Source: Aquimarina sp. TRL1 (GTDB taxonomy: Bacteria; Bacteroidota; Bacteroidia; Flavobacteriales; Flavobacteriaceae). Taken from it: a stretch of 64,000 nt of DNA. The first letter of the stretch is position 1; the number at the start of each line of letters is the position of its first letter. Made by a program: the position numbers and the translations under genes. The notes beneath the pieces were generated by a model. That model searched no databases. It saw only the letters and a list, made by a program, of their open reading frames with translations, and was not told the origin of the DNA. Shown here piece by piece: positions 1 to 64,000 of this stretch. The stretch is taken from NCBI RefSeq assembly GCF_013365535.1, contig NZ_CP053590.1:734501-798500 (forward strand), in the 5' to 3' direction.

Positions 1-1409
1 TTTACTTCTTCTAAGTTTGATATCCCAGGAATAACTTTAAACTCCAAAGCTTTTATCACTTTTAGCAAGGAAGCCATTCCTGCTGCTATTTCCGGATGTC
101 CAATAATTGGCTTTACTGAACTTACATACCACTTCTTATCTACAGTTGTGCTCAATTTTTTATATGCTTCACTAATTGCACTTAATTCCACCGCATCTGC
201 CAGACGGTTTCCTATTCCATGTGCTTCAATATAATCAATCGTATCAACGGGAATTCCTGCCTTTTTTACTCCTTGCCATATCGCTTCTTTAATCCCTTTA
301 GCATTCGGGGCTTCAATAGAGAAGTTTTTTCCTCCATGCACAACACTTGTCCCACATAAACTCGCCAATATCCTTCTCTCATTCGCAATAGCGATACTCT
401 CTTTGGTAACAATCAGAACTCCTGCCCCTTCACTTCTGAGAAATCCATTCGCGGTATTGCTATAACTCTTTGTACAATTCGTAGCACTTAATAATTCTTC
501 ATACATCCCCTGAGATGATTCTTTTTCAAATGTTTTTTTCTCTATTAAGTTTACTCCTCCTACAATGGCTTGTTCACATTCTCCTTCGCGAATACAGCGT
601 ACTGCTTTATGAAGCGCAACATACACACTGGTACAAAATGTATTAATTGTTTCGCTTGGTCCGACGATATTCAACCGATAGGATACCTCATTAGCCAAAG
701 GAATCTGATACGCGGTTTTTTGTTTTTCTGCTACATTGGTATCCGCTGCTATAAACACTCCGGTTTTTTGCGAAGTCCAATCTTGTAGAGAAAAGCCATA
801 TGTTTTCATTGCTTTTGCCAATACTGAATAAAGGATAGTTTGTTGCCTGCTTAGCTCCTTAATTTCCTCTTCGAACCCTAATACTTCCCTGATTCGTTGT
901 GTATCGATTTTTGTAATATTCCTATACTCTAATCCACTATTATAAGTAGCTTCTTTTTGTCGAACAGTTTCGGACATGGACTTTTCCCACATTGCTGCTA
1001 CATCCACTTCATCAGGAAAAATCCCTGCCATACCAACTACTACCAGCTTTTCTTCTGTTATTTTTTTTGTTTCATGTCGCTCATTGATTACTCCTTCCAT
1101 ACTCCCTCCTTCCATCTCTAACACTTCTTCTAACAAATACGATACTAATAATTGCATTTCCGGATAATCAAAAAATAAGGTCGTTCTCAATTGACATTGC
1201 AGATCATCTTCTAAAGTGGTTTTGAATTGCAATGCTTCCATAGAAGTTACTCCTAGCTCAACAAAAACCTGATTTTCTGATACCTCTTCTATGGCATCCA
1301 ATTCTAAAAAATCCACTAATAATCTTCTGATATGATCTGTTAATAGCTTAGGGCGATCTGAAGAAGTACTTTGGGTTAAAACACTAAGTATAGTAGCAGG
1401 TGTCATCAT
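1..1409 (-). CDS. Polyketide synthase, N-terminal ACP-KS part (runs off left edge)
   Basis: The open frame runs from an ATG at 1407-1409 (or the next ATG at 1404-1406) to the window edge without a stop, giving about 469 residues. Residues ~22-100 are an acyl carrier domain with the phosphopantetheine serine Ser56 in ELGVTSMEAL. Residues ~122-469 are a ketosynthase: start motif VVVGMAGIFP, nucleophile Cys259 in NTFCTSVYVALHKA, His397 in IEAHGIGN and His438 in KPIIGHPEIAAG. The Cys-His-His triad is intact, but the usual GTGT and NIGH motifs are altered and the stretch before the Cys is short, so this is a divergent KS. A carrier domain placed before a KS would let a preloaded acyl or isonitrile-acyl group pass straight into chain extension; that is inference. 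It is downstream of the FcoT-like gene, separated by a terminator-like hairpin. Confidence 0.9.
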   Translation of the reverse strand, partial: MMTPATILSVLTQSTSSDRPKLLTDHIRRLLVDFLELDAIEEVSENQVFVELGVTSMEALQFKTTLEDDLQCQLRTTLFFDYPEMQLLVSYLLEEVLEMEGGSMEGVINERHETKKITEEKLVVVGMAGIFPDEVDVAAMWEKSMSETVRQKEATYNSGLEYRNITKIDTQRIREVLGFEEEIKELSRQQTILYSVLAKAMKTYGFSLQDWTSQKTGVFIAADTNVAEKQKTAYQIPLANEVSYRLNIVGPSETINTFCTSVYVALHKAVRCIREGECEQAIVGGVNLIEKKTFEKESSQGMYEELLSATNCTKSYSNTANGFLRSEGAGVLIVTKESIAIANERRILASLCGTSVVHGGKNFSIEAPNAKGIKEAIWQGVKKAGIPVDTIDYIEAHGIGNRLADAVELSAISEAYKKLSTTVDKKWYVSSVKPIIGHPEIAAGMASLLKVIKALEFKVIPGISNLEEV

Positions 1410-1450
1410 AAATAAAGTCTAAATTGAGATAAGTATGTATATTAAAAAAT

Positions 1451-1490
1451 CAATGGTAATACTCAACTATTACTAGTGAGACTACCATTG
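1451..1490 (-). terminator. Hairpin with U-run between FcoT-like gene and PKS
   Basis: Arms CAATGGTA (1451-1458) and TACCATTG (1483-1490) pair perfectly, with an inner CTCA/TGAG. On the minus strand the stem is followed by ATTTTTT, as in an intrinsic terminator. It may end or attenuate the ligase-oxidase-FcoT transcript before the PKS, which would then need its own promoter or depend on read-through. Confidence 0.6.
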
Positions 1491-1533
1491 ACCAGAGGTA
1501 TGAATATTCGCTATATTCTAACAGTATAGGTTA

Positions 1534-2085
1534 TTATGGATGTAGAATAGCTAACGTAATATCTCCTTTGGATTTTCCGTTGGTTTCATCCTGAAAACTG
1601 CAGTACATCTTTATAAATGTGCAGTTCGATTTTTTGGAAATTGTATCAATCCCAACTTCTCCATAGAAGTGTTTTGCATTGATCTGACTTCGATATGAAG
1701 AACTAATACTCGCTATCAAAAAATGCGATAATTGTTTTTCTAAAAACACTTCTCCATGCTCGCTTTCAAATCCTTTTAATTCAGGGATTAATCCTTCTTT
1801 TATACAATATCCATAAAACACGTATGCTAATTGATTAAAACAAATATTAAATTCTACTGCATTAAAGTGTCCTGTATCATCTATATAACAAGAATCTGCT
1901 ATCCCAAACTCTCCTTTCATCATCAGCCCTTTTTCTTGTTCTTCTTCTTTCTTTTGAAAAATTGCTTTTTTCAAATAGGTAGTATGTGAACGATATGGTT
2001 GTAACACTTCCATCATAAAATCATGATCGACAACCACTTGGTTTTCTACCTCCGGATATATTGTTTCTATAGAAGCCATTACCAT
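1534..2085 (-). CDS. FcoT/ScoD-type fatty acyl thioesterase or enoyl-ACP glycine-adding enzyme
   Basis: 183 residues, the same length as mycobacterial FcoT (Rv0098). The central block matches the family closely: SCYIDDTGHFNAVEF followed by ICFNQLAY, then a C-terminal HFLIASISSSYR segment. By alignment from memory, Tyr31, Tyr67, His73, Asn75 and Asn84 correspond to conserved FcoT pocket residues. FcoT was first described as a long-chain acyl-CoA thioesterase. In isonitrile lipopeptide clusters the homologue (ScoD, MmaD) adds glycine to an alpha,beta-unsaturated acyl-ACP and releases the product. The ATG overlaps the stop of the upstream oxygenase gene by one base (TAATG), so the two are translationally coupled and probably act in one pathway. 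The glycine-adding role is inferred from this neighbour. Confidence 0.85.
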   Translation of the reverse strand: MVMASIETIYPEVENQVVVDHDFMMEVLQPYRSHTTYLKKAIFQKKEEEQEKGLMMKGEFGIADSCYIDDTGHFNAVEFNICFNQLAYVFYGYCIKEGLIPELKGFESEHGEVFLEKQLSHFLIASISSSYRSQINAKHFYGEVGIDTISKKSNCTFIKMYCSFQDETNGKSKGDITLAILHP

Positions 2086-2975
2086 TATTTTTCTAATCCA
2101 ACATAAAAAGGAAGATCATCATAAATCCCAATTCTATAGCTTTTACTTTTTTCTCCGGGAGGTAAAGCAGAAGACATATGAAGCAAATATCTATTATCCC
2201 AAATAATTAAATCTCCTTTCTCCCAGGTATGTACATGAATATGTTCTTCTTTTTCGATGAATTCAAACAATTTCTTCATTGCTTCTTCATTTTCTTCGTG
2301 TTTTAGACCATCTATTTTCATCGTAAAACCGCTGCTCATGTATAAAATTTTATCTCCAGTTACCGGATGTTCTATAATGGCAGGATGTTTTACAAACGGT
2401 ACCATTTCATTCATTTTATCAATCAACTGCTGGATGGATTTATCGATATCGTCAGGAGTAACTTTATATCTGTTATTTCCTCCATGTATCAGGGTGGCGC
2501 CTTCTACTATTTTTTTAAGATCTTCTGGCATTTTATTGTATACCTCATGCATATCGATATACCTGGTCTCCCGAATTGTCGGAGGAATCACAATTGGCGT
2601 TATCGAAGTAAAAGACAATGGCTTAGCTTCGAACTGACAGTCTGTATGCCAATAATGTCCTGTTCCTGCAACTCCAACTTTCTCTCCTTCTTTATTGACA
2701 TTGGAGGAAACAAAAATTTCTGGATAATCGGGATGGTGATAGTTTTCCTGAAAATATACTTGTGGTCTTCCTAAAACTCTTGTAAATGCCACATACTCCT
2801 CGGGTTCCAAAGATTGGTTCCGAATTACGACTAGCTTATTTCTATAAATAGCATTTCTTATTTCTGCCAGTTCAGGATCCTCTTTTTTTAATTCTTTGAC
2901 ATCAATTCCTGATATTATCCCTCCTATTTCTCCGGGTTTAGCATCTTCAATCTGAATGACTTGTGTTGTTTCCAT
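2085..2975 (-). CDS. ScoE-like Fe(II)/2-oxoglutarate-dependent isonitrile-forming oxidase
   Basis: 296 residues of the TauD/TfdA fold. Iron ligands are visible as His110 and Asp112 (YWHTDCQF) and the distal His266 (WDNRYLLHMSS); Arg281 is placed to bind 2-oxoglutarate. The segments LGRPQVYFQENYHHP and EIFVSSNV, and the HTD context, match the ScoE subgroup rather than taurine dioxygenase. From memory, ScoE uses active-site tyrosines and a lysine to hold the substrate carboxylate; Tyr74, Tyr79 and Lys171 are candidate equivalents, while one ScoE tyrosine is Phe75 here. ScoE converts an N-carboxymethyl-3-amino acid to an isonitrile by two oxidation steps with decarboxylation. Adjacent to a FcoT-like gene and an acyl ligase, that role is more likely than sulfonate or herbicide use. 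The exact substrate is unknown. Confidence 0.85.
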   Translation of the reverse strand: METTQVIQIEDAKPGEIGGIISGIDVKELKKEDPELAEIRNAIYRNKLVVIRNQSLEPEEYVAFTRVLGRPQVYFQENYHHPDYPEIFVSSNVNKEGEKVGVAGTGHYWHTDCQFEAKPLSFTSITPIVIPPTIRETRYIDMHEVYNKMPEDLKKIVEGATLIHGGNNRYKVTPDDIDKSIQQLIDKMNEMVPFVKHPAIIEHPVTGDKILYMSSGFTMKIDGLKHEENEEAMKKLFEFIEKEEHIHVHTWEKGDLIIWDNRYLLHMSSALPPGEKSKSYRIGIYDDLPFYVGLEK

Positions 2976-3037
2976 AATTTAGATTAGGTTTATTCGATAT
3001 ATTATTAGTTTATTACTGATGATTTTTATTGCGACAC

Positions 3038-4612
3038 TTAGTTGACTTGCCGTTCTAATCCCTTCCAGAAAGGGGCTCTTAATTCTCTTTTCAGGATTTT
3101 TCCACTTGGATTTCTGGGAAGCGATGGTACAAATGAAATAGTGCTGGGTATTTTATAATCTGCTATTTTCCCTCTACAAAAATTAATGAGGGCTCTTTTT
3201 TTAATTTCTTGTTCGGGTTGTACTACTATAATTGCTTTTACCACTTCTCCCCATTGATCATCCGGAATACCTATTACGGCAACATCTTTTACTGACGGAT
3301 GCTCACTTAATACTGCTTCTATCTCTGCCGGGTATATATTTTCTCCAGAACAAATGATCATATCTTTGATTCTATCACAGATAAAAATATAGCCGTCTTC
3401 ATCTATGTAACCTGCATCTCCGGTATGTATCCATCCATCTATCATCGTTTCCTGAGTGGCTTTTGTATTATTCCAATATCCAATCATATTGGAAGGTGAT
3501 TTCAGGCAAATCTCTCCTATGGTATTCGGAGGAACTGATTGATGCTTAAAGTTTATTACCTTGGCTTCTACACCTGGCAAGGGCTTACCAGCAGATTTCA
3601 TTTTCTCATTCCATGGTATTGTATGATCTTCCGGGCGAAGGCATACTGCCATATTTCCCGTTTCTGTCATCCCATACACCTGAAAAAAGTCACAATCAAA
3701 AGTTTTCATTGCTATTCGCATTACCGCAGGAGTAATCGGAGATCCCCCATACAAAAAACCAGTAACAGAAGAGAAATCAGTATTTTTATATGCGGGTTCT
3801 GCTAATACAAATTGTACCATTGCCGGTACCATAGCAACTTTGGTGACTTTTAATTTTTCTATATATTCCAATGCTTTCCAGGCGATGAATGTTTCCAATA
3901 CAATGCCCTTTGCCCCTACTATAAACCCTTGTATAGCCCACCATAGTCCCCCAATATGAAACATCGGTAACGACAACAATAAAGTATCCCTACTCTCGAG
4001 ATTCATCCAGGCATCTCCTTTTGCATACATTCCCTGCAATAAGGAAAAAAAGCTGTAATGTGCCAATTGTACTCCTTTGGGACTTCCCGTTGTTCCCGAA
4101 GTATACATTTGTACCACCGGAGTCTCTGCCGTATGTGTTACTCTTGTTTCTAAAGAAGATTGTTCTTCTTTCCATTGCACATATTCCTGGTATTCTCCAT
4201 GTGTTCCCTTACAACATATAATCTTTCTGACTGTGATTAGTTCTTCCGCTATAGAGGCGACAACATCAAAGAACTCTTCCCCAACAAATAAAACTTCTGC
4301 TGCTCCATTATTGAGGATATATAAAATTTCTTTAGCACTCAGCCGCCAATTGACCGTAATTAGTACAGCTGCAGCTTTTGCTGTTCCAAATAATATTTCA
4401 AACCCACAAATACTATCTTTTGCTAAATACCCTACTCTTGTTCCTTCTTTGACCCCTTCTTTTATCAGTCCATTAGCGACCTGATTGGTATAACAATCAA
4501 ACTGGCGATAGGTGATCTCTTTATCTTCAAAAAGAAAGGCTGTTTCGTTACCTCTTATTTTTGCCTGATGGTTACAAAGTGTAACTAAGGTCTCCGGGGG
4601 GTGTTTTTTCAT
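3038..4612 (-). CDS. Acyl-AMP ligase (ANL superfamily, FadD/ScoC-like)
   Basis: 524 residues, normal length for an acyl-CoA or acyl-ACP ligase. The ATP-binding loop YTSGTTGSPKG is at 170-180, the VYGMTETG motif lies mid-protein, the hinge region contains GWIHTGDAGYIDEDGY, and the adenylation lysine is Lys505 in NPSGKILKREL. It activates a fatty acid or related acid with ATP and passes it to CoA or a carrier protein. In isonitrile clusters one or two such ligases load the acyl chain and reload the isonitrile acid onto an ACP; this is probably one of them, with the PKS N-terminal ACP as the candidate acceptor. It is the first gene of the minus-strand run (62 bases before the oxidase gene) and is divergent from the phosphopantetheinyl transferase. 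Confidence 0.88.
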   Translation of the reverse strand: MKKHPPETLVTLCNHQAKIRGNETAFLFEDKEITYRQFDCYTNQVANGLIKEGVKEGTRVGYLAKDSICGFEILFGTAKAAAVLITVNWRLSAKEILYILNNGAAEVLFVGEEFFDVVASIAEELITVRKIICCKGTHGEYQEYVQWKEEQSSLETRVTHTAETPVVQMYTSGTTGSPKGVQLAHYSFFSLLQGMYAKGDAWMNLESRDTLLLSLPMFHIGGLWWAIQGFIVGAKGIVLETFIAWKALEYIEKLKVTKVAMVPAMVQFVLAEPAYKNTDFSSVTGFLYGGSPITPAVMRIAMKTFDCDFFQVYGMTETGNMAVCLRPEDHTIPWNEKMKSAGKPLPGVEAKVINFKHQSVPPNTIGEICLKSPSNMIGYWNNTKATQETMIDGWIHTGDAGYIDEDGYIFICDRIKDMIICSGENIYPAEIEAVLSEHPSVKDVAVIGIPDDQWGEVVKAIIVVQPEQEIKKRALINFCRGKIADYKIPSTISFVPSLPRNPSGKILKRELRAPFWKGLERQVN

Positions 4613-4913
4613 GAAAACAGTATTAGTTTTTTTTCTATCATGTCTACTACAAATTTCATGAATTACACCTGCGAAGGCTAAAAAGAAAAACGCCTTTTAT
4701 TTCACTAATCAATCCTTAACATTTATGTTTTTACTCATTTTAATTAAAAAATCAATCCTTCTTATGTTTCTTTGAAAACTTCAGAAGAAAAAAGTTTTTT
4801 TTACGTTCTTCCACTAGTATATTTAGTTACATAAAATCGATTCTTTTAACGCTTTTTAGGGTAAAAAATCTTTTTTATTTAAATATCTTTATAGATTATA
4901 AGGTTGACAGGTT
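4613..4913. other. Divergent promoter region of the metabolite cluster
   Basis: This gene-free, AT-rich stretch separates the ligase (minus) from the phosphopantetheinyl transferase (plus) and must hold the start signals for both. I could not find a clean TAnnTTTG element. A near match, GAAATTTG, occurs on the minus strand upstream of the ligase. No gene is seen here. Confidence 0.5.
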
Positions 4914-5651
4914 ATGTATAGAAAAGGAGTTATACCATTAGAGAGAAAAGAGCGTACTTTTATGGCTGGTTTTTGTATCATTCATAAAGAACTTCAAGAT
5001 TTAGAATCCATAACTCATCTTTTACATCCTAAAGAAACTACTACAGTACAGGCGTTAAAATTCGGAAAGCGAAAATCTAGTTATCTTTTGGGGCGATATG
5101 CTGCAAAAAAAGCCTTATCCATTCTCTTTCCCACCGTAGCTGCTGATAGTATTCTTATTTCTTCTGGTATTTTTAAATTCCCTGTTATAGAGTCTCATCA
5201 CATTCATAATACAAAAGTAAGTATTAGTCACTGTGATACTATTGGAATCGCATTAGCATTCCCTGAAAGCCATCCTATCGGAGTTGACATCGAACGTGTT
5301 AATGAAAAAGGTATCGATGCATTAAAAAGTGTCATCAATGACCAGGAATTCAACCTACTCACTTCCTATCTTCTTCCATCTTCTGTTTGCTATACGATGA
5401 TATGGACTATCAAGGAAGGGCTTTCTAAAATATTAAAAACCGGCTTAATGGCTGATTTTAATATTCTGGAGATAGAGAGCATTTCTAAAGAGGGGAATGC
5501 CTATATCAGTACTTTTAAAAACTTTGCTCAATACAAGGCTGTTTCTTATTGTATTGATGAATACATTTGTACGCTTGTATTGCCTAAAAACACTTCTCCT
5601 ATCCTTTCAGAATTCGAAGAAGCCATTACATACCGGCTTGAGCAGGTTTAG
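4914..5651 (+). CDS. Sfp-type 4'-phosphopantetheinyl transferase
   Basis: 245 residues with the family signature: GRYAAKKAL (60-68), VSISHCD (102-108), the metal-binding pair Asp125 and Glu127 in IGVDIERV, and Trp164-x-x-Lys167-Glu168. It transfers the phosphopantetheine arm of CoA to carrier-protein serines, here most plausibly Ser56 of the adjacent PKS. It is divergent from the ligase gene, a usual place for a cluster's own activating enzyme. The first ATG (4914) is used here; Met17 (4962), preceded by a purine-rich stretch, is an alternative start. The 3' end overlaps the convergent peptidase gene by four bases, so the two transcripts are complementary at their ends. Confidence 0.92.
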   Translation: MYRKGVIPLERKERTFMAGFCIIHKELQDLESITHLLHPKETTTVQALKFGKRKSSYLLGRYAAKKALSILFPTVAADSILISSGIFKFPVIESHHIHNTKVSISHCDTIGIALAFPESHPIGVDIERVNEKGIDALKSVINDQEFNLLTSYLLPSSVCYTMIWTIKEGLSKILKTGLMADFNILEIESISKEGNAYISTFKNFAQYKAVSYCIDEYICTLVLPKNTSPILSEFEEAITYRLEQV

Positions 5652-7231
5652 TTTTCTTTGGTTTTAGCGATTTGCTGTAAAGCGGTTTGTAAAATACTAT
5701 CTTTGTTTTTGTGTTTCTCTGGTATCGTTATATCGGGCTTAATCCCATACCCATCTGGTTTGGTCTCATATGGGGTGCTAATATTCATTAGGCCTATCCT
5801 AACTTTCAGTTTGGAGGTTGGGAATTCTACATTCGCAAATACTCCGGCAATAGTTCCATTGTATGCCCCTCCGGTTTCTTCTCCTATAAAAGTTGCTCTC
5901 CCTGTAGCCTTTAGATGGGTCGACAAAATACTACTCGCAGAAAAACTCTCTCCATCGATCAGCACATAGACCGCTCCTTTATAATTGCGTTCCTTAGGAG
6001 TTCTGGACTTGTTATACTTAAACTTAAAATAAGGAATCCCATTATCTTTCTTGACTGTAACAATTTGAAACAATGCAACTCCCGGAGAAAAAAGAACTCC
6101 TAACGCCTTCATAAACCAGGAAGGTGAATGATACAGAGGATACAGATTACTTGTCCGGCTAGTCATAGTTGCTTTTTTGATAAAAACATATTCTTTATCC
6201 GTCAGATATGCATATAAATGATCTATCTCTGATAGTCTCCCTCCCAGATTCCCTCGAAGATCTAATACGAGATGTGAAGCTTTTGCCGAATCCATTTTCT
6301 GAAAACTGTCTTCATAAAACTCCTTATACCTTCCTTTGGAAAACCCTCTTATTTTCATATACCCTACTACAGGAAGGGTATCTGATGTAATGAGTGTGAA
6401 GTTTCTGTTGTATTCTTTGGTGTATGGGTTATAACCATGATGCTTTCGGTATTTCTGAATTGATTTTCTCTTTGCCTTGGCTATTCTCTTTTCTTCCCTG
6501 CTTATTTTCTTCCTGGCTGGTCTTATGGAGTCTTTTTTCTTCTCTGAAGATTTACTCTTGGAATAGATGGCATGTAAATAGGATTCATAGACTAGATCTC
6601 CTTTTTTTAAAGTCAATAATACACTATCTTTTTGAAGATGTGTTTTTTCATAAAAATACCCGAGATAAGTACTTGTATAACGAGGAATAAATGTTTGGTT
6701 GTACCCATCTCCTGTCTGAAGGTTTTTAAATTCCTTTAACAACTCCTCTACTGGTTTTCCATCTACCTTCAATAAAGTTTCTCCTACGTATTTTGTACTA
6801 TCCTTACCATGATTTTTCTTTATTACCAATTCATCTGCAATTTTTTCTATTCTTAACGATTTAAAGGGGGATTTTCTAACTCCTTTTTCTTTTACCTCTT
6901 TTTTTGTTTGTCTTTTTCCCGGCATCCCTACACTGGTATGTCCTTGTCTTATACTGGTAATAACCGGAGTTATTTTTTTATAAAATGCCTGACTGCTCAT
7001 CGGGCTTTCTATCGAATTTTTGAGACTATCGAATTTTTGTTCTAATACTTCCTTACTTATATACCAATACAAATCCGGATGAAGTTTTTTCAATTTCTTC
7101 AGCGCATAATCTACATCTGCATGTAGTTCCGTAACGGTGTGCTCTCTGGTCAATTGCGCATTAAATTTCTTAACGGATGTACAACTTACTACAGATATAA
7201 CAACTGCGAATACTAGTATTGTTCTAATCAT
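5648..7231 (-). CDS. S41-family (C-terminal processing peptidase-like) lipoprotein
   Basis: 527 residues. It begins with a hydrophobic signal ending in a lipobox-like VVSC (Cys17), so it is probably a lipoprotein anchored outside the cytoplasm. A lysine- and arginine-rich insert lies near residues 225-270. The C-terminal half is a peptidase S41 core: HLVLDLRGNLGG, then DGESFSASSILS with Ser431 as likely nucleophile, then GEETGGAYNG. This resembles tricorn-core-like S41 enzymes common in Bacteroidota rather than PDZ-containing Prc. Substrate unknown. It converges on the phosphopantetheinyl transferase with a four-base overlap and has no clear functional link to it. Confidence 0.85.
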   Translation of the reverse strand: MIRTILVFAVVISVVSCTSVKKFNAQLTREHTVTELHADVDYALKKLKKLHPDLYWYISKEVLEQKFDSLKNSIESPMSSQAFYKKITPVITSIRQGHTSVGMPGKRQTKKEVKEKGVRKSPFKSLRIEKIADELVIKKNHGKDSTKYVGETLLKVDGKPVEELLKEFKNLQTGDGYNQTFIPRYTSTYLGYFYEKTHLQKDSVLLTLKKGDLVYESYLHAIYSKSKSSEKKKDSIRPARKKISREEKRIAKAKRKSIQKYRKHHGYNPYTKEYNRNFTLITSDTLPVVGYMKIRGFSKGRYKEFYEDSFQKMDSAKASHLVLDLRGNLGGRLSEIDHLYAYLTDKEYVFIKKATMTSRTSNLYPLYHSPSWFMKALGVLFSPGVALFQIVTVKKDNGIPYFKFKYNKSRTPKERNYKGAVYVLIDGESFSASSILSTHLKATGRATFIGEETGGAYNGTIAGVFANVEFPTSKLKVRIGLMNISTPYETKPDGYGIKPDITIPEKHKNKDSILQTALQQIAKTKEN

Positions 7232-7415
7232 AATTCGATTTTTTTCCGGATCATAAAAAAGCTCATGTCACCGTAGTTAATTCCATTTATACTTTAAAAA
7301 ATCTGGATGTAATGATTTTTTTAAAAATCAACCGGTTTCATTTCTGCTAAATGGAAAACATCACTACAATAATCATACTATTTTTATAATATAGAAACAT
7401 ATACATATAAAAAAA

Positions 7416-7485
7416 GGAGCTTAACAGCTCCCTTTCTTAAAAAACGTTTTTTTAGATTACATGTAGGTCTGTAATCAAAAAAACG
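7416..7485 (-). terminator. Terminator hairpins after first LC7 pair
   Basis: Two hairpins follow the 7493 stop on the minus strand. The first is CGTTTTTTT/GATTAC (7445-7460) pairing with GTAATC/AAAAAAACG (7471-7485), with one bulged base. The second is GGAGC/GCTCC (7416-7431), followed on the minus strand by a run of eight Us. The second looks like the true intrinsic terminator. Confidence 0.75.
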
Positions 7486-7492
7486 CACTTGT

Positions 7493-7867
7493 TTATAATT
7501 TTTGAACAATATCTTTTTTGTATTTCTTTAATAAAGCTCTGGTCATTCCCAGATTAGCAGAAGAAGAATCAACTGCCAGATAGATAAAATAATCTACTTT
7601 CTCAGAAACATCAATAATATGAATCTGATCTGTTAGTGTAATCATAATATCCTGAATAGAAGAACTTAGTCCTAATGCGCTAATCGCTTTTAATTTCGCT
7701 TTGACTACTTCCAGGTTGAATGCTGAAGCGATATCCGGATCAAAATCTGCTTTATTAGAATGTGATACATAAGATACTCCAGTTGCCACTTCTGTTACTG
7801 ATACTGCAATAAACCCAGGGACATTTGTTTTAATATCCTCAATAAATTGATCTAAAAAATTTGACAT
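7493..7867 (-). CDS. Roadblock/LC7-like partner protein, copy 1
   Basis: 124 residues, no signal peptide, mixed alpha/beta pattern of a Roadblock/LC7-like (MglB-related) fold. Conserved blocks include VPGFIAVSVTEV, SYVS, DIASAFNLEVVKAK and QDIMITLTDQIHIID, ending in NLGMTRALLKKYKKDI. Its paralogue at 16347-16727 differs at only about 20 of 123 aligned positions by eye, which is high conservation for a small soluble protein. It is the second gene of a two-gene transcript, 27 bases after the LC7 gene at 7895-8221. Such proteins usually form dimers and act with small GTPases; no MglA-type GTPase is present nearby. Function unknown. Confidence 0.8.
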   Translation of the reverse strand: MSNFLDQFIEDIKTNVPGFIAVSVTEVATGVSYVSHSNKADFDPDIASAFNLEVVKAKLKAISALGLSSSIQDIMITLTDQIHIIDVSEKVDYFIYLAVDSSSANLGMTRALLKKYKKDIVQKL

Positions 7868-7894
7868 AGTAGTTTTGGTATAATATAAATTGTT

Positions 7895-8221
7895 TTATAA
7901 AGTATTAATCATTTTTAAGCAACGACCTATTTTGGAAACTTCTTTGGAAAAAATCACTATGATTGCATCTTCTCCATGTTTATTCACTACAAAAAAACCC
8001 GCTGATGCTTTTACTAAGAGTTGTTCTAGCTCCCCATTTTTTAGATCTTGGGATAAATCACTTCCCATAGCATATATCATTTGTACCATTGCTGCTATGT
8101 TCTGCTCATAATCGACATGAGACGCACTTATTACATTCCCTTCCAAATCTAATAAAAGTGCCGCATCTGCTCCTGTATCTTCTAATACCTTGTCTAACTG
8201 TAATGGGGTCTTTTCACTCAT
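7895..8221 (-). CDS. Roadblock/LC7 (MglB-like) protein, copy 1
   Basis: 108 residues matching the Roadblock/LC7 layout: strand ALLLDLEGNVISAS, a long helix IAAMVQMIYAMGSDLSQDL, GELEQLLVKASAGFFVVN, and a final IVIFSKEVSKIGRCLKMI. Family members are small dimers that regulate Ras-like GTPases or act as scaffolds. It is the first gene of the pair and lies divergent from the small basic protein at 8598. Its counterpart at 16011-16325 shares the layout (SQDL, GxLxQLxxKxSxGxF) but is clearly divergent, unlike the near-identical partner genes. Confidence 0.82.
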   Translation of the reverse strand: MSEKTPLQLDKVLEDTGADAALLLDLEGNVISASHVDYEQNIAAMVQMIYAMGSDLSQDLKNGELEQLLVKASAGFFVVNKHGEDAIIVIFSKEVSKIGRCLKMINTL

Positions 8222-8252
8222 TTGTTTCTTATTTAAAAAAAATCGCTAACCA

Positions 8253-8269
8253 GTTAACTATAAGTTAAC
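8253..8269. promoter_or_regulatory. Inverted repeat GTTAACT-N3-AGTTAAC in LC7 leader
   Basis: Seven-base arms GTTAACT (8253-8259) and AGTTAAC (8263-8269) around ATA. It lies between the probable -7 element (8303-8310) and the start codon at 8221 on the minus strand, where a bound repressor could block transcription. The binding protein is unknown. Confidence 0.45.
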
Positions 8270-8302
8270 ATTCGTCATTTTCATTTCTTTTCAAAAATGA
8301 AG

Positions 8303-8310
8303 CAAAAATA
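8303..8310 (-). promoter_or_regulatory. Probable -7 element (TATTTTTG) of LC7 pair
   Basis: The minus strand reads TATTTTTG, an exact fit to the Bacteroidota TAnnTTTG -7 consensus. It lies about 80 bases before the start codon at 8221. No clear TTG -33 box is seen at the right spacing. Confidence 0.4.
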
Positions 8311-8567
8311 CACATTTAGCCTTAATAACTTTACGTATCCGACAATTTATACAACGAACCAAACCCCTGAAAAACACTGATGAAATACGAAATTATTCAA
8401 CTTTACAACACTTATTATTATTTTTATACATACTATTCAATTTTTCCTTGTCACTTTCTTTAATAAATTGCCAACGAAATGAAAATTTAATAAAAATTTA
8501 ATTTTCAAATAACATTAATTTTTGTAATAAATAAGCCCCTCTTCTTTTCTAAAAACCCGGATATCTT

Positions 8568-8575
8568 TAATTTTG
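8568..8575 (+). promoter_or_regulatory. Probable -7 element (TAATTTTG) of small basic gene
   Basis: TAATTTTG fits the TAnnTTTG consensus exactly and lies 22 bases before the ATG at 8598, leaving a short leader. A -33 box is not obvious. Confidence 0.5.
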
Positions 8576-8597
8576 CAAGGTCCCAAATTAAATAGTT

Positions 8598-8858
8598 ATG
8601 AAAGATATCGCTGATATAAGGCTTGACCTTGATCGCAAAAGGAAAGAATTTAATCACTACCGAATTTCTAATGGAGTTTTTGGTAAATCTGATTATCTCA
8701 AATTACTGGAAACCATCGCCACTGATCATTCCCCGGAGAATGAAATCAAAGCCTCTTCACTTTCTTCTGAAGAAACTTCTAAAAAGGATCAGGCTCCTAT
8801 TAAAAGATACGAAAGAACAATTAGACAAGGGTATTTCCTAAAAAGAAGAAGCCGATAG
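8598..8858 (+). CDS. Small basic protein of LC7 module, copy 1
   Basis: 86 residues, highly charged, with no signal or membrane segment. It is a paralogue of the product of 15510-15791: both share an N-terminal RKxxFxHxRIxNG followed by LxETI, a variable Ser/Glu/Lys-rich middle, and a C-terminal GYFxxRxSR tail (here RQGYFLKRRSR). The conserved ends and low-complexity middle suggest a short folded head and a basic tail that may bind nucleic acid or a partner. Each copy lies divergent from a Roadblock/LC7 pair, so a functional link is likely. A close-fitting promoter (TAATTTTG) lies just upstream. I do not recognise a named family. Confidence 0.75.
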   Translation: MKDIADIRLDLDRKRKEFNHYRISNGVFGKSDYLKLLETIATDHSPENEIKASSLSSEETSKKDQAPIKRYERTIRQGYFLKRRSR

Positions 8859-8959
8859 TATTTGTTTACATTCAATGTTACACTAGTATTATTTCTGATT
8901 TAAATTTATTAAAAAAAAGTCGTTTTATTGAATAAATTTAGGTTGAAAATGATATAGAA

Positions 8960-8997
8960 ATGATTCGCATCATCATATCACTGATGACGCGAATCAT
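8960..8997. terminator. Long inverted repeat between convergent genes
   Basis: The arm ATGATTCGCATCATC (8960-8974) pairs with GATGACGCGAATCAT (8983-8997) with one mismatch across an 8-base loop. It lies between the small gene at 8598 (plus) and the nucleotidyltransferase at 9026 (minus), where a bidirectional terminator is expected. There is no U-run on either side, so this is inferred from position. Confidence 0.5.
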
Positions 8998-9025
8998 CTA
9001 ATTACTTCATAGCAGGGTTATCTCG

Positions 9026-9583
9026 TCATTTTGGAAGATATTTTGGAAGAGTCACCAACTCTTCTCTATCCAAAGGGTCAATTCCTTGAGCCAGTAGTTC
9101 TTTACTCACCTGTACTGCCCAACATTGTTCTCCGGAATGAATAGACCCGTACAATCCTAATAAGTAAACAGGCTCTACAATATTCCACCCTCTTACTTTT
9201 CGCGTTGGGATTTCCTTTCGTTCAAAAAAGTCTATTGTTACCCGAAAAAACTTGCTTTCGAATAACATCTCTGTTTTTTCATATCGTCTAAACCCTTCAT
9301 TTCCTGGCATCATATCATATCGTGTCCACACCTTTTCAAATCCTTGCTTTTGCAAAATTCTCATCACTAAAGGAACATCTATCGGATTGACAAAAATATC
9401 TACATCTTTATGATCATGTGCATGTTTGTATTCAGTGTGTCCTTCTGGGGATAAAAAATGCCATGCCCACCCTCCAGAAAGGATAACATATGCTCTTAAT
9501 TCATTTAATATTTCCAGAACCGGAACAATTCTATATTCCGGCCATTGTTCTCCATATCGCTTTTTATTGTGTACTGTTCCCAT
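9026..9583 (-). CDS. Nucleotidyltransferase-fold protein in RtcB/PrfH operon
   Basis: 185 residues. The motif GGWAWHF near residue 38, followed by HDHKDVDIFV with a DxD pair, is the active-site pattern of minimal nucleotidyltransferases (GG...DxD), as in AbiEii- and MNT-like proteins and tRNA nucleotidyltransferases. A third acidic residue may be in RVTIDFFER. It would transfer a nucleotide to RNA, protein or a small molecule; the target is unknown. It is the last gene of the RtcB-PrfH operon, one base after the TPR gene, so a role in RNA end processing is attractive but inferred. Confidence 0.75.
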   Translation of the reverse strand: MGTVHNKKRYGEQWPEYRIVPVLEILNELRAYVILSGGWAWHFLSPEGHTEYKHAHDHKDVDIFVNPIDVPLVMRILQKQGFEKVWTRYDMMPGNEGFRRYEKTEMLFESKFFRVTIDFFERKEIPTRKVRGWNIVEPVYLLGLYGSIHSGEQCWAVQVSKELLAQGIDPLDREELVTLPKYLPK

Positions 9584-9584
9584 T

Positions 9585-10100
9585 TTATGTTTCTTTTTCT
9601 TCTGTTCTCTTCTTTTTCTTCTTCGGTATTTTCTCTTTTACCCTAATTTCATCTTCTTTTATTTCCTGCATCAACATCGCATTATAGGTATGCTCTTTTC
9701 CCACTTTTAACCATTTCAACGCTTCTTTATATGCTTTTTGATGCTCTAAAAGCAAGGCTTTTTTCTGATATAAAATCCCTTTATCGGTTCCTTTTACAGA
9801 AAGTCCGAATTCAATTAATCTTGCAGCTGCATCATATTCTTCATTCCACAACAATACATTGATATAATTAGGATATACATCGAAACAATATATATTCTCT
9901 GCTAATGCCTGTTGATAGTAGCTTTTTGCCGCTTCATAATCTTTTAATGCTTCTGCCTGTATCTGTCCCATAAGACAGAGCACTATCGGATTTTTTTCAT
10001 CATATGACAAGGCATAATTAATTGCTTCTACTGCTTCCATTAAATCATACGGATATGCTTCCAATGCCTGAAATACATATTTATCTAATAAACTTGCCAT
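9585..10100 (-). CDS. TPR-repeat protein in RtcB/PrfH operon
   Basis: 171 residues, mostly helical, with tetratricopeptide-like pairs: a helix ending in NYALSYDEKNPIVL, then QAEALKDYEAAKSYYQQAL and LEHQKAYKEALKWLKVG. It ends in a lysine-rich tail (KIPKKKKKR) that could contact RNA. TPR proteins serve as binding scaffolds. It is two bases downstream of the prfH stop and one base upstream of the nucleotidyltransferase, so it is translated with them. It may bring these enzymes together on damaged RNA or ribosomes; that is inference. Confidence 0.75.
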   Translation of the reverse strand: MASLLDKYVFQALEAYPYDLMEAVEAINYALSYDEKNPIVLCLMGQIQAEALKDYEAAKSYYQQALAENIYCFDVYPNYINVLLWNEEYDAAARLIEFGLSVKGTDKGILYQKKALLLEHQKAYKEALKWLKVGKEHTYNAMLMQEIKEDEIRVKEKIPKKKKKRTEEKET

Positions 10101-10102
10101 TT

Positions 10103-10798
10103 TTATTCATTTATAGTATTTCGCAATGCTCTCTTTAATTGATTACGTTTATCTTTATATGTTTTGCGTTTTTGTTTTTTCTTAAAATCACTTCCAGTAA
10201 AAACTTTTACAGGATTTCCTCTCGATAACTTCACCTGATGATCCCATTCCTGATTCAATCTATCTTTTATGCTTTCTAAGTGAGCCTTTTTTACTTTTTC
10301 TTCCAATCGTTCTTTTGCAATTTTCCGATTTTGATGCTGGGATCTTCGATCCATTACTACCACCATCACTCCTGTGGGTTTATGAATAGCTCGTACTGCA
10401 GAGTTCACTTTATTTACATGTTGCCCTCCCGGTCCTGAACTTTTCATGGTTTGATAGGTAATCTGAGTTTCATCAAACGTATCATCTTTACTCTCTTCCA
10501 GCTGATGTACACCTATGAACCAGTTTTTTCGTTTGTGATATTTTCGATACCTTGAAGTTCCAATCCATTGAATAGTTCCGATCCATTCCTGGCACTTGAT
10601 CATTGCTTTTTCTCCGCTTACCCTGACTATTACAGATCTAATTGTTCCATTTTCAACACCCTGATCCTTATGAAGAACCGTACAGACCATTCTTTTTTCT
10701 TTCATATCTGCTAAAAACCGTTTCAGCACCTGCGCAACAACCCACCAACATTCTGCTGGTCCTCTTGCTGCTGTTATTTGTATAGTTTTTTCTTCCAT
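10103..10798 (-). CDS. prfH: Peptide chain release factor homologue PrfH
   Basis: 231 residues from the ATG at 10796-10798, which sits one base after the rtcB stop; a longer frame uses a TTG start at 10819. The peptidyl-tRNA hydrolysis motif GGQ is at 124-126 in [14 protein letters not shown], followed by the domain 3 [12 protein letters not shown]. The protein lacks the codon-recognition domain of RF1/RF2. PrfH with RtcB is known to act on ribosomes whose decoding-centre RNA has been cut: PrfH frees the stalled peptide and RtcB religates the 16S rRNA. The tight order rtcB-prfH seen here is the standard arrangement. Confidence 0.93.
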
Positions 10799-10799
10799 T

Positions 10800-12191
10800 T
10801 TATCTATCCATTCTGACAATTTTAGGAGTAAAAGTGCCTACTACCTCTACTAATTCCTTTTGGTTAGCCATTACATTATGTATATTTTTATATGCCATTG
10901 GAGCTTCATCAACCCCTCCTCCAAGTACTGTAACACCATGTTCTTTGAGCACTTTATTGATAGCGCTTTTGGTAAATTTTTCTTTACATTTTCTTCTGGA
11001 CAGCAATCGTCCAGCTCCATGAGAAGCAGAATGTAAGCTTTCTGAGTTCCCTCGCCCCCGAACGATATAACCCGGTGCAGTCATAGACCCGGGAATAATC
11101 CCCAAGGCTCCTTTTCCTGCTGGGGTTGCTCCTTTTCTATGTACAATACATTCAACTCCATTCACCATTTCTTTCCAGGCAAAATTGTGATGGTTCTCTA
11201 TTTTACAAATAGGTTTAGCCCCAATTAACTTCCCTATTCTCTTGTGGATATCATCATGACATGCCTGGGCATAATCTCCTGCCAGGTTCATCGCTAGCCA
11301 GTACTCGTGCCCGTCATGTGTCGACAGATCTAACCAGGCTAATTGCTGTACGTGTTTAGGTAATGGACATTGTTTGGTGGCTAAATGCGTATAGTGTTTT
11401 GCTATATTTGCTCCTAACCCTCTGGAACCGCTGTGTGTAAGCAACCCTAAGTAATCCCCGGGTTTTATCCCCCATTCATTCTCAGCATCGGTAATCGTAA
11501 CGATCCCAAACTCTACAAAGTGATTTCCACTTCCTGAGGTTCCTAATTGTTTGTACGCTTTATCTTTTAATTTTTTCACCAATGGAATTGTTGTAAATTC
11601 TTCTCTGGAAAAAATTTCGTGATCGTGTTTTATTTTATGTGTTTCATACATTCCGAACTTGGTATGCTCTGACAAAATTTTCTCTAAACGATATCGCTTT
11701 CCTTTTAGATAGGATACCGCAACGGGATATACTGTCAGACACATTCTGCAACCTATATCAACTCCCACTCCATATGGAATAACAGCATTGTTTGTTGCTA
11801 AAACACCTCCAATTGGCAATCCGTACCCTGTATGTGCATCAGGCATTAAAGCTCCTGCTACAGAAACCGGCAATTTCAGAGCATCATACAATTGATATTT
11901 CGCCTGGTCATCTATTTCATCTTCTCCATATATCATAAAAGGAGCTCTTGTCGTATTTAATGCATGCTTCTTTACTGTTACAGGTGTTAACAGACTTTCT
12001 GCTATTTTTCCCCATACTCCATCTCCTTTAAACAATTCCGGTTTAAGAAGTACTTCTTTTGCTTCTTGTAATATCTGTTCCTTTTTTTTCTTTTTATAAT
12101 ATCTATTAATCTGACCTAATGCCACATTAATACTGTTATTCTTCGGAAACCCTAACTTAATAAGGTCTTTCCCTCTTAATTTCTTTCCCAT
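10800..12191 (-). CDS. rtcB: RNA ligase RtcB (RtcB-PrfH type)
   Basis: 463 residues. Manganese-binding and active-site motifs are visible: [14 protein letters not shown], the cysteine in [29 protein letters not shown], and the guanylylated histidine His351 in [11 protein letters not shown]. RtcB joins RNA 3'-phosphate or 2',3'-cyclic phosphate ends to 5'-OH ends using GTP. With prfH directly downstream, the likely substrate is nuclease-cleaved 16S rRNA. No archease gene is present here. The start overlaps the preceding basic-protein gene by 16 bases, which fixes the operon order. Confidence 0.95.
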
Positions 12192-12865
12192 GATATTTCT
12201 TTATCTATTATTTCTTTACAGGTATACCGTTGTAGGTTTTTCAACCCTTTTTTAATGTCTTGTCTTCTTTTTTTAGATGTGGGAGTACCCCAACGGTCTT
12301 TCCATGCATTTCCTTTTTGGCTCAAAGCGTAATACGCATTCTTCAGAAGTTGTTGCTGCAATAAATCACGGACTGCTTCCAGAGCAGGGTTGATCTTTTT
12401 TTGATGTGTAACATATGCTCGTGTCAGCTTTACTCTATATACCAACGATGGAAAATTTATATAAAACCGAAGTCGTATTTTTTTCTGTTCCGTGTAATAG
12501 TAAAAAGGTATACAAAGGCATTTTGCCGCATCTGACAATTGATTATACTGGCGTCTACTTATAGTAGTTACATTTTTATGCAACATATATTTAGTAGATT
12601 CCTTCAACCTTTTTTGAGTAGCTTCTTCTTTTGTTCTACCCCAATACAACTTCTCTATGATTTGGTACACCTCGAGAATAGCTTCTTTATTTTTGTACCT
12701 TTCCAGCTTTGTCGTAAGTACCAATTCACTAAACCACCCATGTCGAATAGGAACTTCCAGTGGCATGTACCCTAACTGATATATTTCTTTATAAACCTGA
12801 GCTAGTCTTCGTCGAATACAATATATTTCTTTTAGCCGCTGCCCTTTTATGGCTATTGGCTTCAT
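12176..12865 (-). CDS. Unknown basic protein heading the RtcB/PrfH operon
   Basis: 229 residues, strongly basic and rich in Lys, Arg and Tyr, without signal peptide or membrane segment. Notable segments are LKEIYCIRRRLAQVYKEIYQLGY at the N-terminus (helical), RHGWFSELVLTT, and RFYINFPSLVYRVKLTRAYV in the middle. The C-terminus contains GNAWKDRWGTPTSKKRR. The charge suggests RNA or ribosome binding. Its 3' end overlaps rtcB by 16 bases, so it is co-translated with the repair enzymes and may recognise or protect the damaged RNA. I do not recognise a characterised family. Confidence 0.7.
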   Translation of the reverse strand: MKPIAIKGQRLKEIYCIRRRLAQVYKEIYQLGYMPLEVPIRHGWFSELVLTTKLERYKNKEAILEVYQIIEKLYWGRTKEEATQKRLKESTKYMLHKNVTTISRRQYNQLSDAAKCLCIPFYYYTEQKKIRLRFYINFPSLVYRVKLTRAYVTHQKKINPALEAVRDLLQQQLLKNAYYALSQKGNAWKDRWGTPTSKKRRQDIKKGLKNLQRYTCKEIIDKEISWERN

Positions 12866-13780
12866 AATTATATATACGATATTGTTATACCACTTATCTT
12901 TTAGGTTTCTTGAATGAAGCCTCTAATAACTGGTACAAAAAATTAAAAATGTAGACTATTGATTTCTGTAAATACCTAGTACCTCTGAAATCTTAACGGA
13001 ATACATCGTTTCGTTTCATCTGTTTATATGTATAACCTTTATTAATATCGAATTGGAATTACCGATCGATAAACTCATATGAACTTATTGATGACAGCTC
13101 ATTCCATGATATATCAAAAAATATGTATGTTTATCGGAAGATTCTTACTTAGATAGATCTGAATGAAAAAAATCCGATACTTATATTCGCAGACTTCTTT
13201 CATTTTTTAAGCAGTTTTCCTACATCTTGAAGTCCCGAAGTTTCATTACGACAGTTCCTTGATCTGGCATAATCTCAAAGTTATTTTTTATAAAAATCAT
13301 ATAACCTTCGGTTTTTTAATGGTGAATATTTGTTTTTTCAGAACCTGTTTCCATAACATTGTTCCGGACTGCAAATATGAAACTTTTTTTTAATTTAACA
13401 AACAAAAAAATAATCACAAAAATCTGAAAATCAATAAGTTAACACAAAGAGAGTCCTGTCCGTATTACAACAGATATCATAGAGATTGGTAAAAAATTGA
13501 TCAACAGCCATTTATACTTTCTACCTTATTTTTAATAAAACAGGCATTTCGTAATAAAAAAACATAAAAAAAGCGCTCATTTTAGGTGAGCGCTTCGATT
13601 TTATATATTTTCTTTTAAGTATATGCCTATGATTTCTCTTTGAAAATGGCTTTTTCTGCGCCCTTATTATGTATGAAAAACAAAATCATCGGAATATATT
13701 TCTTTTTTAGTTCTTAAATCAGACTACAAATATGAGGTTTTTTTCGGAAAAAATTAGAATTAGTCATTCTTTACTTTCTT
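12866..13780. other. Gene-free 915-base region
   Basis: AT-rich stretch between the RtcB operon start and the beta-lactamase-like gene. It contains a clear terminator at 13571-13595 and must contain the RtcB operon promoter near its left end. Stops are dense in all frames that I checked by eye. It may hold the decayed remains of a gene, but nothing is recognisable. Confidence 0.5.
13571..13602 (-). terminator. Intrinsic terminator (AAGCGCTCA/TGAGCGCTT)
   Basis: Nine-base arms at 13571-13579 and 13587-13595 with a 7-base loop. On the minus strand the stem is followed by a U-rich tract (TTTTTATG...), so it most likely ends the transcript of the hydrolase at 13781-15232, although it lies about 190 bases beyond its stop. 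Confidence 0.7.
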
Positions 13781-15232
13781 TTAATGCTTTTCTGAAGGTG
13801 ATAATTCCTTGAGTTTTTTAAGCATTTCATCGTTATAATTCCATTCATTAGTAACATTATTTCGGATGGCTTTTAGATAATAAAAAACGGCACTGTCTTT
13901 TTCTTTGACATTTTCATATCCTTCTGCAATTGATGCTGAAGAAACCCACCACTCGGGATACACGCTTTCATTTACGGAAAACACTTCTACTGCTTTTCTT
14001 CCTTCCGCTGAATACAAGAAACTATTACCGATTCCATTTATATTCCATCGTAGGTTCTCTAATGGTTTCTCCTTATTTTCTTCCTTAAGAGTCCTATACT
14101 TTTTTATAGCATCTTTATAATTCCCTGACAGTACCAGCTTTATCACTTCTGCTTCTAATACAGGCTTCTTTTTATATACACTAGGAATAATCATTCTTGC
14201 TATATCATTTATAAGTATATCATGAGCTGCTACTTTGCTCCCATTGGATAAAAATACAATCGTAAGATCATCATCTACAAACTTTCTGAATCCTGTTATA
14301 TTCCCTCCACTAAAACCATAAGATTTTTGCTGATTGATAATGTAATTCGCCCAGCCATATAAAAAATCATCTTTTTTATTCTCAAAATTAAAGGCACTCC
14401 ACATTTCCTTTTTTGTTTTTGGGAGTAGTAATTCATTCTGATCCAATCTATCATTCCACTTTATGAATTCTCGCAATGTCAAGTTAAGCCCATTTCCTGA
14501 ATGCCCTCTTCTCCCATTGTCTATTGTTGATTTTAAAAACTTTTCTTCTTTATTATTATAAAAGTATCTGGTAGCTCTATTTTCTTTTTCTTCTAGTGAA
14601 TTTGACGAAAAGTAAACCGATTTTTTTTCGCCCCTAAATTGGTTAATACGAACAAAATCTTCGAAAGGCATAAGGGTTACTTTCTCTATTAGCTTAGTTA
14701 ACAGCCAATAATTGGTTTGGGTGTACCTAAATCGATCCCCTGCTTCATATAACATCGAATCCTTCTCTAATAAAGCCATTAACTCTTCATCTGAGAGTTC
14801 ATCTCCATACCTAACAAAATCCGGCACGCCAGAAGAATGTGTAAGCAGGTGTTTTACTTTTATTGATTGCCAATGGACAGGGAGGTCATCGATATGCTTT
14901 ACTATCAAATCTTCCAATCTAATTTTCCCTTCTTCTATCAACTGAAAAACAGCTACAGTAGTAATTAATTTGGTAGTAGAAAATAACTGAAATGTTGTCT
15001 TCTCATTGACCGTTTCTTTTGTTTCTAATGAAGCTTGTCCTAAATACTTCTCGTATATTAACGCTCCATCTTTAACAATACCTATTGCTACTCCTGGTAT
15101 GTGATGAAACTTCATTACATCTGTTATATAATTATCTATCGCTAGGGGATCAATAACACTGGTAGGAGTTTTTTTACATGCAAAACATAATAAAAGGATT
15201 ATTATGCTACTTGCACTAATCACTGTTTTCAT
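13781..15232 (-). CDS. Beta-lactamase-fold serine hydrolase lipoprotein
   Basis: 483 residues. The N-terminal signal ends in a lipobox-like CFAC, so it is probably a membrane-anchored lipoprotein. A class C beta-lactamase/AmpH-type domain follows: the Ser85-x-x-Lys88 pair in FSTTK, LLTHSSGVPD, and a third motif region YGFSGGNITGF. The usual Tyr-x-Asn is Tyr170-Thr-Gln172 here, a departure at the Asn. The C-terminal ~110 residues are helical and TPR-like (KAVEVFSVNE). Such proteins are usually peptidases or esterases acting on cell-wall peptides or D-amino acid substrates rather than antibiotic-resistance enzymes. It is a single gene with no clear partners. Confidence 0.85.
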   Translation of the reverse strand: MKTVISASSIIILLLCFACKKTPTSVIDPLAIDNYITDVMKFHHIPGVAIGIVKDGALIYEKYLGQASLETKETVNEKTTFQLFSTTKLITTVAVFQLIEEGKIRLEDLIVKHIDDLPVHWQSIKVKHLLTHSSGVPDFVRYGDELSDEELMALLEKDSMLYEAGDRFRYTQTNYWLLTKLIEKVTLMPFEDFVRINQFRGEKKSVYFSSNSLEEKENRATRYFYNNKEEKFLKSTIDNGRRGHSGNGLNLTLREFIKWNDRLDQNELLLPKTKKEMWSAFNFENKKDDFLYGWANYIINQQKSYGFSGGNITGFRKFVDDDLTIVFLSNGSKVAAHDILINDIARMIIPSVYKKKPVLEAEVIKLVLSGNYKDAIKKYRTLKEENKEKPLENLRWNINGIGNSFLYSAEGRKAVEVFSVNESVYPEWWVSSASIAEGYENVKEKDSAVFYYLKAIRNNVTNEWNYNDEMLKKLKELSPSEKH

Positions 15233-15509
15233 CTTTTCATTTTTGTTGACTACAAAAAAAGAAGTACCGTTACATTGCTACTTTACTCTAATTGGTTATC
15301 TGGTTCTCTCCAAAAATAAGCATGAAAAATAGTGTTGAGTTAGTCTTATTGAGTTAACACAACGCATGAGCGAGGGAAGTATTCTTTTGTTTTAGTTTCG
15401 CAAATCTCCTCAGGTACGCATACGGGGTATTACAATAAGAAATGGAGTTTATCTGGCAAAACCAACGCATTTAAATCTTCATCATCAAGAAGAATACATA
15501 TAGTAGTGT

Positions 15510-15791
15510 TTAAAACCTGCTTTTCCTTCTGCCAAAATAGCCCCCTTTCATCTTATCGATATACGTTTTTACAGCTTCTACATTATTACTTGTTCTCTTG
15601 TGTTTTTCCTGAGCTATTTCTTCAGTAGTGCTATCTTGTATTTGCGCTTCTGATTTAGTATCAATGGTTTCACTTAAAAACTCCAGATCTACTCTGGTCA
15701 CAATTCCGTTACCGATTCTACAATGTCTAAATCTTTCTTTTCTTTTAGACAATATCTTTTTTAATTCCGGGGTAGGTTTTTCTTTCATCAT
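15510..15791 (-). CDS. Small basic protein of LC7 module, copy 2
   Basis: 93 residues, paralogous to the product of 8598-8858: RKERFRHCRIGNG, FLSETI and a C-terminal KGGYFGRRKSRF tail, with a charged and variable middle. It lies divergent from the second Roadblock/LC7 pair (16011, 16347), repeating the organisation of copy 1 in opposite orientation. No signal or membrane segment. Two adjacent ATG codons start the frame. Function unknown; the conserved gene arrangement is the main evidence that this short frame is real. Confidence 0.72.
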   Translation of the reverse strand: MMKEKPTPELKKILSKRKERFRHCRIGNGIVTRVDLEFLSETIDTKSEAQIQDSTTEEIAQEKHKRTSNNVEAVKTYIDKMKGGYFGRRKSRF

Positions 15792-15958
15792 ATCTTTTTA
15801 AGATAATAAAAATCAATCACTTAAAAAAGAATTTTCTTAAAAAAAGATCATTCCCGGTATAAAATTTTAGTTCTGAAAATAAATTCTAATAAACCATCAC
15901 AAAACCACTTGTATTTGTTTTAAAATCAACATTTTATTAGTATCTTCAATAAGAATTC

Positions 15959-15987
15959 GATCCTTTTTCTACTTAAGGATCTTTTTT
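15959..15987 (+). promoter_or_regulatory. Terminator-like hairpin in leader of second LC7 pair
   Basis: GATCCTT (15959-15965) pairs with AAGGATC (15975-15981) and is followed by six Ts (15982-15987), the form of an intrinsic terminator on the plus strand. It ends 23 bases before the ATG at 16011 and no plus-strand gene precedes it nearby. It therefore probably acts as an attenuator in the leader of the LC7 transcript. The upstream promoter is not identified. Confidence 0.5.
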
Positions 15988-16010
15988 AGTCATAAACCCA
16001 AATTAACAAT

Positions 16011-16325
16011 ATGCCCGATTTAAAAGAAATCCAAGATTTAACCAATGCAGAAATTGTACTTATGGCAAATGAAAAAGGAGATATCATTGATTCTATAAAT
16101 GTAGAATATGACTCCAATATCGCCTTAATGACAGAAACTGCTTTTACAATGTGTGATGAATTATCACAGGACTTAATCAATGGTCATTTAGATCAACTTG
16201 TAGCAAAAACTTCTGAAGGATATTTCATTGCTAATAAAATTGATTCAGAATTCATCATTCTTATAGCTTCTAGAGATTTATCTAAACTGGGACTATTGTT
16301 AAAATATATGAGTAACATAAAATAA
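16011..16325 (+). CDS. Roadblock/LC7 (MglB-like) protein, copy 2
   Basis: 104 residues of Roadblock/LC7 type: EIVLMANEKGDIIDSIN, a long helix with TMCDELSQDLING, HLDQLVAKTSEGYFIAN, and LIASRDLSKLGLLLKYM. It corresponds to the product of 7895-8221 but has diverged strongly, keeping mainly the fold and the SQDL/GxLxQL core. It is first in a two-gene transcript with the partner at 16347, 21 bases downstream. A terminator-like hairpin in its leader suggests regulated read-through. No MglA-like GTPase lies nearby. Confidence 0.8.
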   Translation: MPDLKEIQDLTNAEIVLMANEKGDIIDSINVEYDSNIALMTETAFTMCDELSQDLINGHLDQLVAKTSEGYFIANKIDSEFIILIASRDLSKLGLLLKYMSNIK

Positions 16326-16346
16326 TAAACCAATAAAATTAAAAAT

Positions 16347-16727
16347 ATGGGAGATAGTAACTTTCTAGACCAGTTCAAAGATGATATTAGTAGCAACGTA
16401 CCTGGTTTTATTGCAGTATCAGTGACAGAAGTCGAAACCGGAGTATCATATGTTTCTTTGTCTAACAAAGATGATTTTGACCCGGAAATCGCTTCTGCTT
16501 ATAATCTCGAAGTAGTAAAAGCTAAAAAGAGTGCCATCAAAGCACTTGGTCTTGACAGCAATATACAAGACATCATGATTACCTTAACAGATCAAATTCA
16601 TATCATCGACCTCTCTGAGAAAGGAGATTATTTTATCTACCTGGCGGTTGATTCTACCAAAGCAAACTTAGGAATGACCAGGGCTTTATTAAAGAAGTAC
16701 AAAAAAGATATTGTCAATAAATTATAA
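16347..16727 (+). CDS. Roadblock/LC7-like partner protein, copy 2
   Basis: 126 residues, about 84 percent identical by eye to the copy 1 partner (7493-7867) over the full length, including VPGFIAVSVTEV, QDIMITLTDQIHIID and NLGMTRALLKKYKKDI. Strong conservation of this member while the other pair member diverges implies a shared, constrained surface, perhaps a common target, with the divergent subunit giving specificity. It ends at a strong terminator (16762-16797). Confidence 0.8.
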   Translation: MGDSNFLDQFKDDISSNVPGFIAVSVTEVETGVSYVSLSNKDDFDPEIASAYNLEVVKAKKSAIKALGLDSNIQDIMITLTDQIHIIDLSEKGDYFIYLAVDSTKANLGMTRALLKKYKKDIVNKL

Positions 16728-16761
16728 TCTTTTTTTAGCGTCAAAAAGCAATGCGATCAAG

Positions 16762-16797
16762 AGCTACACCTTTTTAGAAAAGGAGTAGCTTTTTTTA
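16762..16797 (+). terminator. Intrinsic terminator after second LC7 pair
   Basis: AGCTAC (16762-16767) pairs with GTAGCT (16785-16790), with an inner CCTTTT/AAAAGG extension, followed by a run of Ts. This is a strong rho-independent terminator for the LC7 transcript. Confidence 0.9.
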
Positions 16798-16946
16798 CAG
16801 CTCTGACACATATTAAAACGATACCTTAACCACATAAAATATACTGCCCGCCCTCTGTTACTGACTGATCAAATCAAGTACAAACACCTGTTTTTCATCA
16901 AACAGAGAAATCTCAAATTTGCAATCTGGTTCCTAAATCTATTCTC

Positions 16947-17603
16947 ATGAGTGATATCAAATTAAATTTTATTAATAAGTCTAATGATATTAATACTGCT
17001 TCTGTTGTTATTTTTCAGAAGAATGTAGCAACTGACTTTGATGCATTAACTGTTCCCTGGAAGGTTCTAACAAACTGTCATAAGAACGAAAAACATCCAC
17101 TTACTTATTCTCAAAAAACGCAACTAGTATGTAGTGATTCTTCAGGTAATAAAACTACAAAACTGGATGCTGATAAAGGACAACAGTTCGAGGTAACGCA
17201 ACATAACACAACGACCTCTCTACAATTAGCTAGTATCAAAAACACAACCACTTCAGAGGAAGGAATCGTTGTTACAAACCATCTTTCCAAAGGGGCTATT
17301 CATGCTCAGCTACTACGCAATGGACGGCTTGTCGGATTCAGAAATAGTATCAGACCTCATCAAAAAGCTGTTTTTAAATTCCAGCCAAAACTATATATCG
17401 CTGCAATTTCTGGGATAGAGGAAGGTAGTGTCATCAATTCTCCTACCTTAGAAGGGATTAGCACAGAACTCCCGCTGGAAGGTATCACAAGTGCAGATAT
17501 TGTTATGACGGGAGGAGGAACTGGCGCTACAGCTACTCCTTTTAATTTTTCAATGGAAAACGTCGTAAAAAAAACACCTGCACAACTAGAAACCAATCCA
17601 TAA
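16947..17603 (+). CDS. Unknown beta-rich protein
   Basis: 218 residues without a signal peptide. The sequence is rich in Thr, Ser, Asn and short hydrophobic strands, as in a beta-sandwich: IKLNFINKSNDINTASVVIF at the start, VTNHLSKGAIHAQLLRNGRL in the middle, and a distinctive MTGGGTGATATPFNFSMEN near the C-terminus. I recognise it as a type seen as a hypothetical protein in Bacteroidota, but no function is known to me. It stands alone between the LC7 terminator and the next small gene. The opening resembles soluble lectin or aegerolysin-like proteins only in style, which is not enough for a call. Confidence 0.65.
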   Translation: MSDIKLNFINKSNDINTASVVIFQKNVATDFDALTVPWKVLTNCHKNEKHPLTYSQKTQLVCSDSSGNKTTKLDADKGQQFEVTQHNTTTSLQLASIKNTTTSEEGIVVTNHLSKGAIHAQLLRNGRLVGFRNSIRPHQKAVFKFQPKLYIAAISGIEEGSVINSPTLEGISTELPLEGITSADIVMTGGGTGATATPFNFSMENVVKKTPAQLETNP

Positions 17604-17774
17604 CATTAAAAAACAATTACTAAAAACACCTTTCTTATGATCTGTTTTTCTTGAAAAAAACAGCCTCTGATTTATATTTTCTACTGTTAAAATTTTCCTT
17701 AGATGTTAAAATACTCCAAATATGTAAGGGCAATACTTCCTGTTTGATTACTTTGCCACCTCAGCAATCAACTC

Positions 17775-18101
17775 ATGGGAAATTGGAAGTTAAAAAATAG
17801 TATTTCATTATTTTTCCTGATAAGCTTTATATTCATAAGGATTATCAATTTTCATACGACCTCTCATCTTCTTTTTGAAGATGAATTAGCAGAACAATCC
17901 TGTGAATATTGTCATGCGCTATCTGCCACGGAACGAAATGTGTTTTTGTACACTCCAACCATTCCTGAAATCCATCCGATAGCAAAAAAAATACCTGAAG
18001 TAACAACAGCATATTTCGCGTACATCAGTCCTGTAAAAAAGGTAAGAATCACTGATTATTACCTAAACAAACCTCCCCCTGAGAAAAAACACTTTAGTTA
18101 A
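17775..18101 (+). CDS. Small membrane-anchored protein with a CxxCH motif
   Basis: 108 residues. Residues ~8-26 form a hydrophobic signal or anchor (SISLFFLISFIFI), followed by a short extracytoplasmic domain containing SCEYCHA, a single CxxCH that could bind haem or metal or form a disulphide. The C-terminus is proline- and lysine-rich. No family recognised. It lies 111 bases upstream of the ABC exporter genes on the same strand, so it may belong with them. Function unknown; a haem role is only a possibility raised by the motif. Confidence 0.6.
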   Translation: MGNWKLKNSISLFFLISFIFIRIINFHTTSHLLFEDELAEQSCEYCHALSATERNVFLYTPTIPEIHPIAKKIPEVTTAYFAYISPVKKVRITDYYLNKPPPEKKHFS

Positions 18102-18212
18102 CATAAACAACCTTAATTAATTTTTAATAAAAGACTGGAATAAAGCTTACTTATTTCATGTCTCCTATGATAATATCATATACCCTTGTTATCATTACTT
18201 AAATAATACACA

Positions 18213-18929
18213 ATGATTAGTACACAAAATCTAACTAAAAAATATGGAGATTTCACCGCGTTAAACGCGCTCAATCTCAACGTAAAAGAAGGAGAAATCC
18301 TTTGTCTTCTCGGAGCTAATGGTGCCGGAAAAACAACTACCATTAACCTTTTGCTCAATTTCATCTCTCCAAGTTCCGGAGCGGCTTTTATCAATGGAAT
18401 TAATACTGCTGAATCTCCTAAAAAAACAAAGGAATTTCTGGCATACATTCCTGAAAACCTAATGTTATACCCTACATTAACTGCTGTTGAGAATCTCGAT
18501 TATTTTTCTGGGATTGGAGGTAAAAAACTGACAACTCCTGTCTTGGAAAATTATTTGATTGAGGCAGGTTTACAACAAGATGCTCTCCATAAGAGAATTC
18601 AATCTTTCTCTAAAGGTATGCGTCAAAAAGTCGGAATTGCTATTGCTATTGCCAAAGAAGCTAAAGCCCTGTTATTAGATGAGCCTACTTCTGGTTTAGA
18701 TCCAAAATCCAGCAATGAATTTGGTCTTTTATTAAAAAAGATGAGTGAGAACGGGGTAGCTACTTTAATGGCTACTCATGATCTTTTCAGAGCCAAAGAA
18801 ATCGGTACACATATAGGAATTATGAAACAAGGAGTATTAAAACATTATTTCGCTGCTTCAGAAATTTCTCTGCCTGAACTCGAAAAGTGCTATCTGGAAA
18901 CCATGAATTTTAATGATGTTGCCGTATGA
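18213..18929 (+). CDS. ABC-2 type transporter, ATP-binding protein
   Basis: 238 residues of a typical ABC ATPase: Walker A GANGAGKTTT near residue 34, signature SFSKGMRQKVG, Walker B ALLLDEPTSGLDP, and the switch histidine in MATHDL. It powers the two permeases encoded directly downstream; the next ATG overlaps its stop by four bases. The set resembles NosFY or bacteriocin-type ABC-2 exporters. Substrate unknown. Confidence 0.93.
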   Translation: MISTQNLTKKYGDFTALNALNLNVKEGEILCLLGANGAGKTTTINLLLNFISPSSGAAFINGINTAESPKKTKEFLAYIPENLMLYPTLTAVENLDYFSGIGGKKLTTPVLENYLIEAGLQQDALHKRIQSFSKGMRQKVGIAIAIAKEAKALLLDEPTSGLDPKSSNEFGLLLKKMSENGVATLMATHDLFRAKEIGTHIGIMKQGVLKHYFAASEISLPELEKCYLETMNFNDVAV

Positions 18930-20332
18930 TTTCTAATGTAATAAAAAAAGAAACAAAAGAAATTCTAAGGGACGGACGTTTTAGAATTTCAGCAATCATA
19001 CTATTGCTATTAGCAGCAATTGCTTTATTGGTTAGTAAACAACAATATCAAAATACCAATGAGCAATACGAAAAAGCTAAAAATGACGAACGAGCAGTTT
19101 GGGAGGATCAGGGTGATAAAAACCCACACTCTGCTGCCCACTATGGAACATATGCTTTCAAACCTAAATTCCCATTATCCTTACTCGATCAGGGAGTAGA
19201 AAAATATACTGGTGTTTCTATTTTCTTAGAAGCTCACAAAAGAAATGAGGCTCAATTTAGTGCCGCCGCTGATCAGACAGGGCTTTCTCGATTCGGAGAA
19301 TTAACCCCTGATTTTATTCTGCTATTTATTATGCCATTGATTATTATCCTTATCGGATATAATACATATACTAAAGAAGTTGAGGGAGGCACCATGTTAT
19401 TACTACGCAATCAGGGAATTTCTCCCTGGAAATTAGCTATAGGAAAGTGGATATCAGCGATATTACCTGTATTTATAATGACCACTTTTTTATTTATAAT
19501 AGCTGCGATTGTTCTCTCTTCCATATCAGATTATGGTGTATTTAGCTGGTCTTCTTTTATTGCCTTATACCTTGTATATCTACTTTACTATATCGTTTTT
19601 GCTAATATTGTTTTATTTATCTCCTCTCGTTTCAAGAAATCGGGAATATCTTTAGTAGTATCATTAGCAATATGGATATTAGCTTGTTTTGCAGCTCCCA
19701 AAGCTGCCAGTAACTTTGCTGATAGCAAGTACCCTTATCCGACACGACAGGAGTTTGCTTCGAATATAAAAGAAGACAGAAAACAAGGACTGGATGGTCA
19801 TGATCCATGGAGCAAAGCTTCTAAACAATTAGAAAAAGAAGTACTACAGGAATATGGTGTTGACAGCCTGCATCAACTCCCCTTTAATTTTGATGCATAT
19901 AGAATGCAAAAAGGAGAAGAGCATGAAGCAGAGATTTATTTCAAACATTACAACCTCTTAAAAGAACAATATCAAAATCAAACGATTACTTATAAAACAT
20001 TAGCTATTATTTCTCCATTTCTCCCTACTCGTTTCTTATCAATGGCGATTGCCAATACCGACTATCAAACACATTGGGATTTTTCTGATACAGCAGAAAA
20101 TTACAGAATCCGTACGCAGAAATTTTTGAATGATAATTTTGCACAAAACTCCAAATATGGAGAATGGTCCTATAAAGCCACAGGAGATACATGGAAAAAT
20201 TTACCTCCTTTTGAGTATGATGCGCCATCCTTATCGATGACACTATCCAGAAATATGTCTAATATCATCATCTTATTATTCTGGGTATTGCTCAGTACCG
20301 GAGCTTTGTTTGTTTCAACAAAAAAATACTAA
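18926..20332 (+). CDS. ABC-2 type permease with DUF3526-like domain (first)
   Basis: 468 residues. One transmembrane segment is near the N-terminus (ISAIILLLLAAIALL), followed by a large extracytoplasmic loop, several hydrophobic segments from ~residue 130 to 260 (FILLFIMPLIIILIGYNTY, SFIALYLVYLLYYIVF), a second external region, and a final membrane helix. This is the ABC-2/DUF3526 layout. It overlaps the ATPase gene by four bases and is followed two bases later by a second, similar permease, so the exporter is probably a heterodimer of permeases with an ATPase dimer. Confidence 0.85.
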   Translation: MISNVIKKETKEILRDGRFRISAIILLLLAAIALLVSKQQYQNTNEQYEKAKNDERAVWEDQGDKNPHSAAHYGTYAFKPKFPLSLLDQGVEKYTGVSIFLEAHKRNEAQFSAAADQTGLSRFGELTPDFILLFIMPLIIILIGYNTYTKEVEGGTMLLLRNQGISPWKLAIGKWISAILPVFIMTTFLFIIAAIVLSSISDYGVFSWSSFIALYLVYLLYYIVFANIVLFISSRFKKSGISLVVSLAIWILACFAAPKAASNFADSKYPYPTRQEFASNIKEDRKQGLDGHDPWSKASKQLEKEVLQEYGVDSLHQLPFNFDAYRMQKGEEHEAEIYFKHYNLLKEQYQNQTITYKTLAIISPFLPTRFLSMAIANTDYQTHWDFSDTAENYRIRTQKFLNDNFAQNSKYGEWSYKATGDTWKNLPPFEYDAPSLSMTLSRNMSNIIILLFWVLLSTGALFVSTKKY

Positions 20333-20334
20333 AT

Positions 20335-21762
20335 ATGTTATCATATAATTTTAAATACGAATTAAAAACACTTATAAGAAGTAAGTGGATTCAGGCTCTC
20401 TCAGGTATCTTATTAGTTGTTATGCTATTTGCCGGTTTTAATGGTAAACAGAAAGTAGACAAAAGACATTATGATATCCAAAAGGTAAAAGAACAAGTTG
20501 CCGAAGATGACCGGGAAATGATTTCCCTATTAGACTCAGTAGCTCAAGGACATAAAACATCTGTTTCTCCGTGGAGAATTCCGACCTCTCCAATGGTCGT
20601 TGCTAATTACTACCCCAGAGTTGTTTCTATGTCACCTCAGGCATTAACTTTTACTGCTGTAGGTCAAAGCGACCTGTTTACTCATTATGTACAACCCAAA
20701 GTATATGGAGATGATTTTTCTTTAAATTATACAGAAATGTCAAGCCCTGTTCAGTTACTTTTCGGAAGTTTTGATCTTTCATTTGTAATTATCTATCTAC
20801 TTCCATTACTCATCATAGCTTTTACATATAATATTCTCTCTAATGAAAAAGAAAGCGGGTCTCTAAAGATCCTTGCCTCTCAACCAATGTCTATCTATAT
20901 CTGGTTGTTGCAAAAATTATTACTGCGCTTCTTTTGGTTAGCCATTATCACGCTTTTTATTATTACACTTACTTTTCTTTTGAATGATTTTTCTTTTACC
21001 GATAATCTCGGTTCATTTTTATCATTCGCAGGTTTGGTAACAGTTTATATGTTATTTTGGTTTTCTGTATCATTCATAGTAAACTTATTAGTGGGATCTT
21101 CTGCTAAAAACGCAATTAGTCTATTAGGACTTTGGGTATTAATTGTTCTTATGTTGCCTGCGATTGTCAGTCAATTAGGAAATACAATTTATCCTGTCCC
21201 ATCTCGAACAAAAATGATCAATGAAATCAGAACAATTAAAGCAGAAGCTAAGAAACAACAGGATAAAATTTTAGACAATTACCTAAGAGACCATCCGGAG
21301 TATGCAACTAACAACAGTGGGAATTATTCTTTTTGGCATAAATACATTGCTTCGCAAAAACTTGTCAAAGATAAAATCGCTCCGCTTGTTGCTGATTATG
21401 ATCTTCAATTAGAAAAACAACAACAATGGATACAACAGTGGCAATATATTTCTCCTTCTATTATCCTCCAACAGAGCTTTAATCAACTAGCGGGAACTTC
21501 GACCGCCAGTTATGAAGATTTCAGAAAACAGGTTATCGGATTTTCTGAGAAATGGAAGGAACATTTTATTCCAATGTTATACAAAGACAAAACTTTTAAA
21601 AGTTCCCTGGTCAAAGAATTACCAACGTTTTCATATACCCCTTACAGATATAACAAAGGAGGGCAACATCTGTTCATTCTATTAGTATTCCCGATACTTA
21701 TTGGGGCAATAGGTTGGTACTTTTTTAATAATAAACTAAAAAAAGGAAGTGTTATCACCTGA
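20335..21762 (+). CDS. ABC-2 type permease with DUF3526-like domain (second)
   Basis: 475 residues with the same topology as the preceding permease: N-terminal helix (WIQALSGILLVVMLFAG), an external loop, a membrane core from about residue 150 (FVIIYLLPLLIIAFTYNIL), a hydrophilic stretch rich in Gln and Lys, and a last helix (LFILLVFPILIGAIGWYF). It is the final gene of the exporter operon, terminated by hairpins within and just after its 3' end. Confidence 0.85.
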   Translation: MLSYNFKYELKTLIRSKWIQALSGILLVVMLFAGFNGKQKVDKRHYDIQKVKEQVAEDDREMISLLDSVAQGHKTSVSPWRIPTSPMVVANYYPRVVSMSPQALTFTAVGQSDLFTHYVQPKVYGDDFSLNYTEMSSPVQLLFGSFDLSFVIIYLLPLLIIAFTYNILSNEKESGSLKILASQPMSIYIWLLQKLLLRFFWLAIITLFIITLTFLLNDFSFTDNLGSFLSFAGLVTVYMLFWFSVSFIVNLLVGSSAKNAISLLGLWVLIVLMLPAIVSQLGNTIYPVPSRTKMINEIRTIKAEAKKQQDKILDNYLRDHPEYATNNSGNYSFWHKYIASQKLVKDKIAPLVADYDLQLEKQQQWIQQWQYISPSIILQQSFNQLAGTSTASYEDFRKQVIGFSEKWKEHFIPMLYKDKTFKSSLVKELPTFSYTPYRYNKGGQHLFILLVFPILIGAIGWYFFNNKLKKGSVIT

Positions 21763-21820
21763 AACAACTTCCCTTTTTCATCCTATAAAAACTCAAATCA
21801 AATTTTATTGGTTTGAGTTT
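21745..21820. terminator. Two terminator hairpins between convergent exporter and ssb
   Basis: GGAAGT/ACTTCC (21745-21772), followed by a T-rich tract, serves the plus-strand exporter operon. AAACTCAAA/TTTGAGTTT (21789-21820) has As before and Ts after, so it can terminate both the exporter (plus) and ssb (minus). Confidence 0.85.
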
Positions 21821-21821
21821 T

Positions 21822-22154
21822 TTACTTTCCTAACATTAATAATTCACTGACGACAACTTCTGTAATAAATCGCTTCTCTCCTGTCTTCGTTTCATAACTT
21901 CTGGTCATCAATTTCCCTTCTACGGCTACTTCCTGTCCTTTTGATACATAAGCTTCTATAATCTCTGCTGTTTTATTCCAGGCAATCAGATTATGCCAAT
22001 CTGTTTGTGTTATTTTTTCTCCCTGATTATTTTTATAATAATCATTTGTAGCCAAAGAGAATCTTGCCAATTTCTTTCCTGATTCTAAGGTGATAACTTC
22101 TGGGTCATTTCCCAAATTACCAATCAACTGTACTTTGTTTCTAAGTGTGTTCAT
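21822..22154 (-). CDS. ssb: Single-stranded DNA-binding protein (short form)
   Basis: 110 residues, a single OB fold: LRNKVQLIGNLGNDPEV, LARFSLATNDYYKN, TDWHNLIAWNKTAEIIEAYV, GQEVAVEGKLMTRSYE. It lacks the long disordered region and acidic tail that recruit replication partners in the main SSB, so it is probably a secondary SSB used in repair, recombination or DNA uptake. It is a single gene between convergent terminators and a divergent AT-rich region. Confidence 0.9.
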   Translation of the reverse strand: MNTLRNKVQLIGNLGNDPEVITLESGKKLARFSLATNDYYKNNQGEKITQTDWHNLIAWNKTAEIIEAYVSKGQEVAVEGKLMTRSYETKTGEKRFITEVVVSELLMLGK

Positions 22155-22260
22155 ACGAATATATTTTTAAGGTTAACAGTTAATACTATCGAATTTTATT
22201 GTTCGACAGTACGAAGCTAAATTTCAATTTATTGTTATTCGGTTCGGAAACACTTGTTAT

Positions 22261-22286
22261 CGTTTGTAGTCGTTTGTAGTCGTTTG
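22261..22286. repeat. Short tandem repeat, 10-base unit CGTTTGTAGT
   Basis: Two full units and six bases of a third occur upstream of ssb. One helical turn of spacing could suit a DNA-binding protein, but it may be chance slippage. Confidence 0.4.
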
Positions 22287-22408
22287 GAAATAGCTTTAAC
22301 ATTTCAAAAAAGCCTAACTCACTCAAAATAAACAACAAACCTGCAATTATTTTCTTTTTAACAAGAAAAAACGTACAATAGTTTTTATATTTGATTAACA
22401 GATGTGTG

Positions 22409-22440
22409 TTTGGAAGAGTTAAATTAAGAAAGTACCTTTG
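22409..22440 (+). promoter_or_regulatory. Bacteroidota-type promoter (TTTG-N20-TACCTTTG)
   Basis: TTTG at 22409-22412 and TACCTTTG at 22433-22440 with a 20-base spacer match the -33/-7 pattern of Bacteroidota sigma-ABfr promoters. Transcription would start near 22446, about 30 bases before the small gene at 22476. Confidence 0.7.
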
Positions 22441-22475
22441 TAGTTCCCTACTGTTTTGACCTCCCGATAAAATCT

Positions 22476-22670
22476 ATGTTAATCATGAACGAATTAGAAA
22501 AACGTTTTGAAGCCTACGATAATGTAGCATTAATTAAAGTATTCGAAAGCGAAGAAGAAGGTTCTGAGGCTGCTATTGCTGCAAAGAAAGAAATGCAAAA
22601 AAGAGAAATTACTGCCAAAGATATTGCTCAGGCGCAAAAGGAACTAGCAATAGAAAGAGAAAAAAAATAA
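22476..22670 (+). CDS. Small charged helical protein
   Basis: 64 residues, almost entirely helical and rich in Glu, Lys and Ala (FESEEEGSEAAIAAKKEMQK, then ITAKDIAQAQKELAIE). No signal or membrane segment. An excellent promoter match 36 bases upstream supports it as a real gene. Met4 (22485) is an alternative start. It reads like a short coiled-coil or ribosome/chaperone-associated protein; no function is recognised. Confidence 0.65.
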   Translation: MLIMNELEKRFEAYDNVALIKVFESEEEGSEAAIAAKKEMQKREITAKDIAQAQKELAIEREKK

Positions 22671-22810
22671 GCTCCTTCGGTGTAAGCTCATGAGATAGTA
22701 TACAGAAAGTAAACATCAACCTCAGGACAAACCTTACATTGTTTAAATCCTGATAATCGAGCCAGATAGTATTTCTGTAATTTCATAGCTAATCCGACAT
22801 CCTATTGATT

Positions 22811-23392
22811 ATGTTTGACCTTTTTATACAACTAATCAACCAATATACCTTACTAAATCAAAAGGAAATTGACCTTCTCAAAGATACTGTCTCCATTAGA
22901 TCTTATAAAAAAAATGAAATCCTATTCGCAGAGGGGAAAGTAGCTACATCTATGTACTTCGTTCTACAAGGCTGGGTTCGGTTATTCTATAATGTAAATG
23001 GAAATGATAAAACTGCTTTTTTCTATACCGAAGGAAAATTTATATGTGCTGGGGAGAGTTTTGCAAAGCAAGTTCCCGCCAGAGAAAATTATCAGGTATT
23101 AGAGGATACAGTATTGGTACATTTCGAAAAGGAAAATATAGAAAAGTTACTTCAATATTCTTCTAAATTCGAACTTATCTCTCGATTAGCAACAGAAGAT
23201 GAACTTATTACTTATCAGAAAATTGTAGCATCCTTCGTAACACAATCTCCAGAACAACGGTATCGGGATTTACTCAATAAAAACGGAGTCATTTTTCATA
23301 AAGTCCCGCAACAGTATATTGCTTCATTTCTGGGAGTCTCTCCAGAAACACTCAGTAGAATAAAAAAGCGAGTATTAACAAAAGAACATTGA
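22811..23392 (+). CDS. Crp/Fnr-family transcription regulator
   Basis: 193 residues from the ATG at 22811 (a TTG two codons earlier is less likely). Residues ~20-115 form the cyclic-nucleotide-binding beta roll (LFAEGKVATSMYFVLQGWVR), and the C-terminus has a helix-turn-helix, YIASFLGVSPETLSRIKKR. No cysteine cluster for an Fe-S centre is seen, so it is not an oxygen-sensing FNR proper. A perfect FNR/CRP-type palindrome lies nine bases after its stop and upstream of the next gene, suggesting that it controls that reductase gene. Confidence 0.9.
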   Translation: MFDLFIQLINQYTLLNQKEIDLLKDTVSIRSYKKNEILFAEGKVATSMYFVLQGWVRLFYNVNGNDKTAFFYTEGKFICAGESFAKQVPARENYQVLEDTVLVHFEKENIEKLLQYSSKFELISRLATEDELITYQKIVASFVTQSPEQRYRDLLNKNGVIFHKVPQQYIASFLGVSPETLSRIKKRVLTKEH

Positions 23393-23400
23393 CTTTCTTT

Positions 23401-23414
23401 TTGACGATCGTCAA
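23401..23414. promoter_or_regulatory. FNR/CRP-type operator TTGACGATCGTCAA
   Basis: A perfect 14-base palindrome with the TTGAY-N4-RTCAA form of FNR/Dnr boxes. Its centre is about 30-37 bases before the -7 element at 23437, close to -42 of the inferred start site, the classic class II activator position. It lies directly after a Crp/Fnr-family gene. Confidence 0.7.
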
Positions 23415-23436
23415 GAATTTTAAACACTTCTTTCCC

Positions 23437-23444
23437 TAGCTTTG
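23437..23444 (+). promoter_or_regulatory. -7 element TAGCTTTG of reductase gene
   Basis: Exact TAnnTTTG match about 105 bases before the ATG at 23549. There is no good TTG at -33; the operator at 23401-23414 is placed to supply activation instead. Confidence 0.55.
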
Positions 23445-23548
23445 ATTCATGATAATGTAATTACAAATACCATGAATCAAATTATCAGGTAAACCTCGAT
23501 CTACTGAAACGATAATTAAAATATTCTTTGCAAAAACAGTTGGACACT

Positions 23549-24133
23549 ATGAAAAACAAAAAGATTCTTATTATTAACGGTCATCCTGATCCTGAAAGTT
23601 TTAATCAGGGACTCGCTGCTGCTTATATAGCCGGAGCGATCAAAACAGGAGCTGAAGTACAAACTATCTCAATCCGAGCATTAGATTTTAACCCCAATCT
23701 TGCATTTGGGTATCGCAAAAGAACACCGCTAGAGCCTGATCTTTTAGATGCTCAGGAAAAAATTAAATGGGCTGCACACATCGTTTTTATATATCCGGTT
23801 TGGTGGGGATCGATTCCTGCCATTATGAAAGGGTTTATTGATCGGGTTTTTCTTCCTGGATTTGCTTTTCAGAAAAGAGAAAATTCCGTTTGGTGGGATA
23901 AGTTATTAAGTGGAAAAAGCGCACGTATTATCTGTACACTTGATCAGCCTTCCTGGTATTATCGACTTGTTTATAGAGCTCCCAGTCATCGCGCTATGAA
24001 AAAACTAACTCTCAACTTTGTCGGAATTAAACCCGTAAAAATCACTACGATTGGTCCTATCAGGCTCTCTAAGGAATCATACCGAAAGAAATGGTTACAA
24101 CGAATACATACCTTAGGAGAGAAACACCGATAA
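23549..24133 (+). CDS. NAD(P)H-dependent quinone reductase-like flavoprotein
   Basis: 194 residues from the ATG at 23549; a TTG at 23528 would add seven residues but lacks support. Flavodoxin-like fold of the NQO1/MdaB/KefF type: ILIINGHPDPESFNQGL at the N-terminus binds FMN or FAD phosphate, and FIYPVWWGSIPAIMKGFIDR is the family signature. It reduces quinones or other electrophiles by two electrons, often as a stress defence. The Crp/Fnr gene and operator directly upstream suggest induction by that regulator. Confidence 0.9.
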   Translation: MKNKKILIINGHPDPESFNQGLAAAYIAGAIKTGAEVQTISIRALDFNPNLAFGYRKRTPLEPDLLDAQEKIKWAAHIVFIYPVWWGSIPAIMKGFIDRVFLPGFAFQKRENSVWWDKLLSGKSARIICTLDQPSWYYRLVYRAPSHRAMKKLTLNFVGIKPVKITTIGPIRLSKESYRKKWLQRIHTLGEKHR

Positions 24134-24150
24134 GTATATACATACGAAAA

Positions 24151-24173
24151 GGCATTTCTCCATCAGAAATGCC
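24151..24173. terminator. Bidirectional terminator hairpin
   Basis: GGCATTTCT (24151-24159) and AGAAATGCC (24165-24173) pair with a 5-base loop, flanked by As on the left and a T-rich tract on the right. It lies between the convergent reductase and YfiM-like genes. Confidence 0.85.
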
Positions 24174-24209
24174 CTTTCACCAACAACATATATGAAATAA
24201 ACAATTTTC

Positions 24210-24635
24210 TTATTTTTTTGGATGATCAACCAAAGCCAAAGCAGGTTTTTCAAGGCGTTTTCTTGCTGCAATTCTCTTTTTTCTTTTTTTAATTGATATC
24301 GGAATCGTCACTGTTGCCTGAAATGTTATTGCACCAATCGCATTGGCTCCCATATCAGCCCAGGAAGCAACTCCATTTGATGAATATTTATCCGCTACTT
24401 CTTTTAAGGTGCCGACAAGCATTGTTGTAGAAAACGAAATGACTCTCTTCTCTAATTCGGATAAATGCTGATAACGCTTGTGATATGACAAATAGGTATA
24501 CGTGATTGCACTAATTCCAAAAGAGCCTACAGAATGCTTCATTTTATCATCTGCCCAGAATTCTCCTTTTTCATGTTCTTGCGCCATCATCTGAAGTCCT
24601 AAAATCATTATAATTCCTGTTACAATCGTTCTCAT
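24210..24635 (-). CDS. YfiM-like (DUF2279-type) exported protein
   Basis: 141 residues. An N-terminal signal (TGIIMILGLQMMAQ) is followed by FWADDKMKHSVGSFGISAI, then VGTLKEVADKYSS and ASWADMGANAIGAI. The D-K-x-x-H, KE-x-x-D and D-x-x-A-N pattern is that of YfiM-type proteins, which are related to membrane-inserted hydrolase-like folds. The C-terminus is lysine- and arginine-rich. Role in the envelope unknown. Single gene, convergent with the reductase. Confidence 0.7.
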   Translation of the reverse strand: MRTIVTGIIMILGLQMMAQEHEKGEFWADDKMKHSVGSFGISAITYTYLSYHKRYQHLSELEKRVISFSTTMLVGTLKEVADKYSSNGVASWADMGANAIGAITFQATVTIPISIKKRKKRIAARKRLEKPALALVDHPKK

Positions 24636-24916
24636 CTCCTTAATTTTTATCTCTGGGAAGCAATAAAGCCTCTTATCTATTCCTTTTTTATTTGATGATA
24701 AAATTACATGGAGAGATCAGCAAATTTTTGGCTTATTCGACCAATCGCCAATTTGTATAGGTCGATTGTATGATTTCTTTATACAAATCGATTCATCGTT
24801 AATTTAAAATTTTCTTTTCTATTTTTTTTGATTGTTAACCTACTGATAAATGCACTGTTTTTGCTTTCTCATCTAACATTTATTATCGATATTCGTAAGC
24901 GTTAGTTATCATATTT

Positions 24917-25495
24917 ATGGAAGATTATTTAATTGGAATTGGAAAACGTATTAAAGAAATACGTAAAAAAAACAAAAAAACAATTAGTGCGATTGCTACC
25001 AAGGCAGATGTTAGTAATGGTTTAATCTCTCGAATTGAAAATGGCAGAACAATTCCTTCATTACCTGTACTATTAAATATTATCAATGCTCTCGAAACGG
25101 AGATTCCTGACTTTTTTAATAGTATGCCTAAACAATCAGGTGATCTTTTTATTGTTTCCAGAGCAGGCGATAATGCCCTGTTAGAGAAAGAAGATGACGC
25201 CAGAGGGTTTTCCTATAAATATATTTTTGGAAAACAATTAGCTGCCATGGGATTTGAAGCAGTTCTCCTCGAAATACAACCCGATTCTTATAGAAAAAAA
25301 ATAGAAACTGATGCCTACGAGTTTAAATACCTTCTTTCCGGAAGTTGTTCATATGTCATAGGAGAAGAAGAAGTCACCTTACACAAAGGAGATGCTATCT
25401 TTTTTGATGGAAGAACGCCCCATGTGCCTATTAACAGAACTGATTCTCCCTGCACAATGATCGTTATTTATTTTTTTATTAAACCTACTCAATAG
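24917..25495 (+). CDS. HTH-cupin transcription regulator
   Basis: 192 residues. Residues ~10-62 form a Cro/CI-type helix-turn-helix (SAIATKADVSNGLISRIENG) and ~110-190 a cupin domain (EFKYLLSGSCSYVIGEEEV, HKGDAIFFDGRTPHVP). Such regulators sense small metabolites through the cupin and usually control nearby catabolic or transport genes. The convergent three-gene carrier/oxidase/hydrolase set (25604-28791) is the plausible target; no operator was identified. Confidence 0.9.
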   Translation: MEDYLIGIGKRIKEIRKKNKKTISAIATKADVSNGLISRIENGRTIPSLPVLLNIINALETEIPDFFNSMPKQSGDLFIVSRAGDNALLEKEDDARGFSYKYIFGKQLAAMGFEAVLLEIQPDSYRKKIETDAYEFKYLLSGSCSYVIGEEEVTLHKGDAIFFDGRTPHVPINRTDSPCTMIVIYFFIKPTQ

Positions 25496-25552
25496 CTGTT
25501 CATTCTTTTATAAATACTGAATTACATGATTCATTTCAATTAAAAAAAGAGA

Positions 25553-25574
25553 CTTACTTTCATACTCAAGTAAG
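25553..25574 (-). terminator. Intrinsic terminator of hydrolase operon
   Basis: CTTACTT (25553-25559) and AAGTAAG (25568-25574) form a stem followed on the minus strand by CTCTTTTTTT. It lies just after the stop of the hydrolase gene at 25604. Confidence 0.85.
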
Positions 25575-25603
25575 CCTCCATAAGAGTAAAATTTCAAAAA
25601 ACT

Positions 25604-26284
25604 CTAAATAAAATCTTTTAATGCTGATAATTCTTCCAGAATATAAGTAGGTTTTGCTTTCTGAAGCTGTTCTTTGGATTGTGCTCCTGTCAAAACTCCC
25701 ACTGTAATTCCACAATTAGCATTGATTCCTTCTTCGATATCAATTGCAGAATCACCTGCTTTTAACACCCTGGAGGTATCTGTAATATTATATAATTCCA
25801 TCGCTTTATAGATCATATCCGGATGGGGTCTTCCCTGCGACACATCATCCATTGTTATCAGGGCATCAATTTCTGTTCCGATAGTCCATCCTAACTTATC
25901 CAATAATAAGGTCGCCGTCTTTTTATCATAACCTGTATTTAATACAACCTTTATATTATTTGTTCTCAGATATAAGAGTAATGAGTATACACCTTTGAAT
26001 GCTGTTACTTCCAGCGTTTCATATGCTTTTTGCAGTGCTTTTTTGAAATTTTCGAAAATCAGGTCTGCTATATGATCATTATTTGGCTCCGTTGTTACAT
26101 TTTTTAAAACATCTATAATTGCCTGATGTTTATCTTTACCTGCTCCATACTGCAGCACCTCTTCCAAAGAAACATTGTATCCCTGCCTATTGATCTCTTT
26201 CTGCACGGTTTTATAAACAACATTACTTTCATTTACTGTCGTTCCTGCCATATCGAATACTGCCAAATCTATTTCTTGTTTCAT
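25604..26284 (-). CDS. Phosphonatase-like HAD hydrolase
   Basis: 227 residues from Met at 26284, four bases after the oxidase stop; longer starts at 26296 and 26335 would overlap the oxidase gene. HAD motifs: nucleophile in LAVFDMAGTTV, NTGYDKKTA, and KAGDSAIDIEEG. It resembles the phosphonatase-like (TIGR03351-type) subgroup, with a lysine in GAGKDKHQAI in the region where true phosphonoacetaldehyde hydrolases carry the Schiff-base lysine. It probably cleaves a C-P bond of an aldehyde phosphonate, or a related phosphoester. Its partners are the FAD oxidase and the carrier upstream. Confidence 0.82.
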   Translation of the reverse strand: MKQEIDLAVFDMAGTTVNESNVVYKTVQKEINRQGYNVSLEEVLQYGAGKDKHQAIIDVLKNVTTEPNNDHIADLIFENFKKALQKAYETLEVTAFKGVYSLLLYLRTNNIKVVLNTGYDKKTATLLLDKLGWTIGTEIDALITMDDVSQGRPHPDMIYKAMELYNITDTSRVLKAGDSAIDIEEGINANCGITVGVLTGAQSKEQLQKAKPTYILEELSALKDFI

Positions 26285-26288
26285 CTTT

Positions 26289-27446
26289 TTACACATTAAA
26301 AATTTTATTGATATGTTCCTTTGCAAAGCCTGCACTTCCGGTCATTCCTTTTCCCCCAATTCCTGTAACAATATGAATGGTATCATCAATTGTTTTTTGA
26401 AAAATATCACTATTCTTACACTGGGAATACATCCCAAACCAACGGTGTTTTATTTCATATGCCGGTAATGTTATGATTTTTTTTGCTTCCTCTATCATAA
26501 ACCGATCTATATCCATATCCAGCTCATAACCTAAATCATCAATATCAGATGCATCTGCATATTGATGAGAATCTCCCAGAATAACCGATCCGTCTATAGC
26601 CTGTTTGAATAAAATATGCACCCCCCACATCTGTTGCAAAGACTCTTTTGCTTCGTTATTTTTTATTTCGCGATAAGAAGGACATTCACTAAACGCTTCA
26701 TACCGTCGTATAGACCAACCAGTAAGCACAGATCCGGGTAATGTATAGGCTTTCTGTGGATATGTTTGCATCATTTGCAACTTCGAAACCTCTAAATCAC
26801 TCTTTGCAAAAAGAGTTGGGTATAAACTCTTAAACTCATTCCCATTACATATAATTACTTTTTTCGCGATATACTCCTGTCCTCTGCTACACTGCACTCG
26901 TGCATTGCCTGCTTCTGATTCACAATGTATTATTGTCGTTTGATACTGTATCGTCAATCCCAGTATCTTTACCATATAAGCGTGCAATCGGTGAATCATC
27001 GTTCGAGGCTCTACCGTTACTTCCTGAGGGAACTGTAAGCCTCCCACAACATATGATTCATTAAGTCCAGGTAGTATTTGCAAGCATTCTTTTTTAGAAC
27101 GCAAAACAGCGGTATAGTCATTAGCTTTATTAATCTTAGCCAACTCCTCTATCAATTGCATTTCTTCCTCGTTAGAAGCAACATACACACTTCCTTCTTC
27201 TCTAACAGTGATATCAAACTCTTGTTGAATTTCTTTATACAATTGCAAACTTTGACGTCCATAAGCCTGCCATTTAGTATTCATTCCTGAAGGTACTACC
27301 TGACCAAAATTCTGGGTAGTAGCTCCTCTTGGTACCTTGTCTTTTTCGACAAGAAGTACATGTAATCCTCGTTTTAATGCATGGTATGCATGGAAAGAGC
27401 CTAAAACTCCTCCTCCGATAATAATCAGGTCATATGCAGCTCTCAT
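26289..27446 (-). CDS. FAD-dependent amine oxidase (TIGR03364-type)
   Basis: 385 residues of the DAO/glycine-oxidase fold. The dinucleotide-binding motif is at the start (DLIIIGGGVLGSFHAYHAL), then GATTQNFGQVVPSG, and the C-terminal FAD contact is HIVTGIGGKGMTGSAG. The family is found beside phosphonatase-like hydrolases and is thought to oxidise (N-alkylated) aminoalkylphosphonates to the aldehyde that the hydrolase then cleaves. The gene order here (carrier, oxidase, hydrolase) matches that idea. The natural substrate is not known from sequence. Confidence 0.85.
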   Translation of the reverse strand: MRAAYDLIIIGGGVLGSFHAYHALKRGLHVLLVEKDKVPRGATTQNFGQVVPSGMNTKWQAYGRQSLQLYKEIQQEFDITVREEGSVYVASNEEEMQLIEELAKINKANDYTAVLRSKKECLQILPGLNESYVVGGLQFPQEVTVEPRTMIHRLHAYMVKILGLTIQYQTTIIHCESEAGNARVQCSRGQEYIAKKVIICNGNEFKSLYPTLFAKSDLEVSKLQMMQTYPQKAYTLPGSVLTGWSIRRYEAFSECPSYREIKNNEAKESLQQMWGVHILFKQAIDGSVILGDSHQYADASDIDDLGYELDMDIDRFMIEEAKKIITLPAYEIKHRWFGMYSQCKNSDIFQKTIDDTIHIVTGIGGKGMTGSAGFAKEHINKIFNV

Positions 27447-27474
27447 ATTGTAATAGGTTTACTCAATTAAGGGG

Positions 27475-28791
27475 CTAATAATTATATTCATTAACATTTT
27501 CCAGATTGGTATATTCAATAGGATATCCTATTGAATACTTTGCTTGGTGATGTTTCTTTTTATTTAACAGGTAATATGATCCAAGGACCGCAATCACCCC
27601 TATCCCAGAAACAATATATGAACCGTAAATAAAAAAGGAAGTCCACGATAGATTGGGATGTCCAAAATTCTTGTATAACAATACTATTACACTGCCCAAA
27701 TACCCAAATGCATCTGCTATATAGATGAGAAACCCCGCATTTCCTTTTAGTTTAAAAGCGGCGATAAAGCGATCGAAAAACAAACAATTAAAGGGAACGT
27801 AACAACTGTAAAGACCAAATCCGGATAACACCATCCAGTAAAAACCGGACATAACTCCTGATTGAAAACACCAGGTCGTAATTAGAATACACAAAACTCC
27901 TGTCAATAAAACCCCGTGATAGGCATGTAAAGCTCTCAGGTTATTTTTGATATAAAATGTCCCTCCTAACAGAACTAATACCACAATAGCAATCAACAAC
28001 TCTGAAGTGGTATAGATACTGGCATCTTCCGTATATCCAATATCATCCCACAATTCTCTGGTAAAATTATCTCTAAAATCCCTAAAAGCTGTCAAAAACA
28101 TATAGAAGAAAACCAAAACAGTAATAGGAACAAAAAAATGATACAACACTTGTTTACGACTTTTAGCATCCATTGTAACTCGCTTCATTTTCATACGTTT
28201 ATCTTCTGCTGTCGGAGGGGGAATTCTCTCCAACAGCCAAGCAAAAAAACACAAGGGTATTATAAAAATAAGACCTGTGATTGCCGGCATCCAAAATGCT
28301 GAAATTCCCCATGAATTCATTATAAAGTATCCTACCGATTTTACCATTCCACTAGAAACAATAAAACTCGAACATAGAATAACCCCTAGTATTTCTGTAT
28401 ATTTTCTTCCTTCCACATAAGAAAATACAATCCCCCAAATCATTCCTAATGGCACTCCATTAAGAAACATAAAAAAGAGGTTATACGGAGCAGGAACCAG
28501 TGCAAAAAACAGTAGCGCTATCTCCGATACTCCTATGAGAGCTAACAGGTAACATACCCTTTTCGAACTCTTTAATTCTGAAATCACTTTAATTCCAATA
28601 AATTTAGAGAATGCATACCCTATTACCTGTGCAATAATCAGAAGTATTTTATAATCTATATGAAAAAACTGAATCCCCTCGAACGTTGCTACACTAAAAG
28701 GTTTCCTAAAAGCGTACATACAAAAATAGGTTCCGAAAGAGGCAACAGAAGCCTGTAATAAAAAAGGAATGTTTATTTTATTAATATTCAT
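27475..28791 (-). CDS. MFS-type carrier (DUF5690 family)
   Basis: 438 residues with about twelve hydrophobic segments and the major-facilitator pattern (FCMYAFRKPFSVATFEG near the N-terminus, FLNGVPLGMIWGIVFSYVEG in the middle), like sugar-phosphate antiporters. It is the first gene of the operon and is followed after 28 bases by the FAD oxidase. It probably imports the organophosphonate or amine that the two enzymes degrade. The assignment to DUF5690 is from memory of the family's length and context. Confidence 0.8.
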   Translation of the reverse strand: MNINKINIPFLLQASVASFGTYFCMYAFRKPFSVATFEGIQFFHIDYKILLIIAQVIGYAFSKFIGIKVISELKSSKRVCYLLALIGVSEIALLFFALVPAPYNLFFMFLNGVPLGMIWGIVFSYVEGRKYTEILGVILCSSFIVSSGMVKSVGYFIMNSWGISAFWMPAITGLIFIIPLCFFAWLLERIPPPTAEDKRMKMKRVTMDAKSRKQVLYHFFVPITVLVFFYMFLTAFRDFRDNFTRELWDDIGYTEDASIYTTSELLIAIVVLVLLGGTFYIKNNLRALHAYHGVLLTGVLCILITTWCFQSGVMSGFYWMVLSGFGLYSCYVPFNCLFFDRFIAAFKLKGNAGFLIYIADAFGYLGSVIVLLYKNFGHPNLSWTSFFIYGSYIVSGIGVIAVLGSYYLLNKKKHHQAKYSIGYPIEYTNLENVNEYNY

Positions 28792-29146
28792 ACTTAATTA
28801 ATAGCAACTGTCAATCTGTTCATGAACCCCTTCACTGATAACATTCTGACAATTATAATTATTTACACTGCTTTCTTCCAGAGCTTCACTTGCGCTCTTT
28901 TCGGTTTTCTCTATAGTCTTATCCTAACTAAGATTGCTGTTCTTTTAAAAAAGAATAGCAATCTTGTTTTTTTTACAAATAGTAAACTTATAATTGCAAA
29001 AATGATCAATTATTAATTATTTGTAAAAAATAAGAGTTTAAGAAATATTTACGAAGGCTTTGTCAAATTGTTAATTAATTCGACATTTCTATAGTAGTGC
29101 AAAAAAAATATTGGCAAAAGCATTCCTGGGAGGTAAGAAATACCGC
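28792..29146. other. Intergenic region with an orphan plus-strand terminator
   Basis: 355 bases between the carrier start and the Wzc-like gene end, both on the minus strand. It must hold the carrier promoter (a near match TATAATTG exists on the minus strand) and it contains a strong plus-strand terminator at 28930-28974 with no plus-strand gene before it. A 64-codon plus-strand frame overlaps the terminator and is rejected. Confidence 0.5.
28930..28974 (+). terminator. Strong intrinsic terminator without a gene
   Basis: The arms AAGATTGCTGTTCTTTT (28930-28946) and AAAAGAATAGCAATCTT (28949-28965) are almost fully complementary and are followed by a run of eight Ts. Its direction is plus. The nearest annotated plus-strand gene upstream ends at 25495, so it may end an unannotated small RNA. 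Confidence 0.8.
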
Positions 29147-31525
29147 TTATCTAAATACTTTAGGAAGTAATCTTCGAATTCCTTTCTTTTTCTTTCTTTC
29201 TCCATAGCCATAACCGTAGCCATATCCATAGCCGTAACCGTAACCGTAGCCATAGCCGTATGATTTTTTCTGGTATACATCATTAATCAACAATGCCATT
29301 TGCCTAAAGCGCTGGTCTTTATACAAATGCCTTGGTACTTCTATTAATCGTTTATCCGAATAATTAAATCGTACAATGTACAGACACAGATCGGTATATG
29401 GGCTTAACAGCAATGTATCTGCTACTAAACTTACCGGAGGGGTATCTATCAGAATATAGTCATAAGTCTCTCTCAGCTGGGCAAATAGTTCTTTTACCCG
29501 TTCATTTTTCAATAATTCTGCAGGATTAGGAGGTTTAGGACCTGAAGTAATTACATCCAGGTTTTTAAATGTTGGAGCATTGGTCACGATATCCTCAATC
29601 TGTAACTCCTTATCTTTGATAAAATTGGTAATTCCTTTATGAGGTTGAATCCCCATACTTTCTTTCAGCATAGAAGATCGCAGATCCATCTCTAATAAAA
29701 CTATTTTCTTCTCTGATCGTCCCAATGTTACTCCTAGATTACTGGCTACAAATGATTTTCCTTCTCCCTTTATCGTAGATGTAATCAGAATCGTTTTGCA
29801 ACCTGGAGCGGTATTTGCGAGTAAGAAATTAATATTTATCTCCAACAGCCGAAATGATTCTGCAATACTCGACCGGTCTACATCTCCAACAACCAGTCTT
29901 CGTTTTTCGTCAGTTCTGGGAATATCTCCAGCTATCGCAAAAGGAATTTTTTTCTTAATTTCTTTTAGACTACTGATCTTAGTATCAAACAAGTCCTTTA
30001 CAAATATTAATGACACCGGTACTAGTACACTTGCTAGAAATATGGATAAAAACACCCGATTCTTTTTAGGACTTACCGGAGCTCTGCTACTATATGCTTT
30101 TTCGATTACTTTGGCATTGGATACAGTTGCCGCCAAAGAAATTGCGGTTTCCTCTCTCTTTTCTAATAGGTAGAGGAACAATGTTTCTTTTATCTGTTGC
30201 TGCCGCTGAATATCTCGTAGTTTTCGTTCCTTAGCCGGTAAGGCGGCAATTTTAGAACTCATCTCTCGATCTCTTCTTTTTAGATCCGTGAGTTTTAATC
30301 GCAATGTCTTTTTTTGATTTCTCAGGCTTTGTTCCAGGCTCTGCTCAATACTTTTTAATTTTTCTGTTATGGTTATCAGTGCCGGGTTGTCTTCATTAGT
30401 GCTCTTCTGTATTCTATTCCGCTGTAAAGCAATTTCATTATACTTCAGAATCATTGTAGCGATAGTATGATCCGAAAAACCTAAATTCGCAGGCAATAAA
30501 TCCACAGATGAATTATTCAGATAGTCCAATATAAAATCAACCAATCCAATCTGAATATTCGTCTCCAACGCTTCTTTTTCATTAAATGAGGCCGTTTCTA
30601 AAAACAACGAAGCTTCTACACTGACATCTGTAAGACTGTTTTCTGTTTTGAAAGATTCTACATTTTTCTCTAAATCTCCCAATTCTTTATTGATAATCTG
30701 TAAACGTTCCTTGATAAAAACAGCCGTATTTTCTGCTATTTGGTTTTTATCATTAATAACATCCACATTATATTCGTCAATCAAACCATTTAATATCTCT
30801 TTTGCTTTTTCTTTAGCGGGAGTGAGCATGGTTAGCGTAACCACACTGGTTTTCTGATCAGTCAATCCTATTTTAATTGCAGACTTATACCCTTCTACCA
30901 CATCTAGCAAAGGGATCATGCTTACATGAATTTTTTTTCCGATATATTCTGGTAAGCGCCTATAATCCGGTCTTATGGTAATATCACTAATCTCGGTAAA
31001 AGTACACTCTCCAAATGTTCCGCGTAATATGGGATTTCCCAATACATCTACAATTTCATACTGCTCACTGGAAAGAATCTTGATGATAAATGTGATTCCG
31101 GGAGTCGTAATGTCAATATCGTGAAAAGCTACTTCGATCGGACTATTTTCTGCTAATTCGACAAGTCGTTTTGAAAATTTTGTCTTGGAATAATACGATA
31201 CATTGAGATGTAGTTTTTTTACGACATTCTCCATCAATGGTCGTGATCTCAATATTTCGATTTCATTTTCTACTTCCCGGTTTGCATTTTTGAAAATAGT
31301 TAAATCTTCAAAAGCAGAAAGTTCAGAAAGCATTCCATTTTTTTCGGCTTTAATCAAAATGGAAGAAGTTACCCTATAAATTTTGGGAGTATATCTCAGG
31401 TATAAAAATCCTGCAATGCAGCTAAAAATGAACGCCGCTAAAAATAATTTCCAATAGCGAATATATTTTTCAAATAGTTCTTTTATAACAAGGCTTCCGG
31501 AGTCGTCTTCAATCTCATAATTCAT
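29147..31525 (-). CDS. Wzc-type polysaccharide copolymerase/tyrosine kinase
   Basis: 792 residues. Wzz domain with two membrane helices (near 33-50 and ~505-525) around a large coiled-coil periplasmic part, then a BY-kinase domain from ~580: Walker A STIKGEGKSFVAS, A' VLLEMDLRSSM, Walker B YILIDTPPVS. The tail is unusual: ten YG dipeptides (756-775) followed by ERKKKK. Tyrosine clusters are the autophosphorylation site of Wzc and control polymer length, so this tail is probably that site. The YG run is encoded by a six-base repeat at 29201-29260. It is the last gene of the exopolysaccharide cluster. Confidence 0.93.
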   Translation of the reverse strand: MNYEIEDDSGSLVIKELFEKYIRYWKLFLAAFIFSCIAGFLYLRYTPKIYRVTSSILIKAEKNGMLSELSAFEDLTIFKNANREVENEIEILRSRPLMENVVKKLHLNVSYYSKTKFSKRLVELAENSPIEVAFHDIDITTPGITFIIKILSSEQYEIVDVLGNPILRGTFGECTFTEISDITIRPDYRRLPEYIGKKIHVSMIPLLDVVEGYKSAIKIGLTDQKTSVVTLTMLTPAKEKAKEILNGLIDEYNVDVINDKNQIAENTAVFIKERLQIINKELGDLEKNVESFKTENSLTDVSVEASLFLETASFNEKEALETNIQIGLVDFILDYLNNSSVDLLPANLGFSDHTIATMILKYNEIALQRNRIQKSTNEDNPALITITEKLKSIEQSLEQSLRNQKKTLRLKLTDLKRRDREMSSKIAALPAKERKLRDIQRQQQIKETLFLYLLEKREETAISLAATVSNAKVIEKAYSSRAPVSPKKNRVFLSIFLASVLVPVSLIFVKDLFDTKISSLKEIKKKIPFAIAGDIPRTDEKRRLVVGDVDRSSIAESFRLLEININFLLANTAPGCKTILITSTIKGEGKSFVASNLGVTLGRSEKKIVLLEMDLRSSMLKESMGIQPHKGITNFIKDKELQIEDIVTNAPTFKNLDVITSGPKPPNPAELLKNERVKELFAQLRETYDYILIDTPPVSLVADTLLLSPYTDLCLYIVRFNYSDKRLIEVPRHLYKDQRFRQMALLINDVYQKKSYGYGYGYGYGYGYGYGYGYGERKKKKGIRRLLPKVFR
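29201..29260 (-). repeat. Six-base coding repeat (GGNTAN)10 encoding (YG)10
   Basis: Ten in-frame hexamers with varied third positions encode alternating Gly and Tyr. Gain or loss of a unit keeps frame but changes the number of tyrosines in the kinase tail. The codon variation shows the run is kept by selection on the protein rather than by recent slippage alone. Confidence 0.9.
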
Positions 31526-31687
31526 CCTATGAGTTCTTTTTGTTTTTTGTGTTTACTAGTAAAATCATTCTAAATTTAACCATTATCCTTCTACCTTCAT
31601 TATTAAAAATTAAATTTAGAATGATCCATCAAAAAAATTACGTAATCCCCTCAAATAACTTGTTTTTAAAGAATTACGAAACAACAA

Positions 31688-32848
31688 CTAAGAACTTCTT
31701 TTTCCTCTCACAACGATATTAGTTATGATCTTACACAGGTATTTTATGTCTGTCGCTAGAGGTTTTTTCTCATAGGCTTCCAGGTACCTCATTTCAGAAG
31801 CCATAATTTCATCCAGTGTTTTGGGCAGGTCTGCATAAAAAGGAGGGATCAATCCTGGTTTAAACCGGATTCTTTTTTCCTGCAATTCTTTAGAGTATAA
31901 CCCAAAGTAATGGCTACTCAAAGGACGCCCCCCTACCAATTTCATCTCTCCTTTTAGTAAGTTGAGTAACATGGGTAATTCATCTATCCAGTATTTTCTG
32001 AGAAGTTTTCCTTCATTAGAAATCCTGAAATCATTTTTTATTTTCCCACCTTCTTTCAGGTCATTACATTCAAAAACATATTGTTGTAGGTATTCTGCAT
32101 ACGGGTACATGGTTCTGAATTTATATACCTTAATGGGTTTTCCTCCTTTTCCTACTCGTTTTAGTCGTATCAATGGTCCATAGCTAGGATCCATATCAAA
32201 GTTTGGTCTTTTTACTTTTTTGGCTACAAAATACAAGCGGTCATCGATTACTTTTTCTTCTATGACTTCAAAACCACAGGAATACAACCGACCTAATGTT
32301 TCTGCTTTTGTAAGTACTCTTCCATGCCCATTCGTTATATCGAAATATAACTTTTTAGTTAGTTTTAGCTTTGGCATAATACGGGTAAACACAAAATCTG
32401 TCAAATAATATGCATAGCTAAAAGGTCTGGGAAATTTTTTTAATATTCTTTTTTTCCGCGTTTCATAGGTCTCAACATTATTAATGAAAAGACCTCCTTC
32501 GGGTAACTTCATATTAACGGATTCAAAGAATTTGTTTATTCTTCTATAATCATTAACTCTATGAAGATTAATAATCGCACTGCAAGTGTAAATATCTGAA
32601 TCGAGTATCCCATTTACTTTTCTGGTATCACATAAGAAAACATCTTGTAATCTCATATGGTTTACTTGTTCACTGATAAATTCACAGACTTGATTACCTA
32701 ATCGTCTGGTTATTATTTGTTCTAATGTTATCTTACGGGTATCCCTTATCGTATAAGGTTGAGAGTCTGAAGAAACAGGTGTTGTAAGATCTTGGTTTTT
32801 TGTTTTGAAATAATGAATAGCTTCAGCCCCCACTGTTCTGCTAATCAT
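31688..32848 (-). CDS. Initiating sugar transferase with methyltransferase-like N-terminal region
   Basis: 386 residues. The C-terminal half (~185-386) is a bacterial sugar transferase domain: KVYKFRTMYPYAE, FRISNEGKLLRKYWIDELPM, LKGEMKLVGGRPLS, FKPGLIPP. It would attach the first sugar phosphate to undecaprenyl phosphate. The usual N-terminal membrane helices are absent. Instead there is a soluble region (~60-175) that looks like a degenerate methyltransferase (INLHRVNDYRRINKFFESV, then LPEGGLFINNVET). This two-part form is found in other Bacteroidota, so the fusion is probably old. It lies 162 bases upstream of the Wzc-like gene. Confidence 0.88.
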   Translation of the reverse strand: MISRTVGAEAIHYFKTKNQDLTTPVSSDSQPYTIRDTRKITLEQIITRRLGNQVCEFISEQVNHMRLQDVFLCDTRKVNGILDSDIYTCSAIINLHRVNDYRRINKFFESVNMKLPEGGLFINNVETYETRKKRILKKFPRPFSYAYYLTDFVFTRIMPKLKLTKKLYFDITNGHGRVLTKAETLGRLYSCGFEVIEEKVIDDRLYFVAKKVKRPNFDMDPSYGPLIRLKRVGKGGKPIKVYKFRTMYPYAEYLQQYVFECNDLKEGGKIKNDFRISNEGKLLRKYWIDELPMLLNLLKGEMKLVGGRPLSSHYFGLYSKELQEKRIRFKPGLIPPFYADLPKTLDEIMASEMRYLEAYEKKPLATDIKYLCKIITNIVVRGKRSS

Positions 32849-33235
32849 TATGTAAGTTTAAATTAATAAAATATGTTCTAAACTGATATGGGTTCGGCTC
32901 GATAAGTTCAGAAGTTTTACCTTCTTTTCTAAATAGGTTTTTATTAATTAATTTACTCATATATTTAAGTCTTGGTTACACACTTAAAGTTATGATATAC
33001 AACCGAATATACAGAACGGATTTACCGTAGTATTACTACCTAAATACACTGTAAATCAAACTCTTGCTTGTTTTCTACACAAAAACCGTAGCCCGTTAGC
33101 GCTTAACACACACAGAAGTAGTAAAACCCCTACACAAAAAGTACTTTTTTTCTATAAAAATTAAGATATAAATCAAAGAATACCGATAAAAAATATCAAA
33201 ACAGGTGTTTCTACGGGGTATTTATCCCCTGTAAA
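32849..33235. other. Gene-free 387-base region within polysaccharide cluster
   Basis: AT-rich and without a recognisable gene. It contains a small hairpin GGGG-N7-CCCC (near 33214-33228) after the acyltransferase partner gene and two copies of CTGTAAATCAA (near 33050 and 33230). It may carry a promoter for the sugar transferase and Wzc genes. Confidence 0.45.
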
Positions 33236-34165
33236 TCAAGCTTTATTGTATTTTTTCCCATATCTATTTTTCAATTTTTCGATGAGTCTGGTCGTATGTA
33301 TACTTCTCCCTTCCTTATTTAAATGATATACGCTATCAAAAAAGTAGTCCGCCGGATAAACAAAATCATCGGGTTCTGATATAATTTCCCATTTCAATTT
33401 TTCCTTTATGGCCTCATGTATTTTATCTAACACTTCTCTGTTTTTTTGATATTCTGATTGTTCATAGGGAGCATATGAAAACAACAGAGTGATATTTTGT
33501 GACATCACTGTTTCTAAAAACGCATTCAATGCGTGTATTTCTTGTTTCTTATGCTCTTTAATAACTTCTTTACTCCCCAATTCTTTTAGCCCGGGTTTGG
33601 GAAGGTGCAAAGTGCCATCTCCTTCTTCATTAAACGTTCTTCTACTATATACTTCATCCAACTCTTTTAGCCCAAACCAACGGTCAATAATCTTCTTGAA
33701 AGACAAATGCCGGTCTTCCAGAAAAAAAGAAAGTCCTCTTTCTTCTTTATCATAGTAGGTTCTTGATTCAGGATAATAATACGCTGCTAATGACTGTAAT
33801 TCCTTATTCCCTTCCAAGGTCATCAAATGTTCCATAGATAAGATCACCACATCATTGTCCCGAATCAGATTTTTTGCCTCGTTGAGAATAAATTCTAAAC
33901 CTAACTGTGCATGCAATCCCATATTTACTATAGGCATTCCTACTGCTTCTCCTATTTGTTTACTATTTACTCCAAAGACCAGATTAGATCCTCCCAAAAG
34001 GATAATTTTTGGTTTTTTAATCTTTGAAGCTGCCATATGCTTATCGTTCATTGCTGCCATAAAAGCATCTGAAGTCTCTTTGTTTTCTTCTAACAATGGC
34101 AATAAAAATAACGCCAATAAGTAAATAGCGATAAAGAGTGATGATTTATATAGGAACTTTCTCAT
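33236..34165 (-). CDS. SGNH-like partner of the MBOAT acyltransferase
   Basis: 309 residues from the ATG at 34165, which overlaps the MBOAT stop by one base; an in-frame upstream start at 34246 lies inside the MBOAT gene and is not favoured. It has one N-terminal membrane helix (SLFIAIYLLALFLLPLL), then an SGNH-like domain (IILLGGSNLVFGVNS, VVILSMEHL), with DSVYHLNKEGRSIHT near the C-terminus carrying a Asp-x-x-His-like pair. Proteins of this kind (AlgX/AlgJ/DltD-like) take acyl groups from the MBOAT protein and place them on the glycan outside the membrane. Confidence 0.75.
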   Translation of the reverse strand: MRKFLYKSSLFIAIYLLALFLLPLLEENKETSDAFMAAMNDKHMAASKIKKPKIILLGGSNLVFGVNSKQIGEAVGMPIVNMGLHAQLGLEFILNEAKNLIRDNDVVILSMEHLMTLEGNKELQSLAAYYYPESRTYYDKEERGLSFFLEDRHLSFKKIIDRWFGLKELDEVYSRRTFNEEGDGTLHLPKPGLKELGSKEVIKEHKKQEIHALNAFLETVMSQNITLLFSYAPYEQSEYQKNREVLDKIHEAIKEKLKWEIISEPDDFVYPADYFFDSVYHLNKEGRSIHTTRLIEKLKNRYGKKYNKA

Positions 34166-35601
34166 TAAAATTGAAAATAAATAAATTGTTGTTGTTTTCC
34201 TGTAAAATAAAATAGCAGTACGACAAAACCTCCATAAATAGTCCATCTCACCATTAGAGGAAAAGCAGTTGGCAAATGTGCTAATGCATGTTCATAATGC
34301 CTCCCTAACCATTCAATTACCAGACAGCACATCACCAACAACAGTACTTTTACGGACATTACTTCGGGATAGCTAAACAATGAACCTGAAAACATCGATG
34401 CGATGTATTCCACTCCATGGGTTATGTTTTCTGCTCTAAAAAATATCCAGGCAATCACTGTTAGCAGAAATGTTATCCCTATCTGAACTAATTCTCTCAG
34501 AGAAGGAAACCATCGGTCTTCTGCAACAGTATTCAGGTAATTTCTATTCTTATTGGTCAATAGCAATGGCAAAAAATATAAGGCGTTTAATATTCCCCAA
34601 ACAATAAACGTCCAGTTTGCCCCATGCCAAAACCCACTGACGATAAAGATGATAAACGTATTGCGAATTTTCATTCCTGTTCCCCCTTTGCTCCCGCCTA
34701 AAGGGATATATACATAATCTCTAAACCAGGTAGACAGAGAGATATGCCATCTTCTCCAGAACTCAGCTATATTCCGGGAAAAATAGGGATATGCAAAATT
34801 TCGGTTCAGATGAAACCCAAATAAACGAGACGTCCCTATTGCGATATCAGAATAGCCCGAAAAATCTCCATAAATCTGAAATGTAAAAAACAATGCCCCC
34901 AGGAGTAATGTACTTCCTGAATAATTTTCTGAATGATTAAAAATCAGATTGGCATATTCTGCACAGTTATCGGCTATTACCATTTTTTTTAGCAATCCCC
35001 ACAGTATCTGCCGCATTCCATCAGCAGCTTTTTCGTATGAGAACACTCTTTTTTTATAAAACTGGGGTAATAGATTGGTTGCTCTCTCAATAGGACCTGC
35101 TACCAACTGAGGAAAAAAACTAACAAAAGCACTAAATGCAATAAAATCTCTGGTAGGTTCTATCTTCTCTCGGTAGACATCGATTGAATAACTCAATGTC
35201 TGGAACGTATAAAAACTAATCCCCACTGGCAATATAATATTTAATGTATTGACTGCTATTTCAGTTCCAAAAAGGGAAAAAGCACTTTGAAAGTTTTCTA
35301 TAAAAAAGTTGTAGTACTTAAAGAATCCTAAAAAACCTAAATTCACCCCTATACTGGTCCATAAAAGTGCCTTACGCCGAAGAGGAGCTGATGTTTTCTT
35401 CATTTCCAAGCCTACAGTATAATCTACAATGCTACTAAAAAGAATCAGTGTTAAAAACTTCCAATCCCACCATCCGTAAAACACATAGCTAGCAATGACA
35501 ATCAACCCATTTTGTAATGTCAAACTTTTGGCAACTACAAACCAGTACAGTACAAATACAATTGGCAGGAAAAGGGCAAAATCCAGAGAATTAAAAATCA
35601 T
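34165..35601 (-). CDS. MBOAT-family O-acyltransferase (AlgI-like)
   Basis: 478 residues, about ten membrane segments. Family motifs include PQLVAGPIERATNLLPQF, GYSDIAIGTSRLFGF, RRWHISLSTWFRDYVYIPLGG and the active-site histidine in SGFWHGANWTFIVWG. It moves acetyl (or another acyl) groups across the membrane for transfer to exopolysaccharide, with the adjacent SGNH-like protein as partner. Coupled by TAATG overlap to that gene and four bases downstream of the deacetylase-like gene. Confidence 0.93.
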   Translation of the reverse strand: MIFNSLDFALFLPIVFVLYWFVVAKSLTLQNGLIVIASYVFYGWWDWKFLTLILFSSIVDYTVGLEMKKTSAPLRRKALLWTSIGVNLGFLGFFKYYNFFIENFQSAFSLFGTEIAVNTLNIILPVGISFYTFQTLSYSIDVYREKIEPTRDFIAFSAFVSFFPQLVAGPIERATNLLPQFYKKRVFSYEKAADGMRQILWGLLKKMVIADNCAEYANLIFNHSENYSGSTLLLGALFFTFQIYGDFSGYSDIAIGTSRLFGFHLNRNFAYPYFSRNIAEFWRRWHISLSTWFRDYVYIPLGGSKGGTGMKIRNTFIIFIVSGFWHGANWTFIVWGILNALYFLPLLLTNKNRNYLNTVAEDRWFPSLRELVQIGITFLLTVIAWIFFRAENITHGVEYIASMFSGSLFSYPEVMSVKVLLLVMCCLVIEWLGRHYEHALAHLPTAFPLMVRWTIYGGFVVLLFYFTGKQQQFIYFQF

Positions 35602-35604
35602 AGC

Positions 35605-36360
35605 TTATCGATTGACGTAAAAATGTTTTTTTATAACATTTTTCACATTTTGTACGACTAATTCTTTTCCCCACTTAACAAAGTTATCACTCCAGCGCTG
35701 CGGATGAAAAGTGAACATCACTCTAGACGGAAAATCTCCTGCTGCGATAGCATCAATAATTTCCTTTGTGGTATGGTATCTTTGGGTAAAGCTGGTTTGT
35801 ACTTTATCTCGTACACTGGCTGCATGTCCATCCCACTTTCTACCTGTATCTGTTATATAAAACACCTCTTCAAAATTAATATCAAAATACGGTTCACCTA
35901 TTATATCATACGCCTGATACCGATATTGTTTCCATAGGTCTTTAGAATCGTATTTAGACATTGGACTTCCATGCATACAGATCGTTTTTACAGGAGCCAA
36001 TTTTCTTAAAGCGTTCAGATTTTCTTCAAAATCTACAATCCCTTTCTCCATATCTCCATTACAGGTAGTCAAACACTCGTAATGATATCCTATTTCATGT
36101 CCCAGCGATGCTATATAGGTGATTACTTCTTCATTCCAGCTTTCAGGAACTGCCCGGAAATAATAGGTTCCCACAATCCCCAAATCTGATTGTATTTCTG
36201 CAAAATCTAACGAATTAAACGGTAATAAGTCTACATCGTGCCTCAGCATAATCGTCCGTTCTTTAGGAGTATTCAGGTATTGTTCTACAGTTTGAAAACA
36301 ATAACCGCCAGCTTGTAGGCTCTTTAAAAATTGTGTGTATATCTGAATTGTAAAATCCAT
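35605..36360 (-). CDS. Polysaccharide deacetylase-like protein
   Basis: 251 residues. NodB-homology motifs are visible: TIMLRHDVDLLPFNS with the metal-binding Asp, LGHEIGYHYE with the metal His, TICMHGSP, and a late RVMFTFHPQRW with a catalytic-type histidine. It probably removes N-acetyl groups from an amino sugar of the polymer or of a lipid-linked intermediate. No signal peptide, so cytoplasmic action on an intermediate is likely. In the tight gene series of the cluster, six bases after the DUF354 gene. Confidence 0.85.
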   Translation of the reverse strand: MDFTIQIYTQFLKSLQAGGYCFQTVEQYLNTPKERTIMLRHDVDLLPFNSLDFAEIQSDLGIVGTYYFRAVPESWNEEVITYIASLGHEIGYHYECLTTCNGDMEKGIVDFEENLNALRKLAPVKTICMHGSPMSKYDSKDLWKQYRYQAYDIIGEPYFDINFEEVFYITDTGRKWDGHAASVRDKVQTSFTQRYHTTKEIIDAIAAGDFPSRVMFTFHPQRWSDNFVKWGKELVVQNVKNVIKKHFYVNR

Positions 36361-36366
36361 AGGTTT

Positions 36367-37431
36367 TTAAAAATTTAATTGAAGTGCCGGATTCTCTCTT
36401 ATTTCTTCTCTACTTGCGGGGTAATTTTCTACAAACCACACCATAAAAGCGGTAAGATCGATCTTATCTGCCAGCATTTTTTCTCGTCTCTTCTGAAAGG
36501 TTTCTTTTATATTCGGAAGTTGTTCTATTTCCTTTATTTTTTCAAAAACTCCTTCTTCATTCTGAAAATTAAAAACCAGTCCATATTGTTCCTGATCTTC
36601 ATTATAAGCTCTTCGGATAGAATTCACATAAATTGAAGGGGTTCCTAAAACACCAGACTCTGCTGCCATTGTCGCTCCTTCTCCTACAAAGAATATCGCT
36701 TCTGCCAATACCTCATGAATTTTCTCCGGAGAAATCTTTATTCTAAAAGATTCATATTGTACTGGCAAATCTCCCTCTGAAGTAATAAATACTCTATACC
36801 TGGAAGACAAGTAAGAAATGATCCTTTCCTTCTCTTTTTCCGAAAACCCCCGCTGCCCTTTATCATGAGATGCGTTCCATGAGACAAATCGCAAAATCAC
36901 ATATTGCTCTCCTTCTTTTAACCCTAAAATTTCACGTGCTTTTCCTGTTGACTGAAAATAATGTGGGTGTAAATATGCTAATTCGTGATATGAAGTATAT
37001 CGTATTTGTTTGGTTCCCAGATCTTCAAAAAGTACATCTGGTGTTAATACACATGCTGTAAAGGGAAGGTATATTTTCATCTGTTCCCAATTACCGGAAT
37101 CCTCCAGGGATATATGTGGTTTCCCCAACATCTTTGCTGCATGGGCGGCATATGGCGATCCGTGACTCATTAATATATCAGGTTTAAACTTTACACCTTC
37201 GATAAATTCCATAATATCGAACTTGATAAGACCTATTAATTTCCCTATGGTACTGGAATATTTTTTCCCAAAAGAGACATATGAGAACCCTGCTGCCTTG
37301 AGTAGTTCTATTTCAAACTCTTTTTCTCTACATGTAAATAGGATATGATGACCATTAGCCATCATGATATTAGCAAAATTTCTAAATAAATGTACATGTC
37401 CGGGATGTCCTATATCTATTAATACTCTCAT
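36367..37431 (-). CDS. DUF354-family glycosyltransferase-like protein
   Basis: 354 residues, GT-B fold. The N-terminus VLIDIGHPGHVHLFRNFANI is the DUF354 signature; the C-terminal domain has FFVGEGATMAAESGVLGTPS, the sugar-nucleotide site typical of UDP-GlcNAc 2-epimerase/MurG-like enzymes. Members occur in polysaccharide clusters of archaea and bacteria and are presumed to be glycosyltransferases. The sugar is unknown. Confidence 0.85.
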   Translation of the reverse strand: MRVLIDIGHPGHVHLFRNFANIMMANGHHILFTCREKEFEIELLKAAGFSYVSFGKKYSSTIGKLIGLIKFDIMEFIEGVKFKPDILMSHGSPYAAHAAKMLGKPHISLEDSGNWEQMKIYLPFTACVLTPDVLFEDLGTKQIRYTSYHELAYLHPHYFQSTGKAREILGLKEGEQYVILRFVSWNASHDKGQRGFSEKEKERIISYLSSRYRVFITSEGDLPVQYESFRIKISPEKIHEVLAEAIFFVGEGATMAAESGVLGTPSIYVNSIRRAYNEDQEQYGLVFNFQNEEGVFEKIKEIEQLPNIKETFQKRREKMLADKIDLTAFMVWFVENYPASREEIRENPALQLNF

Positions 37432-37471
37432 AGTATCGTTTATTTTTTATTCGCTTTTCGAACAGAAATGC

Positions 37472-38476
37472 TTACTTTTTTCTCTTTAATACTTTTACAG
37501 CGGTTTTGCCTATCTCATACAAAATGGGTTTTGAGACACACAAAAAACGACCGTATTCTACTTCTACTCCTCCGAACTTTGATTTGAATTCTCTAACCCC
37601 ATATGCTTCTTCGGGTTTCCCGGCTCCCATAAAATCAAAACAAGCAATGTGATGACGATGGGCATATTCCATAGCGGCCCATGTCGCCAATACACTGGGG
37701 TATACATCTTTATACACTCTATCCATTCCGCATATAAACCATTCATAAATCACTTTGTCAGAAAAAACAGGACATACAATACCTCCTATAATTTCATCCT
37801 TATAAGCTATTAATAAGAATACTGCTGTATTGGTCTCCCAAAGTTTTTTAAAAAACTGATATGTCGGTAATGGAGTTTTTACTTTTGTTTTGTACAGGTG
37901 ATATAATAAAGTGTAATACGCTTTTATCTCCGCTTCTGTTGTAGCTGTTTGGATACTGGCTCCTGCTTTGATGCTCTTCTTTATTTGCCTCAATTTACTA
38001 CTACTCATTCGTTTTTTCATTAAGGCGTAATCATCACAGGCTACTTGAAAATTGAGATGTGGCTGATACGAAAACCCGACTTCTTCATATAGGTTTCGAT
38101 AATTGCTATAGTCCGTAAAATTCCGTATTTCAATATATATTACCTTATTTTTTAACCCCTCAATCACAGCAGTAAGAAGTCCGGAAATATCTTGCTTCGT
38201 TGCTTTTTTTGAAAAAACAGGACCTCCATATATGATTGCTCTACTGGTAAGAGATGCTTGTATCCCTTTTTCTTTGAGAATAATTCCTGAAACAATACCT
38301 AAAACATCTTCTCCTGCTAATGCGATAAATGAAAATGTTTTTATTCCTGTTTTTTCAAAAAACAGTAATGCCTGTGGCGTCTGAAAAAAATTAGCTGTAT
38401 CTTCTTCCAATATTGACTTCCATTGCTTCTCGGATAGTTGTGTCCTATCGGTTGTAATACTACATTGATCAATCAT
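37472..38476 (-). CDS. FemAB/GNAT-type acyltransferase
   Basis: 334 residues with two GNAT-like folds as in FemX and BcsL: ALAGEDVLGIVSGIIL, a long coil KLRQIKKSIKAGASIQ, LIAYKDEIIGGIVCPVF, and a C-terminal CFDFMGAGKPEEAYGVREF, a strong FemAB-type signature. Such enzymes transfer amino acids from aminoacyl-tRNA, or acyl groups, to lipid-linked glycans. Its start overlaps the upstream glycosyltransferase stop by eight bases. With the ATP-grasp and asparagine-synthase-like proteins nearby, it suggests amino-acid modification of the polymer. Confidence 0.8.
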   Translation of the reverse strand: MIDQCSITTDRTQLSEKQWKSILEEDTANFFQTPQALLFFEKTGIKTFSFIALAGEDVLGIVSGIILKEKGIQASLTSRAIIYGGPVFSKKATKQDISGLLTAVIEGLKNKVIYIEIRNFTDYSNYRNLYEEVGFSYQPHLNFQVACDDYALMKKRMSSSKLRQIKKSIKAGASIQTATTEAEIKAYYTLLYHLYKTKVKTPLPTYQFFKKLWETNTAVFLLIAYKDEIIGGIVCPVFSDKVIYEWFICGMDRVYKDVYPSVLATWAAMEYAHRHHIACFDFMGAGKPEEAYGVREFKSKFGGVEVEYGRFLCVSKPILYEIGKTAVKVLKRKK

Positions 38477-39395
38477 CTATCACATCTTTATAAATAGTAG
38501 TCAGTTTTTCTGCGATTACTTTGGCGTTCAAATGTGCTATTTGATCACGACCATTGGTTTTTGAAGCATCTAATCGCAGTGCCTCTTTGAGTTTTGAAGC
38601 TAGTTCTTTTTCATCAGGTCTGGTCACAAAACATCCGTAAGTATCAGAAATCAGTTCCCGGATATCTCCTACATCCACAGCCACAATCTTACAATTACAC
38701 GCCATGGCTTCTTTTATCACATTCGGCGACCCTTCCCATAGACTCGTCAAGATCACTACATCTGCAGCATTAAAATAATATGGCATTAAGGGATTGGGGA
38801 TATTGATTAACGGATGCATTTCTACAGACTCATCTCTCAGACAGTTAAACGCTTTTTCTGCCAGTGCATAGTTCTTTACTTTTCGCCTCGGGTTTCCCGC
38901 AAAAAGAATATGTTTTTTATACGGACACCAGCCCGTTTTCTCCAGAGACTTTTTCTTGGAAATAGGCTTGAATGTATCAAAATCTACTCCATTCGGAAGT
39001 ATTTTTACTTCTTCCATAGCGGTAGCTTCTTTCATATCTTTAGATTTTACAATCACTTTTTTCCAAAAGATTTTTTTAAAAAGTGAAATTCCCCAGGCAA
39101 TCAGCGAAGATGCTTTGACATCGCTTCCCATAAGGGAAACTACTAAAGGGGATGCTCCTGCCAAGGAGGCAACCATTCCGCTTAATGAATAATGAGCGTG
39201 TATGACATCATAAGAATGTCTTTTCAGGTAACTCCTCAGAATGAATATATTCCGGATATATCCTTTTAGTCCTTTTCCTTTAATTGTAAAAAAGGCGACA
39301 TCATGCCCTATCGATCTTAGGGAGACTCCTTGATTGTATACTATCGGAGTTATTCCTCGTTGTGTATTACCACTACTCACAAAAAGTATTTCCAT
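38469..39395 (-). CDS. Glycosyltransferase family 4-like
   Basis: 308 residues, GT-B fold. N-terminal acceptor part (SYDVIHAHYSLSGMVASL) and a donor-binding part with KHILFAGNPRRKVKNY, VVILTSLWEGSPNVIKEAMA and VDVGDIREL. The E-x7-E pattern is of GT4 type. It is slightly short for the family but complete from start to stop. Adds an unidentified sugar during repeat-unit assembly; 19 bases downstream of the ATP-grasp gene. Confidence 0.87.
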   Translation of the reverse strand: MEILFVSSGNTQRGITPIVYNQGVSLRSIGHDVAFFTIKGKGLKGYIRNIFILRSYLKRHSYDVIHAHYSLSGMVASLAGASPLVVSLMGSDVKASSLIAWGISLFKKIFWKKVIVKSKDMKEATAMEEVKILPNGVDFDTFKPISKKKSLEKTGWCPYKKHILFAGNPRRKVKNYALAEKAFNCLRDESVEMHPLINIPNPLMPYYFNAADVVILTSLWEGSPNVIKEAMACNCKIVAVDVGDIRELISDTYGCFVTRPDEKELASKLKEALRLDASKTNGRDQIAHLNAKVIAEKLTTIYKDVIDD

Positions 39396-39414
39396 GCGCT
39401 TCTTTTTAAAAAAA

Positions 39415-40557
39415 TTAATACTCTGCTTGATACGCTTCTGAGGTTACCTGATCAGATTGATGACTTAGGTATCGGATGATACTATCCGCAAATACCTTTT
39501 CTACCTCTAATTTCTGTTCTATAAATCTCCACCCCTCCTTCATTTTTCTAAAATAGCCTTCTGAATATGGAATCCCTGCCGTACCAAAATAGAGCGATTG
39601 AAATTCTATTAGATAAAAGTTGGTCCCATCATATGCAATATCAATAGAAACATGCGGGACTTCGAGTTTTTGAAAAATATCAAATGCAAAATCAAACAAT
39701 CCAGGAGGTGCTTCTGCTTCCAAGCCATAGTAATAATTATCATATCCTCCTCCACTCGCCTTAATCCCTCTTCCGGATAGAATTGGTCTTTTGAAAATGT
39801 ATAATTTCTCTCCAAAAAAGTATACCTTCCAGTCATTGACGAGGTCTGGAATAAACTGCTGAAGTACAAATTTTTTTCTATATACAGATTCTTTAATATA
39901 CCCTTTGTGCTTTAAGGCTCTCAGCTGATCTTTGGCGTCCATCTTATAATTCCTGGGACTTTCTGATTTGATTTTTCTAAGGAGTTCTTTTTCTGATGAT
40001 ACGAGAGATACCCCTGTCCCTGATGCTCCTCCGGATGTTTTGAATACCACTGGATATTCTATAGTATCCAAATGCATTTCTATATCCTTAAGACTCCCAA
40101 AAACAACCGATTTTATATTTTCTGTGAGCTGGAGACTATCTCTGTATAATTCCATAAACACCTTGTTATTATTAGCTCTCAGGTGTTTATACTCCGGAAT
40201 TACTTTTGCTCCTGATAATTCTAATGCATATATGATATCTTCTATATATGATTTATAGAGGTATCCTATATCCTCAGAAGAGGTGTAAATAATATGCTTA
40301 TTCTTATACTCATTGGTTTTTAAGTCAATTTCATTCAGATATCTGTAATGAATTGTATACCCTACTTCTCTAAAGTAAGTAGCAAGTTTCTTTTTATCCA
40401 TTCCGCTCCTGTATGGCGTATCAAAATGCTTGGACCCGAACTTACTTTTATAATCCATTAATGCTATAATCTCTTTCATATGTTTGTCATACTTTTTTAG
40501 AGTCCCTATAGAACTTATTAAGTCATCATGCTGACCGTAATATTGTAGCTGTTCCAT
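39415..40557 (-). CDS. ATP-grasp-fold protein
   Basis: 380 residues. The ATP-grasp core is visible: YPVVFKTSGGASGTGVSLV (phosphate loop), VLQQFIPDLVNDWKVYFFG, and SIDIAYDGTNFYLIEFQSLY with metal-binding acids near the end. ATP-grasp enzymes join a carboxylate to an amine or thiol. In this cluster the likely job is to attach an amino acid or peptide to a sugar, but the substrates are unknown. It sits between a glycosyltransferase and an asparagine-synthase-like gene. Confidence 0.8.
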   Translation of the reverse strand: MEQLQYYGQHDDLISSIGTLKKYDKHMKEIIALMDYKSKFGSKHFDTPYRSGMDKKKLATYFREVGYTIHYRYLNEIDLKTNEYKNKHIIYTSSEDIGYLYKSYIEDIIYALELSGAKVIPEYKHLRANNNKVFMELYRDSLQLTENIKSVVFGSLKDIEMHLDTIEYPVVFKTSGGASGTGVSLVSSEKELLRKIKSESPRNYKMDAKDQLRALKHKGYIKESVYRKKFVLQQFIPDLVNDWKVYFFGEKLYIFKRPILSGRGIKASGGGYDNYYYGLEAEAPPGLFDFAFDIFQKLEVPHVSIDIAYDGTNFYLIEFQSLYFGTAGIPYSEGYFRKMKEGWRFIEQKLEVEKVFADSIIRYLSHQSDQVTSEAYQAEY

Positions 40558-40670
40558 ATGTTCTCTTTGTTATTATTTATCGGGTTTCACTTTCTTTGTT
40601 AACAAATCAATGATCTCAACTATATTCATATCCATAGTGAATATATCAGGGGATTATGGTATCTGATTTC

Positions 40671-42425
40671 TCATACGTATTCTTTTTCTTTTTTCTTTTT
40701 TACAGATTGTATATTGTGTACTAATGATAAGCTCATCAGAAGAGCATCCCGCTCTTTCTCTACTGTGTAGGGAGATAGTTCTGTGAGCTGTTTTTCTATT
40801 TTTGCCAAATTAAAGTAAGGGACATCACTCAATGTTTTATACAGGGCTTGCTGATTACTTTTTATCCCTGATATAATCCCCAGATTATCCAAGTTTGTTT
40901 TGGTTACTTTGCGTTTCAATCGTTTGGTTAGAAAAGGAATCATAATGTTGTGATGATACCGCATCTCTCTAACATCAATAGGGCGATACCCTTTTCCTGT
41001 CATCTGATGGTAGATGGTCTCATTCGTTTTTTTGATAATATCTGCATAGAGATACTGTCCTTTCATCCTTTTTAGAGGGTTGTTGGTAAAAAAATCATTG
41101 TTCGCTCCTGCATATTGACTTTGCAATAGCTCTCTGATAAAATTAAAGTCTAAAAAAGGAGTCCTAACGGTGAGGTATTGCTGTTGTGCGACAATCCACT
41201 GTCCAAAAAACTTCCTGAAGGTCTCTTCAAAAACAAAAGAGTAAAACTGCTGATTGACAGAAAGCTCCTTAGGCAATCCTTTTTTATAGGCAATGATTTC
41301 TTCCAGTAGCTCTTTTAACTCCATAAGAAACTCATTTTTAACCAATACCTCCAATACAGGAGAATTTCGGAGTCTTTCTATTAATTCCTGCTCTCTTTCA
41401 ATTCGAAAAACATCTGCTAATGCATGGGAAGTAACAGCTCCTGTTGTATGAAGTGCTCTAAATAACTCACTCCCTATAACACCTGAAATCAGATATCTGG
41501 ATTCCTTACTCACTTGTCTGGCACTATACAAAAAATGAGCGTATAAAAATCCATTCCCCTGATATCCTGATGATAAATACTTTTGGGCATTTGCATAGTA
41601 CTTATTGTTATAATAGTCTTCAGTTCCTAAATCAAAATAATGATATGGGATGCCTAATTCTTCGGCATTAAGCATTGGAATTCGCACATCGTCATTTTCT
41701 ATTTTACCAAATGAAAAGGTTCTGAAGTTTTTGTTTAGATGTGTCGCACAACTAACCAGTGTTCTACCATCAAATCCACTGGTAAAAGCGATATTAAAAA
41801 AGTCATCAGGGAAATACGTCTTGACAGTATTGATAAACAAGTCACTCAATGTACCGGCAACCTTACTTCCTTCATTAGGGAAACTGGTAAATAGCCTTCT
41901 GGTTTCAAAATGTTTAATTACAGAAACGCTATTCTCCTGAAATGTCAAAAATGTATGACATGGCAATAAGTGAATTTCCTGGTATAAGGTTCTATTAAAA
42001 AAGCCATAGTTAAACAATAAACACTCCAGAATATATTTTTTATCAATCGTATATTCTGTATTTTTCCATTTCTGTATCCACGAAATTGAAGAAGAGAATA
42101 TCGTTTTGTCCTTATGATAGAAAATAGGTAATATACTAAGGAAACTGCTGTACAATGATAGTCGCTCGCCTCTGATTACTATAGCATAAAAATTTCCTCT
42201 GCATCGGGGAATCGCATGGTCCTCCATGTCTTTGAGGTTTTCTATAGAGTCTATAAAATCGCCCAGAAGAATCACCTTTACATCATTGTATTCTATAATA
42301 GTATACGTATCATTTGTCATCAACTCCCAATGCCTGGATAATTGTATAGAAGTTCCTGAAAACACTTTCCTCTGATACGATTTTACTGAAGTATTAAAAA
42401 GAATAAATTCACCCATGATCCTCAT
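40671..42425 (-). CDS. Asparagine-synthase-like protein without glutaminase cysteine
   Basis: 584 residues from the first ATG; Met4 is an equally possible start. The N-terminal ~200 residues have the Ntn-like fold of asparagine synthetase B but no Cys2, so glutamine hydrolysis is not expected. The synthase domain starts near 200 with FTSGFDGRT in place of the usual SGGxDS ATP loop, followed by RTFSFGK and TVRTPFLDFNFI. It may amidate a sugar acid using ammonia, adenylate a substrate, or be regulatory. Such proteins are common in exopolysaccharide clusters. Seven bases before the next gene upstream. Confidence 0.82.
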   Translation of the reverse strand: MRIMGEFILFNTSVKSYQRKVFSGTSIQLSRHWELMTNDTYTIIEYNDVKVILLGDFIDSIENLKDMEDHAIPRCRGNFYAIVIRGERLSLYSSFLSILPIFYHKDKTIFSSSISWIQKWKNTEYTIDKKYILECLLFNYGFFNRTLYQEIHLLPCHTFLTFQENSVSVIKHFETRRLFTSFPNEGSKVAGTLSDLFINTVKTYFPDDFFNIAFTSGFDGRTLVSCATHLNKNFRTFSFGKIENDDVRIPMLNAEELGIPYHYFDLGTEDYYNNKYYANAQKYLSSGYQGNGFLYAHFLYSARQVSKESRYLISGVIGSELFRALHTTGAVTSHALADVFRIEREQELIERLRNSPVLEVLVKNEFLMELKELLEEIIAYKKGLPKELSVNQQFYSFVFEETFRKFFGQWIVAQQQYLTVRTPFLDFNFIRELLQSQYAGANNDFFTNNPLKRMKGQYLYADIIKKTNETIYHQMTGKGYRPIDVREMRYHHNIMIPFLTKRLKRKVTKTNLDNLGIISGIKSNQQALYKTLSDVPYFNLAKIEKQLTELSPYTVEKERDALLMSLSLVHNIQSVKKKKEKEYV

Positions 42426-42431
42426 TTTTAA

Positions 42432-43841
42432 TTATAAAAGTCCTCGATTTGATAGTTTAAATACATTCCACATAAAAATGGCCAGAAAAATAAATCCCAA
42501 ATACAGTATCCATTGTTGCTTTTTTCTTTTGTGATCGGCGATAATACCATCAGACATGAATACAATTAAAAACGGAAGGGATAAGATCTGGAATCTATCC
42601 TGAAATGAGATTCCTGATATTGCCAGAATAACGATATAGATAATCGAAAAGCTAAGTATAAAAATCGTCTCCCTATTACGTAGTTTAACCGCCCTATACA
42701 ATCCAAGAAATACAAAGAAGTACAGACTATTCCTTATAATTTCATTCTGATAATGTGCATAAATCCCCAATTGCGCCTCTTCAAAATCCAAGACAGAAGG
42801 GAAAGGTGTTATAATTGCCCCTACAATTAACAAGGGGGCTATTAAGGCTGCTGCATAGGTAATCCCTCTATTTTTAGAAGCCGTGGATAATTCCGTTCCG
42901 AATTGATTCTTACTTGCTTCTATCAATGGTTCCAGATGTTTATCCATTGATAATGTATTGACCACATATATACTACCTGCAATAAAAATGGCTGTTATCA
43001 ATCCTGAAAAGAAACGATATCGTTTCTTTTTAGTCTTATAAAATACCAACTGCATCAATACACAGCAAAAAAGTAGGGGCGCTAAAATTGTCCGGAAATA
43101 AAAAACAACTCCAAAATGGCATAAAATAATCAATACATACAGAAGTAAAAACCTGCTTTGATTGATAATTTTAGTTGTATAATAAGCTGTATTAACAATG
43201 AGAAATATCAAGACTGTTTCTTTAAGAAAAATTCCTCCAAACCATAATAAGGGAGGCATCAGCATGGTAATAACACCTGCCAGCCGAGCTCTTTTCTCAT
43301 CATATGCAAAAGCTGTAATTTGATAGATTCTGACAACAGTAAAAGCCCCTATAAGAGCATTAAATATTTTGATAACCAGAATATTCTTCCCCAGGAAAGA
43401 ATACAGGGTACCAATTAATATCGAAAACCCGTAATCGGCTTCACTTTTCCAGAAATAAGAAAGTTGCTCAAAGATATCATCTCCTCCGTGTATTGCATTT
43501 GCCACAATAACACCTGAGTAGTGGTAGTTCCAGGAATCTGACGCTGATATCTCCAGAGGTAAATTTGCCGGATCATAGAGCATTGTCAACCAATACATCC
43601 CTAATACCCCCAATAATCGATACAACAGACTATGCATAAATATCGACTGTTTGAAATGTGGTTGATGCTTCCAGGATTTATTATAAGCATATACTCCTAA
43701 AAAAAAGAACACAATAATCCCTACTCCTGTAAATAAAATTGGTAAAGGCATAATATAAGACGGAAAAAAGAGCATATGAAATAGTAATATGCTAAGTGCA
43801 AAGCATATTGATATGTCTGTATATCTTTTATTCCAATCCAT
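42432..43841 (-). CDS. Multi-spanning membrane protein, GT-C-like or Wzy polymerase
   Basis: 469 residues with about eleven hydrophobic segments. The order ISASDSWNYHYSG, SEADYGFSILIGTLYSFLG, and AFAYDEKRARLAGVI, then MPPLLWFGGIFLKETVLI follows the GT-C pattern seen in dolichyl-phosphate-mannose-type and polymerase-like proteins. The cluster has no other candidate for Wzy, so this could be the polymerase; equally it could be a lipid-linked sugar transferase. Two bases from the upstream GT4 gene. Confidence 0.7.
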   Translation of the reverse strand: MDWNKRYTDISICFALSILLFHMLFFPSYIMPLPILFTGVGIIVFFFLGVYAYNKSWKHQPHFKQSIFMHSLLYRLLGVLGMYWLTMLYDPANLPLEISASDSWNYHYSGVIVANAIHGGDDIFEQLSYFWKSEADYGFSILIGTLYSFLGKNILVIKIFNALIGAFTVVRIYQITAFAYDEKRARLAGVITMLMPPLLWFGGIFLKETVLIFLIVNTAYYTTKIINQSRFLLLYVLIILCHFGVVFYFRTILAPLLFCCVLMQLVFYKTKKKRYRFFSGLITAIFIAGSIYVVNTLSMDKHLEPLIEASKNQFGTELSTASKNRGITYAAALIAPLLIVGAIITPFPSVLDFEEAQLGIYAHYQNEIIRNSLYFFVFLGLYRAVKLRNRETIFILSFSIIYIVILAISGISFQDRFQILSLPFLIVFMSDGIIADHKRKKQQWILYLGFIFLAIFMWNVFKLSNRGLL

Positions 43842-43843
43842 TA

Positions 43844-44938
43844 TTACACGATATAGTTTACTAAGTATTCTCTGGCAATTGTTTTTATCTGATAATGATT
43901 CTCAAAACATTTTTTGGCATTATCTGACAAGCGTTCTTTTTCTTTCTCCGGCAATGCGATATAACGTCTGATCGCATCACTCATTGAATCCACTTCCATG
44001 TCAGGGGTAATAAATCCGTTATAGTTTTCTTTAATAATATCTACTAAACCTCCTGCCGGAGTTGTAATAACAGGAACTCCCATTGACAATGCTTCTAATA
44101 CTACAATGGGCATTCCTTCCTGTACGGAACTAACCACTAATGCATCTGTCTCTTTTAGAAAATCAGCTGCTTTTTCTTGCTCTCCGGCCAGAAAAACATT
44201 GGGTGCATTAATCGCAATCACCTCATCTGTTAATTGTTTATTTAGTGGCAATCCAACTTGCACGCACATTACTTCTGGATTTGTACCTGCGATCTCTTTA
44301 AAACTCTGGGATAGCAGCTTAAAGTTTTTATGCCGGTTTATATTACCAATCGCTAAAAACCGAACTCCTTTTTTAGGAACTTTAGAGAAGCTATTCCAGA
44401 AATCTTTAATTGCGACCATGTTCCTTTTAGGAATGTACGGATGAATTCCATTTCTGATTACTGTACTTTTCAATTTGGGATATGTCCGGCGTAATTCATT
44501 ATAGATACTGGTTGTTACACATACATGCATTATTTTATTATTGAGATACCGGAGTCTGTTAACCCATACAAATACCTTTTTCCAGTTATCAAAGCTACTG
44601 TGAACCGTGTGTATATATTTTACATTTCTGTACAGACATGAAATAGCAAACACATAATAAAAAGGATTGTGTAAATGCACGTGAATTACCTTCGGTCCGA
44701 TAGCATGGATATGCCGATATAATTCCATAAATTGCCGAATGGAATACTTCTTCTTCCACCCTAATGGAACGATCTTGATATCAGGATGTACATTTCGTAT
44801 ATAATTGCGAAGACTATTTGTCTGTCCCAGCAATACGATGGTTACTCTATTGGCTCGTACTTGTTCATTTGCCAACTGTACTACAAAGTTCTCGGCTCCT
44901 CCAATGTTCAAGGTCGATATGACATGTACGATATTCAT
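43844..44938 (-). CDS. Glycosyltransferase family 4
   Basis: 364 residues, complete GT-B enzyme. N-terminal STLNIGGAENFVVQLAN is characteristic of GT4; the donor site has FLAIGNINRHKNFKLL, SSVQEGMPIVVLEALSMG with the E-x7-E pair, and VPVITTPAGG. It transfers an activated sugar (retaining) to the growing lipid-linked unit. Overlaps the FkbM gene by four bases. Confidence 0.93.
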   Translation of the reverse strand: MNIVHVISTLNIGGAENFVVQLANEQVRANRVTIVLLGQTNSLRNYIRNVHPDIKIVPLGWKKKYSIRQFMELYRHIHAIGPKVIHVHLHNPFYYVFAISCLYRNVKYIHTVHSSFDNWKKVFVWVNRLRYLNNKIMHVCVTTSIYNELRRTYPKLKSTVIRNGIHPYIPKRNMVAIKDFWNSFSKVPKKGVRFLAIGNINRHKNFKLLSQSFKEIAGTNPEVMCVQVGLPLNKQLTDEVIAINAPNVFLAGEQEKAADFLKETDALVVSSVQEGMPIVVLEALSMGVPVITTPAGGLVDIIKENYNGFITPDMEVDSMSDAIRRYIALPEKEKERLSDNAKKCFENHYQIKTIAREYLVNYIV

Positions 44939-45768
44939 ACCTCTTGTGTCCCGTATATCCAGCTATCAACTACTTCATGTCCTGTGGTGTTATAAGTGAC
45001 TAAAAAGCCATTGTTCTCTAAAAATTCTGCCATGGTTTTTTTGATATTTCGCTGATCATCAAACAAAAAGTCATGGCATGAAACGGCTATGTTTTTTGTA
45101 ATTTTTATAGCCTTTTGCATTCCTTCTATCATCTGTAATTCAGACCCTTCTATATTGACTTTGAGAAAATCAATTGTATGAATATTTCGCTCAGTAATCA
45201 GGTGATCCAATGTTACCCCATCTACTGCAATCCCTTTAGCTTCCTTATTAACCGCATCTACCTGATAGGTGTCGGATTCTTCTATCCATACTTTTTGATT
45301 ACTATCTGTTATCGCCAGATGCAAGTTCTCTGATATATCAATCTTATTCTTCTTACACAAACTTTCTAACCGGCTGTGACTGGCAGCACTTGCCTCTACA
45401 GAATATATTTGTCCCTGATGGGCTGTCTTTTCATAAAAATACAGGGTTTCTGTACCAATACCAGCTCCGATATCCAGAATAACATCTCCTTTTTTGGGAA
45501 TATAATATTGGCAGGCAATGCGTTCTATACTGGCAAACAATTTATCTTTACTAAAGTTAAAATATGGTTTAGGTACTATATAGAGGTACTCCCCATTGTC
45601 TTTTAACCAGTACATATCATAATCCGGATCATATTCTACCTCATTTGTTTTATTCATCAGGATTTTACTGGCAAACTCCATTAAGGAGGCTTTCTTTTTC
45701 TTGTTTCTCAAAAAAAACATGATGATATTTAGCCCCCCAGCGATCCCTTTTTTAAGCATATTTTTCAT
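44935..45768 (-). CDS. FkbM-family SAM methyltransferase
   Basis: 277 residues. S-adenosylmethionine motif GDVILDIGAGIGTETLYFYE near residue 93, and the FkbM signature IDFLKVNIEGSELQMIEGM near 200. It O-methylates a hydroxyl, here most likely on a sugar of the polymer. Start and stop positions overlap neighbouring genes in the tight minus-strand series. Confidence 0.9.
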   Translation of the reverse strand: MKNMLKKGIAGGLNIIMFFLRNKKKKASLMEFASKILMNKTNEVEYDPDYDMYWLKDNGEYLYIVPKPYFNFSKDKLFASIERIACQYYIPKKGDVILDIGAGIGTETLYFYEKTAHQGQIYSVEASAASHSRLESLCKKNKIDISENLHLAITDSNQKVWIEESDTYQVDAVNKEAKGIAVDGVTLDHLITERNIHTIDFLKVNIEGSELQMIEGMQKAIKITKNIAVSCHDFLFDDQRNIKKTMAEFLENNGFLVTYNTTGHEVVDSWIYGTQEV

Positions 45769-45821
45769 TTCAAAAATGGTTTTATTTGGTTTGTGTTTTT
45801 TTTCATATCACCTTTGCTTCT

Positions 45822-47264
45822 TTATTTTGATTTTAATTTCTTCATAAGGATTTCCTGAATTTCCGTAAGTTCTCTGAACTTAAACACATAAGCGAGCACG
45901 ATGTAAAATCCTAAATTCATAATGACCCCGACTACCAATTGTATAAGCCCCGAAGGCAGCCCTCTGCATATTAAAAAAGTTAATGCTCCAATTCCTACGC
46001 TAGTCATGATATAGGGAGCCAAATCTTTTAGTTGCTCTAATGCCGGATAATTAATATACTTGCGGGTATAGTAGGTATTGATAAAAAAGCCTACAAAGGA
46101 TACTCCTACATATCCTATAGTCATTGGAATCAGTCCTAATCTATAGGTAAGTACAATTGCAATAACTGTCAATAGGTTTTTGATAAGTTCTAATCTCAAA
46201 AACAGATCAGAACGCCCTTTTGCATTGAGAAAATTGAGGTTGATATATTGCATCGGATGAAACACTATTTCTAATGACAATATCTGCAACAACACTACTG
46301 TTGGCAACCATTTTTCTGTAAGAAGTGTTTTGATTAATGGTTCTGCACAAAACAGTAAAATAACAATCACCGGGGCTAATAAAAAACCTGTGAGCCGAAT
46401 ACTTCTCACCATCAATAGCTTTACTTTGTCTTGTTCTTCAATAACCTTTACCATAATCGGGAAGGTTACATTTTGTAAAATTGAAGCCACTAAAGTAGCC
46501 GGGATTTGCTTGAACAAAGTAGCTCGTGTAAAATACCCCAACTCTTCTGCTTTGTATACTTTTCCTATAATAATAAGGTAGCAATTCTTAAAAAAGATCT
46601 TTACTAATTCCGAAAGCATGAGATTCCCTCCAAACCCGAACATACTCCTGAATGCTTTTTTATCAAAAATCAATAACGGTTTCCATCTGTTCATACTCCA
46701 ATACATCACAGAGGTAACCAGTGTTCTCGTTACGTATTGATATACCAATGCCCACACACCATAGCCTGTCAATGCCAAAAATATCCCTACTATTCCTGAG
46801 ACTATAATAGCAGCTATATTGACAACTGCCTGTGTCTTAAAGTTTACCTGAGTGGTCAACATTGCCTTATGTACAATAGTGGTAGAGATAATGACGATAC
46901 TGACCCCTATGACTTTTATAAGTTTCTCTAATACCGGTTCTCCATAGAAATTGGCAATGAGTTTTGACGAAAAAAAGAGTATACTGTACAGTATTCCGCT
47001 TATCAATAGGTTAAAGTAAAGTATGGTAGAATAATCGCGCTTATTCACTTCTTTTTTTTGTACCAGAGCCGTATAAAATCCACTGTCAACAAGAGATTGA
47101 GAAACTGCCATAAAAATGGCAATCATCCCAATAAGCCCGTAATCTTTGGGCATAAGAATTCTTGCCAAAACCACTCCTAACCCAAACTGAATTAGTAAGG
47201 TGGTAAATTTATCGACACTACTCCACACCAGTCCATCTTTTGTTTTCTGGGTTAATGTGCTCAC
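45822..47264 (-). CDS. Wzx-type polysaccharide flippase (MOP superfamily)
   Basis: 480 residues with about 12-14 membrane segments. N-terminal TKDGLVWSSVDKFTTLLIQFG and ARILMPKDYGLIGMIAIF are typical of WzxC/lipopolysaccharide biosynthesis proteins. It flips the lipid-linked repeat unit to the outer face of the inner membrane. With the GT-C-like protein and the Wzc homologue it completes a Wzx/Wzy-type export route. Confidence 0.93.
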   Translation of the reverse strand: MSTLTQKTKDGLVWSSVDKFTTLLIQFGLGVVLARILMPKDYGLIGMIAIFMAVSQSLVDSGFYTALVQKKEVNKRDYSTILYFNLLISGILYSILFFSSKLIANFYGEPVLEKLIKVIGVSIVIISTTIVHKAMLTTQVNFKTQAVVNIAAIIVSGIVGIFLALTGYGVWALVYQYVTRTLVTSVMYWSMNRWKPLLIFDKKAFRSMFGFGGNLMLSELVKIFFKNCYLIIIGKVYKAEELGYFTRATLFKQIPATLVASILQNVTFPIMVKVIEEQDKVKLLMVRSIRLTGFLLAPVIVILLFCAEPLIKTLLTEKWLPTVVLLQILSLEIVFHPMQYINLNFLNAKGRSDLFLRLELIKNLLTVIAIVLTYRLGLIPMTIGYVGVSFVGFFINTYYTRKYINYPALEQLKDLAPYIMTSVGIGALTFLICRGLPSGLIQLVVGVIMNLGFYIVLAYVFKFRELTEIQEILMKKLKSK

Positions 47265-47358
47265 TGGTTTTCGTAATTTTTAATCATAATTATTTCATTC
47301 TAATTAGCGTTTTGATTACTCTTACTGACTTTATTGAGTATCAAATATTGCTACCGGA

Positions 47359-48330
47359 TCAGGCGTATTGCTTCTCCAGGATTGGTTTTTTCAAAAACGG
47401 ATGATAATCTCCTTTCAGGGATACAATTTCTGCCTCTCTGACATCATGGATAATCTCAATAGAAGGTCTGGCATCAACTAATCCATATCCCTCTCCTCTG
47501 AGGATGCCTTTATAGCTTTCTGTATGTAATTCTGTAAATCCGGTGCTAAACTCTATCGCATTACCATCTACTTCTATCGATCTGTAGGTGCGTTGTCCTT
47601 TTTCTTTTATCTCATTAGGGATATTCGCATAATCAATGGAAAGAAACCATCGGACTCTGGCTCTCTCTAATTCGAGATATCCAGCGGCAGAATCTTTTGT
47701 ATGCAGATGTACTCTATTGTCCGTTACACCACCAAAGATCCAACATAACATATCGAAAAAGTGTACTCCAATATTGGTAGCGACACCACCGGATTTGCTA
47801 ACATCTCCTTTCCATGAACTATTATACCAACTTCCTCTGGAAGTTAGATATGTCAGATCAATATCGTAGATTTTATCCTTGGGACCGTTATCGACTTGTT
47901 CTTTTAATGCCAGAATACTCGGGTGTAATCGTAATTGAAGAATGGTATGTACCCTATTTCCCGATTCTTTTTCTATATCTATCAAAGGTTTTATATTCCA
48001 TGGATTGAGTACAAGTGGTTTCTCGCAGATGGCATCAGATCCCCTCCTAAGCGCCATACGAATATGGGAATCATGCAAATAATTGGGGGTACAAATACTC
48101 ACATAATCTGTATGAATCCCTTTTCTCCTTTGTAGTTTTTCTATATGCCTATCGAATCGTTCAAATTCGACAAAGAAATCTGTATTCGGAAAATAACTGT
48201 CCAAAATCCCGACACTGTCAAATTTATCTAAAGCAGCTATCAAATTATTATTAGTTTCTCTTATCGCTTTCAGGTGTTTTGGTGCGATGTATCCTGCTGC
48301 GCCCATTAATGCAAAATTCTTTCCTCCCAT
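47359..48330 (-). CDS. Gfo/Idh/MocA sugar dehydrogenase (WlbA/WbpB-like)
   Basis: 323 residues. NAD-binding N-terminus (FALMGAAGYIAPKHLKAI) and the family motif AICEKPLVLNP near 110, followed by TILQLRLHPSILAL and SGGVATNIGVHFFDML. These match WlbA/WbpB enzymes that oxidise UDP-N-acetylglucosaminuronate at C3 before amination. The N-acetyltransferase of the same pathway is encoded six bases upstream. The aminotransferase (WbpE-like) and the UDP-GlcNAc 6-dehydrogenase are not in the window. Confidence 0.87.
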   Translation of the reverse strand: MGGKNFALMGAAGYIAPKHLKAIRETNNNLIAALDKFDSVGILDSYFPNTDFFVEFERFDRHIEKLQRRKGIHTDYVSICTPNYLHDSHIRMALRRGSDAICEKPLVLNPWNIKPLIDIEKESGNRVHTILQLRLHPSILALKEQVDNGPKDKIYDIDLTYLTSRGSWYNSSWKGDVSKSGGVATNIGVHFFDMLCWIFGGVTDNRVHLHTKDSAAGYLELERARVRWFLSIDYANIPNEIKEKGQRTYRSIEVDGNAIEFSTGFTELHTESYKGILRGEGYGLVDARPSIEIIHDVREAEIVSLKGDYHPFLKKPILEKQYA

Positions 48331-48335
48331 ATGAT

Positions 48336-48920
48336 TTATATCTTAGTTACCAGTTCATTATTAATACGATATTGTTCTTTACTTTCCGGACATATTGCCA
48401 GTCCGTCGGCATTAAATTCCAGCCGGTGTCCATACTCACTCATCCACCCTATTTGTGTTGCAGGATTACCAACAACCAATGCATAAGGTTTTATATCTTT
48501 TGTTACTACAGCTCCTGCTCCTATAAAAGAGAAGGCTCCGATATCATGCCCGCATACTATGGTAGCATTTGCACCTATAGTAGCGCCTTTACCCACATGT
48601 GTTTTGCTATACTGCCCCCTCCTGTTTACTGCACTTCTGGGATTGGTTACATTCGTAAATACACAAGACGGTCCTAAAAACACATCATCTTCACAGGTTA
48701 CCCCGGTGTACACAGAAACATTGTTTTGTATTTTCACATTATTCCCTAATACGACCTCTGGAGAAATCACTACATTCTGTCCTATATTACATCCTGCTCC
48801 GATATAGCAATTACTCATAATGTGTGAAAAATGCCATATTTTAGTTTTTTCCCCTATGCGGCAATCTTCATCCACTACAGCTGTATCATGCACGAAATAT
48901 TTTACTGTTGTATCAATCAT
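48336..48920 (-). CDS. Hexapeptide N-acetyltransferase (WlbB/WbpD-like)
   Basis: 194 residues of left-handed beta-helix repeats (CRIGEKTKIWHFSHIMSN, IGQNVVISPEVVLGNNVKIQ). The C-terminal GDIGAFSFIGAGAVVTKDIK-like segment and QIGWMSEYG match WlbB/WbpD, which acetylates the 3-amino group of UDP-GlcNAc(3NH2)A with acetyl-CoA. With the WlbA-like dehydrogenase it indicates a di-N-acetylated uronic acid in the polymer, provided the other enzymes are encoded elsewhere. Confidence 0.9.
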   Translation of the reverse strand: MIDTTVKYFVHDTAVVDEDCRIGEKTKIWHFSHIMSNCYIGAGCNIGQNVVISPEVVLGNNVKIQNNVSVYTGVTCEDDVFLGPSCVFTNVTNPRSAVNRRGQYSKTHVGKGATIGANATIVCGHDIGAFSFIGAGAVVTKDIKPYALVVGNPATQIGWMSEYGHRLEFNADGLAICPESKEQYRINNELVTKI

Positions 48921-48945
48921 ACTATTTCTATTTTTTTATTTATAG

Positions 48946-49518
48946 CTACATCCAGATGATGGTAGATACTGAGTGCTGAAAATGATTCGCATTTCCAGTA
49001 CTGTTATTAATCAGGGCGAATTTTGCCAGGCTCATAAAATTGAATCGAACAGATTCATTTATTTTGAAATTAATTCCAAAACCAAAATTTAGCGTGACAT
49101 TCATTGTACTGTCAAAAAAGCTTCCTCCTGCTCCTCCTGTAAGAAATCCATCATACCAGGAGTGACGCGGGTCTAAAAAGTAGTTGGTTGTATAATTCTT
49201 AAATAAAGCATCAATTGCCAGGTAATTTGTATTTACTGTATTCAATTCACTGTTAATCATTTTTCCCTGAGTAAACTCATTTAATGTCATGTTTAACTCT
49301 ACTCCATAGTCATATTCAAATCGTTTCTCTCCTGATACTTTTATCAATCGGGAGATATTCCAATTATCCTCTATATTCAGCATCTGACTCAATTGGGTTC
49401 CGGAATTATCAACTACATTAAACCCAAGACCAAACACCCATGAATGTGATTCTTGTGCTCTTCCTTCGCATATGTACCAAAACATACACCCCATAAAAAC
49501 AATTCGTATCCATTGCAT
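48946..49518 (-). CDS. Outer-membrane beta-barrel-like protein
   Basis: 190 residues. An N-terminal signal (IVFMGCMFWYICEGRAQ) is followed by alternating hydrophobic strands and glycine-rich turns (SHSWVFGLGFNVVDN, LTGGAGGSFFDSTMNVTLNFG), as in small outer-membrane beta-barrels. It is probably the first gene of the polysaccharide cluster and could anchor, sense or help export the polymer, but no family is recognised. Confidence 0.68.
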   Translation of the reverse strand: MQWIRIVFMGCMFWYICEGRAQESHSWVFGLGFNVVDNSGTQLSQMLNIEDNWNISRLIKVSGEKRFEYDYGVELNMTLNEFTQGKMINSELNTVNTNYLAIDALFKNYTTNYFLDPRHSWYDGFLTGGAGGSFFDSTMNVTLNFGFGINFKINESVRFNFMSLAKFALINNSTGNANHFQHSVSTIIWM

Positions 49519-50271
49519 ATTGAATATTTATATTTCATTGAATAGAGATCTTTTATCAAAAAGATAAGCCCATTGAAATATCATCTGGTCACATATATTG
49601 ATATGCAAACCGTACTAGTATGTATAGACAGAGATTTAGAAGTAGCGTATTGTTTCGGCTTCATCCCAAAAATAATTTTGAGCAAATCTTAACTATATTA
49701 CATAGTACTATTATGTAATAGAAGCGATACTATCATGGGGATTGATACAAATTATTTCTTTAGAATTAACTAAACTACTATGGTTTAAAATTAACTATTA
49801 TTTACTCGAAAAGTATACTGTTTTTCCTCAAACCTTATACTGCATATATTTATAAAACAACCACTTACTACACACAAAGCCTCCTATTCCGCATCTTTTA
49901 TCAGCAAATAGCTCTTATATTTTCTCTGGAAAATTTCTTCTTTTTTTTAAAAAAACAAAAGAAACCCTTAGCTGATTCGTTGCATTTTTATTTCCTTTTT
50001 TAATAAAAAGGCACAGGCACCTTCTATCTAATATTATACATACTTTTTTTAGCTTATACATATCTATTACCTATGGCTAAAAGCGCTCATAAGAATTAAA
50101 CATAATGGAAAGGTTTCTTTTATTTCCTTCTATTCTTTTTTTCCAACAAAAAAACAGTAACCATTTCAATAACAGCTACTGTCATCTATCAAAAAATTTT
50201 TATTTCCTGAATATGAATTGTCTATAAACAGGAATTATGTCGTACTATAAACATGCCTTTTTATACCCGGA
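49519..50271. other. Gene-free 753-base region before polysaccharide cluster
   Basis: Very AT-rich, with many stops in all frames. It must contain the start signals of the minus-strand polysaccharide cluster. I found no exact TAnnTTTG element on the minus strand and no RNA gene. The length suggests complex regulation, but nothing specific is seen. Confidence 0.5.
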
Positions 50272-51015
50272 TTAGAAGTTTTGTCCATCACTGGATACTA
50301 CCTGACTGGATACCTTGGTCGCTGCTCTGTTCTCTATGACCTGATTATACTGCCCTGCTAAAACATCTATTTGATTGACCAGAATCGGATATACTTCATG
50401 ATTACCCAGGGTAGCATGTGCTTCGATATGGCGCATGAGAATCCGATAAGCATCTGTTGCTTCTTTTCGCAACTCTTTAATATCATATACCTGGTTTGCT
50501 GCAGTTTCTTCTACTCTTTCCAGATAGCTATGAGTAAATAATGTATTCGCTGATTTTAGTTCTGTGACCCAGGATTCTAAATGTAACCTCCGCACAGATG
50601 CTACCAGTTCTCGATCGTTTTCTAATTCATCTATAATATTATCCAGTGTTGCCGTTTCTTCCTGATAGCTCATCCGCTGAATACTGGTTCCATGTGCCTG
50701 TATCATAGAAAGAATGGCTCTTCCTGCTTCTGCTACTGCTGCTTTAAAATGATAAGTATATGCCTCTGCAAGGGTTTTTATCCCTACAATAGCTCTATCT
50801 CTTCGTTCATCTAATAAGATGATTTCCTGAGTAAGAGTGCTTCCTTTTTCTTGTTGAAAAGCAGCGTCTATTTTTTCTACTGGTGCTTCTAATGCTGCTT
50901 TCTGGGTCGTTAATTGTAATGTGTTTAGGTCTTGCTGAACTAATAAAGACAGTATGTCTTTCATGTACTGCAAAAAACCTCCATGGCGGAATCGGCTAAG
51001 ATATGGAGTATTCAT
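50272..51015 (-). CDS. DUF6261-family protein
   Basis: 247 residues, almost all helical, with no signal peptide. It begins with YLSRFRHGGFLQYMKDIL, the usual opening of this Bacteroidota family, then helices with heptad character (ALEAPVEKIDAAFQQEK, LLDERRDRAIVGIKTLAEAY). Family members are often repeated in Bacteroidota genomes and have no known function. Single gene between gene-free regions. Confidence 0.75.
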   Translation of the reverse strand: MNTPYLSRFRHGGFLQYMKDILSLLVQQDLNTLQLTTQKAALEAPVEKIDAAFQQEKGSTLTQEIILLDERRDRAIVGIKTLAEAYTYHFKAAVAEAGRAILSMIQAHGTSIQRMSYQEETATLDNIIDELENDRELVASVRRLHLESWVTELKSANTLFTHSYLERVEETAANQVYDIKELRKEATDAYRILMRHIEAHATLGNHEVYPILVNQIDVLAGQYNQVIENRAATKVSSQVVSSDGQNF

Positions 51016-51389
51016 ACTAAAAATATTTAAGTTAGTTATACATTATTTGATGACAACGCATCAAATTGTTTTTTAATTTAAAAACTAACTAGCACATTTT
51101 CAATATTTTAACACTTAATACATGTATGTTTTTTGCTTTTTACCACAAACCCTTCTTCTTCTTACAATAAAACCATCCTGCAATATGATGTTCTTCGTCA
51201 TCAGGGCACAAAATATTCCTTCAGATAGGTGGAGCATATCAACAGGATACGAATCTCTGCTGCAGTTGTGTTATCCCCGTCGTCGGTGGACGAAACCTTC
51301 CTGCAGTCGTGCTGAAGCTGTCGTCGAACAATAAAATGATCTTGTTTTGATGCGGAGTGAATATTAGAATATGAATCTTCTGGCAATTT
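51016..51389. other. Intergenic region with a GC-rich repeat block
   Basis: 374 bases without a convincing gene. Two overlapping short frames on opposite strands have no recognisable content. The interval 51240-51330 is much richer in G and C than its surroundings and contains the 41-base-period repeat listed separately. Confidence 0.5.
51260..51326. repeat. Two copies of CTGCAGTYGTG-N8-GTCGTCG, 41-base period
   Basis: Copy 1 is 51260-51285 and copy 2 is 51301-51326; each has the same 11-base and 7-base blocks at the same spacing. Only two copies are present, so this is not a CRISPR array. The purpose is unknown; it may be a binding site pair or a remnant of a mobile or repetitive element. 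Confidence 0.6.
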
Positions 51390-51971
51390 TTATGTTTTCT
51401 TAACAAATTTGGTAAGAATAACGATGTGCTGACCGTTTACTCTTCCTTCTATTTGTTCGGCATTATCCTGCACCAAAGAAATATTTCGAACAGCAGTTCC
51501 TCTTTTAGCCGTAAAATTAGCTCCTTTGACATTGAGGTCTTTTATTAACACAACACTATCTCCTGTCTGTAGTGTGGCTCCATTGCTATCAATATGCCGA
51601 ATTGTATCTTCATCTTCTTTTCCTTCTCCGGTAGCTGCTGCCCAGGAAGCGGTTTCCTCATCCAAATACATCATATCTAGTAAATCCTGTGGCCAGCCTT
51701 CTGCCTTTAACCGATGTAGCAGCCTCCATGCCATTACCTGTACAGCGGGCACTGGACTCCACATACTATCATTAAGGCATCTCCAGTGATTCACATCCAT
51801 GGTCTCCGGGATTGTAATCTGATCTGTACATACCTTACATGCCCAGATACTTGTATCGATCGTAGGCGTGCTTACCGGAGGAACTGCATATGCTGCTAAT
51901 TGCTCCGTATTACCACATAATTCACAGCTGGCATTGCTTCGTTGCAGAAGCTCCTTATCTATCTTCGTCAT
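51390..51971 (-). CDS. PhnA-like zinc-ribbon protein
   Basis: 193 residues from Met at 51971; the frame extends to 52019 but the N-terminal extension does not fit the family. An N-terminal zinc ribbon has two Cys pairs (CELCGN and IWACKVCTDQI), and the C-terminal PhnA domain contains QTGDSVVLIKDLNVKGANF, TAKRGTAVRNISLV and RVNGQHIVILTKFVKK. Despite the name, PhnA family proteins (YjdM-like) have no established role in phosphonate use. Probably a small cytoplasmic nucleic-acid- or metal-binding protein. Confidence 0.88.
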   Translation of the reverse strand: MTKIDKELLQRSNASCELCGNTEQLAAYAVPPVSTPTIDTSIWACKVCTDQITIPETMDVNHWRCLNDSMWSPVPAVQVMAWRLLHRLKAEGWPQDLLDMMYLDEETASWAAATGEGKEDEDTIRHIDSNGATLQTGDSVVLIKDLNVKGANFTAKRGTAVRNISLVQDNAEQIEGRVNGQHIVILTKFVKKT

Positions 51972-52116
51972 ATTTCCTATCGTAATGTTATTGATATCAC
52001 TACAGATATCATAGCACAAAATGCAATAATACTATTTATCCTTTGAATTAAGAGGGATTAACTATTTTTTTTGCATGTGCTATCATCTCATCCTGGCAAG
52101 AAGCTCCTCTTGTTGT

Positions 52117-52791
52117 TTATGAGCAACTGGTAACTGCCAGTAAGATAGATTGCAGCTCCTTGCAAGTATCGATCATATAGGTAGGATTTTCTGCCTGCAA
52201 GGCTTCTTTTTTACGAAATCCCCAACTGACAGCAATACTGTCCATTCCTGCATTCTTAGCAGTTTGAATATCAACTTCCGTATCTCCGATCATTACAATA
52301 TCTGCCATCGGTAGTCCGAACTTTCCTGCCAGGGCTATCGCTCCAGAAGGCTCTGGTTTTCTGTATTCCTTACTTTGCCCAATAACCATATCGAATCGTA
52401 CCTCCGGGAAATAATGTTTAACACATGCAACAGCCAGATAATGAACTTTGTTCGTCAATACACCTAGCCGAACTCCAGATGATTTTAAGGAGATTAATGT
52501 TTCTCTGATGCCTTTATAGGCTTTGCATTTCTCAGTATAATGTTTTTCATACAACTCTTTGAAACGCTCCACCATAGGAGCAATATGATCTTCCGTTTGC
52601 TTTTCTGCTGGAAGCGACCTTTTGATAAGATTACGGGTTCCGGAACCTATAAAACTTTTGTAGTCATCTAATGTATGACCTGGAAATCCATACTCCTCCA
52701 ATAATTGATTTACTAAATACCCGTAAAGATTAATAGTATTTAGCAGGGTTCCATCCAAATCGAACAGTACCCCTTGATACGTTTTTTTCAT
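52117..52791 (-). CDS. HAD-family phosphatase (Gph/phosphoglycolate phosphatase-like)
   Basis: 224 residues. HAD motifs: nucleophile Asp in VLFDLDGTLLNT, motif II LGVLTNKVHYL, the lysine in QSKEYRKPEPSG, and IVMIGDTEVDIQTAKNAG. The helical cap between motifs I and II is that of Gph/PGP enzymes. It probably hydrolyses phosphoglycolate or another small phosphate monoester. Single gene with its own stop and no obvious partners. Confidence 0.88.
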   Translation of the reverse strand: MKKTYQGVLFDLDGTLLNTINLYGYLVNQLLEEYGFPGHTLDDYKSFIGSGTRNLIKRSLPAEKQTEDHIAPMVERFKELYEKHYTEKCKAYKGIRETLISLKSSGVRLGVLTNKVHYLAVACVKHYFPEVRFDMVIGQSKEYRKPEPSGAIALAGKFGLPMADIVMIGDTEVDIQTAKNAGMDSIAVSWGFRKKEALQAENPTYMIDTCKELQSILLAVTSCS

Positions 52792-52953
52792 GATGATTGA
52801 TTTATGATGATTGACTCATAGAACGTAAAGACGCTCTATATATTAGTACCCAAAGAAGAAAATTTGTTACTAGAAATATTGTAAGATTAATCGTTCTTTT
52901 CCTCTGCAAACCTAACAATCCCGCTACTCATCTATTAGTGAAAAAGTTAGCTA

Positions 52954-52993
52954 TAAAAAAACACCTGAGATGCTAAAAGAATCTACAGGTGTT
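52954..52993 (-). terminator. Intrinsic terminator of E1 gene
   Basis: AACACCTG (52960-52967) pairs with CAGGTGTT (52986-52993). On the minus strand the stem is followed by TTTTTTT. It lies 25 bases after the stop of the E1 gene at 53018. Confidence 0.88.
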
Positions 52994-53017
52994 CTTGTAA
53001 TATAAATGGTTGTTATA

Positions 53018-55081
53018 TTAATACGCTAATAACTCCAATACTTTGGCTTTGACTTTTTCTGCCGATGGAATCATGGTTTGTTCCAGGGTACTATTTAATG
53101 GAATTGCCGGCATATTCTCAGATCCTATTGTCATCACAGGAGCATCCAGAGACTTGAAACATTCTTCCTGTATTTTCCCTGCTAATGCTCTGGCAAACGA
53201 ATTATTACTAGGTTCTTCGGTAACGACAAGACATTTTTTTGTTTTTCGCACAGAGGTCATAATCGTTTCTTCATCGAGTGGATACAGTGTTCTTAAGTCT
53301 ACTATTTCTACTACTTCTTTATAATCTTTTGTCGCTTGCAACGCCCAATGTACTCCCATTCCATAGGTAATTATGGTTAGCGTTTCCTTTTCTTCCTGCT
53401 CCCAAATACGCTGAACAATATTTGCTTTTCCAAAAGGTAGTACATAATCTTCTGCTGGTTCTATGGTTCTTGCTGCTTCTGTCCCTTTGACCTTGGACCA
53501 GTATAGTCCTTTGTGTTCTAGTATCACAACTGGATTTGGGTCGTGATATGCTGCTTTCATCAATCCTTTTAGATCCGCTCCATTACTAGGGTATGCAATC
53601 TTAATACCTCTAATATTGGTAATTACAGATTCTACAGAAGAAGAATGATAAGGTCCTCCGCTTCCATAGGCTCCGATTGGCACTCTAAGAATCATAGAAA
53701 CCGGCCATTTTCCATTGGATAAATAGCACGAACGGCTAACTTCTGTAAACAACTGGTTTAATCCCGGCCATATATAATCTGCAAACTGAACTTCTACAAT
53801 TGGTTTTAATCCTACTGCTGACATTCCTACGGTCGACCCCACTATAAATGCTTCTTGTATAGGGGTATTAAAGACACGTTCATCTCCGAATTTCTGTGCT
53901 AAGGTTGCAGCTTCTCTGAATACTCCTCCTAAACGTCCTCCTACATCCTGACCATATAACAAACAAGCTTTATCTTCTCTCATCAACTCTTCAACAGCAA
54001 ATAAGGCACAATCGACCATTACCACCTCATCTTTATCCTTTGGAGCACGTTCTCCTGCTTCTTCTGTGATCGGTGTAGGAGCAAAGTCATGTGTAAATAA
54101 ATCTTCTGGTTTTGGATCTTCTGCTTTCATAGCTTCTTCCAAATCCTTTTGCACGGTTTCTTTTGCCGAATTTTCTATAGCAACTACCGCTTCTTCTGTA
54201 AATCCATTATCCAATAGTTGTTTACGAAGTACCGGGTATGGATCACGTGTTCTGGCTTCTTCCAGATCATCTCTATACCATTCCATTCGCACACCTGAGG
54301 TATGATGGTTTAACAAAGGTACTTTGGCATGCACCAACATTGGGCGACGTTCTTCACGAATCACACGGATCGCTTCCTGCACCGCCAGGTAACTTTCTAT
54401 AAAATTAGCTCCGTCAATAGAAATAGCATCCAACCCATTAAATCCTCTGGCATACTCAAAAGCATTTTGCGCTCTTGTCTCTGCTTCATTAGCAGAAATA
54501 TCCCACCCATTATCCTGTACCAGGTATAAAATCGGTAGTTGCTTCAAAGCTGCCATCTGGAATGCTTCTGCGATTTCTCCTTCTGTTACAGAAGCATCTC
54601 CCAGAGAACAAACCACTAATGGTTTTTCTTTTATTTCTTTATCATCTATACCTACTAATTCTTTGTACTGTAATCCCAAAGCTACTCCTGTAGAAGGAAT
54701 TGCCTGCATTCCAGTAGCAGAAGACTGATGTGGAATTTTTGGTTTATCCTCATCTCGTAAGCTCGGATGTGAATAATAGGTTCTTCCTCCTGAAAACGGG
54801 TCTTCTTTTTTAGCTAACAATTGCAACATTAACTCATAGGGGCGCATTCCTATTCCTAATAACATAGCGTCATCGCGATAATACGGAAAGGCATAATCCT
54901 GTGGTAATAACTGAAGGGCGGTAGCTATCTGAATCGCTTCATGTCCTCTGGAGGTAGCATGAACATATTTGGATACTACCTTAAAATTTTCTTCATATAG
55001 TTCTGCCATTGATTTTGCCGTACACAACATATCAAATGCCTTTTGTAGAACTTCTTTTGCAATTGTTTTTTCTGCTAACAT
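53018..55081 (-). CDS. 2-oxoacid dehydrogenase E1, fused alpha and beta subunits
   Basis: 687 residues. Residues ~1-340 are the E1-alpha part with the thiamine-diphosphate motif GDASVTEGEIAEAF...QDNGWDIS; ~355-687 are the E1-beta part (YGQDVGGRLGGVF, NTPIQEAFIVG, RVPIGAYGSGGPYHS). The fused form is usual for branched-chain 2-oxoacid dehydrogenase of Bacteroidota. It decarboxylates the 2-oxo acids from Val, Leu and Ile and passes the acyl group to the E2 lipoyl arm. The E2 and the aminotransferase that makes these oxo acids are encoded next to it on the same strand. Confidence 0.9.
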   Translation of the reverse strand: MLAEKTIAKEVLQKAFDMLCTAKSMAELYEENFKVVSKYVHATSRGHEAIQIATALQLLPQDYAFPYYRDDAMLLGIGMRPYELMLQLLAKKEDPFSGGRTYYSHPSLRDEDKPKIPHQSSATGMQAIPSTGVALGLQYKELVGIDDKEIKEKPLVVCSLGDASVTEGEIAEAFQMAALKQLPILYLVQDNGWDISANEAETRAQNAFEYARGFNGLDAISIDGANFIESYLAVQEAIRVIREERRPMLVHAKVPLLNHHTSGVRMEWYRDDLEEARTRDPYPVLRKQLLDNGFTEEAVVAIENSAKETVQKDLEEAMKAEDPKPEDLFTHDFAPTPITEEAGERAPKDKDEVVMVDCALFAVEELMREDKACLLYGQDVGGRLGGVFREAATLAQKFGDERVFNTPIQEAFIVGSTVGMSAVGLKPIVEVQFADYIWPGLNQLFTEVSRSCYLSNGKWPVSMILRVPIGAYGSGGPYHSSSVESVITNIRGIKIAYPSNGADLKGLMKAAYHDPNPVVILEHKGLYWSKVKGTEAARTIEPAEDYVLPFGKANIVQRIWEQEEKETLTIITYGMGVHWALQATKDYKEVVEIVDLRTLYPLDEETIMTSVRKTKKCLVVTEEPSNNSFARALAGKIQEECFKSLDAPVMTIGSENMPAIPLNSTLEQTMIPSAEKVKAKVLELLAY

Positions 55082-55157
55082 CTCTTTATGTTTTGTATTT
55101 TGGGATGCTTATTTCATTTCGCATCTCCAAAAGGATTATTTTATTGACACCACCAAA

Positions 55158-55232
55158 GGGTATCATACCCCGAGGCTTGTCTTGAAATTGAAAATTTGTT
55201 TCCAACTAATGCCTCGTGGGCTCGCCCTGAGG
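55158..55232. repeat. Palindrome-rich block between E1 and ilvE
   Basis: The block contains GGGTAT-C-ATACCC (55158-55170), CGAGGC (55171-55176) pairing with GCCTCG (55211-55216), and an inner near-palindrome CCTC...GGGCTCGCCC...GAGG (55212-55232). It is GC-rich against AT-rich surroundings and has the look of a dispersed REP-type element. It may also end the ilvE transcript. Confidence 0.55.
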
Positions 55233-55244
55233 TCGTTTGCTTTT

Positions 55245-56303
55245 TTATTCAGTTACCGGAATAATCCATCCATATGGATCTTCTTGTTTTTGCGCCTTGA
55301 TTTCATTAATGGTATTCATGATATCTTCACTTACTGGGTTTTCTTCCGGTAATACCAATTCCTCATCTTTATATCCTATGGCCGCTACCATTGCAATTGC
55401 TACGGCAGTTCCTGTACCAAATACTTCTTCCAGCATTCCTTCTTTGTGATACCCTATCACCTCATCTATCGTAATTGGACGTTCTTCCACTTCGAATCCT
55501 TTATCTTTCAATAAAGTAATAACACTGTCTCTGGTGATTCCTTTCAGGATAGATCCGTCCGTACTCGGAGTTATGAAACGCCCTCCTATCTTAAAGAAAA
55601 TATTCATGGTTCCTACTTCCTGAATATATTTATGCTCATTCGCATCTAACCATAATACTTGATCAAAGCCTTTGGCTTTAGCTTTTTCGGTAGGAACAAT
55701 CGCTGCTGCATAGTTCCCAGCTGCTTTTGCTTCTCCAGTTCCTCCATTTGCTGCACGGATATAAGTGGTCTCTGCAAATAATCGTATTTTTTTTGTAAAA
55801 AATGGTCCGGCAGGAGAACAAATCACAATAAATTTATAGCTGGTTGCTGCTCGCATTCCTATAAAAGGTTCATCGGCATACATAAACGGTCGCAGGTATA
55901 AGGCACTTCCTTCTTGAGGAGGAATCCATCCTTTCTCTACAGCTACCAATTGCTTTACCGCATCCACAAATAAGGTTTCAGGTATTTCTGGCATTCCCAT
56001 TCGATCCGCACTAAGATTAAGTCGTTTGGCATTGTCCTCTGGTCTAAATAACAAAGGGGTATTATTTTTTCCAACGGTTGCTTTCATCCCTTCGAATATT
56101 GCTTGCCCATAATGCAATGCCATTGCTGCCGGATGTGTAGGAATTAATGTTAATGGTTCTATTCTGGGGTTTGTCCATTTTCCATCTTCATACTCACAGA
56201 TAAACATATGATCTGTGAATGTTTTCCCTAAGGGGATATTATCAAAGTCAACGGTCGCTAAACGAGAAGCCTCTGTTTTTGTTATCGTAATGTTATGTCC
56301 CAT
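55245..56303 (-). CDS. ilvE: Branched-chain amino acid aminotransferase
   Basis: 352 residues, fold type IV PLP enzyme. Motifs: HYGQAIFEGMKA, RPEDNAKRLNLSADRM, the substrate region KAKGFDQVLWLDAN with the PLP lysine before it in the family, and GTMNIFFKIGG, then TPSTDGSILKGITRDSVI. It interconverts Val, Leu and Ile with their 2-oxo acids. Placed between the E1 and E2 of the oxo acid dehydrogenase, it likely serves branched-chain amino acid breakdown as well as synthesis. Confidence 0.93.
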   Translation of the reverse strand: MGHNITITKTEASRLATVDFDNIPLGKTFTDHMFICEYEDGKWTNPRIEPLTLIPTHPAAMALHYGQAIFEGMKATVGKNNTPLLFRPEDNAKRLNLSADRMGMPEIPETLFVDAVKQLVAVEKGWIPPQEGSALYLRPFMYADEPFIGMRAATSYKFIVICSPAGPFFTKKIRLFAETTYIRAANGGTGEAKAAGNYAAAIVPTEKAKAKGFDQVLWLDANEHKYIQEVGTMNIFFKIGGRFITPSTDGSILKGITRDSVITLLKDKGFEVEERPITIDEVIGYHKEGMLEEVFGTGTAVAIAMVAAIGYKDEELVLPEENPVSEDIMNTINEIKAQKQEDPYGWIIPVTE

Positions 56304-56502
56304 GTCAAAATATTTTAGTATTCCCTAATCAAGAGAAAGGATGTTATTTTCTTTTTCTGATATTGATCTGATAGAAAAAGAAATAACAGATTTATGCGTA
56401 CTTCTTTTATATCTCTTGTTTTCTTGCCTTATGTACTCACTACGTGAGCTCTTGATGTTTCCGAGTGGTTTCAGTTTATTTTACTCCCTCGGAACATTGT
56501 AT

Positions 56503-57807
56503 TTATATTGTTCTATTGCTGTCAAACGCTTCTAACTCATCTCCTATTTTTCGCAGAAAAGAACCTCCCAGGTACCCATCGACAATTCGGTGATCAAATG
56601 ATAAAGAGAGGTACATCATACTTCTGATAGCGATTTGATCTTCTCCTTCGGGAGAGGTAATAACCTCAGGCCTCTTCTTAATAATTCCCATGGCTAAAAT
56701 AGCAGCCTCTGGCTGGTTAATAATAGGAGTTCCCATCAAACTTCCAAAGGTTCCTACATTAGATATCGTAAAAGTACTTCCTTGGATTTCTTCCGGTTTT
56801 AAAGCATTATTTCTGGCATTATTCGCCAGGTGATTTACATTTTTAGCCAGCCCCAGTAAGTTTTTCTCATCTGCATTTTTTACTACCGGCACAATTAGGT
56901 TTCCTGTAGGAAGAGCTGTTGCCATTCCTATATTGACATCCTTATGCACTATAATTTTGTTTCCATCCAGAGAGGAGTTAATCATAGGGTACTCTCGAAT
57001 CGCTTTGGCTACTGCTTCTACAAAAATTGGAGTGAATGTTAACTTCTCTTCGTATTTCTCCTGAAAATCTTTTTTGACAGCATTTCTCCAATTTACCATA
57101 TTGGTTACATCTACTTCTATATAACAGGTTACATGCGGTGAGGTATGCTTGGAATACACCATGTGATCGGCGATCATTTTTCGCATTCGGTCCATTTCTA
57201 TGAGCTGATCTTTTCCTTCTACATAAGAAATAGGAGGAGCATTATAAGTACTAACGGGACTCTGAACTGTAGGTTGCGGTCTGCTTGCTACCGGATAGGT
57301 TCGGTTTTTGAGGTATTGCATCACATCACTCTTACACACACGACCATCTGTTCCTGTCCCTGGAATACTGTGGAGCTCTTCTATTGTAAGATGCTCTTTT
57401 TGTGCAATACTGATGACTAATGGTGATAAAAAACCATTGGTATTAGAACTTCCTGAATTTTTTACAGCAAAACCTTCGGATGCTACCGTTACCTTTTTTA
57501 TTTCTTCTTTTTCCTCTGCAACTATTGTAGGAGCAGTAGTTGTTGTTTTTGCAATTCCTTCTGTTGCTTCTGCATCTATTATGGCGATAACTTTTCCTAC
57601 TTCCACTACTTCATTTGCCTGATGCAAAATCTGCTTTACAACACCACTACAGGGAGCTGGTACTTCTGAATCTACTTTATCAGTAGCGACCTCTAAAAGT
57701 GTTTCTTCTTCTTCAATATATTCTCCTTCTTGCTTCAGCCAATTAATTATGGTTGCTTCTGATATACTTTCGCCCATTTTAGGCATCTTCAATTCAATCA
57801 AAGCCAT
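56503..57807 (-). CDS. Dihydrolipoamide acyltransferase (E2) of 2-oxoacid dehydrogenase
   Basis: 434 residues. One lipoyl domain with Lys44 in EVATDKVDSEVP, a flexible linker, a peripheral subunit-binding domain around 130-170 (SPLVISIAQKEHLTIEEL, GTDGRVCKSDVMQYL), and the catalytic domain with SFDHRIVDGYLGGSFL. It carries the acyl group from E1 to CoA. With the fused E1 nearby it belongs to the branched-chain complex. The E3 is not in the window. Confidence 0.92.
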   Translation of the reverse strand: MALIELKMPKMGESISEATIINWLKQEGEYIEEEETLLEVATDKVDSEVPAPCSGVVKQILHQANEVVEVGKVIAIIDAEATEGIAKTTTTAPTIVAEEKEEIKKVTVASEGFAVKNSGSSNTNGFLSPLVISIAQKEHLTIEELHSIPGTGTDGRVCKSDVMQYLKNRTYPVASRPQPTVQSPVSTYNAPPISYVEGKDQLIEMDRMRKMIADHMVYSKHTSPHVTCYIEVDVTNMVNWRNAVKKDFQEKYEEKLTFTPIFVEAVAKAIREYPMINSSLDGNKIIVHKDVNIGMATALPTGNLIVPVVKNADEKNLLGLAKNVNHLANNARNNALKPEEIQGSTFTISNVGTFGSLMGTPIINQPEAAILAMGIIKKRPEVITSPEGEDQIAIRSMMYLSLSFDHRIVDGYLGGSFLRKIGDELEAFDSNRTI

Positions 57808-57935
57808 CTTTATTTTCTTTATGAACTAACGTTCGTTAGTTGTTTTGTTGTAAAAATACGAAATCTTTTATCTTCTTTTGCTAGCCCTTTGTGTTAGTAA
57901 ACACATAGCGCTCACGATCCTTTTATCAGGATTGC

Positions 57936-57973
57936 ACATAGTGCCTGTTATCTTTTACCAACCGGCACTATGT
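57936..57973. repeat. Hairpin ACATAGTGCC/GGCACTATGT and neighbours
   Basis: Ten-base perfect arms (57936-57945 and 57964-57973) lie between the DUF3050 and E2 genes, next to a smaller hairpin GATCC/GGATT and a related CACATAGCGC sequence. There is no U-run after the stem, so a terminator is possible but not certain. Confidence 0.5.
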
Positions 57974-57987
57974 CCTGTATTATTTAA

Positions 57988-58770
57988 CTATGCTAGTGTT
58001 TCCAGTGTTTTACCATTAAAACTATGGTTAATCTGGTCCCACAATGCAATTCTTTTTTCTAATGCTATACGGCTATAGTGAATTGCTTCATTCCATTTCT
58101 CTTCATCATCTCCACAAAGCTCTTCCACCATCTTCAGGCTAATGGGACCATGTTCATCTCCATCCAGCTCTATATGGCGTTCTAAATAATAGATTAGCTT
58201 TCCTATAGATGTATTATTGGATTGTTCCAGTCCTTTTACAATTCCAATAAACATATCCGGGATAAGATCTTCTCTTCCAAAGGTAAAAACGGCTGCGATT
58301 ACATGTGGTTTTTTTGTAGCCAATACATCAAAGGTAAAGGTTACAAAATCTTGAACAACCACATCTGCCCTCACTTTTCTCAATGCGTTAGTCACGGTTT
58401 CTCCTGCTTCTATCTCTCGAATAAAACGTGTGATCTGAACCGTATCTGCATTGATTTCTTCCATTGCTTCTAGATACATTTCATAATGACTCATTGGAGT
58501 TCCTGTCGCATCAATATCGCTTTCTTCTCCATGTACAATTTCATTAATAAAACGCCTTGTTACTGGGTTATCCGAAGGAACCCATGGGACACGTGTGCAT
58601 GTTAAATGAATCTGTAATCCTTTTAGCAGCGACATAAAATCCCATACAGCATATACATGATGTTCTGTAAATAACCGTATATCTTCCAGATCTTTTACGC
58701 TAGTGTATAGTGGGTGTGCTGTTAGCTGTTCTCTCAGTGGATCTAATGTTTGAAGTACCTTATTAATCAT
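57988..58770 (-). CDS. DUF3050-family protein (haem-oxygenase-like fold predicted)
   Basis: 260 residues, all-helical, with no signal peptide. Histidine- and acid-rich helices include RLFTEHHVYAVWDFMSLLKG, FIREIEAGETVTNALR and YYLERHIELDGDEHGPISL. The E-H-H and H...D-E-H spacing resembles the metal-binding helices of haem-oxygenase-like diiron oxidases; that is inference. DUF3050 has no established reaction. It is 32 bases downstream of paaY in the same direction, so it may be transcribed with the phenylacetate genes. Confidence 0.75.
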   Translation of the reverse strand: MINKVLQTLDPLREQLTAHPLYTSVKDLEDIRLFTEHHVYAVWDFMSLLKGLQIHLTCTRVPWVPSDNPVTRRFINEIVHGEESDIDATGTPMSHYEMYLEAMEEINADTVQITRFIREIEAGETVTNALRKVRADVVVQDFVTFTFDVLATKKPHVIAAVFTFGREDLIPDMFIGIVKGLEQSNNTSIGKLIYYLERHIELDGDEHGPISLKMVEELCGDDEEKWNEAIHYSRIALEKRIALWDQINHSFNGKTLETLA

Positions 58771-58802
58771 AGTTTTCTAATTACATTCGACGTCCTATTC
58801 TT

Positions 58803-59402
58803 CTATTTTTGTTCCTTAAATTCTTCCAGTGTTTTATAAAACTCTTCTTGCTTTGGTCTTGATTTCGGTATTTCTCTTAATGGTTCTACCGCTTTAAGAC
58901 TATTAAAACAATCTTCCGGTAACTGCTGATACAATCGGGTTCCCTTGGTTTTCCATGCAATCATTTCATCAGACACCTGCTTGATTACTTTTGCTGGATT
59001 TCCTACGATAAGGCTTCTTTTTTCAAAAACACTTTTTGCTTTTACAAAAGACATTGCTCCAACAATACATTCATCTCCTATTTCTGCATCATCCATAATC
59101 ACTGCATTCATACCAATCAGGCAATTCTTCCCCAGGTTTGCTCCATGAATCACTGCCCCATGTCCTACATGTGCACTTTCACTGAGTACAATCGATTTCC
59201 CGGGAAACATATGTACCGTACAATTTTCTTGTACATTTACTCCATCTTCCAGCACAATTTCTCCCCAGTCTCCACGGATTGCAGCTCCGGGTCCAATATA
59301 ACAGTTTTTCCCGATAATTACATTACCAGTAACAGCTGCTAACGGATGTACAAAACTACTTTCGTGTATCACAGGGATATACCCTTTAAACGCATATATC
59401 AT
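58803..59402 (-). CDS. paaY: PaaY-type hexapeptide thioesterase/carbonic anhydrase homologue
   Basis: 199 residues of gamma-carbonic-anhydrase fold: hexapeptide repeats from VIHESSFVHPLAAVTGNV through GDWGEIVLEDGVNVQENC, with metal histidines in CTVHMFPG and SAHVGHGAVIHGA. Length and the C-terminal helix (VSDEMIAWKTKGTRLYQQL) match PaaY, a thioesterase that removes inhibitory CoA adducts formed during phenylacetate breakdown. It lies between the enoyl-CoA hydratase and the DUF3050 gene on the same strand. Confidence 0.9.
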   Translation of the reverse strand: MIYAFKGYIPVIHESSFVHPLAAVTGNVIIGKNCYIGPGAAIRGDWGEIVLEDGVNVQENCTVHMFPGKSIVLSESAHVGHGAVIHGANLGKNCLIGMNAVIMDDAEIGDECIVGAMSFVKAKSVFEKRSLIVGNPAKVIKQVSDEMIAWKTKGTRLYQQLPEDCFNSLKAVEPLREIPKSRPKQEEFYKTLEEFKEQK

Positions 59403-59460
59403 CTCCTACCCTTATTCGATTAGAACTTTAAAAAACTATCCTATATAAGATACTACTTTT

Positions 59461-60213
59461 TTATTTAAATCGCTTTAATGTTTCTTTTGTGAATTCTGAT
59501 AACACTAAACGCCCACTGATAACAGCTCTTTCCGCCAGCAAAGTGTCCCAATGCTCTGTCCCTTCCCAAAATGCTGCTTTCATATCCCGCATAGCTTCCG
59601 GGTTATAGGTACAAAGATGGGCTGCAAATTCATTTACAGCGGTATCTAAAGCTTCGATATCTTCATATACATGGGTATATAATCCTTTATCTCTAGCCCA
59701 CTCTGCACTATAAAATGTATTTGCATCGATTGCAATTTGTGTCATGGCAGATAATCCTATTTTTCGTTCTACTGCGGGACCTACTACAAATGGTCCTATC
59801 CCTACATTAAGCTCACTTAGTTTTATAGCTGCATATTTTGTTGCCATACAATAGTCTGTAGCTGATGCCAGCCCCACTCCTCCTCCAACAGTTTTGCCTT
59901 GTACCCGACCAATAATAAATTTAGGGCACGTACGCATCGCATTAATAACATTAGCAAATCCTGAAAAAAATACTTTTCCGGTTTCTGCATCATTAATATT
60001 AATCAACTCTTTAAAACTGGCTCCTGCACAGAATGTTCTATCTCTTCCACTTTTAAGAATAATTACTTTTATAGCATCATTCTTACCGGCTTCGGTAATT
60101 GTTTCTGCCAATTTTGCCAGGATATCTCCAGGTAATGAGTTATGTGCTGGGTGAAAGAACTCTATGGTTCCTATTCCATTTTCTTCTGTTATGGTTACAT
60201 ATGGTTGTGTCAT
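59461..60213 (-). CDS. Enoyl-CoA hydratase/isomerase of phenylacetate cluster
   Basis: 250 residues, crotonase fold. Oxyanion-hole segments FCAGASFKELI and GKTVGGGVGLASATDYCMAT are visible, with LSELNVGIGPFVVGPAV following. The place of the usual catalytic glutamates is altered, so hydratase or isomerase specificity cannot be set; PaaF (hydratase) or PaaG (isomerase) are the candidates in this context. It is downstream of paaZ and upstream of paaY on the minus strand. Confidence 0.87.
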   Translation of the reverse strand: MTQPYVTITEENGIGTIEFFHPAHNSLPGDILAKLAETITEAGKNDAIKVIILKSGRDRTFCAGASFKELININDAETGKVFFSGFANVINAMRTCPKFIIGRVQGKTVGGGVGLASATDYCMATKYAAIKLSELNVGIGPFVVGPAVERKIGLSAMTQIAIDANTFYSAEWARDKGLYTHVYEDIEALDTAVNEFAAHLCTYNPEAMRDMKAAFWEGTEHWDTLLAERAVISGRLVLSEFTKETLKRFK

Positions 60214-60279
60214 ACGATATGTGATATATAAAAGCTATTGTATTTTGATAATAAAAACACAATAGCTTTTTTCAAAAAA

Positions 60280-62784
60280 TTATTTTTCTTCTATTAATCC
60301 GAATTGTACAAAATGGTGATTAAAGTGTTTGGTATGCAATAGTTCCCACTCAAACTTATTCAGTGCACCAAAAACTACGTTTTTAGTAATTGCTTCTGGA
60401 TTTTCTTTAAAAAATTCCTTGTAAGCATCATATGCTTCTAACAAACTGTTTTTAGCGCTATCCAAATCTTCATGGACCAAATCTTCTAATCCTTCTTCTT
60501 TGGACAATGGAAATTTATGTCCTTTCGGCATAGATACATGGTTATAAACCATTTCCTGTACTTTATCTAAATATTTCTCCGGAGTAGCTACTTCAAAATT
60601 ACTGATTTCTCCTGTCGCTATCCGTAGTGTTTTTTCTAAATGTTCTAACATATGCTGAGGGGTCATGATCCCCCATTCTGCGGTAGATTCTTCTGTTAAT
60701 TGCGCCAAATAAGAGGTGATTGTTTCTCTATTGATCGGTACAAACGGGGTTTTCTTCTGAACCATTGTCAGAATTGTGGCTACTGCCGCCAGTTCATCTT
60801 CTTGATCAAAAACTTCTACAAACCATTTTGCGATCCCGCTAGGTAATTCCTTTCCTCTGTGATCTCTATCAACTTTCTCTTTACAGGTTAATCGTACATA
60901 TACGGTATCGTTATGATAAATCGGTCTTAAGAAACGACATTCCTCTAATCCATAATTCGCTGCTACAGGTCCTTTATTTGGATAAACAAATAATCCTGCT
61001 GCTGCTGCAAGGATAAAATACCCATGTGCTGTTCTCTTCTCAAAGATACTTCCTTCTAGAGAAGTAATATCTGTATGCGCATAAAAATGATCCCACGTCA
61101 AGTTCCCAAAATTGATTATATCTGTATCTGTGATAGTACGTTTATGGGTTTTGATAGACATTCCTGCTTCTATATCCTCCCAATAATATGCAAATGGGTG
61201 CTTATCTGTTTCCTTATATGCTGCATTTGCCTGATATATTCCGGTTACTTCTGTTAAAGTGGTAGGAGTTCCCTGAATAGCACAGCGCTGCATATAATGC
61301 TTCACTCCTCTCATACCTCCCATTTCTTCTCCTCCTCCGGCTCTTCCCGGTCCTCCATGCGTAAGCATTGGTAACGGGGATCCATGTCCCGTACTTTCTT
61401 TTGCGTTCTCCCTGTTCAAGACCAAAATACGACCGTGATGAGAGGCGGCTCCTACAATATAATCTCTTGCCACTTTATCATCATAGGTAACAATGGAAGA
61501 TACTAAAGACCCTTTTCCTTTTTGAGAGAGTGTAATCGCGTCTTCTATTGTATCATATGGCATAATCGTAGCTACTGGACCAAAAGCTTCTATTTCATGG
61601 GCTCCACTATTTTCAAACGGATGGTCTTCTCGTAATAAAACCGGACTTACAAAAGCTCCTTTGGATGCATCTGCCCCTATCGTTTCAATCGTATCCAGAT
61701 TACCATAGACAATTTCTGCTGTCTTAGCAATCTCTGACACATTATTTCTAAAACTTGCTACCTGAGCTGCACTTGCTAAAGCTCCCATTCTAACTTCTTT
61801 TAGTCTTGGGTCTCCTATAGTTACTTTATCTAACTGTTTTCCTAGTGCAATTTGTACATCTTCAACTAAATCAGAAGGTACAATAATACGTCGAATTGCA
61901 GTACATTTCTGTCCACATTTCACTGTCATTTCTTTTCTCACCTCCTTGATAAACAAATCAAACTCTGGAGTTCCCGGCACGGCATCTTTCCCTAAAACAG
62001 AAGCATTTAGAGAGTCCGCTTCCATTGTAAAAGGAACAGATTCTTCTATTAGTCTAGGATGTGCTTTTAGTATTCTTCCTGTATGTGCTGATCCGGTAAA
62101 AGTAACAACATCCTGAGAAGTTACTGTATCTAATATTGAGCGTGTCAATCCACTCAGTAATTGCAGTGCACCTTCTGGCAATATCCCAGAGTCTATAATT
62201 ACCCGAACCACTGCTTCTGTCAGATATGCTGTTTGTGGAGCTGGTAATACTACTGCCGGCACTCCTGCCATCCAGTTTACCGCACATTTTTCCAACATTC
62301 CCCATATTGGGAAGTTAAATGCATTAATATGTACAGCTACTCCTGTTTTTGGCACCAAAATATGATGTGCCATAAAACGTCCTCCTCGTGATAAATCAAT
62401 CGGATCTCCTTCTACATGAAAGGGCTGATTAGGAAATAGCTTTCGCAGTGATGCATTGGCAAATAGGTTTCCAAAACCTCCTTCTATATCTATCCAACTA
62501 TCGATACGAGTAGCTCCGGTACGGTAACTTAATTCATAAAATTGCTCTTTTCTCTTTGTCAAATACAAGGCTAGCTTTTTCAGCATATTTCCTCGTTCCT
62601 GAAACGTCATTTTGCGCAATACTTCTCCTCCTTTGGTTCTTCCATACTCCAAAGCTGAAGGCACATCCAATCCTTCTGTGGTTGACAATGCGATTAACTC
62701 TCCGGTTATAGCATCTACCATAGGAGTTCCTTCTCCGGTACCTGCTACCCAATGCCCATTTATATAGTTTTCTAGTTTTTTCAT
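60280..62784 (-). CDS. paaZ: PaaZ (ring-opening aldehyde dehydrogenase/hydratase) with extra DinB-like domain
   Basis: 834 residues against about 680 in E. coli PaaZ. Residues ~1-510 are aldehyde dehydrogenase, with the catalytic Cys in [10 protein letters not shown]; ~525-680 are a MaoC-type hydratase ([32 protein letters not shown]). The rest (~690-834) is an addition: [14 protein letters not shown] with His711 and His715, and [17 protein letters not shown] with His817, His820, His823 and His824, a DinB/DUF1569-like helical metal-binding pattern. PaaZ opens the oxepin-CoA ring and oxidises the aldehyde. The third domain's role is unknown. Two adjacent genes (ech, paaJ) act in the same pathway. 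Confidence 0.93.
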
Positions 62785-62843
62785 GCGTTTACAATCTTGT
62801 TATCTGATATTCACCAAAAATATTTTTACCGGTTCCCCTGTGA

Positions 62844-64000
62844 CTACAAGTTTACATTTTCTATAATAGCTGCATACCCCTGCCCTACTCCAATACACAT
62901 TGTAATTAAAGCATACTTCTTTTGTTGCTCTTGTAATTCCAGCGCAGCTGAATATGCAATTCGTGTTCCTGTTACTCCCAGTGGGTGTCCGATTGCTATT
63001 GAACCTCCATTAGGGTTAATTCTAGGGTCATTATCTTCTAAGCCCCATTCTCTGATACAGGCTAATGCCTGAGAAGCAAAAGCTTCATTCAATTCGATAA
63101 TGTCAATATCATCCATAGTCAATCCTGCTTTTTCTAATGCTTTATTAGAAGCTTGTACAGGACCTATTCCCATGATTCTAGGTTCTACCCCAACTACTGC
63201 AGAACTTACAATTTTAGCCATTGGCTTTAGTCCGTATTTTTTTACAGCTGCTTCAGAGGCTATGATGGTTGCTGCTGCTCCATCATTTAACCCTGAAGAA
63301 TTTCCTGCTGTTACACTTCCATCTTTCTTAAATGCAGGACGTAACTTTGCTAATATTTCCGGAGTAGTTGTCGGCTTGACAAACTCATCTGCTGTAAATT
63401 GAATCGGATCTTTCTTACGCTGTGGGATTTCTACCGTTGTAATTTCTTTTGCTAACCTCCCCGATGCTTGTGCTTTACTGGCTTTCATCTGACTCCAATA
63501 TGCAAAGGCATCCTGATCTTCTCTGGAGATCCCATATTTTTCGACCAGATTTTCTGCAGTATTCCCCATTCCGTCTGTACCGTATAAATCATGCATTTTT
63601 TTATTCACAAAACGCCACCCAAAACTAGAGTCATACATTTTTGAATCATTTCCATACGCAGAGGAAGGTTTTGCTATAACGTATGGTCCTCTGGTCATGT
63701 TTTCTACTCCTCCTGCAATAAAAACATCTCCATCTCCTGCTTTTATAGCTCTATTGGCATGGATAATTGATGACAGTCCAGAGCTACACAATCTATTTAC
63801 TGTTTCTCCTGGAACTGTAAAAGGTAACCCTGCCAACAATAATGACATTCGTGCTACATTTCTATTGTCTTCTCCTGCTTGATTCGCACATCCCATAATT
63901 ACATCATCATATGCTTCTTTTGGGATACCAGGGTTGTTTGCCACTAGTTTTTCTATCACTAAAGCTCCTAAATCATCTGTTCTAACAGCTGATAATGTCC
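62844..64000 (-). CDS. paaJ: Beta-ketoadipyl-CoA thiolase (PaaJ/PcaF type), partial
   Basis: The frame is open to the right edge, and upstream of the GTG at 63959 it continues as LSAVRTDDLGALVIEKL, the typical start region of PaaJ-type thiolases, so the true start lies outside the window. Visible parts: nucleophilic Cys in VNRLCSSGLSSI, IELNEAFASQALACIR, GGSIAIGHPLGVTGTRI and the second active-site Cys in MCIGVGQG. It splits 3-oxoadipyl-CoA (and 3-oxo-5,6-dehydrosuberyl-CoA) in phenylacetate breakdown. It is upstream of paaZ on the same strand. Confidence 0.92.
   Translation of the reverse strand, partial: TLSAVRTDDLGALVIEKLVANNPGIPKEAYDDVIMGCANQAGEDNRNVARMSLLLAGLPFTVPGETVNRLCSSGLSSIIHANRAIKAGDGDVFIAGGVENMTRGPYVIAKPSSAYGNDSKMYDSSFGWRFVNKKMHDLYGTDGMGNTAENLVEKYGISREDQDAFAYWSQMKASKAQASGRLAKEITTVEIPQRKKDPIQFTADEFVKPTTTPEILAKLRPAFKKDGSVTAGNSSGLNDGAAATIIASEAAVKKYGLKPMAKIVSSAVVGVEPRIMGIGPVQASNKALEKAGLTMDDIDIIELNEAFASQALACIREWGLEDNDPRINPNGGSIAIGHPLGVTGTRIAYSAALELQEQQKKYALITMCIGVGQGYAAIIENVNL

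Follow-up and report, generated by a model that had tools for sequence, protein, structure and literature searches.

Gene clusters for isonitrile lipopeptides are described from Actinobacteria in PMC9600254 and PMC7949033, and the products of the nearest known clusters are presented in the former as tight copper binders with a chalkophore role. PMC10580919 gives an NRPS-like region of Psychrilyobacter as most similar to the isonitrile lipopeptide cluster of M. tuberculosis, and thus such similarity outside the Actinobacteria has already been noted. A literature search, with most subscription journals outside its coverage, turned up no publication dealing with clusters of the ScoE type in Aquimarina, in any other Bacteroidota or in methanotrophs. 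The same search found "isonitrile" and "Aquimarina" together in one publication only, where they are separate subjects.

Here we describe a cluster at the left edge of a 64,000-nucleotide stretch of the Aquimarina sp. TRL1 genome (the window). The source bacterium is marine. The cluster encodes an acyl ligase, a ScoE-like oxidase, a ScoD/FcoT-like protein and then a single 2090-aa megasynthase. We consider it moderately probable that the biosynthetic side of a Gram-negative system for an isonitrile metallophore, most likely a chalkophore, is encoded here.

Gene content of the locus

The cluster is cut by the left edge of the window and continues 9 kb leftward. All five genes named in the original prediction lie where it had placed them (Table 1), and the peptides that it quoted are present in the translations. 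The divergent 4'-phosphopantetheinyl transferase is the probable activator of the carrier domains. G+C content of the cluster (36.1%) is close to that of its surroundings (36.3% and 35.7%), thus composition is uninformative about recent import.

Table 1. Features of the cluster within the window.
Feature	Position in window	Strand	Basis or remark
Megasynthase, first 469 aa (ACP-KS)	1..1409	-	Reading frame 3-1409 inside the window; continues left of the window to C1:729637; window start is C1:734501
Ketosynthase domain, Cys-His-Lys-His retained, unusual motifs FCTSVY, EAHGIG, KPIIGH	12..1052	-	PF00109/PF02801
Acyl carrier domain at the N-terminus, corresponding in fused form to the free-standing ScoB	1134..1334	-	PF00550, residues 26-92; Ser motif ELGVTSMEA
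ScoD/FcoT-like protein, predicted to add glycine to enoyl-ACP, with thioester release	1534..2085	-	PF10862, NF049938, PDB 5wsy
ScoE-like Fe(II)/2-oxoglutarate oxidase, predicted to form the isonitrile	2085..2975	-	NF049937, PDB 6dch, residues, trees
ScoC-like acyl-AMP ligase; predicted loader of acyl/isonitrile acid onto the N-terminal ACP	3038..4612	-	PF00501, 268.9 bits
4'-phosphopantetheinyl transferase, divergent	4914..5651	+	PF01648, 46.7 bits (cut-off 25)

The ScoE-like oxidase

The oxidase scores 268.7 bits on the NCBIfam ScoE model versus 117.0 bits on the taurine dioxygenase model, and 151.3 bits on the TauD profile. In a PDB search ScoE (6dch) was matched at E 2.5e-64 and solved taurine dioxygenases at 5e-28 or weaker. 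With five further members of the TauD family as outgroup (L160 excluded from it, and L015, a truncated locus, from all trees), a tree places all 54 ScoE-type sequences on one side of a branch, with a support of only 72, and the second ScoE of the same genome sits at their base. When a single TauD-family protein from this genome served as the root instead, it had a branch length of 10 and grouped with the half of the tree that contains the window oxidase. PDB order and the tree of 54 sequences thus agree with the expectation that the oxidase belongs to the ScoE clade and not with taurine dioxygenases, support for the branch being only 72. A taurine or other catabolic dioxygenase can be set aside, as this assignment scores 150 bits under ScoE and disagrees with both PDB order and the five-TauD tree. 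In the profile searches suggested with the original prediction, the ScoE model scores above the taurine dioxygenase model, and both the oxidase (268.7 versus 400 bits) and the FcoT-like protein (see below) fall under their equivalog cut-offs. We know of no characterised enzyme in the window's ScoE clade.

Alignment shows that the Fe triad of ScoE (H132, D134 and H295) is retained, and H266 of the window oxidase, singled out from the start, aligns with the Fe ligand H295. The CABA-contact residues R310 and K193 are also retained, and Arg157, Tyr96 and Tyr101 are likewise conserved (contacts as described in PMC7949033). His299 of ScoE is replaced by Ala, with the Arg157 half of the inducible 2-oxoglutarate site retained. 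In Streptomyces ScoE, the H299Q variant is inactive and His299 is needed there. Among the best 80 of 188 relatives, histidine occupies this position in 10 of 53 aligned sequences and is absent in every aligned KS-type relative. These 53 sequences passed frame selection and represent 48 of the 80 loci; all-frame scoring detects ScoE in 66 of the same best 80 of 188. This loss of His299 is a main point against the proposed isonitrile system, as are the two scores under the equivalog cut-offs and the occurrence of the uptake genes apart from the cluster.

The ScoD/FcoT-like protein and the acyl ligase

The FcoT-like protein matches PF10862 at 153.7 bits (cut-off 27) and the NCBIfam ScoD model NF049938 at 122.8 bits, under the equivalog cut-off of 250. 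In the PDB, 5wsy is matched at E 1.7e-27 versus 6.4e-18 for Rv0098; 5wsy carries no name there, and its segment scores 306 bits on the ScoD model, above the cut-off. Being nearer to 5wsy than to Rv0098, the protein leans to the ScoD type, as had been supposed. Its gene adjoins those of the ScoE-type oxidase and acyl ligase, as in sco/nrp-type clusters, and because of this company we reject a plain FcoT thioesterase acting alone. A ligase relative occurs in 14 of 15 KS-type loci from the best 80 of 188 relatives; it is divergent in L028 and missing only in the incomplete L015.

Among organisms close to this one the FcoT family is seldom met: PF10862 exceeds its cut-off in 1/296 genomes sampled from the order and 1/395 sampled from the phylum, the window's own genome being the one in each case, and in 3/52 genomes of the genus, again including the window's own. 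For the two diagnostic proteins, E-values of 1e-35 to 1e-80 and a gene order shared with other genera exclude chance resemblance.

The megasynthase

The megasynthase has the domain order ACP-KS-ACP-C-A-PCP-thioester reductase, with catalytic motifs intact. Leftward extension revealed the ScoB- and ScoA-like parts that the original prediction had proposed to seek there, in one protein with a KS that precedes the NRPS module. A stand-alone ACP (ScoB) and a pure NRPS (ScoA) are absent as such, both functions being fused with the KS and a second ACP. It had been proposed that a PKS acts in place of, or ahead of, an NRPS; it lies ahead of the NRPS on the same chain, and the first option is wrong for this locus.

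KS sequences were tabled from stretches of >110 bits and >280 residues only, giving 16 of cluster type and 9 others from the best 80 of 188 relatives. One set of motifs is common to the cluster-type KSs and occurs in none of the 9 others. It is possible, and we give it appreciable weight short of even, that this is an ordinary isonitrile lipopeptide cluster in which a pass-through KS transacylates without elongating, yielding a simple isonitrile-acyl amino aldehyde or alcohol. Consistent with such a KS, a domain search did not find an AT in the megasynthase, all five AT matches lying elsewhere in the genome; the 31 nearest solved KS sequences include the AT-less PKS chains PksJ 4na1, 4qyr and 4zdn alongside Pks13, CurL and erythromycin synthase chains; and the motifs deviate from the usual HGTGT. 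However, the active-site Cys, both His and Lys are retained in all 16 tabled KSs of the type (best 80 of 188 relatives), and the ACP-KS-ACP layout supplies an acyl donor as well as a carrier for the extender.

The A domain of the window megasynthase has the code DMENAGAVNK, which we take to suggest an ornithine-like substrate, whereas the actinobacterial loci L067, L077 and L089 have DAEDIGTVVK (the substrate names Lys, Orn and Thr are presumed from code matches). A Thr-like code was found in three Aquimarina species, thus a two-amine core is not general.

Genes left of the megasynthase and related clusters

Genes for a C-x-G-K-C protein, for a TonB receptor and for a lipoprotein follow further left. 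The receptor gene has the same strand as the cluster, which makes the metal binding raised as a possibility in the original prediction likelier. The best named solved relatives of the lipoprotein are isonitrile hydratases, with 38% identity to InhA over 192 aligned residues. The columns of the nucleophilic Cys and catalytic Asp are retained in 17/17 signal-bearing InhA relatives aligned, as read by eye from the aligned segments (Cys101 and Asp17 in PMC10971408). In a tree that included three other DJ-1 genes of this genome, out of six tried, of which the rest had no frame match, the Aquimarina lipoproteins form a separate group, apart from InhA and from the methanotroph and planctomycete copies.

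The receptor, C-x-G-K-C protein and InhA-like lipoprotein recur in another order in A. muelleri (L016), where a 180-aa ORF intervenes before the receptor, itself truncated where the locus ends. Matches to the C-x-G-K-C protein occur in 48/52 genomes of the genus, which weakens it as a copper marker, and InhA-like lipoproteins occur in cassettes of genomes where FcoT was not found; thus neither protein is cluster-specific. In 4/13 cluster-bearing genomes examined, no strong relative of InhA was detected, in a search that covered loci other than L015, L022, L025, L026 and L052.

Relatives of the cluster were found with two peptide patterns, and all tables comprise the best 80 of 188, with remote types under-sampled. 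Within this set, clusters that combine this trio with the unusual KS are present in further Aquimarina and in Microscilla, methanotrophs (Methylococcaceae), Marinibactrum and Aquisphaera. Exported InhA relatives adjoin ScoE-type clusters in three phyla, including those of M. oryzae (L024), Aquisphaera (L042) and Rhodopirellula (L029, without a KS), and in three further Methylobacter an exported InhA relative directly follows a TonB receptor. An MFS/HlyD/outer-membrane-channel set is also present in M. oryzae.

We think it unlikely that the isonitrile is a weapon, with the InhA-like lipoprotein for self-protection and the TonB receptor incidental. Isonitrile hydratases are regarded as a defence that may also shield producers in PMC10792529, and XanA, an isocyanide hydratase homologue, lies inside a fungal isocyanide cluster according to PMC5974471. 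Against this, the methanotroph receptor is paired with an exported InhA relative, which suggests import, and a TonB receptor (>60 bits to one of two queries) lies near 13/19 loci with ScoE and a C domain, each of these 13 being either cyanobacterial or without an assigned phylum, as well as near 3/15 KS-type loci (best 80 of 188 relatives). The count for the remaining loci in the same best 80 of 188 is 0/46, a poor control, as 34 of the 46 are Actinomycetota, which to our knowledge lack TonB-type receptors.

Proposed pathway and its implications

For an isonitrile metallophore, the ligase would load a 2-enoic acid onto the N-terminal ACP, and the ScoD-like protein would add glycine to the beta carbon and free a 3-(carboxymethylamino) acid. 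The glycyl unit could then be converted to an isonitrile by the ScoE-like oxidase and the isonitrile acid reloaded by the ligase. The KS would accept the isonitrile acyl chain and probably lengthen it on the second ACP by two carbons, with malonyl units provided by an AT in trans. The C-A-PCP module may couple the chain to an amino acid, presumably ornithine-like from the A code, and the reductase domain would release an aldehyde or alcohol. The TonB receptor may re-import the metal complex, and the DJ-1/isonitrile hydratase-type lipoprotein could convert isonitrile to formamide on the periplasmic side, either releasing copper or protecting the cell.

A glycine-adduct route to macrolactam starters is known. 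We consider it improbable that the trio makes a beta-amino acyl starter in that manner, through hydroxylation of the glycyl carbon and collapse of the adduct to a 3-amino acid. Such a route is suggested by a KS near 11/14 loci that have an FcoT relative without a ScoE match above threshold (best 80 of 188 relatives; the FcoT family thus serves PKSs without ScoE too) and by a His299 loss that could signal changed chemistry. Against it, the ScoE model gives the oxidase 150 bits more than the taurine dioxygenase model does, the CABA-contact residues are retained, and isonitrile-hydratase-like genes lie near some clusters.

The metallophore reading can be extended, at rather low probability, to a full Gram-negative chalkophore cycle that destroys its own ligand. 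An isonitrile keto-lipopeptide would be secreted, imported through the TonB receptor and hydrated in the periplasm, with Cu(I) passing to the C-x-G-K-C protein. Marine Bacteroidota, copper-hungry methanotrophs and planctomycetes would be the users, and an uptake-and-destroy cassette alone, in non-producing Aquimarina, would represent piracy. If true, three Gram-negative phyla would use isonitrile chemistry too, through an assembly line of hybrid type. Methane oxidation by methanotrophs needs much copper, and the system would offer these bacteria a copper-scavenging route. It would also provide a proposal for how tight copper ligands surrender their metal.

Comparison with known systems

The small copper-binding compound of methanotrophs, methanobactin, is imported by TonB-dependent uptake, as is proposed here, but its chemistry is unrelated to the isonitrile from a PKS-NRPS predicted here. 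Trans-AT PKSs are comparable in that several AT-less chains are among the 31 solved sequences nearest to the window KS, whose motif set, however, is confined to cluster-type KSs among those tabled. The lipoprotein resembles InhA in belonging to the DJ-1/PfpI family and retaining the active-site Cys and Asp; it differs in falling outside the InhA group, in its lipoprotein-type N-terminus (Tat-type in methanotrophs and planctomycetes) and in its predicted action outside the cytoplasm. Actinobacterial sco/nrp clusters, those of the diisonitrile chalkophores, share the ligase, the ScoD- and ScoE-type proteins, the ACP and the C-A-PCP-reductase NRPS, as well as an isonitrile acyl chain on an amino acid, predicted here. 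Unlike them, the Aquimarina locus has an ACP that forms one chain with a KS and another ACP before the NRPS, the A code DMENAGAVNK, an oxidase without His299 and a TonB receptor with an exported InhA-like protein, and clusters of its type belong to other phyla. We regard the isonitrile chemistry as known, and the assembly line and the context of uptake and turnover as new.

Cluster layout and domain architecture

The original observation of an isonitrile-type biosynthetic cluster joined to a polyketide synthase (PKS) holds, and the cluster type is wider than could be seen then: hybrid assembly lines of this isonitrile type occur across three phyla of Gram-negative bacteria. The window covers C1:734501-798500 of a 5.41 Mb genome (two contigs). 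Gene calls and Pfam/NCBIfam profiles agree with the positions and families given earlier for the five minus- and plus-strand genes (acyl ligase, ScoE-like oxidase, FcoT/ScoD-like protein, ACP-KS protein and divergent phosphopantetheinyl transferase). Leftward extension, which had been proposed, shows that the cut ACP-KS frame encodes a megasynthase of 2090 aa with NRPS domains behind the ketosynthase (KS). The domain order (Pfam and NCBIfam) is carrier, KS, carrier, condensation (C), adenylation (A), carrier, thioester reductase. Motifs present are three carrier Ser motifs, the KS Cys, two His and Lys, the C-domain HHxxxDG and the core motifs of the A domain; the reductase has its nucleotide, Thr and Tyr-Lys motifs. 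No acyltransferase was detected in the megasynthase by Pfam/NCBIfam domain search. Five acyltransferase matches occur elsewhere in the genome, one in a 322-aa frame that we take to be of FabD size.

Genes to the left of the megasynthase are listed in the table. Neither Pfam nor NCBIfam assigned a family to the CNGKC (C-x-G-K-C) protein. Within the window, translation also revealed a release-factor-like gene overlapping an RNA ligase gene, a couple that presumably resembles the known RtcB-PrfH pair.

Coordinates of features in the genome (C1, contig), in the window and in retrieved loci (L numbers)
Feature	Position	Strand
Megasynthase, frame continues to	C1:729637	
CNGKC protein, 126 aa, left of megasynthase	C1:729142-729522	megasynthase strand
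TonB receptor	C1:726297-728714	megasynthase strand
DJ-1/PfpI protein with lipoprotein-like start	C1:725387-726292	megasynthase strand
GGQ-bearing release-factor-like protein overlapping RtcB-like RNA ligase	window:10103-12191	-
Second ScoE-ScoD pair, same genome, outside window	C1:4380870-4384386 (L012:12870-16386)	
Second A. aquimarini locus	L023:7501-20531	
Tandem ScoE-like genes, Methylomonas koyamae	L020:8093-9953; L022:2422-4278	
Cassettes in FcoT-negative genus genomes	L142:2119-14665; L146:6283-14011	

ScoE-like oxidase and FcoT/ScoD-like protein

The suggested profile searches against ScoE and FcoT/ScoD returned matches for both proteins. The oxidase scores 268.7 bits with the ScoE model versus 117.0 with taurine dioxygenase (NCBIfam), and its nearest solved relatives are ScoE 6dch (2.5e-64), 6l86 and the group of 9p9p, the first taurine dioxygenase appearing at 5e-28. 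The FcoT-like protein is closer to 5wsy (1.7e-27) than to Rv0098 (6.4e-18); 5wsy carries no name in the PDB, and the ScoD model gives this segment 306 bits, above the cut-off. Grouping with taurine or other dioxygenases had been named as one result that would overturn the prediction. In a tree that includes five TauD-family outgroup proteins from the genus, all 54 ScoE-type rows instead form one group (support 72) apart from the outgroup. The window oxidase falls in an 18-row set (support 96) with other Aquimarina, Microscilla, Methylococcaceae, Marinibactrum and Rhodopirellula; solved actinobacterial ScoE enzymes lie in another part of the tree, and an unrooted tree gave similar groups.

Residues H132, D134, H295, K193 and R157 are kept in all 53 aligned ScoE sequences, and R310 in 49 (gapped in four). 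Published ScoE work describes Arg310 and Lys193 as contacts of CABA and the H299Q variant as inactive (PMC7949033). Position 299 is Ala in the window oxidase and His in 10/53 sequences. Lys or Arg occurs three residues ahead of Arg310 in 19/53, including the window oxidase and the KS-type relatives displayed; our guess is that this residue could stand in for His299.

Distribution of related clusters

All counts of loci are based on the best 80 of 188 relatives from a scan with a FcoT/ScoD alignment. By our own scoring, 15 loci combine ScoE with a window-type KS (KS-type), 19 have ScoE and a C domain without such a KS, 32 have ScoE with neither KS nor C above threshold, and 14 lack ScoE above threshold. 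The KS-type loci belong to Bacteroidota (4; Aquimarina, Microscilla), Pseudomonadota (10; Methylococcaceae, Marinibactrum) and Planctomycetota (1; Aquisphaera), and 14 of them include the acyl ligase. Window-type KSs, counted together with that of the window, share HGI and KPxxGH (16/16), with Phe ahead of the active Cys in 15 and Leu in L028; the nine other KSs tabled carry ACS, HGTGT and K[ST]N[IV]GH. The chain-release domain varies: the window and A. longa have a reductase, and a thioesterase takes its place in Methylobacter marinus, in Microscilla and in Marinibactrum.

The window A code, DMENAGAVNK, recurs in Aquisphaera and is near-identical in Methylobacter (DMENSGAVNK); a different code, DFWNIGMVHK, is shared by A. 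longa, A. muelleri and A. aquimarini. Both parts of the window A domain match M. marinus at 51 and 53% versus A. longa at 34 and 46%, whereas the KS, C and reductase domains are closer to A. longa. This pattern points to an A-domain swap inside the genus. Cyanobacterial loci (L032-L070) are ordered ScoE-ScoD-NRPS, many near a TonB receptor; their first modules mostly have DVGEVGSIDK, presumably an ornithine-like code.

In the second A. aquimarini locus a reducing PKS comes after the ScoC-ScoE-ScoD trio; its KS motifs are of the usual kind, and its acyltransferase region has no GHSxG. Thus, the trio precedes PKSs of two kinds. The second ScoE-ScoD pair of the TRL1 genome is dissimilar to that of the window. 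Genes for a methyltransferase (PF04072) and a Rieske protein come next after it, and neither a ligase nor an NRPS was seen alongside. This four-gene order is repeated in Sporocytophaga (L030, L031) and Williamsia (L046). Methylomonas koyamae has two ScoE-like genes in tandem.

A hydratase relative and uptake genes

The top solved relatives of the DJ-1/PfpI lipoprotein are isonitrile hydratase InhA (3.3e-33) and the uncharacterised ThiJ/PfpI protein 3ewn (8.6e-33), and 17/17 aligned signal-bearing relatives retain the Cys and Asp of the active site. The window protein is 38% identical to InhA, that of A. muelleri 36%, and the exported methanotroph and planctomycete proteins 43-51%. In the tree, the latter group with InhA (92/84) and the Aquimarina copies separately (99/99), those of the window, A. 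muelleri and A. longa together (97/91) with the copy of a cassette-bearing genome (G689) adjacent. By eye, N-termini are lipoprotein-like in Aquimarina and resemble twin-arginine signals in Methylobacter, Aquisphaera and Rhodopirellula.

Besides the window genome, retrieved flanks hold such genes in 3/15 KS-type loci (A. muelleri, M. oryzae, Aquisphaera), 1/19 ScoE-plus-C loci (Rhodopirellula) and 0/46 others, 34 of which are Actinomycetota. The A. muelleri locus runs from the megasynthase through the hydratase relative, the CNGKC protein and a 180-aa ORF to a TonB receptor (cut at the locus end). M. luteus, Methylobacter BlB1 and M. marinus carry the gene away from the cluster, right after a TonB receptor resembling (830-901 bits) one adjoining the M. 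oryzae cluster. Among 12 cluster-bearing genomes searched, eight have a relative of at least 130 bits and four reach at most 75 bits.

Across 52 genomes of the genus, lipoprotein relatives above 220 bits occur in 12 versus FcoT in three, and CNGKC matches in 48. In 8/11 retrieved loci (L137-L142, L145, L146) the lipoprotein sits in a cassette with a CNGKC protein, a TonB receptor and a PepSY-type membrane protein (families by Pfam on L142, elsewhere by similar N-termini); L144 has the CNGKC protein only, and L143 (A. longa) and L147 neither. Besides these genes, the L142 and L146 cassettes include a close relative of the TonB receptor of the window genome (842 and 810 bits). The presence of the lipoprotein and CNGKC protein in genomes without a FcoT match speaks against a link private to the cluster. 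The set looks like a metal-complex uptake module of the genus that, in certain species, became attached to the isonitrile cluster.

Predicted function and comparison with the Sco pathway

Diisonitrile products of the closest known clusters are reported to be tight copper binders, and mycobacteria starved of copper are rescued by a synthetic diisonitrile (PMC9600254, PMC12140626). Isocyanide hydratases are described as hydrating isocyanides irreversibly to formamides (PMC10971408), and they may protect producers (PMC10792529). Literature searches turned up no exported hydratase form adjoining TonB receptors. By analogy with this copper binding, hydration and protection, we infer that the product may be a chalkophore and that the hydratase relative would drive release or give protection. 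Because equivalog scores, His299 and separate ScoB and ScoA are not matched here, the window cluster is not a plain member of the Sco pathway, which its working scheme would nonetheless resemble.
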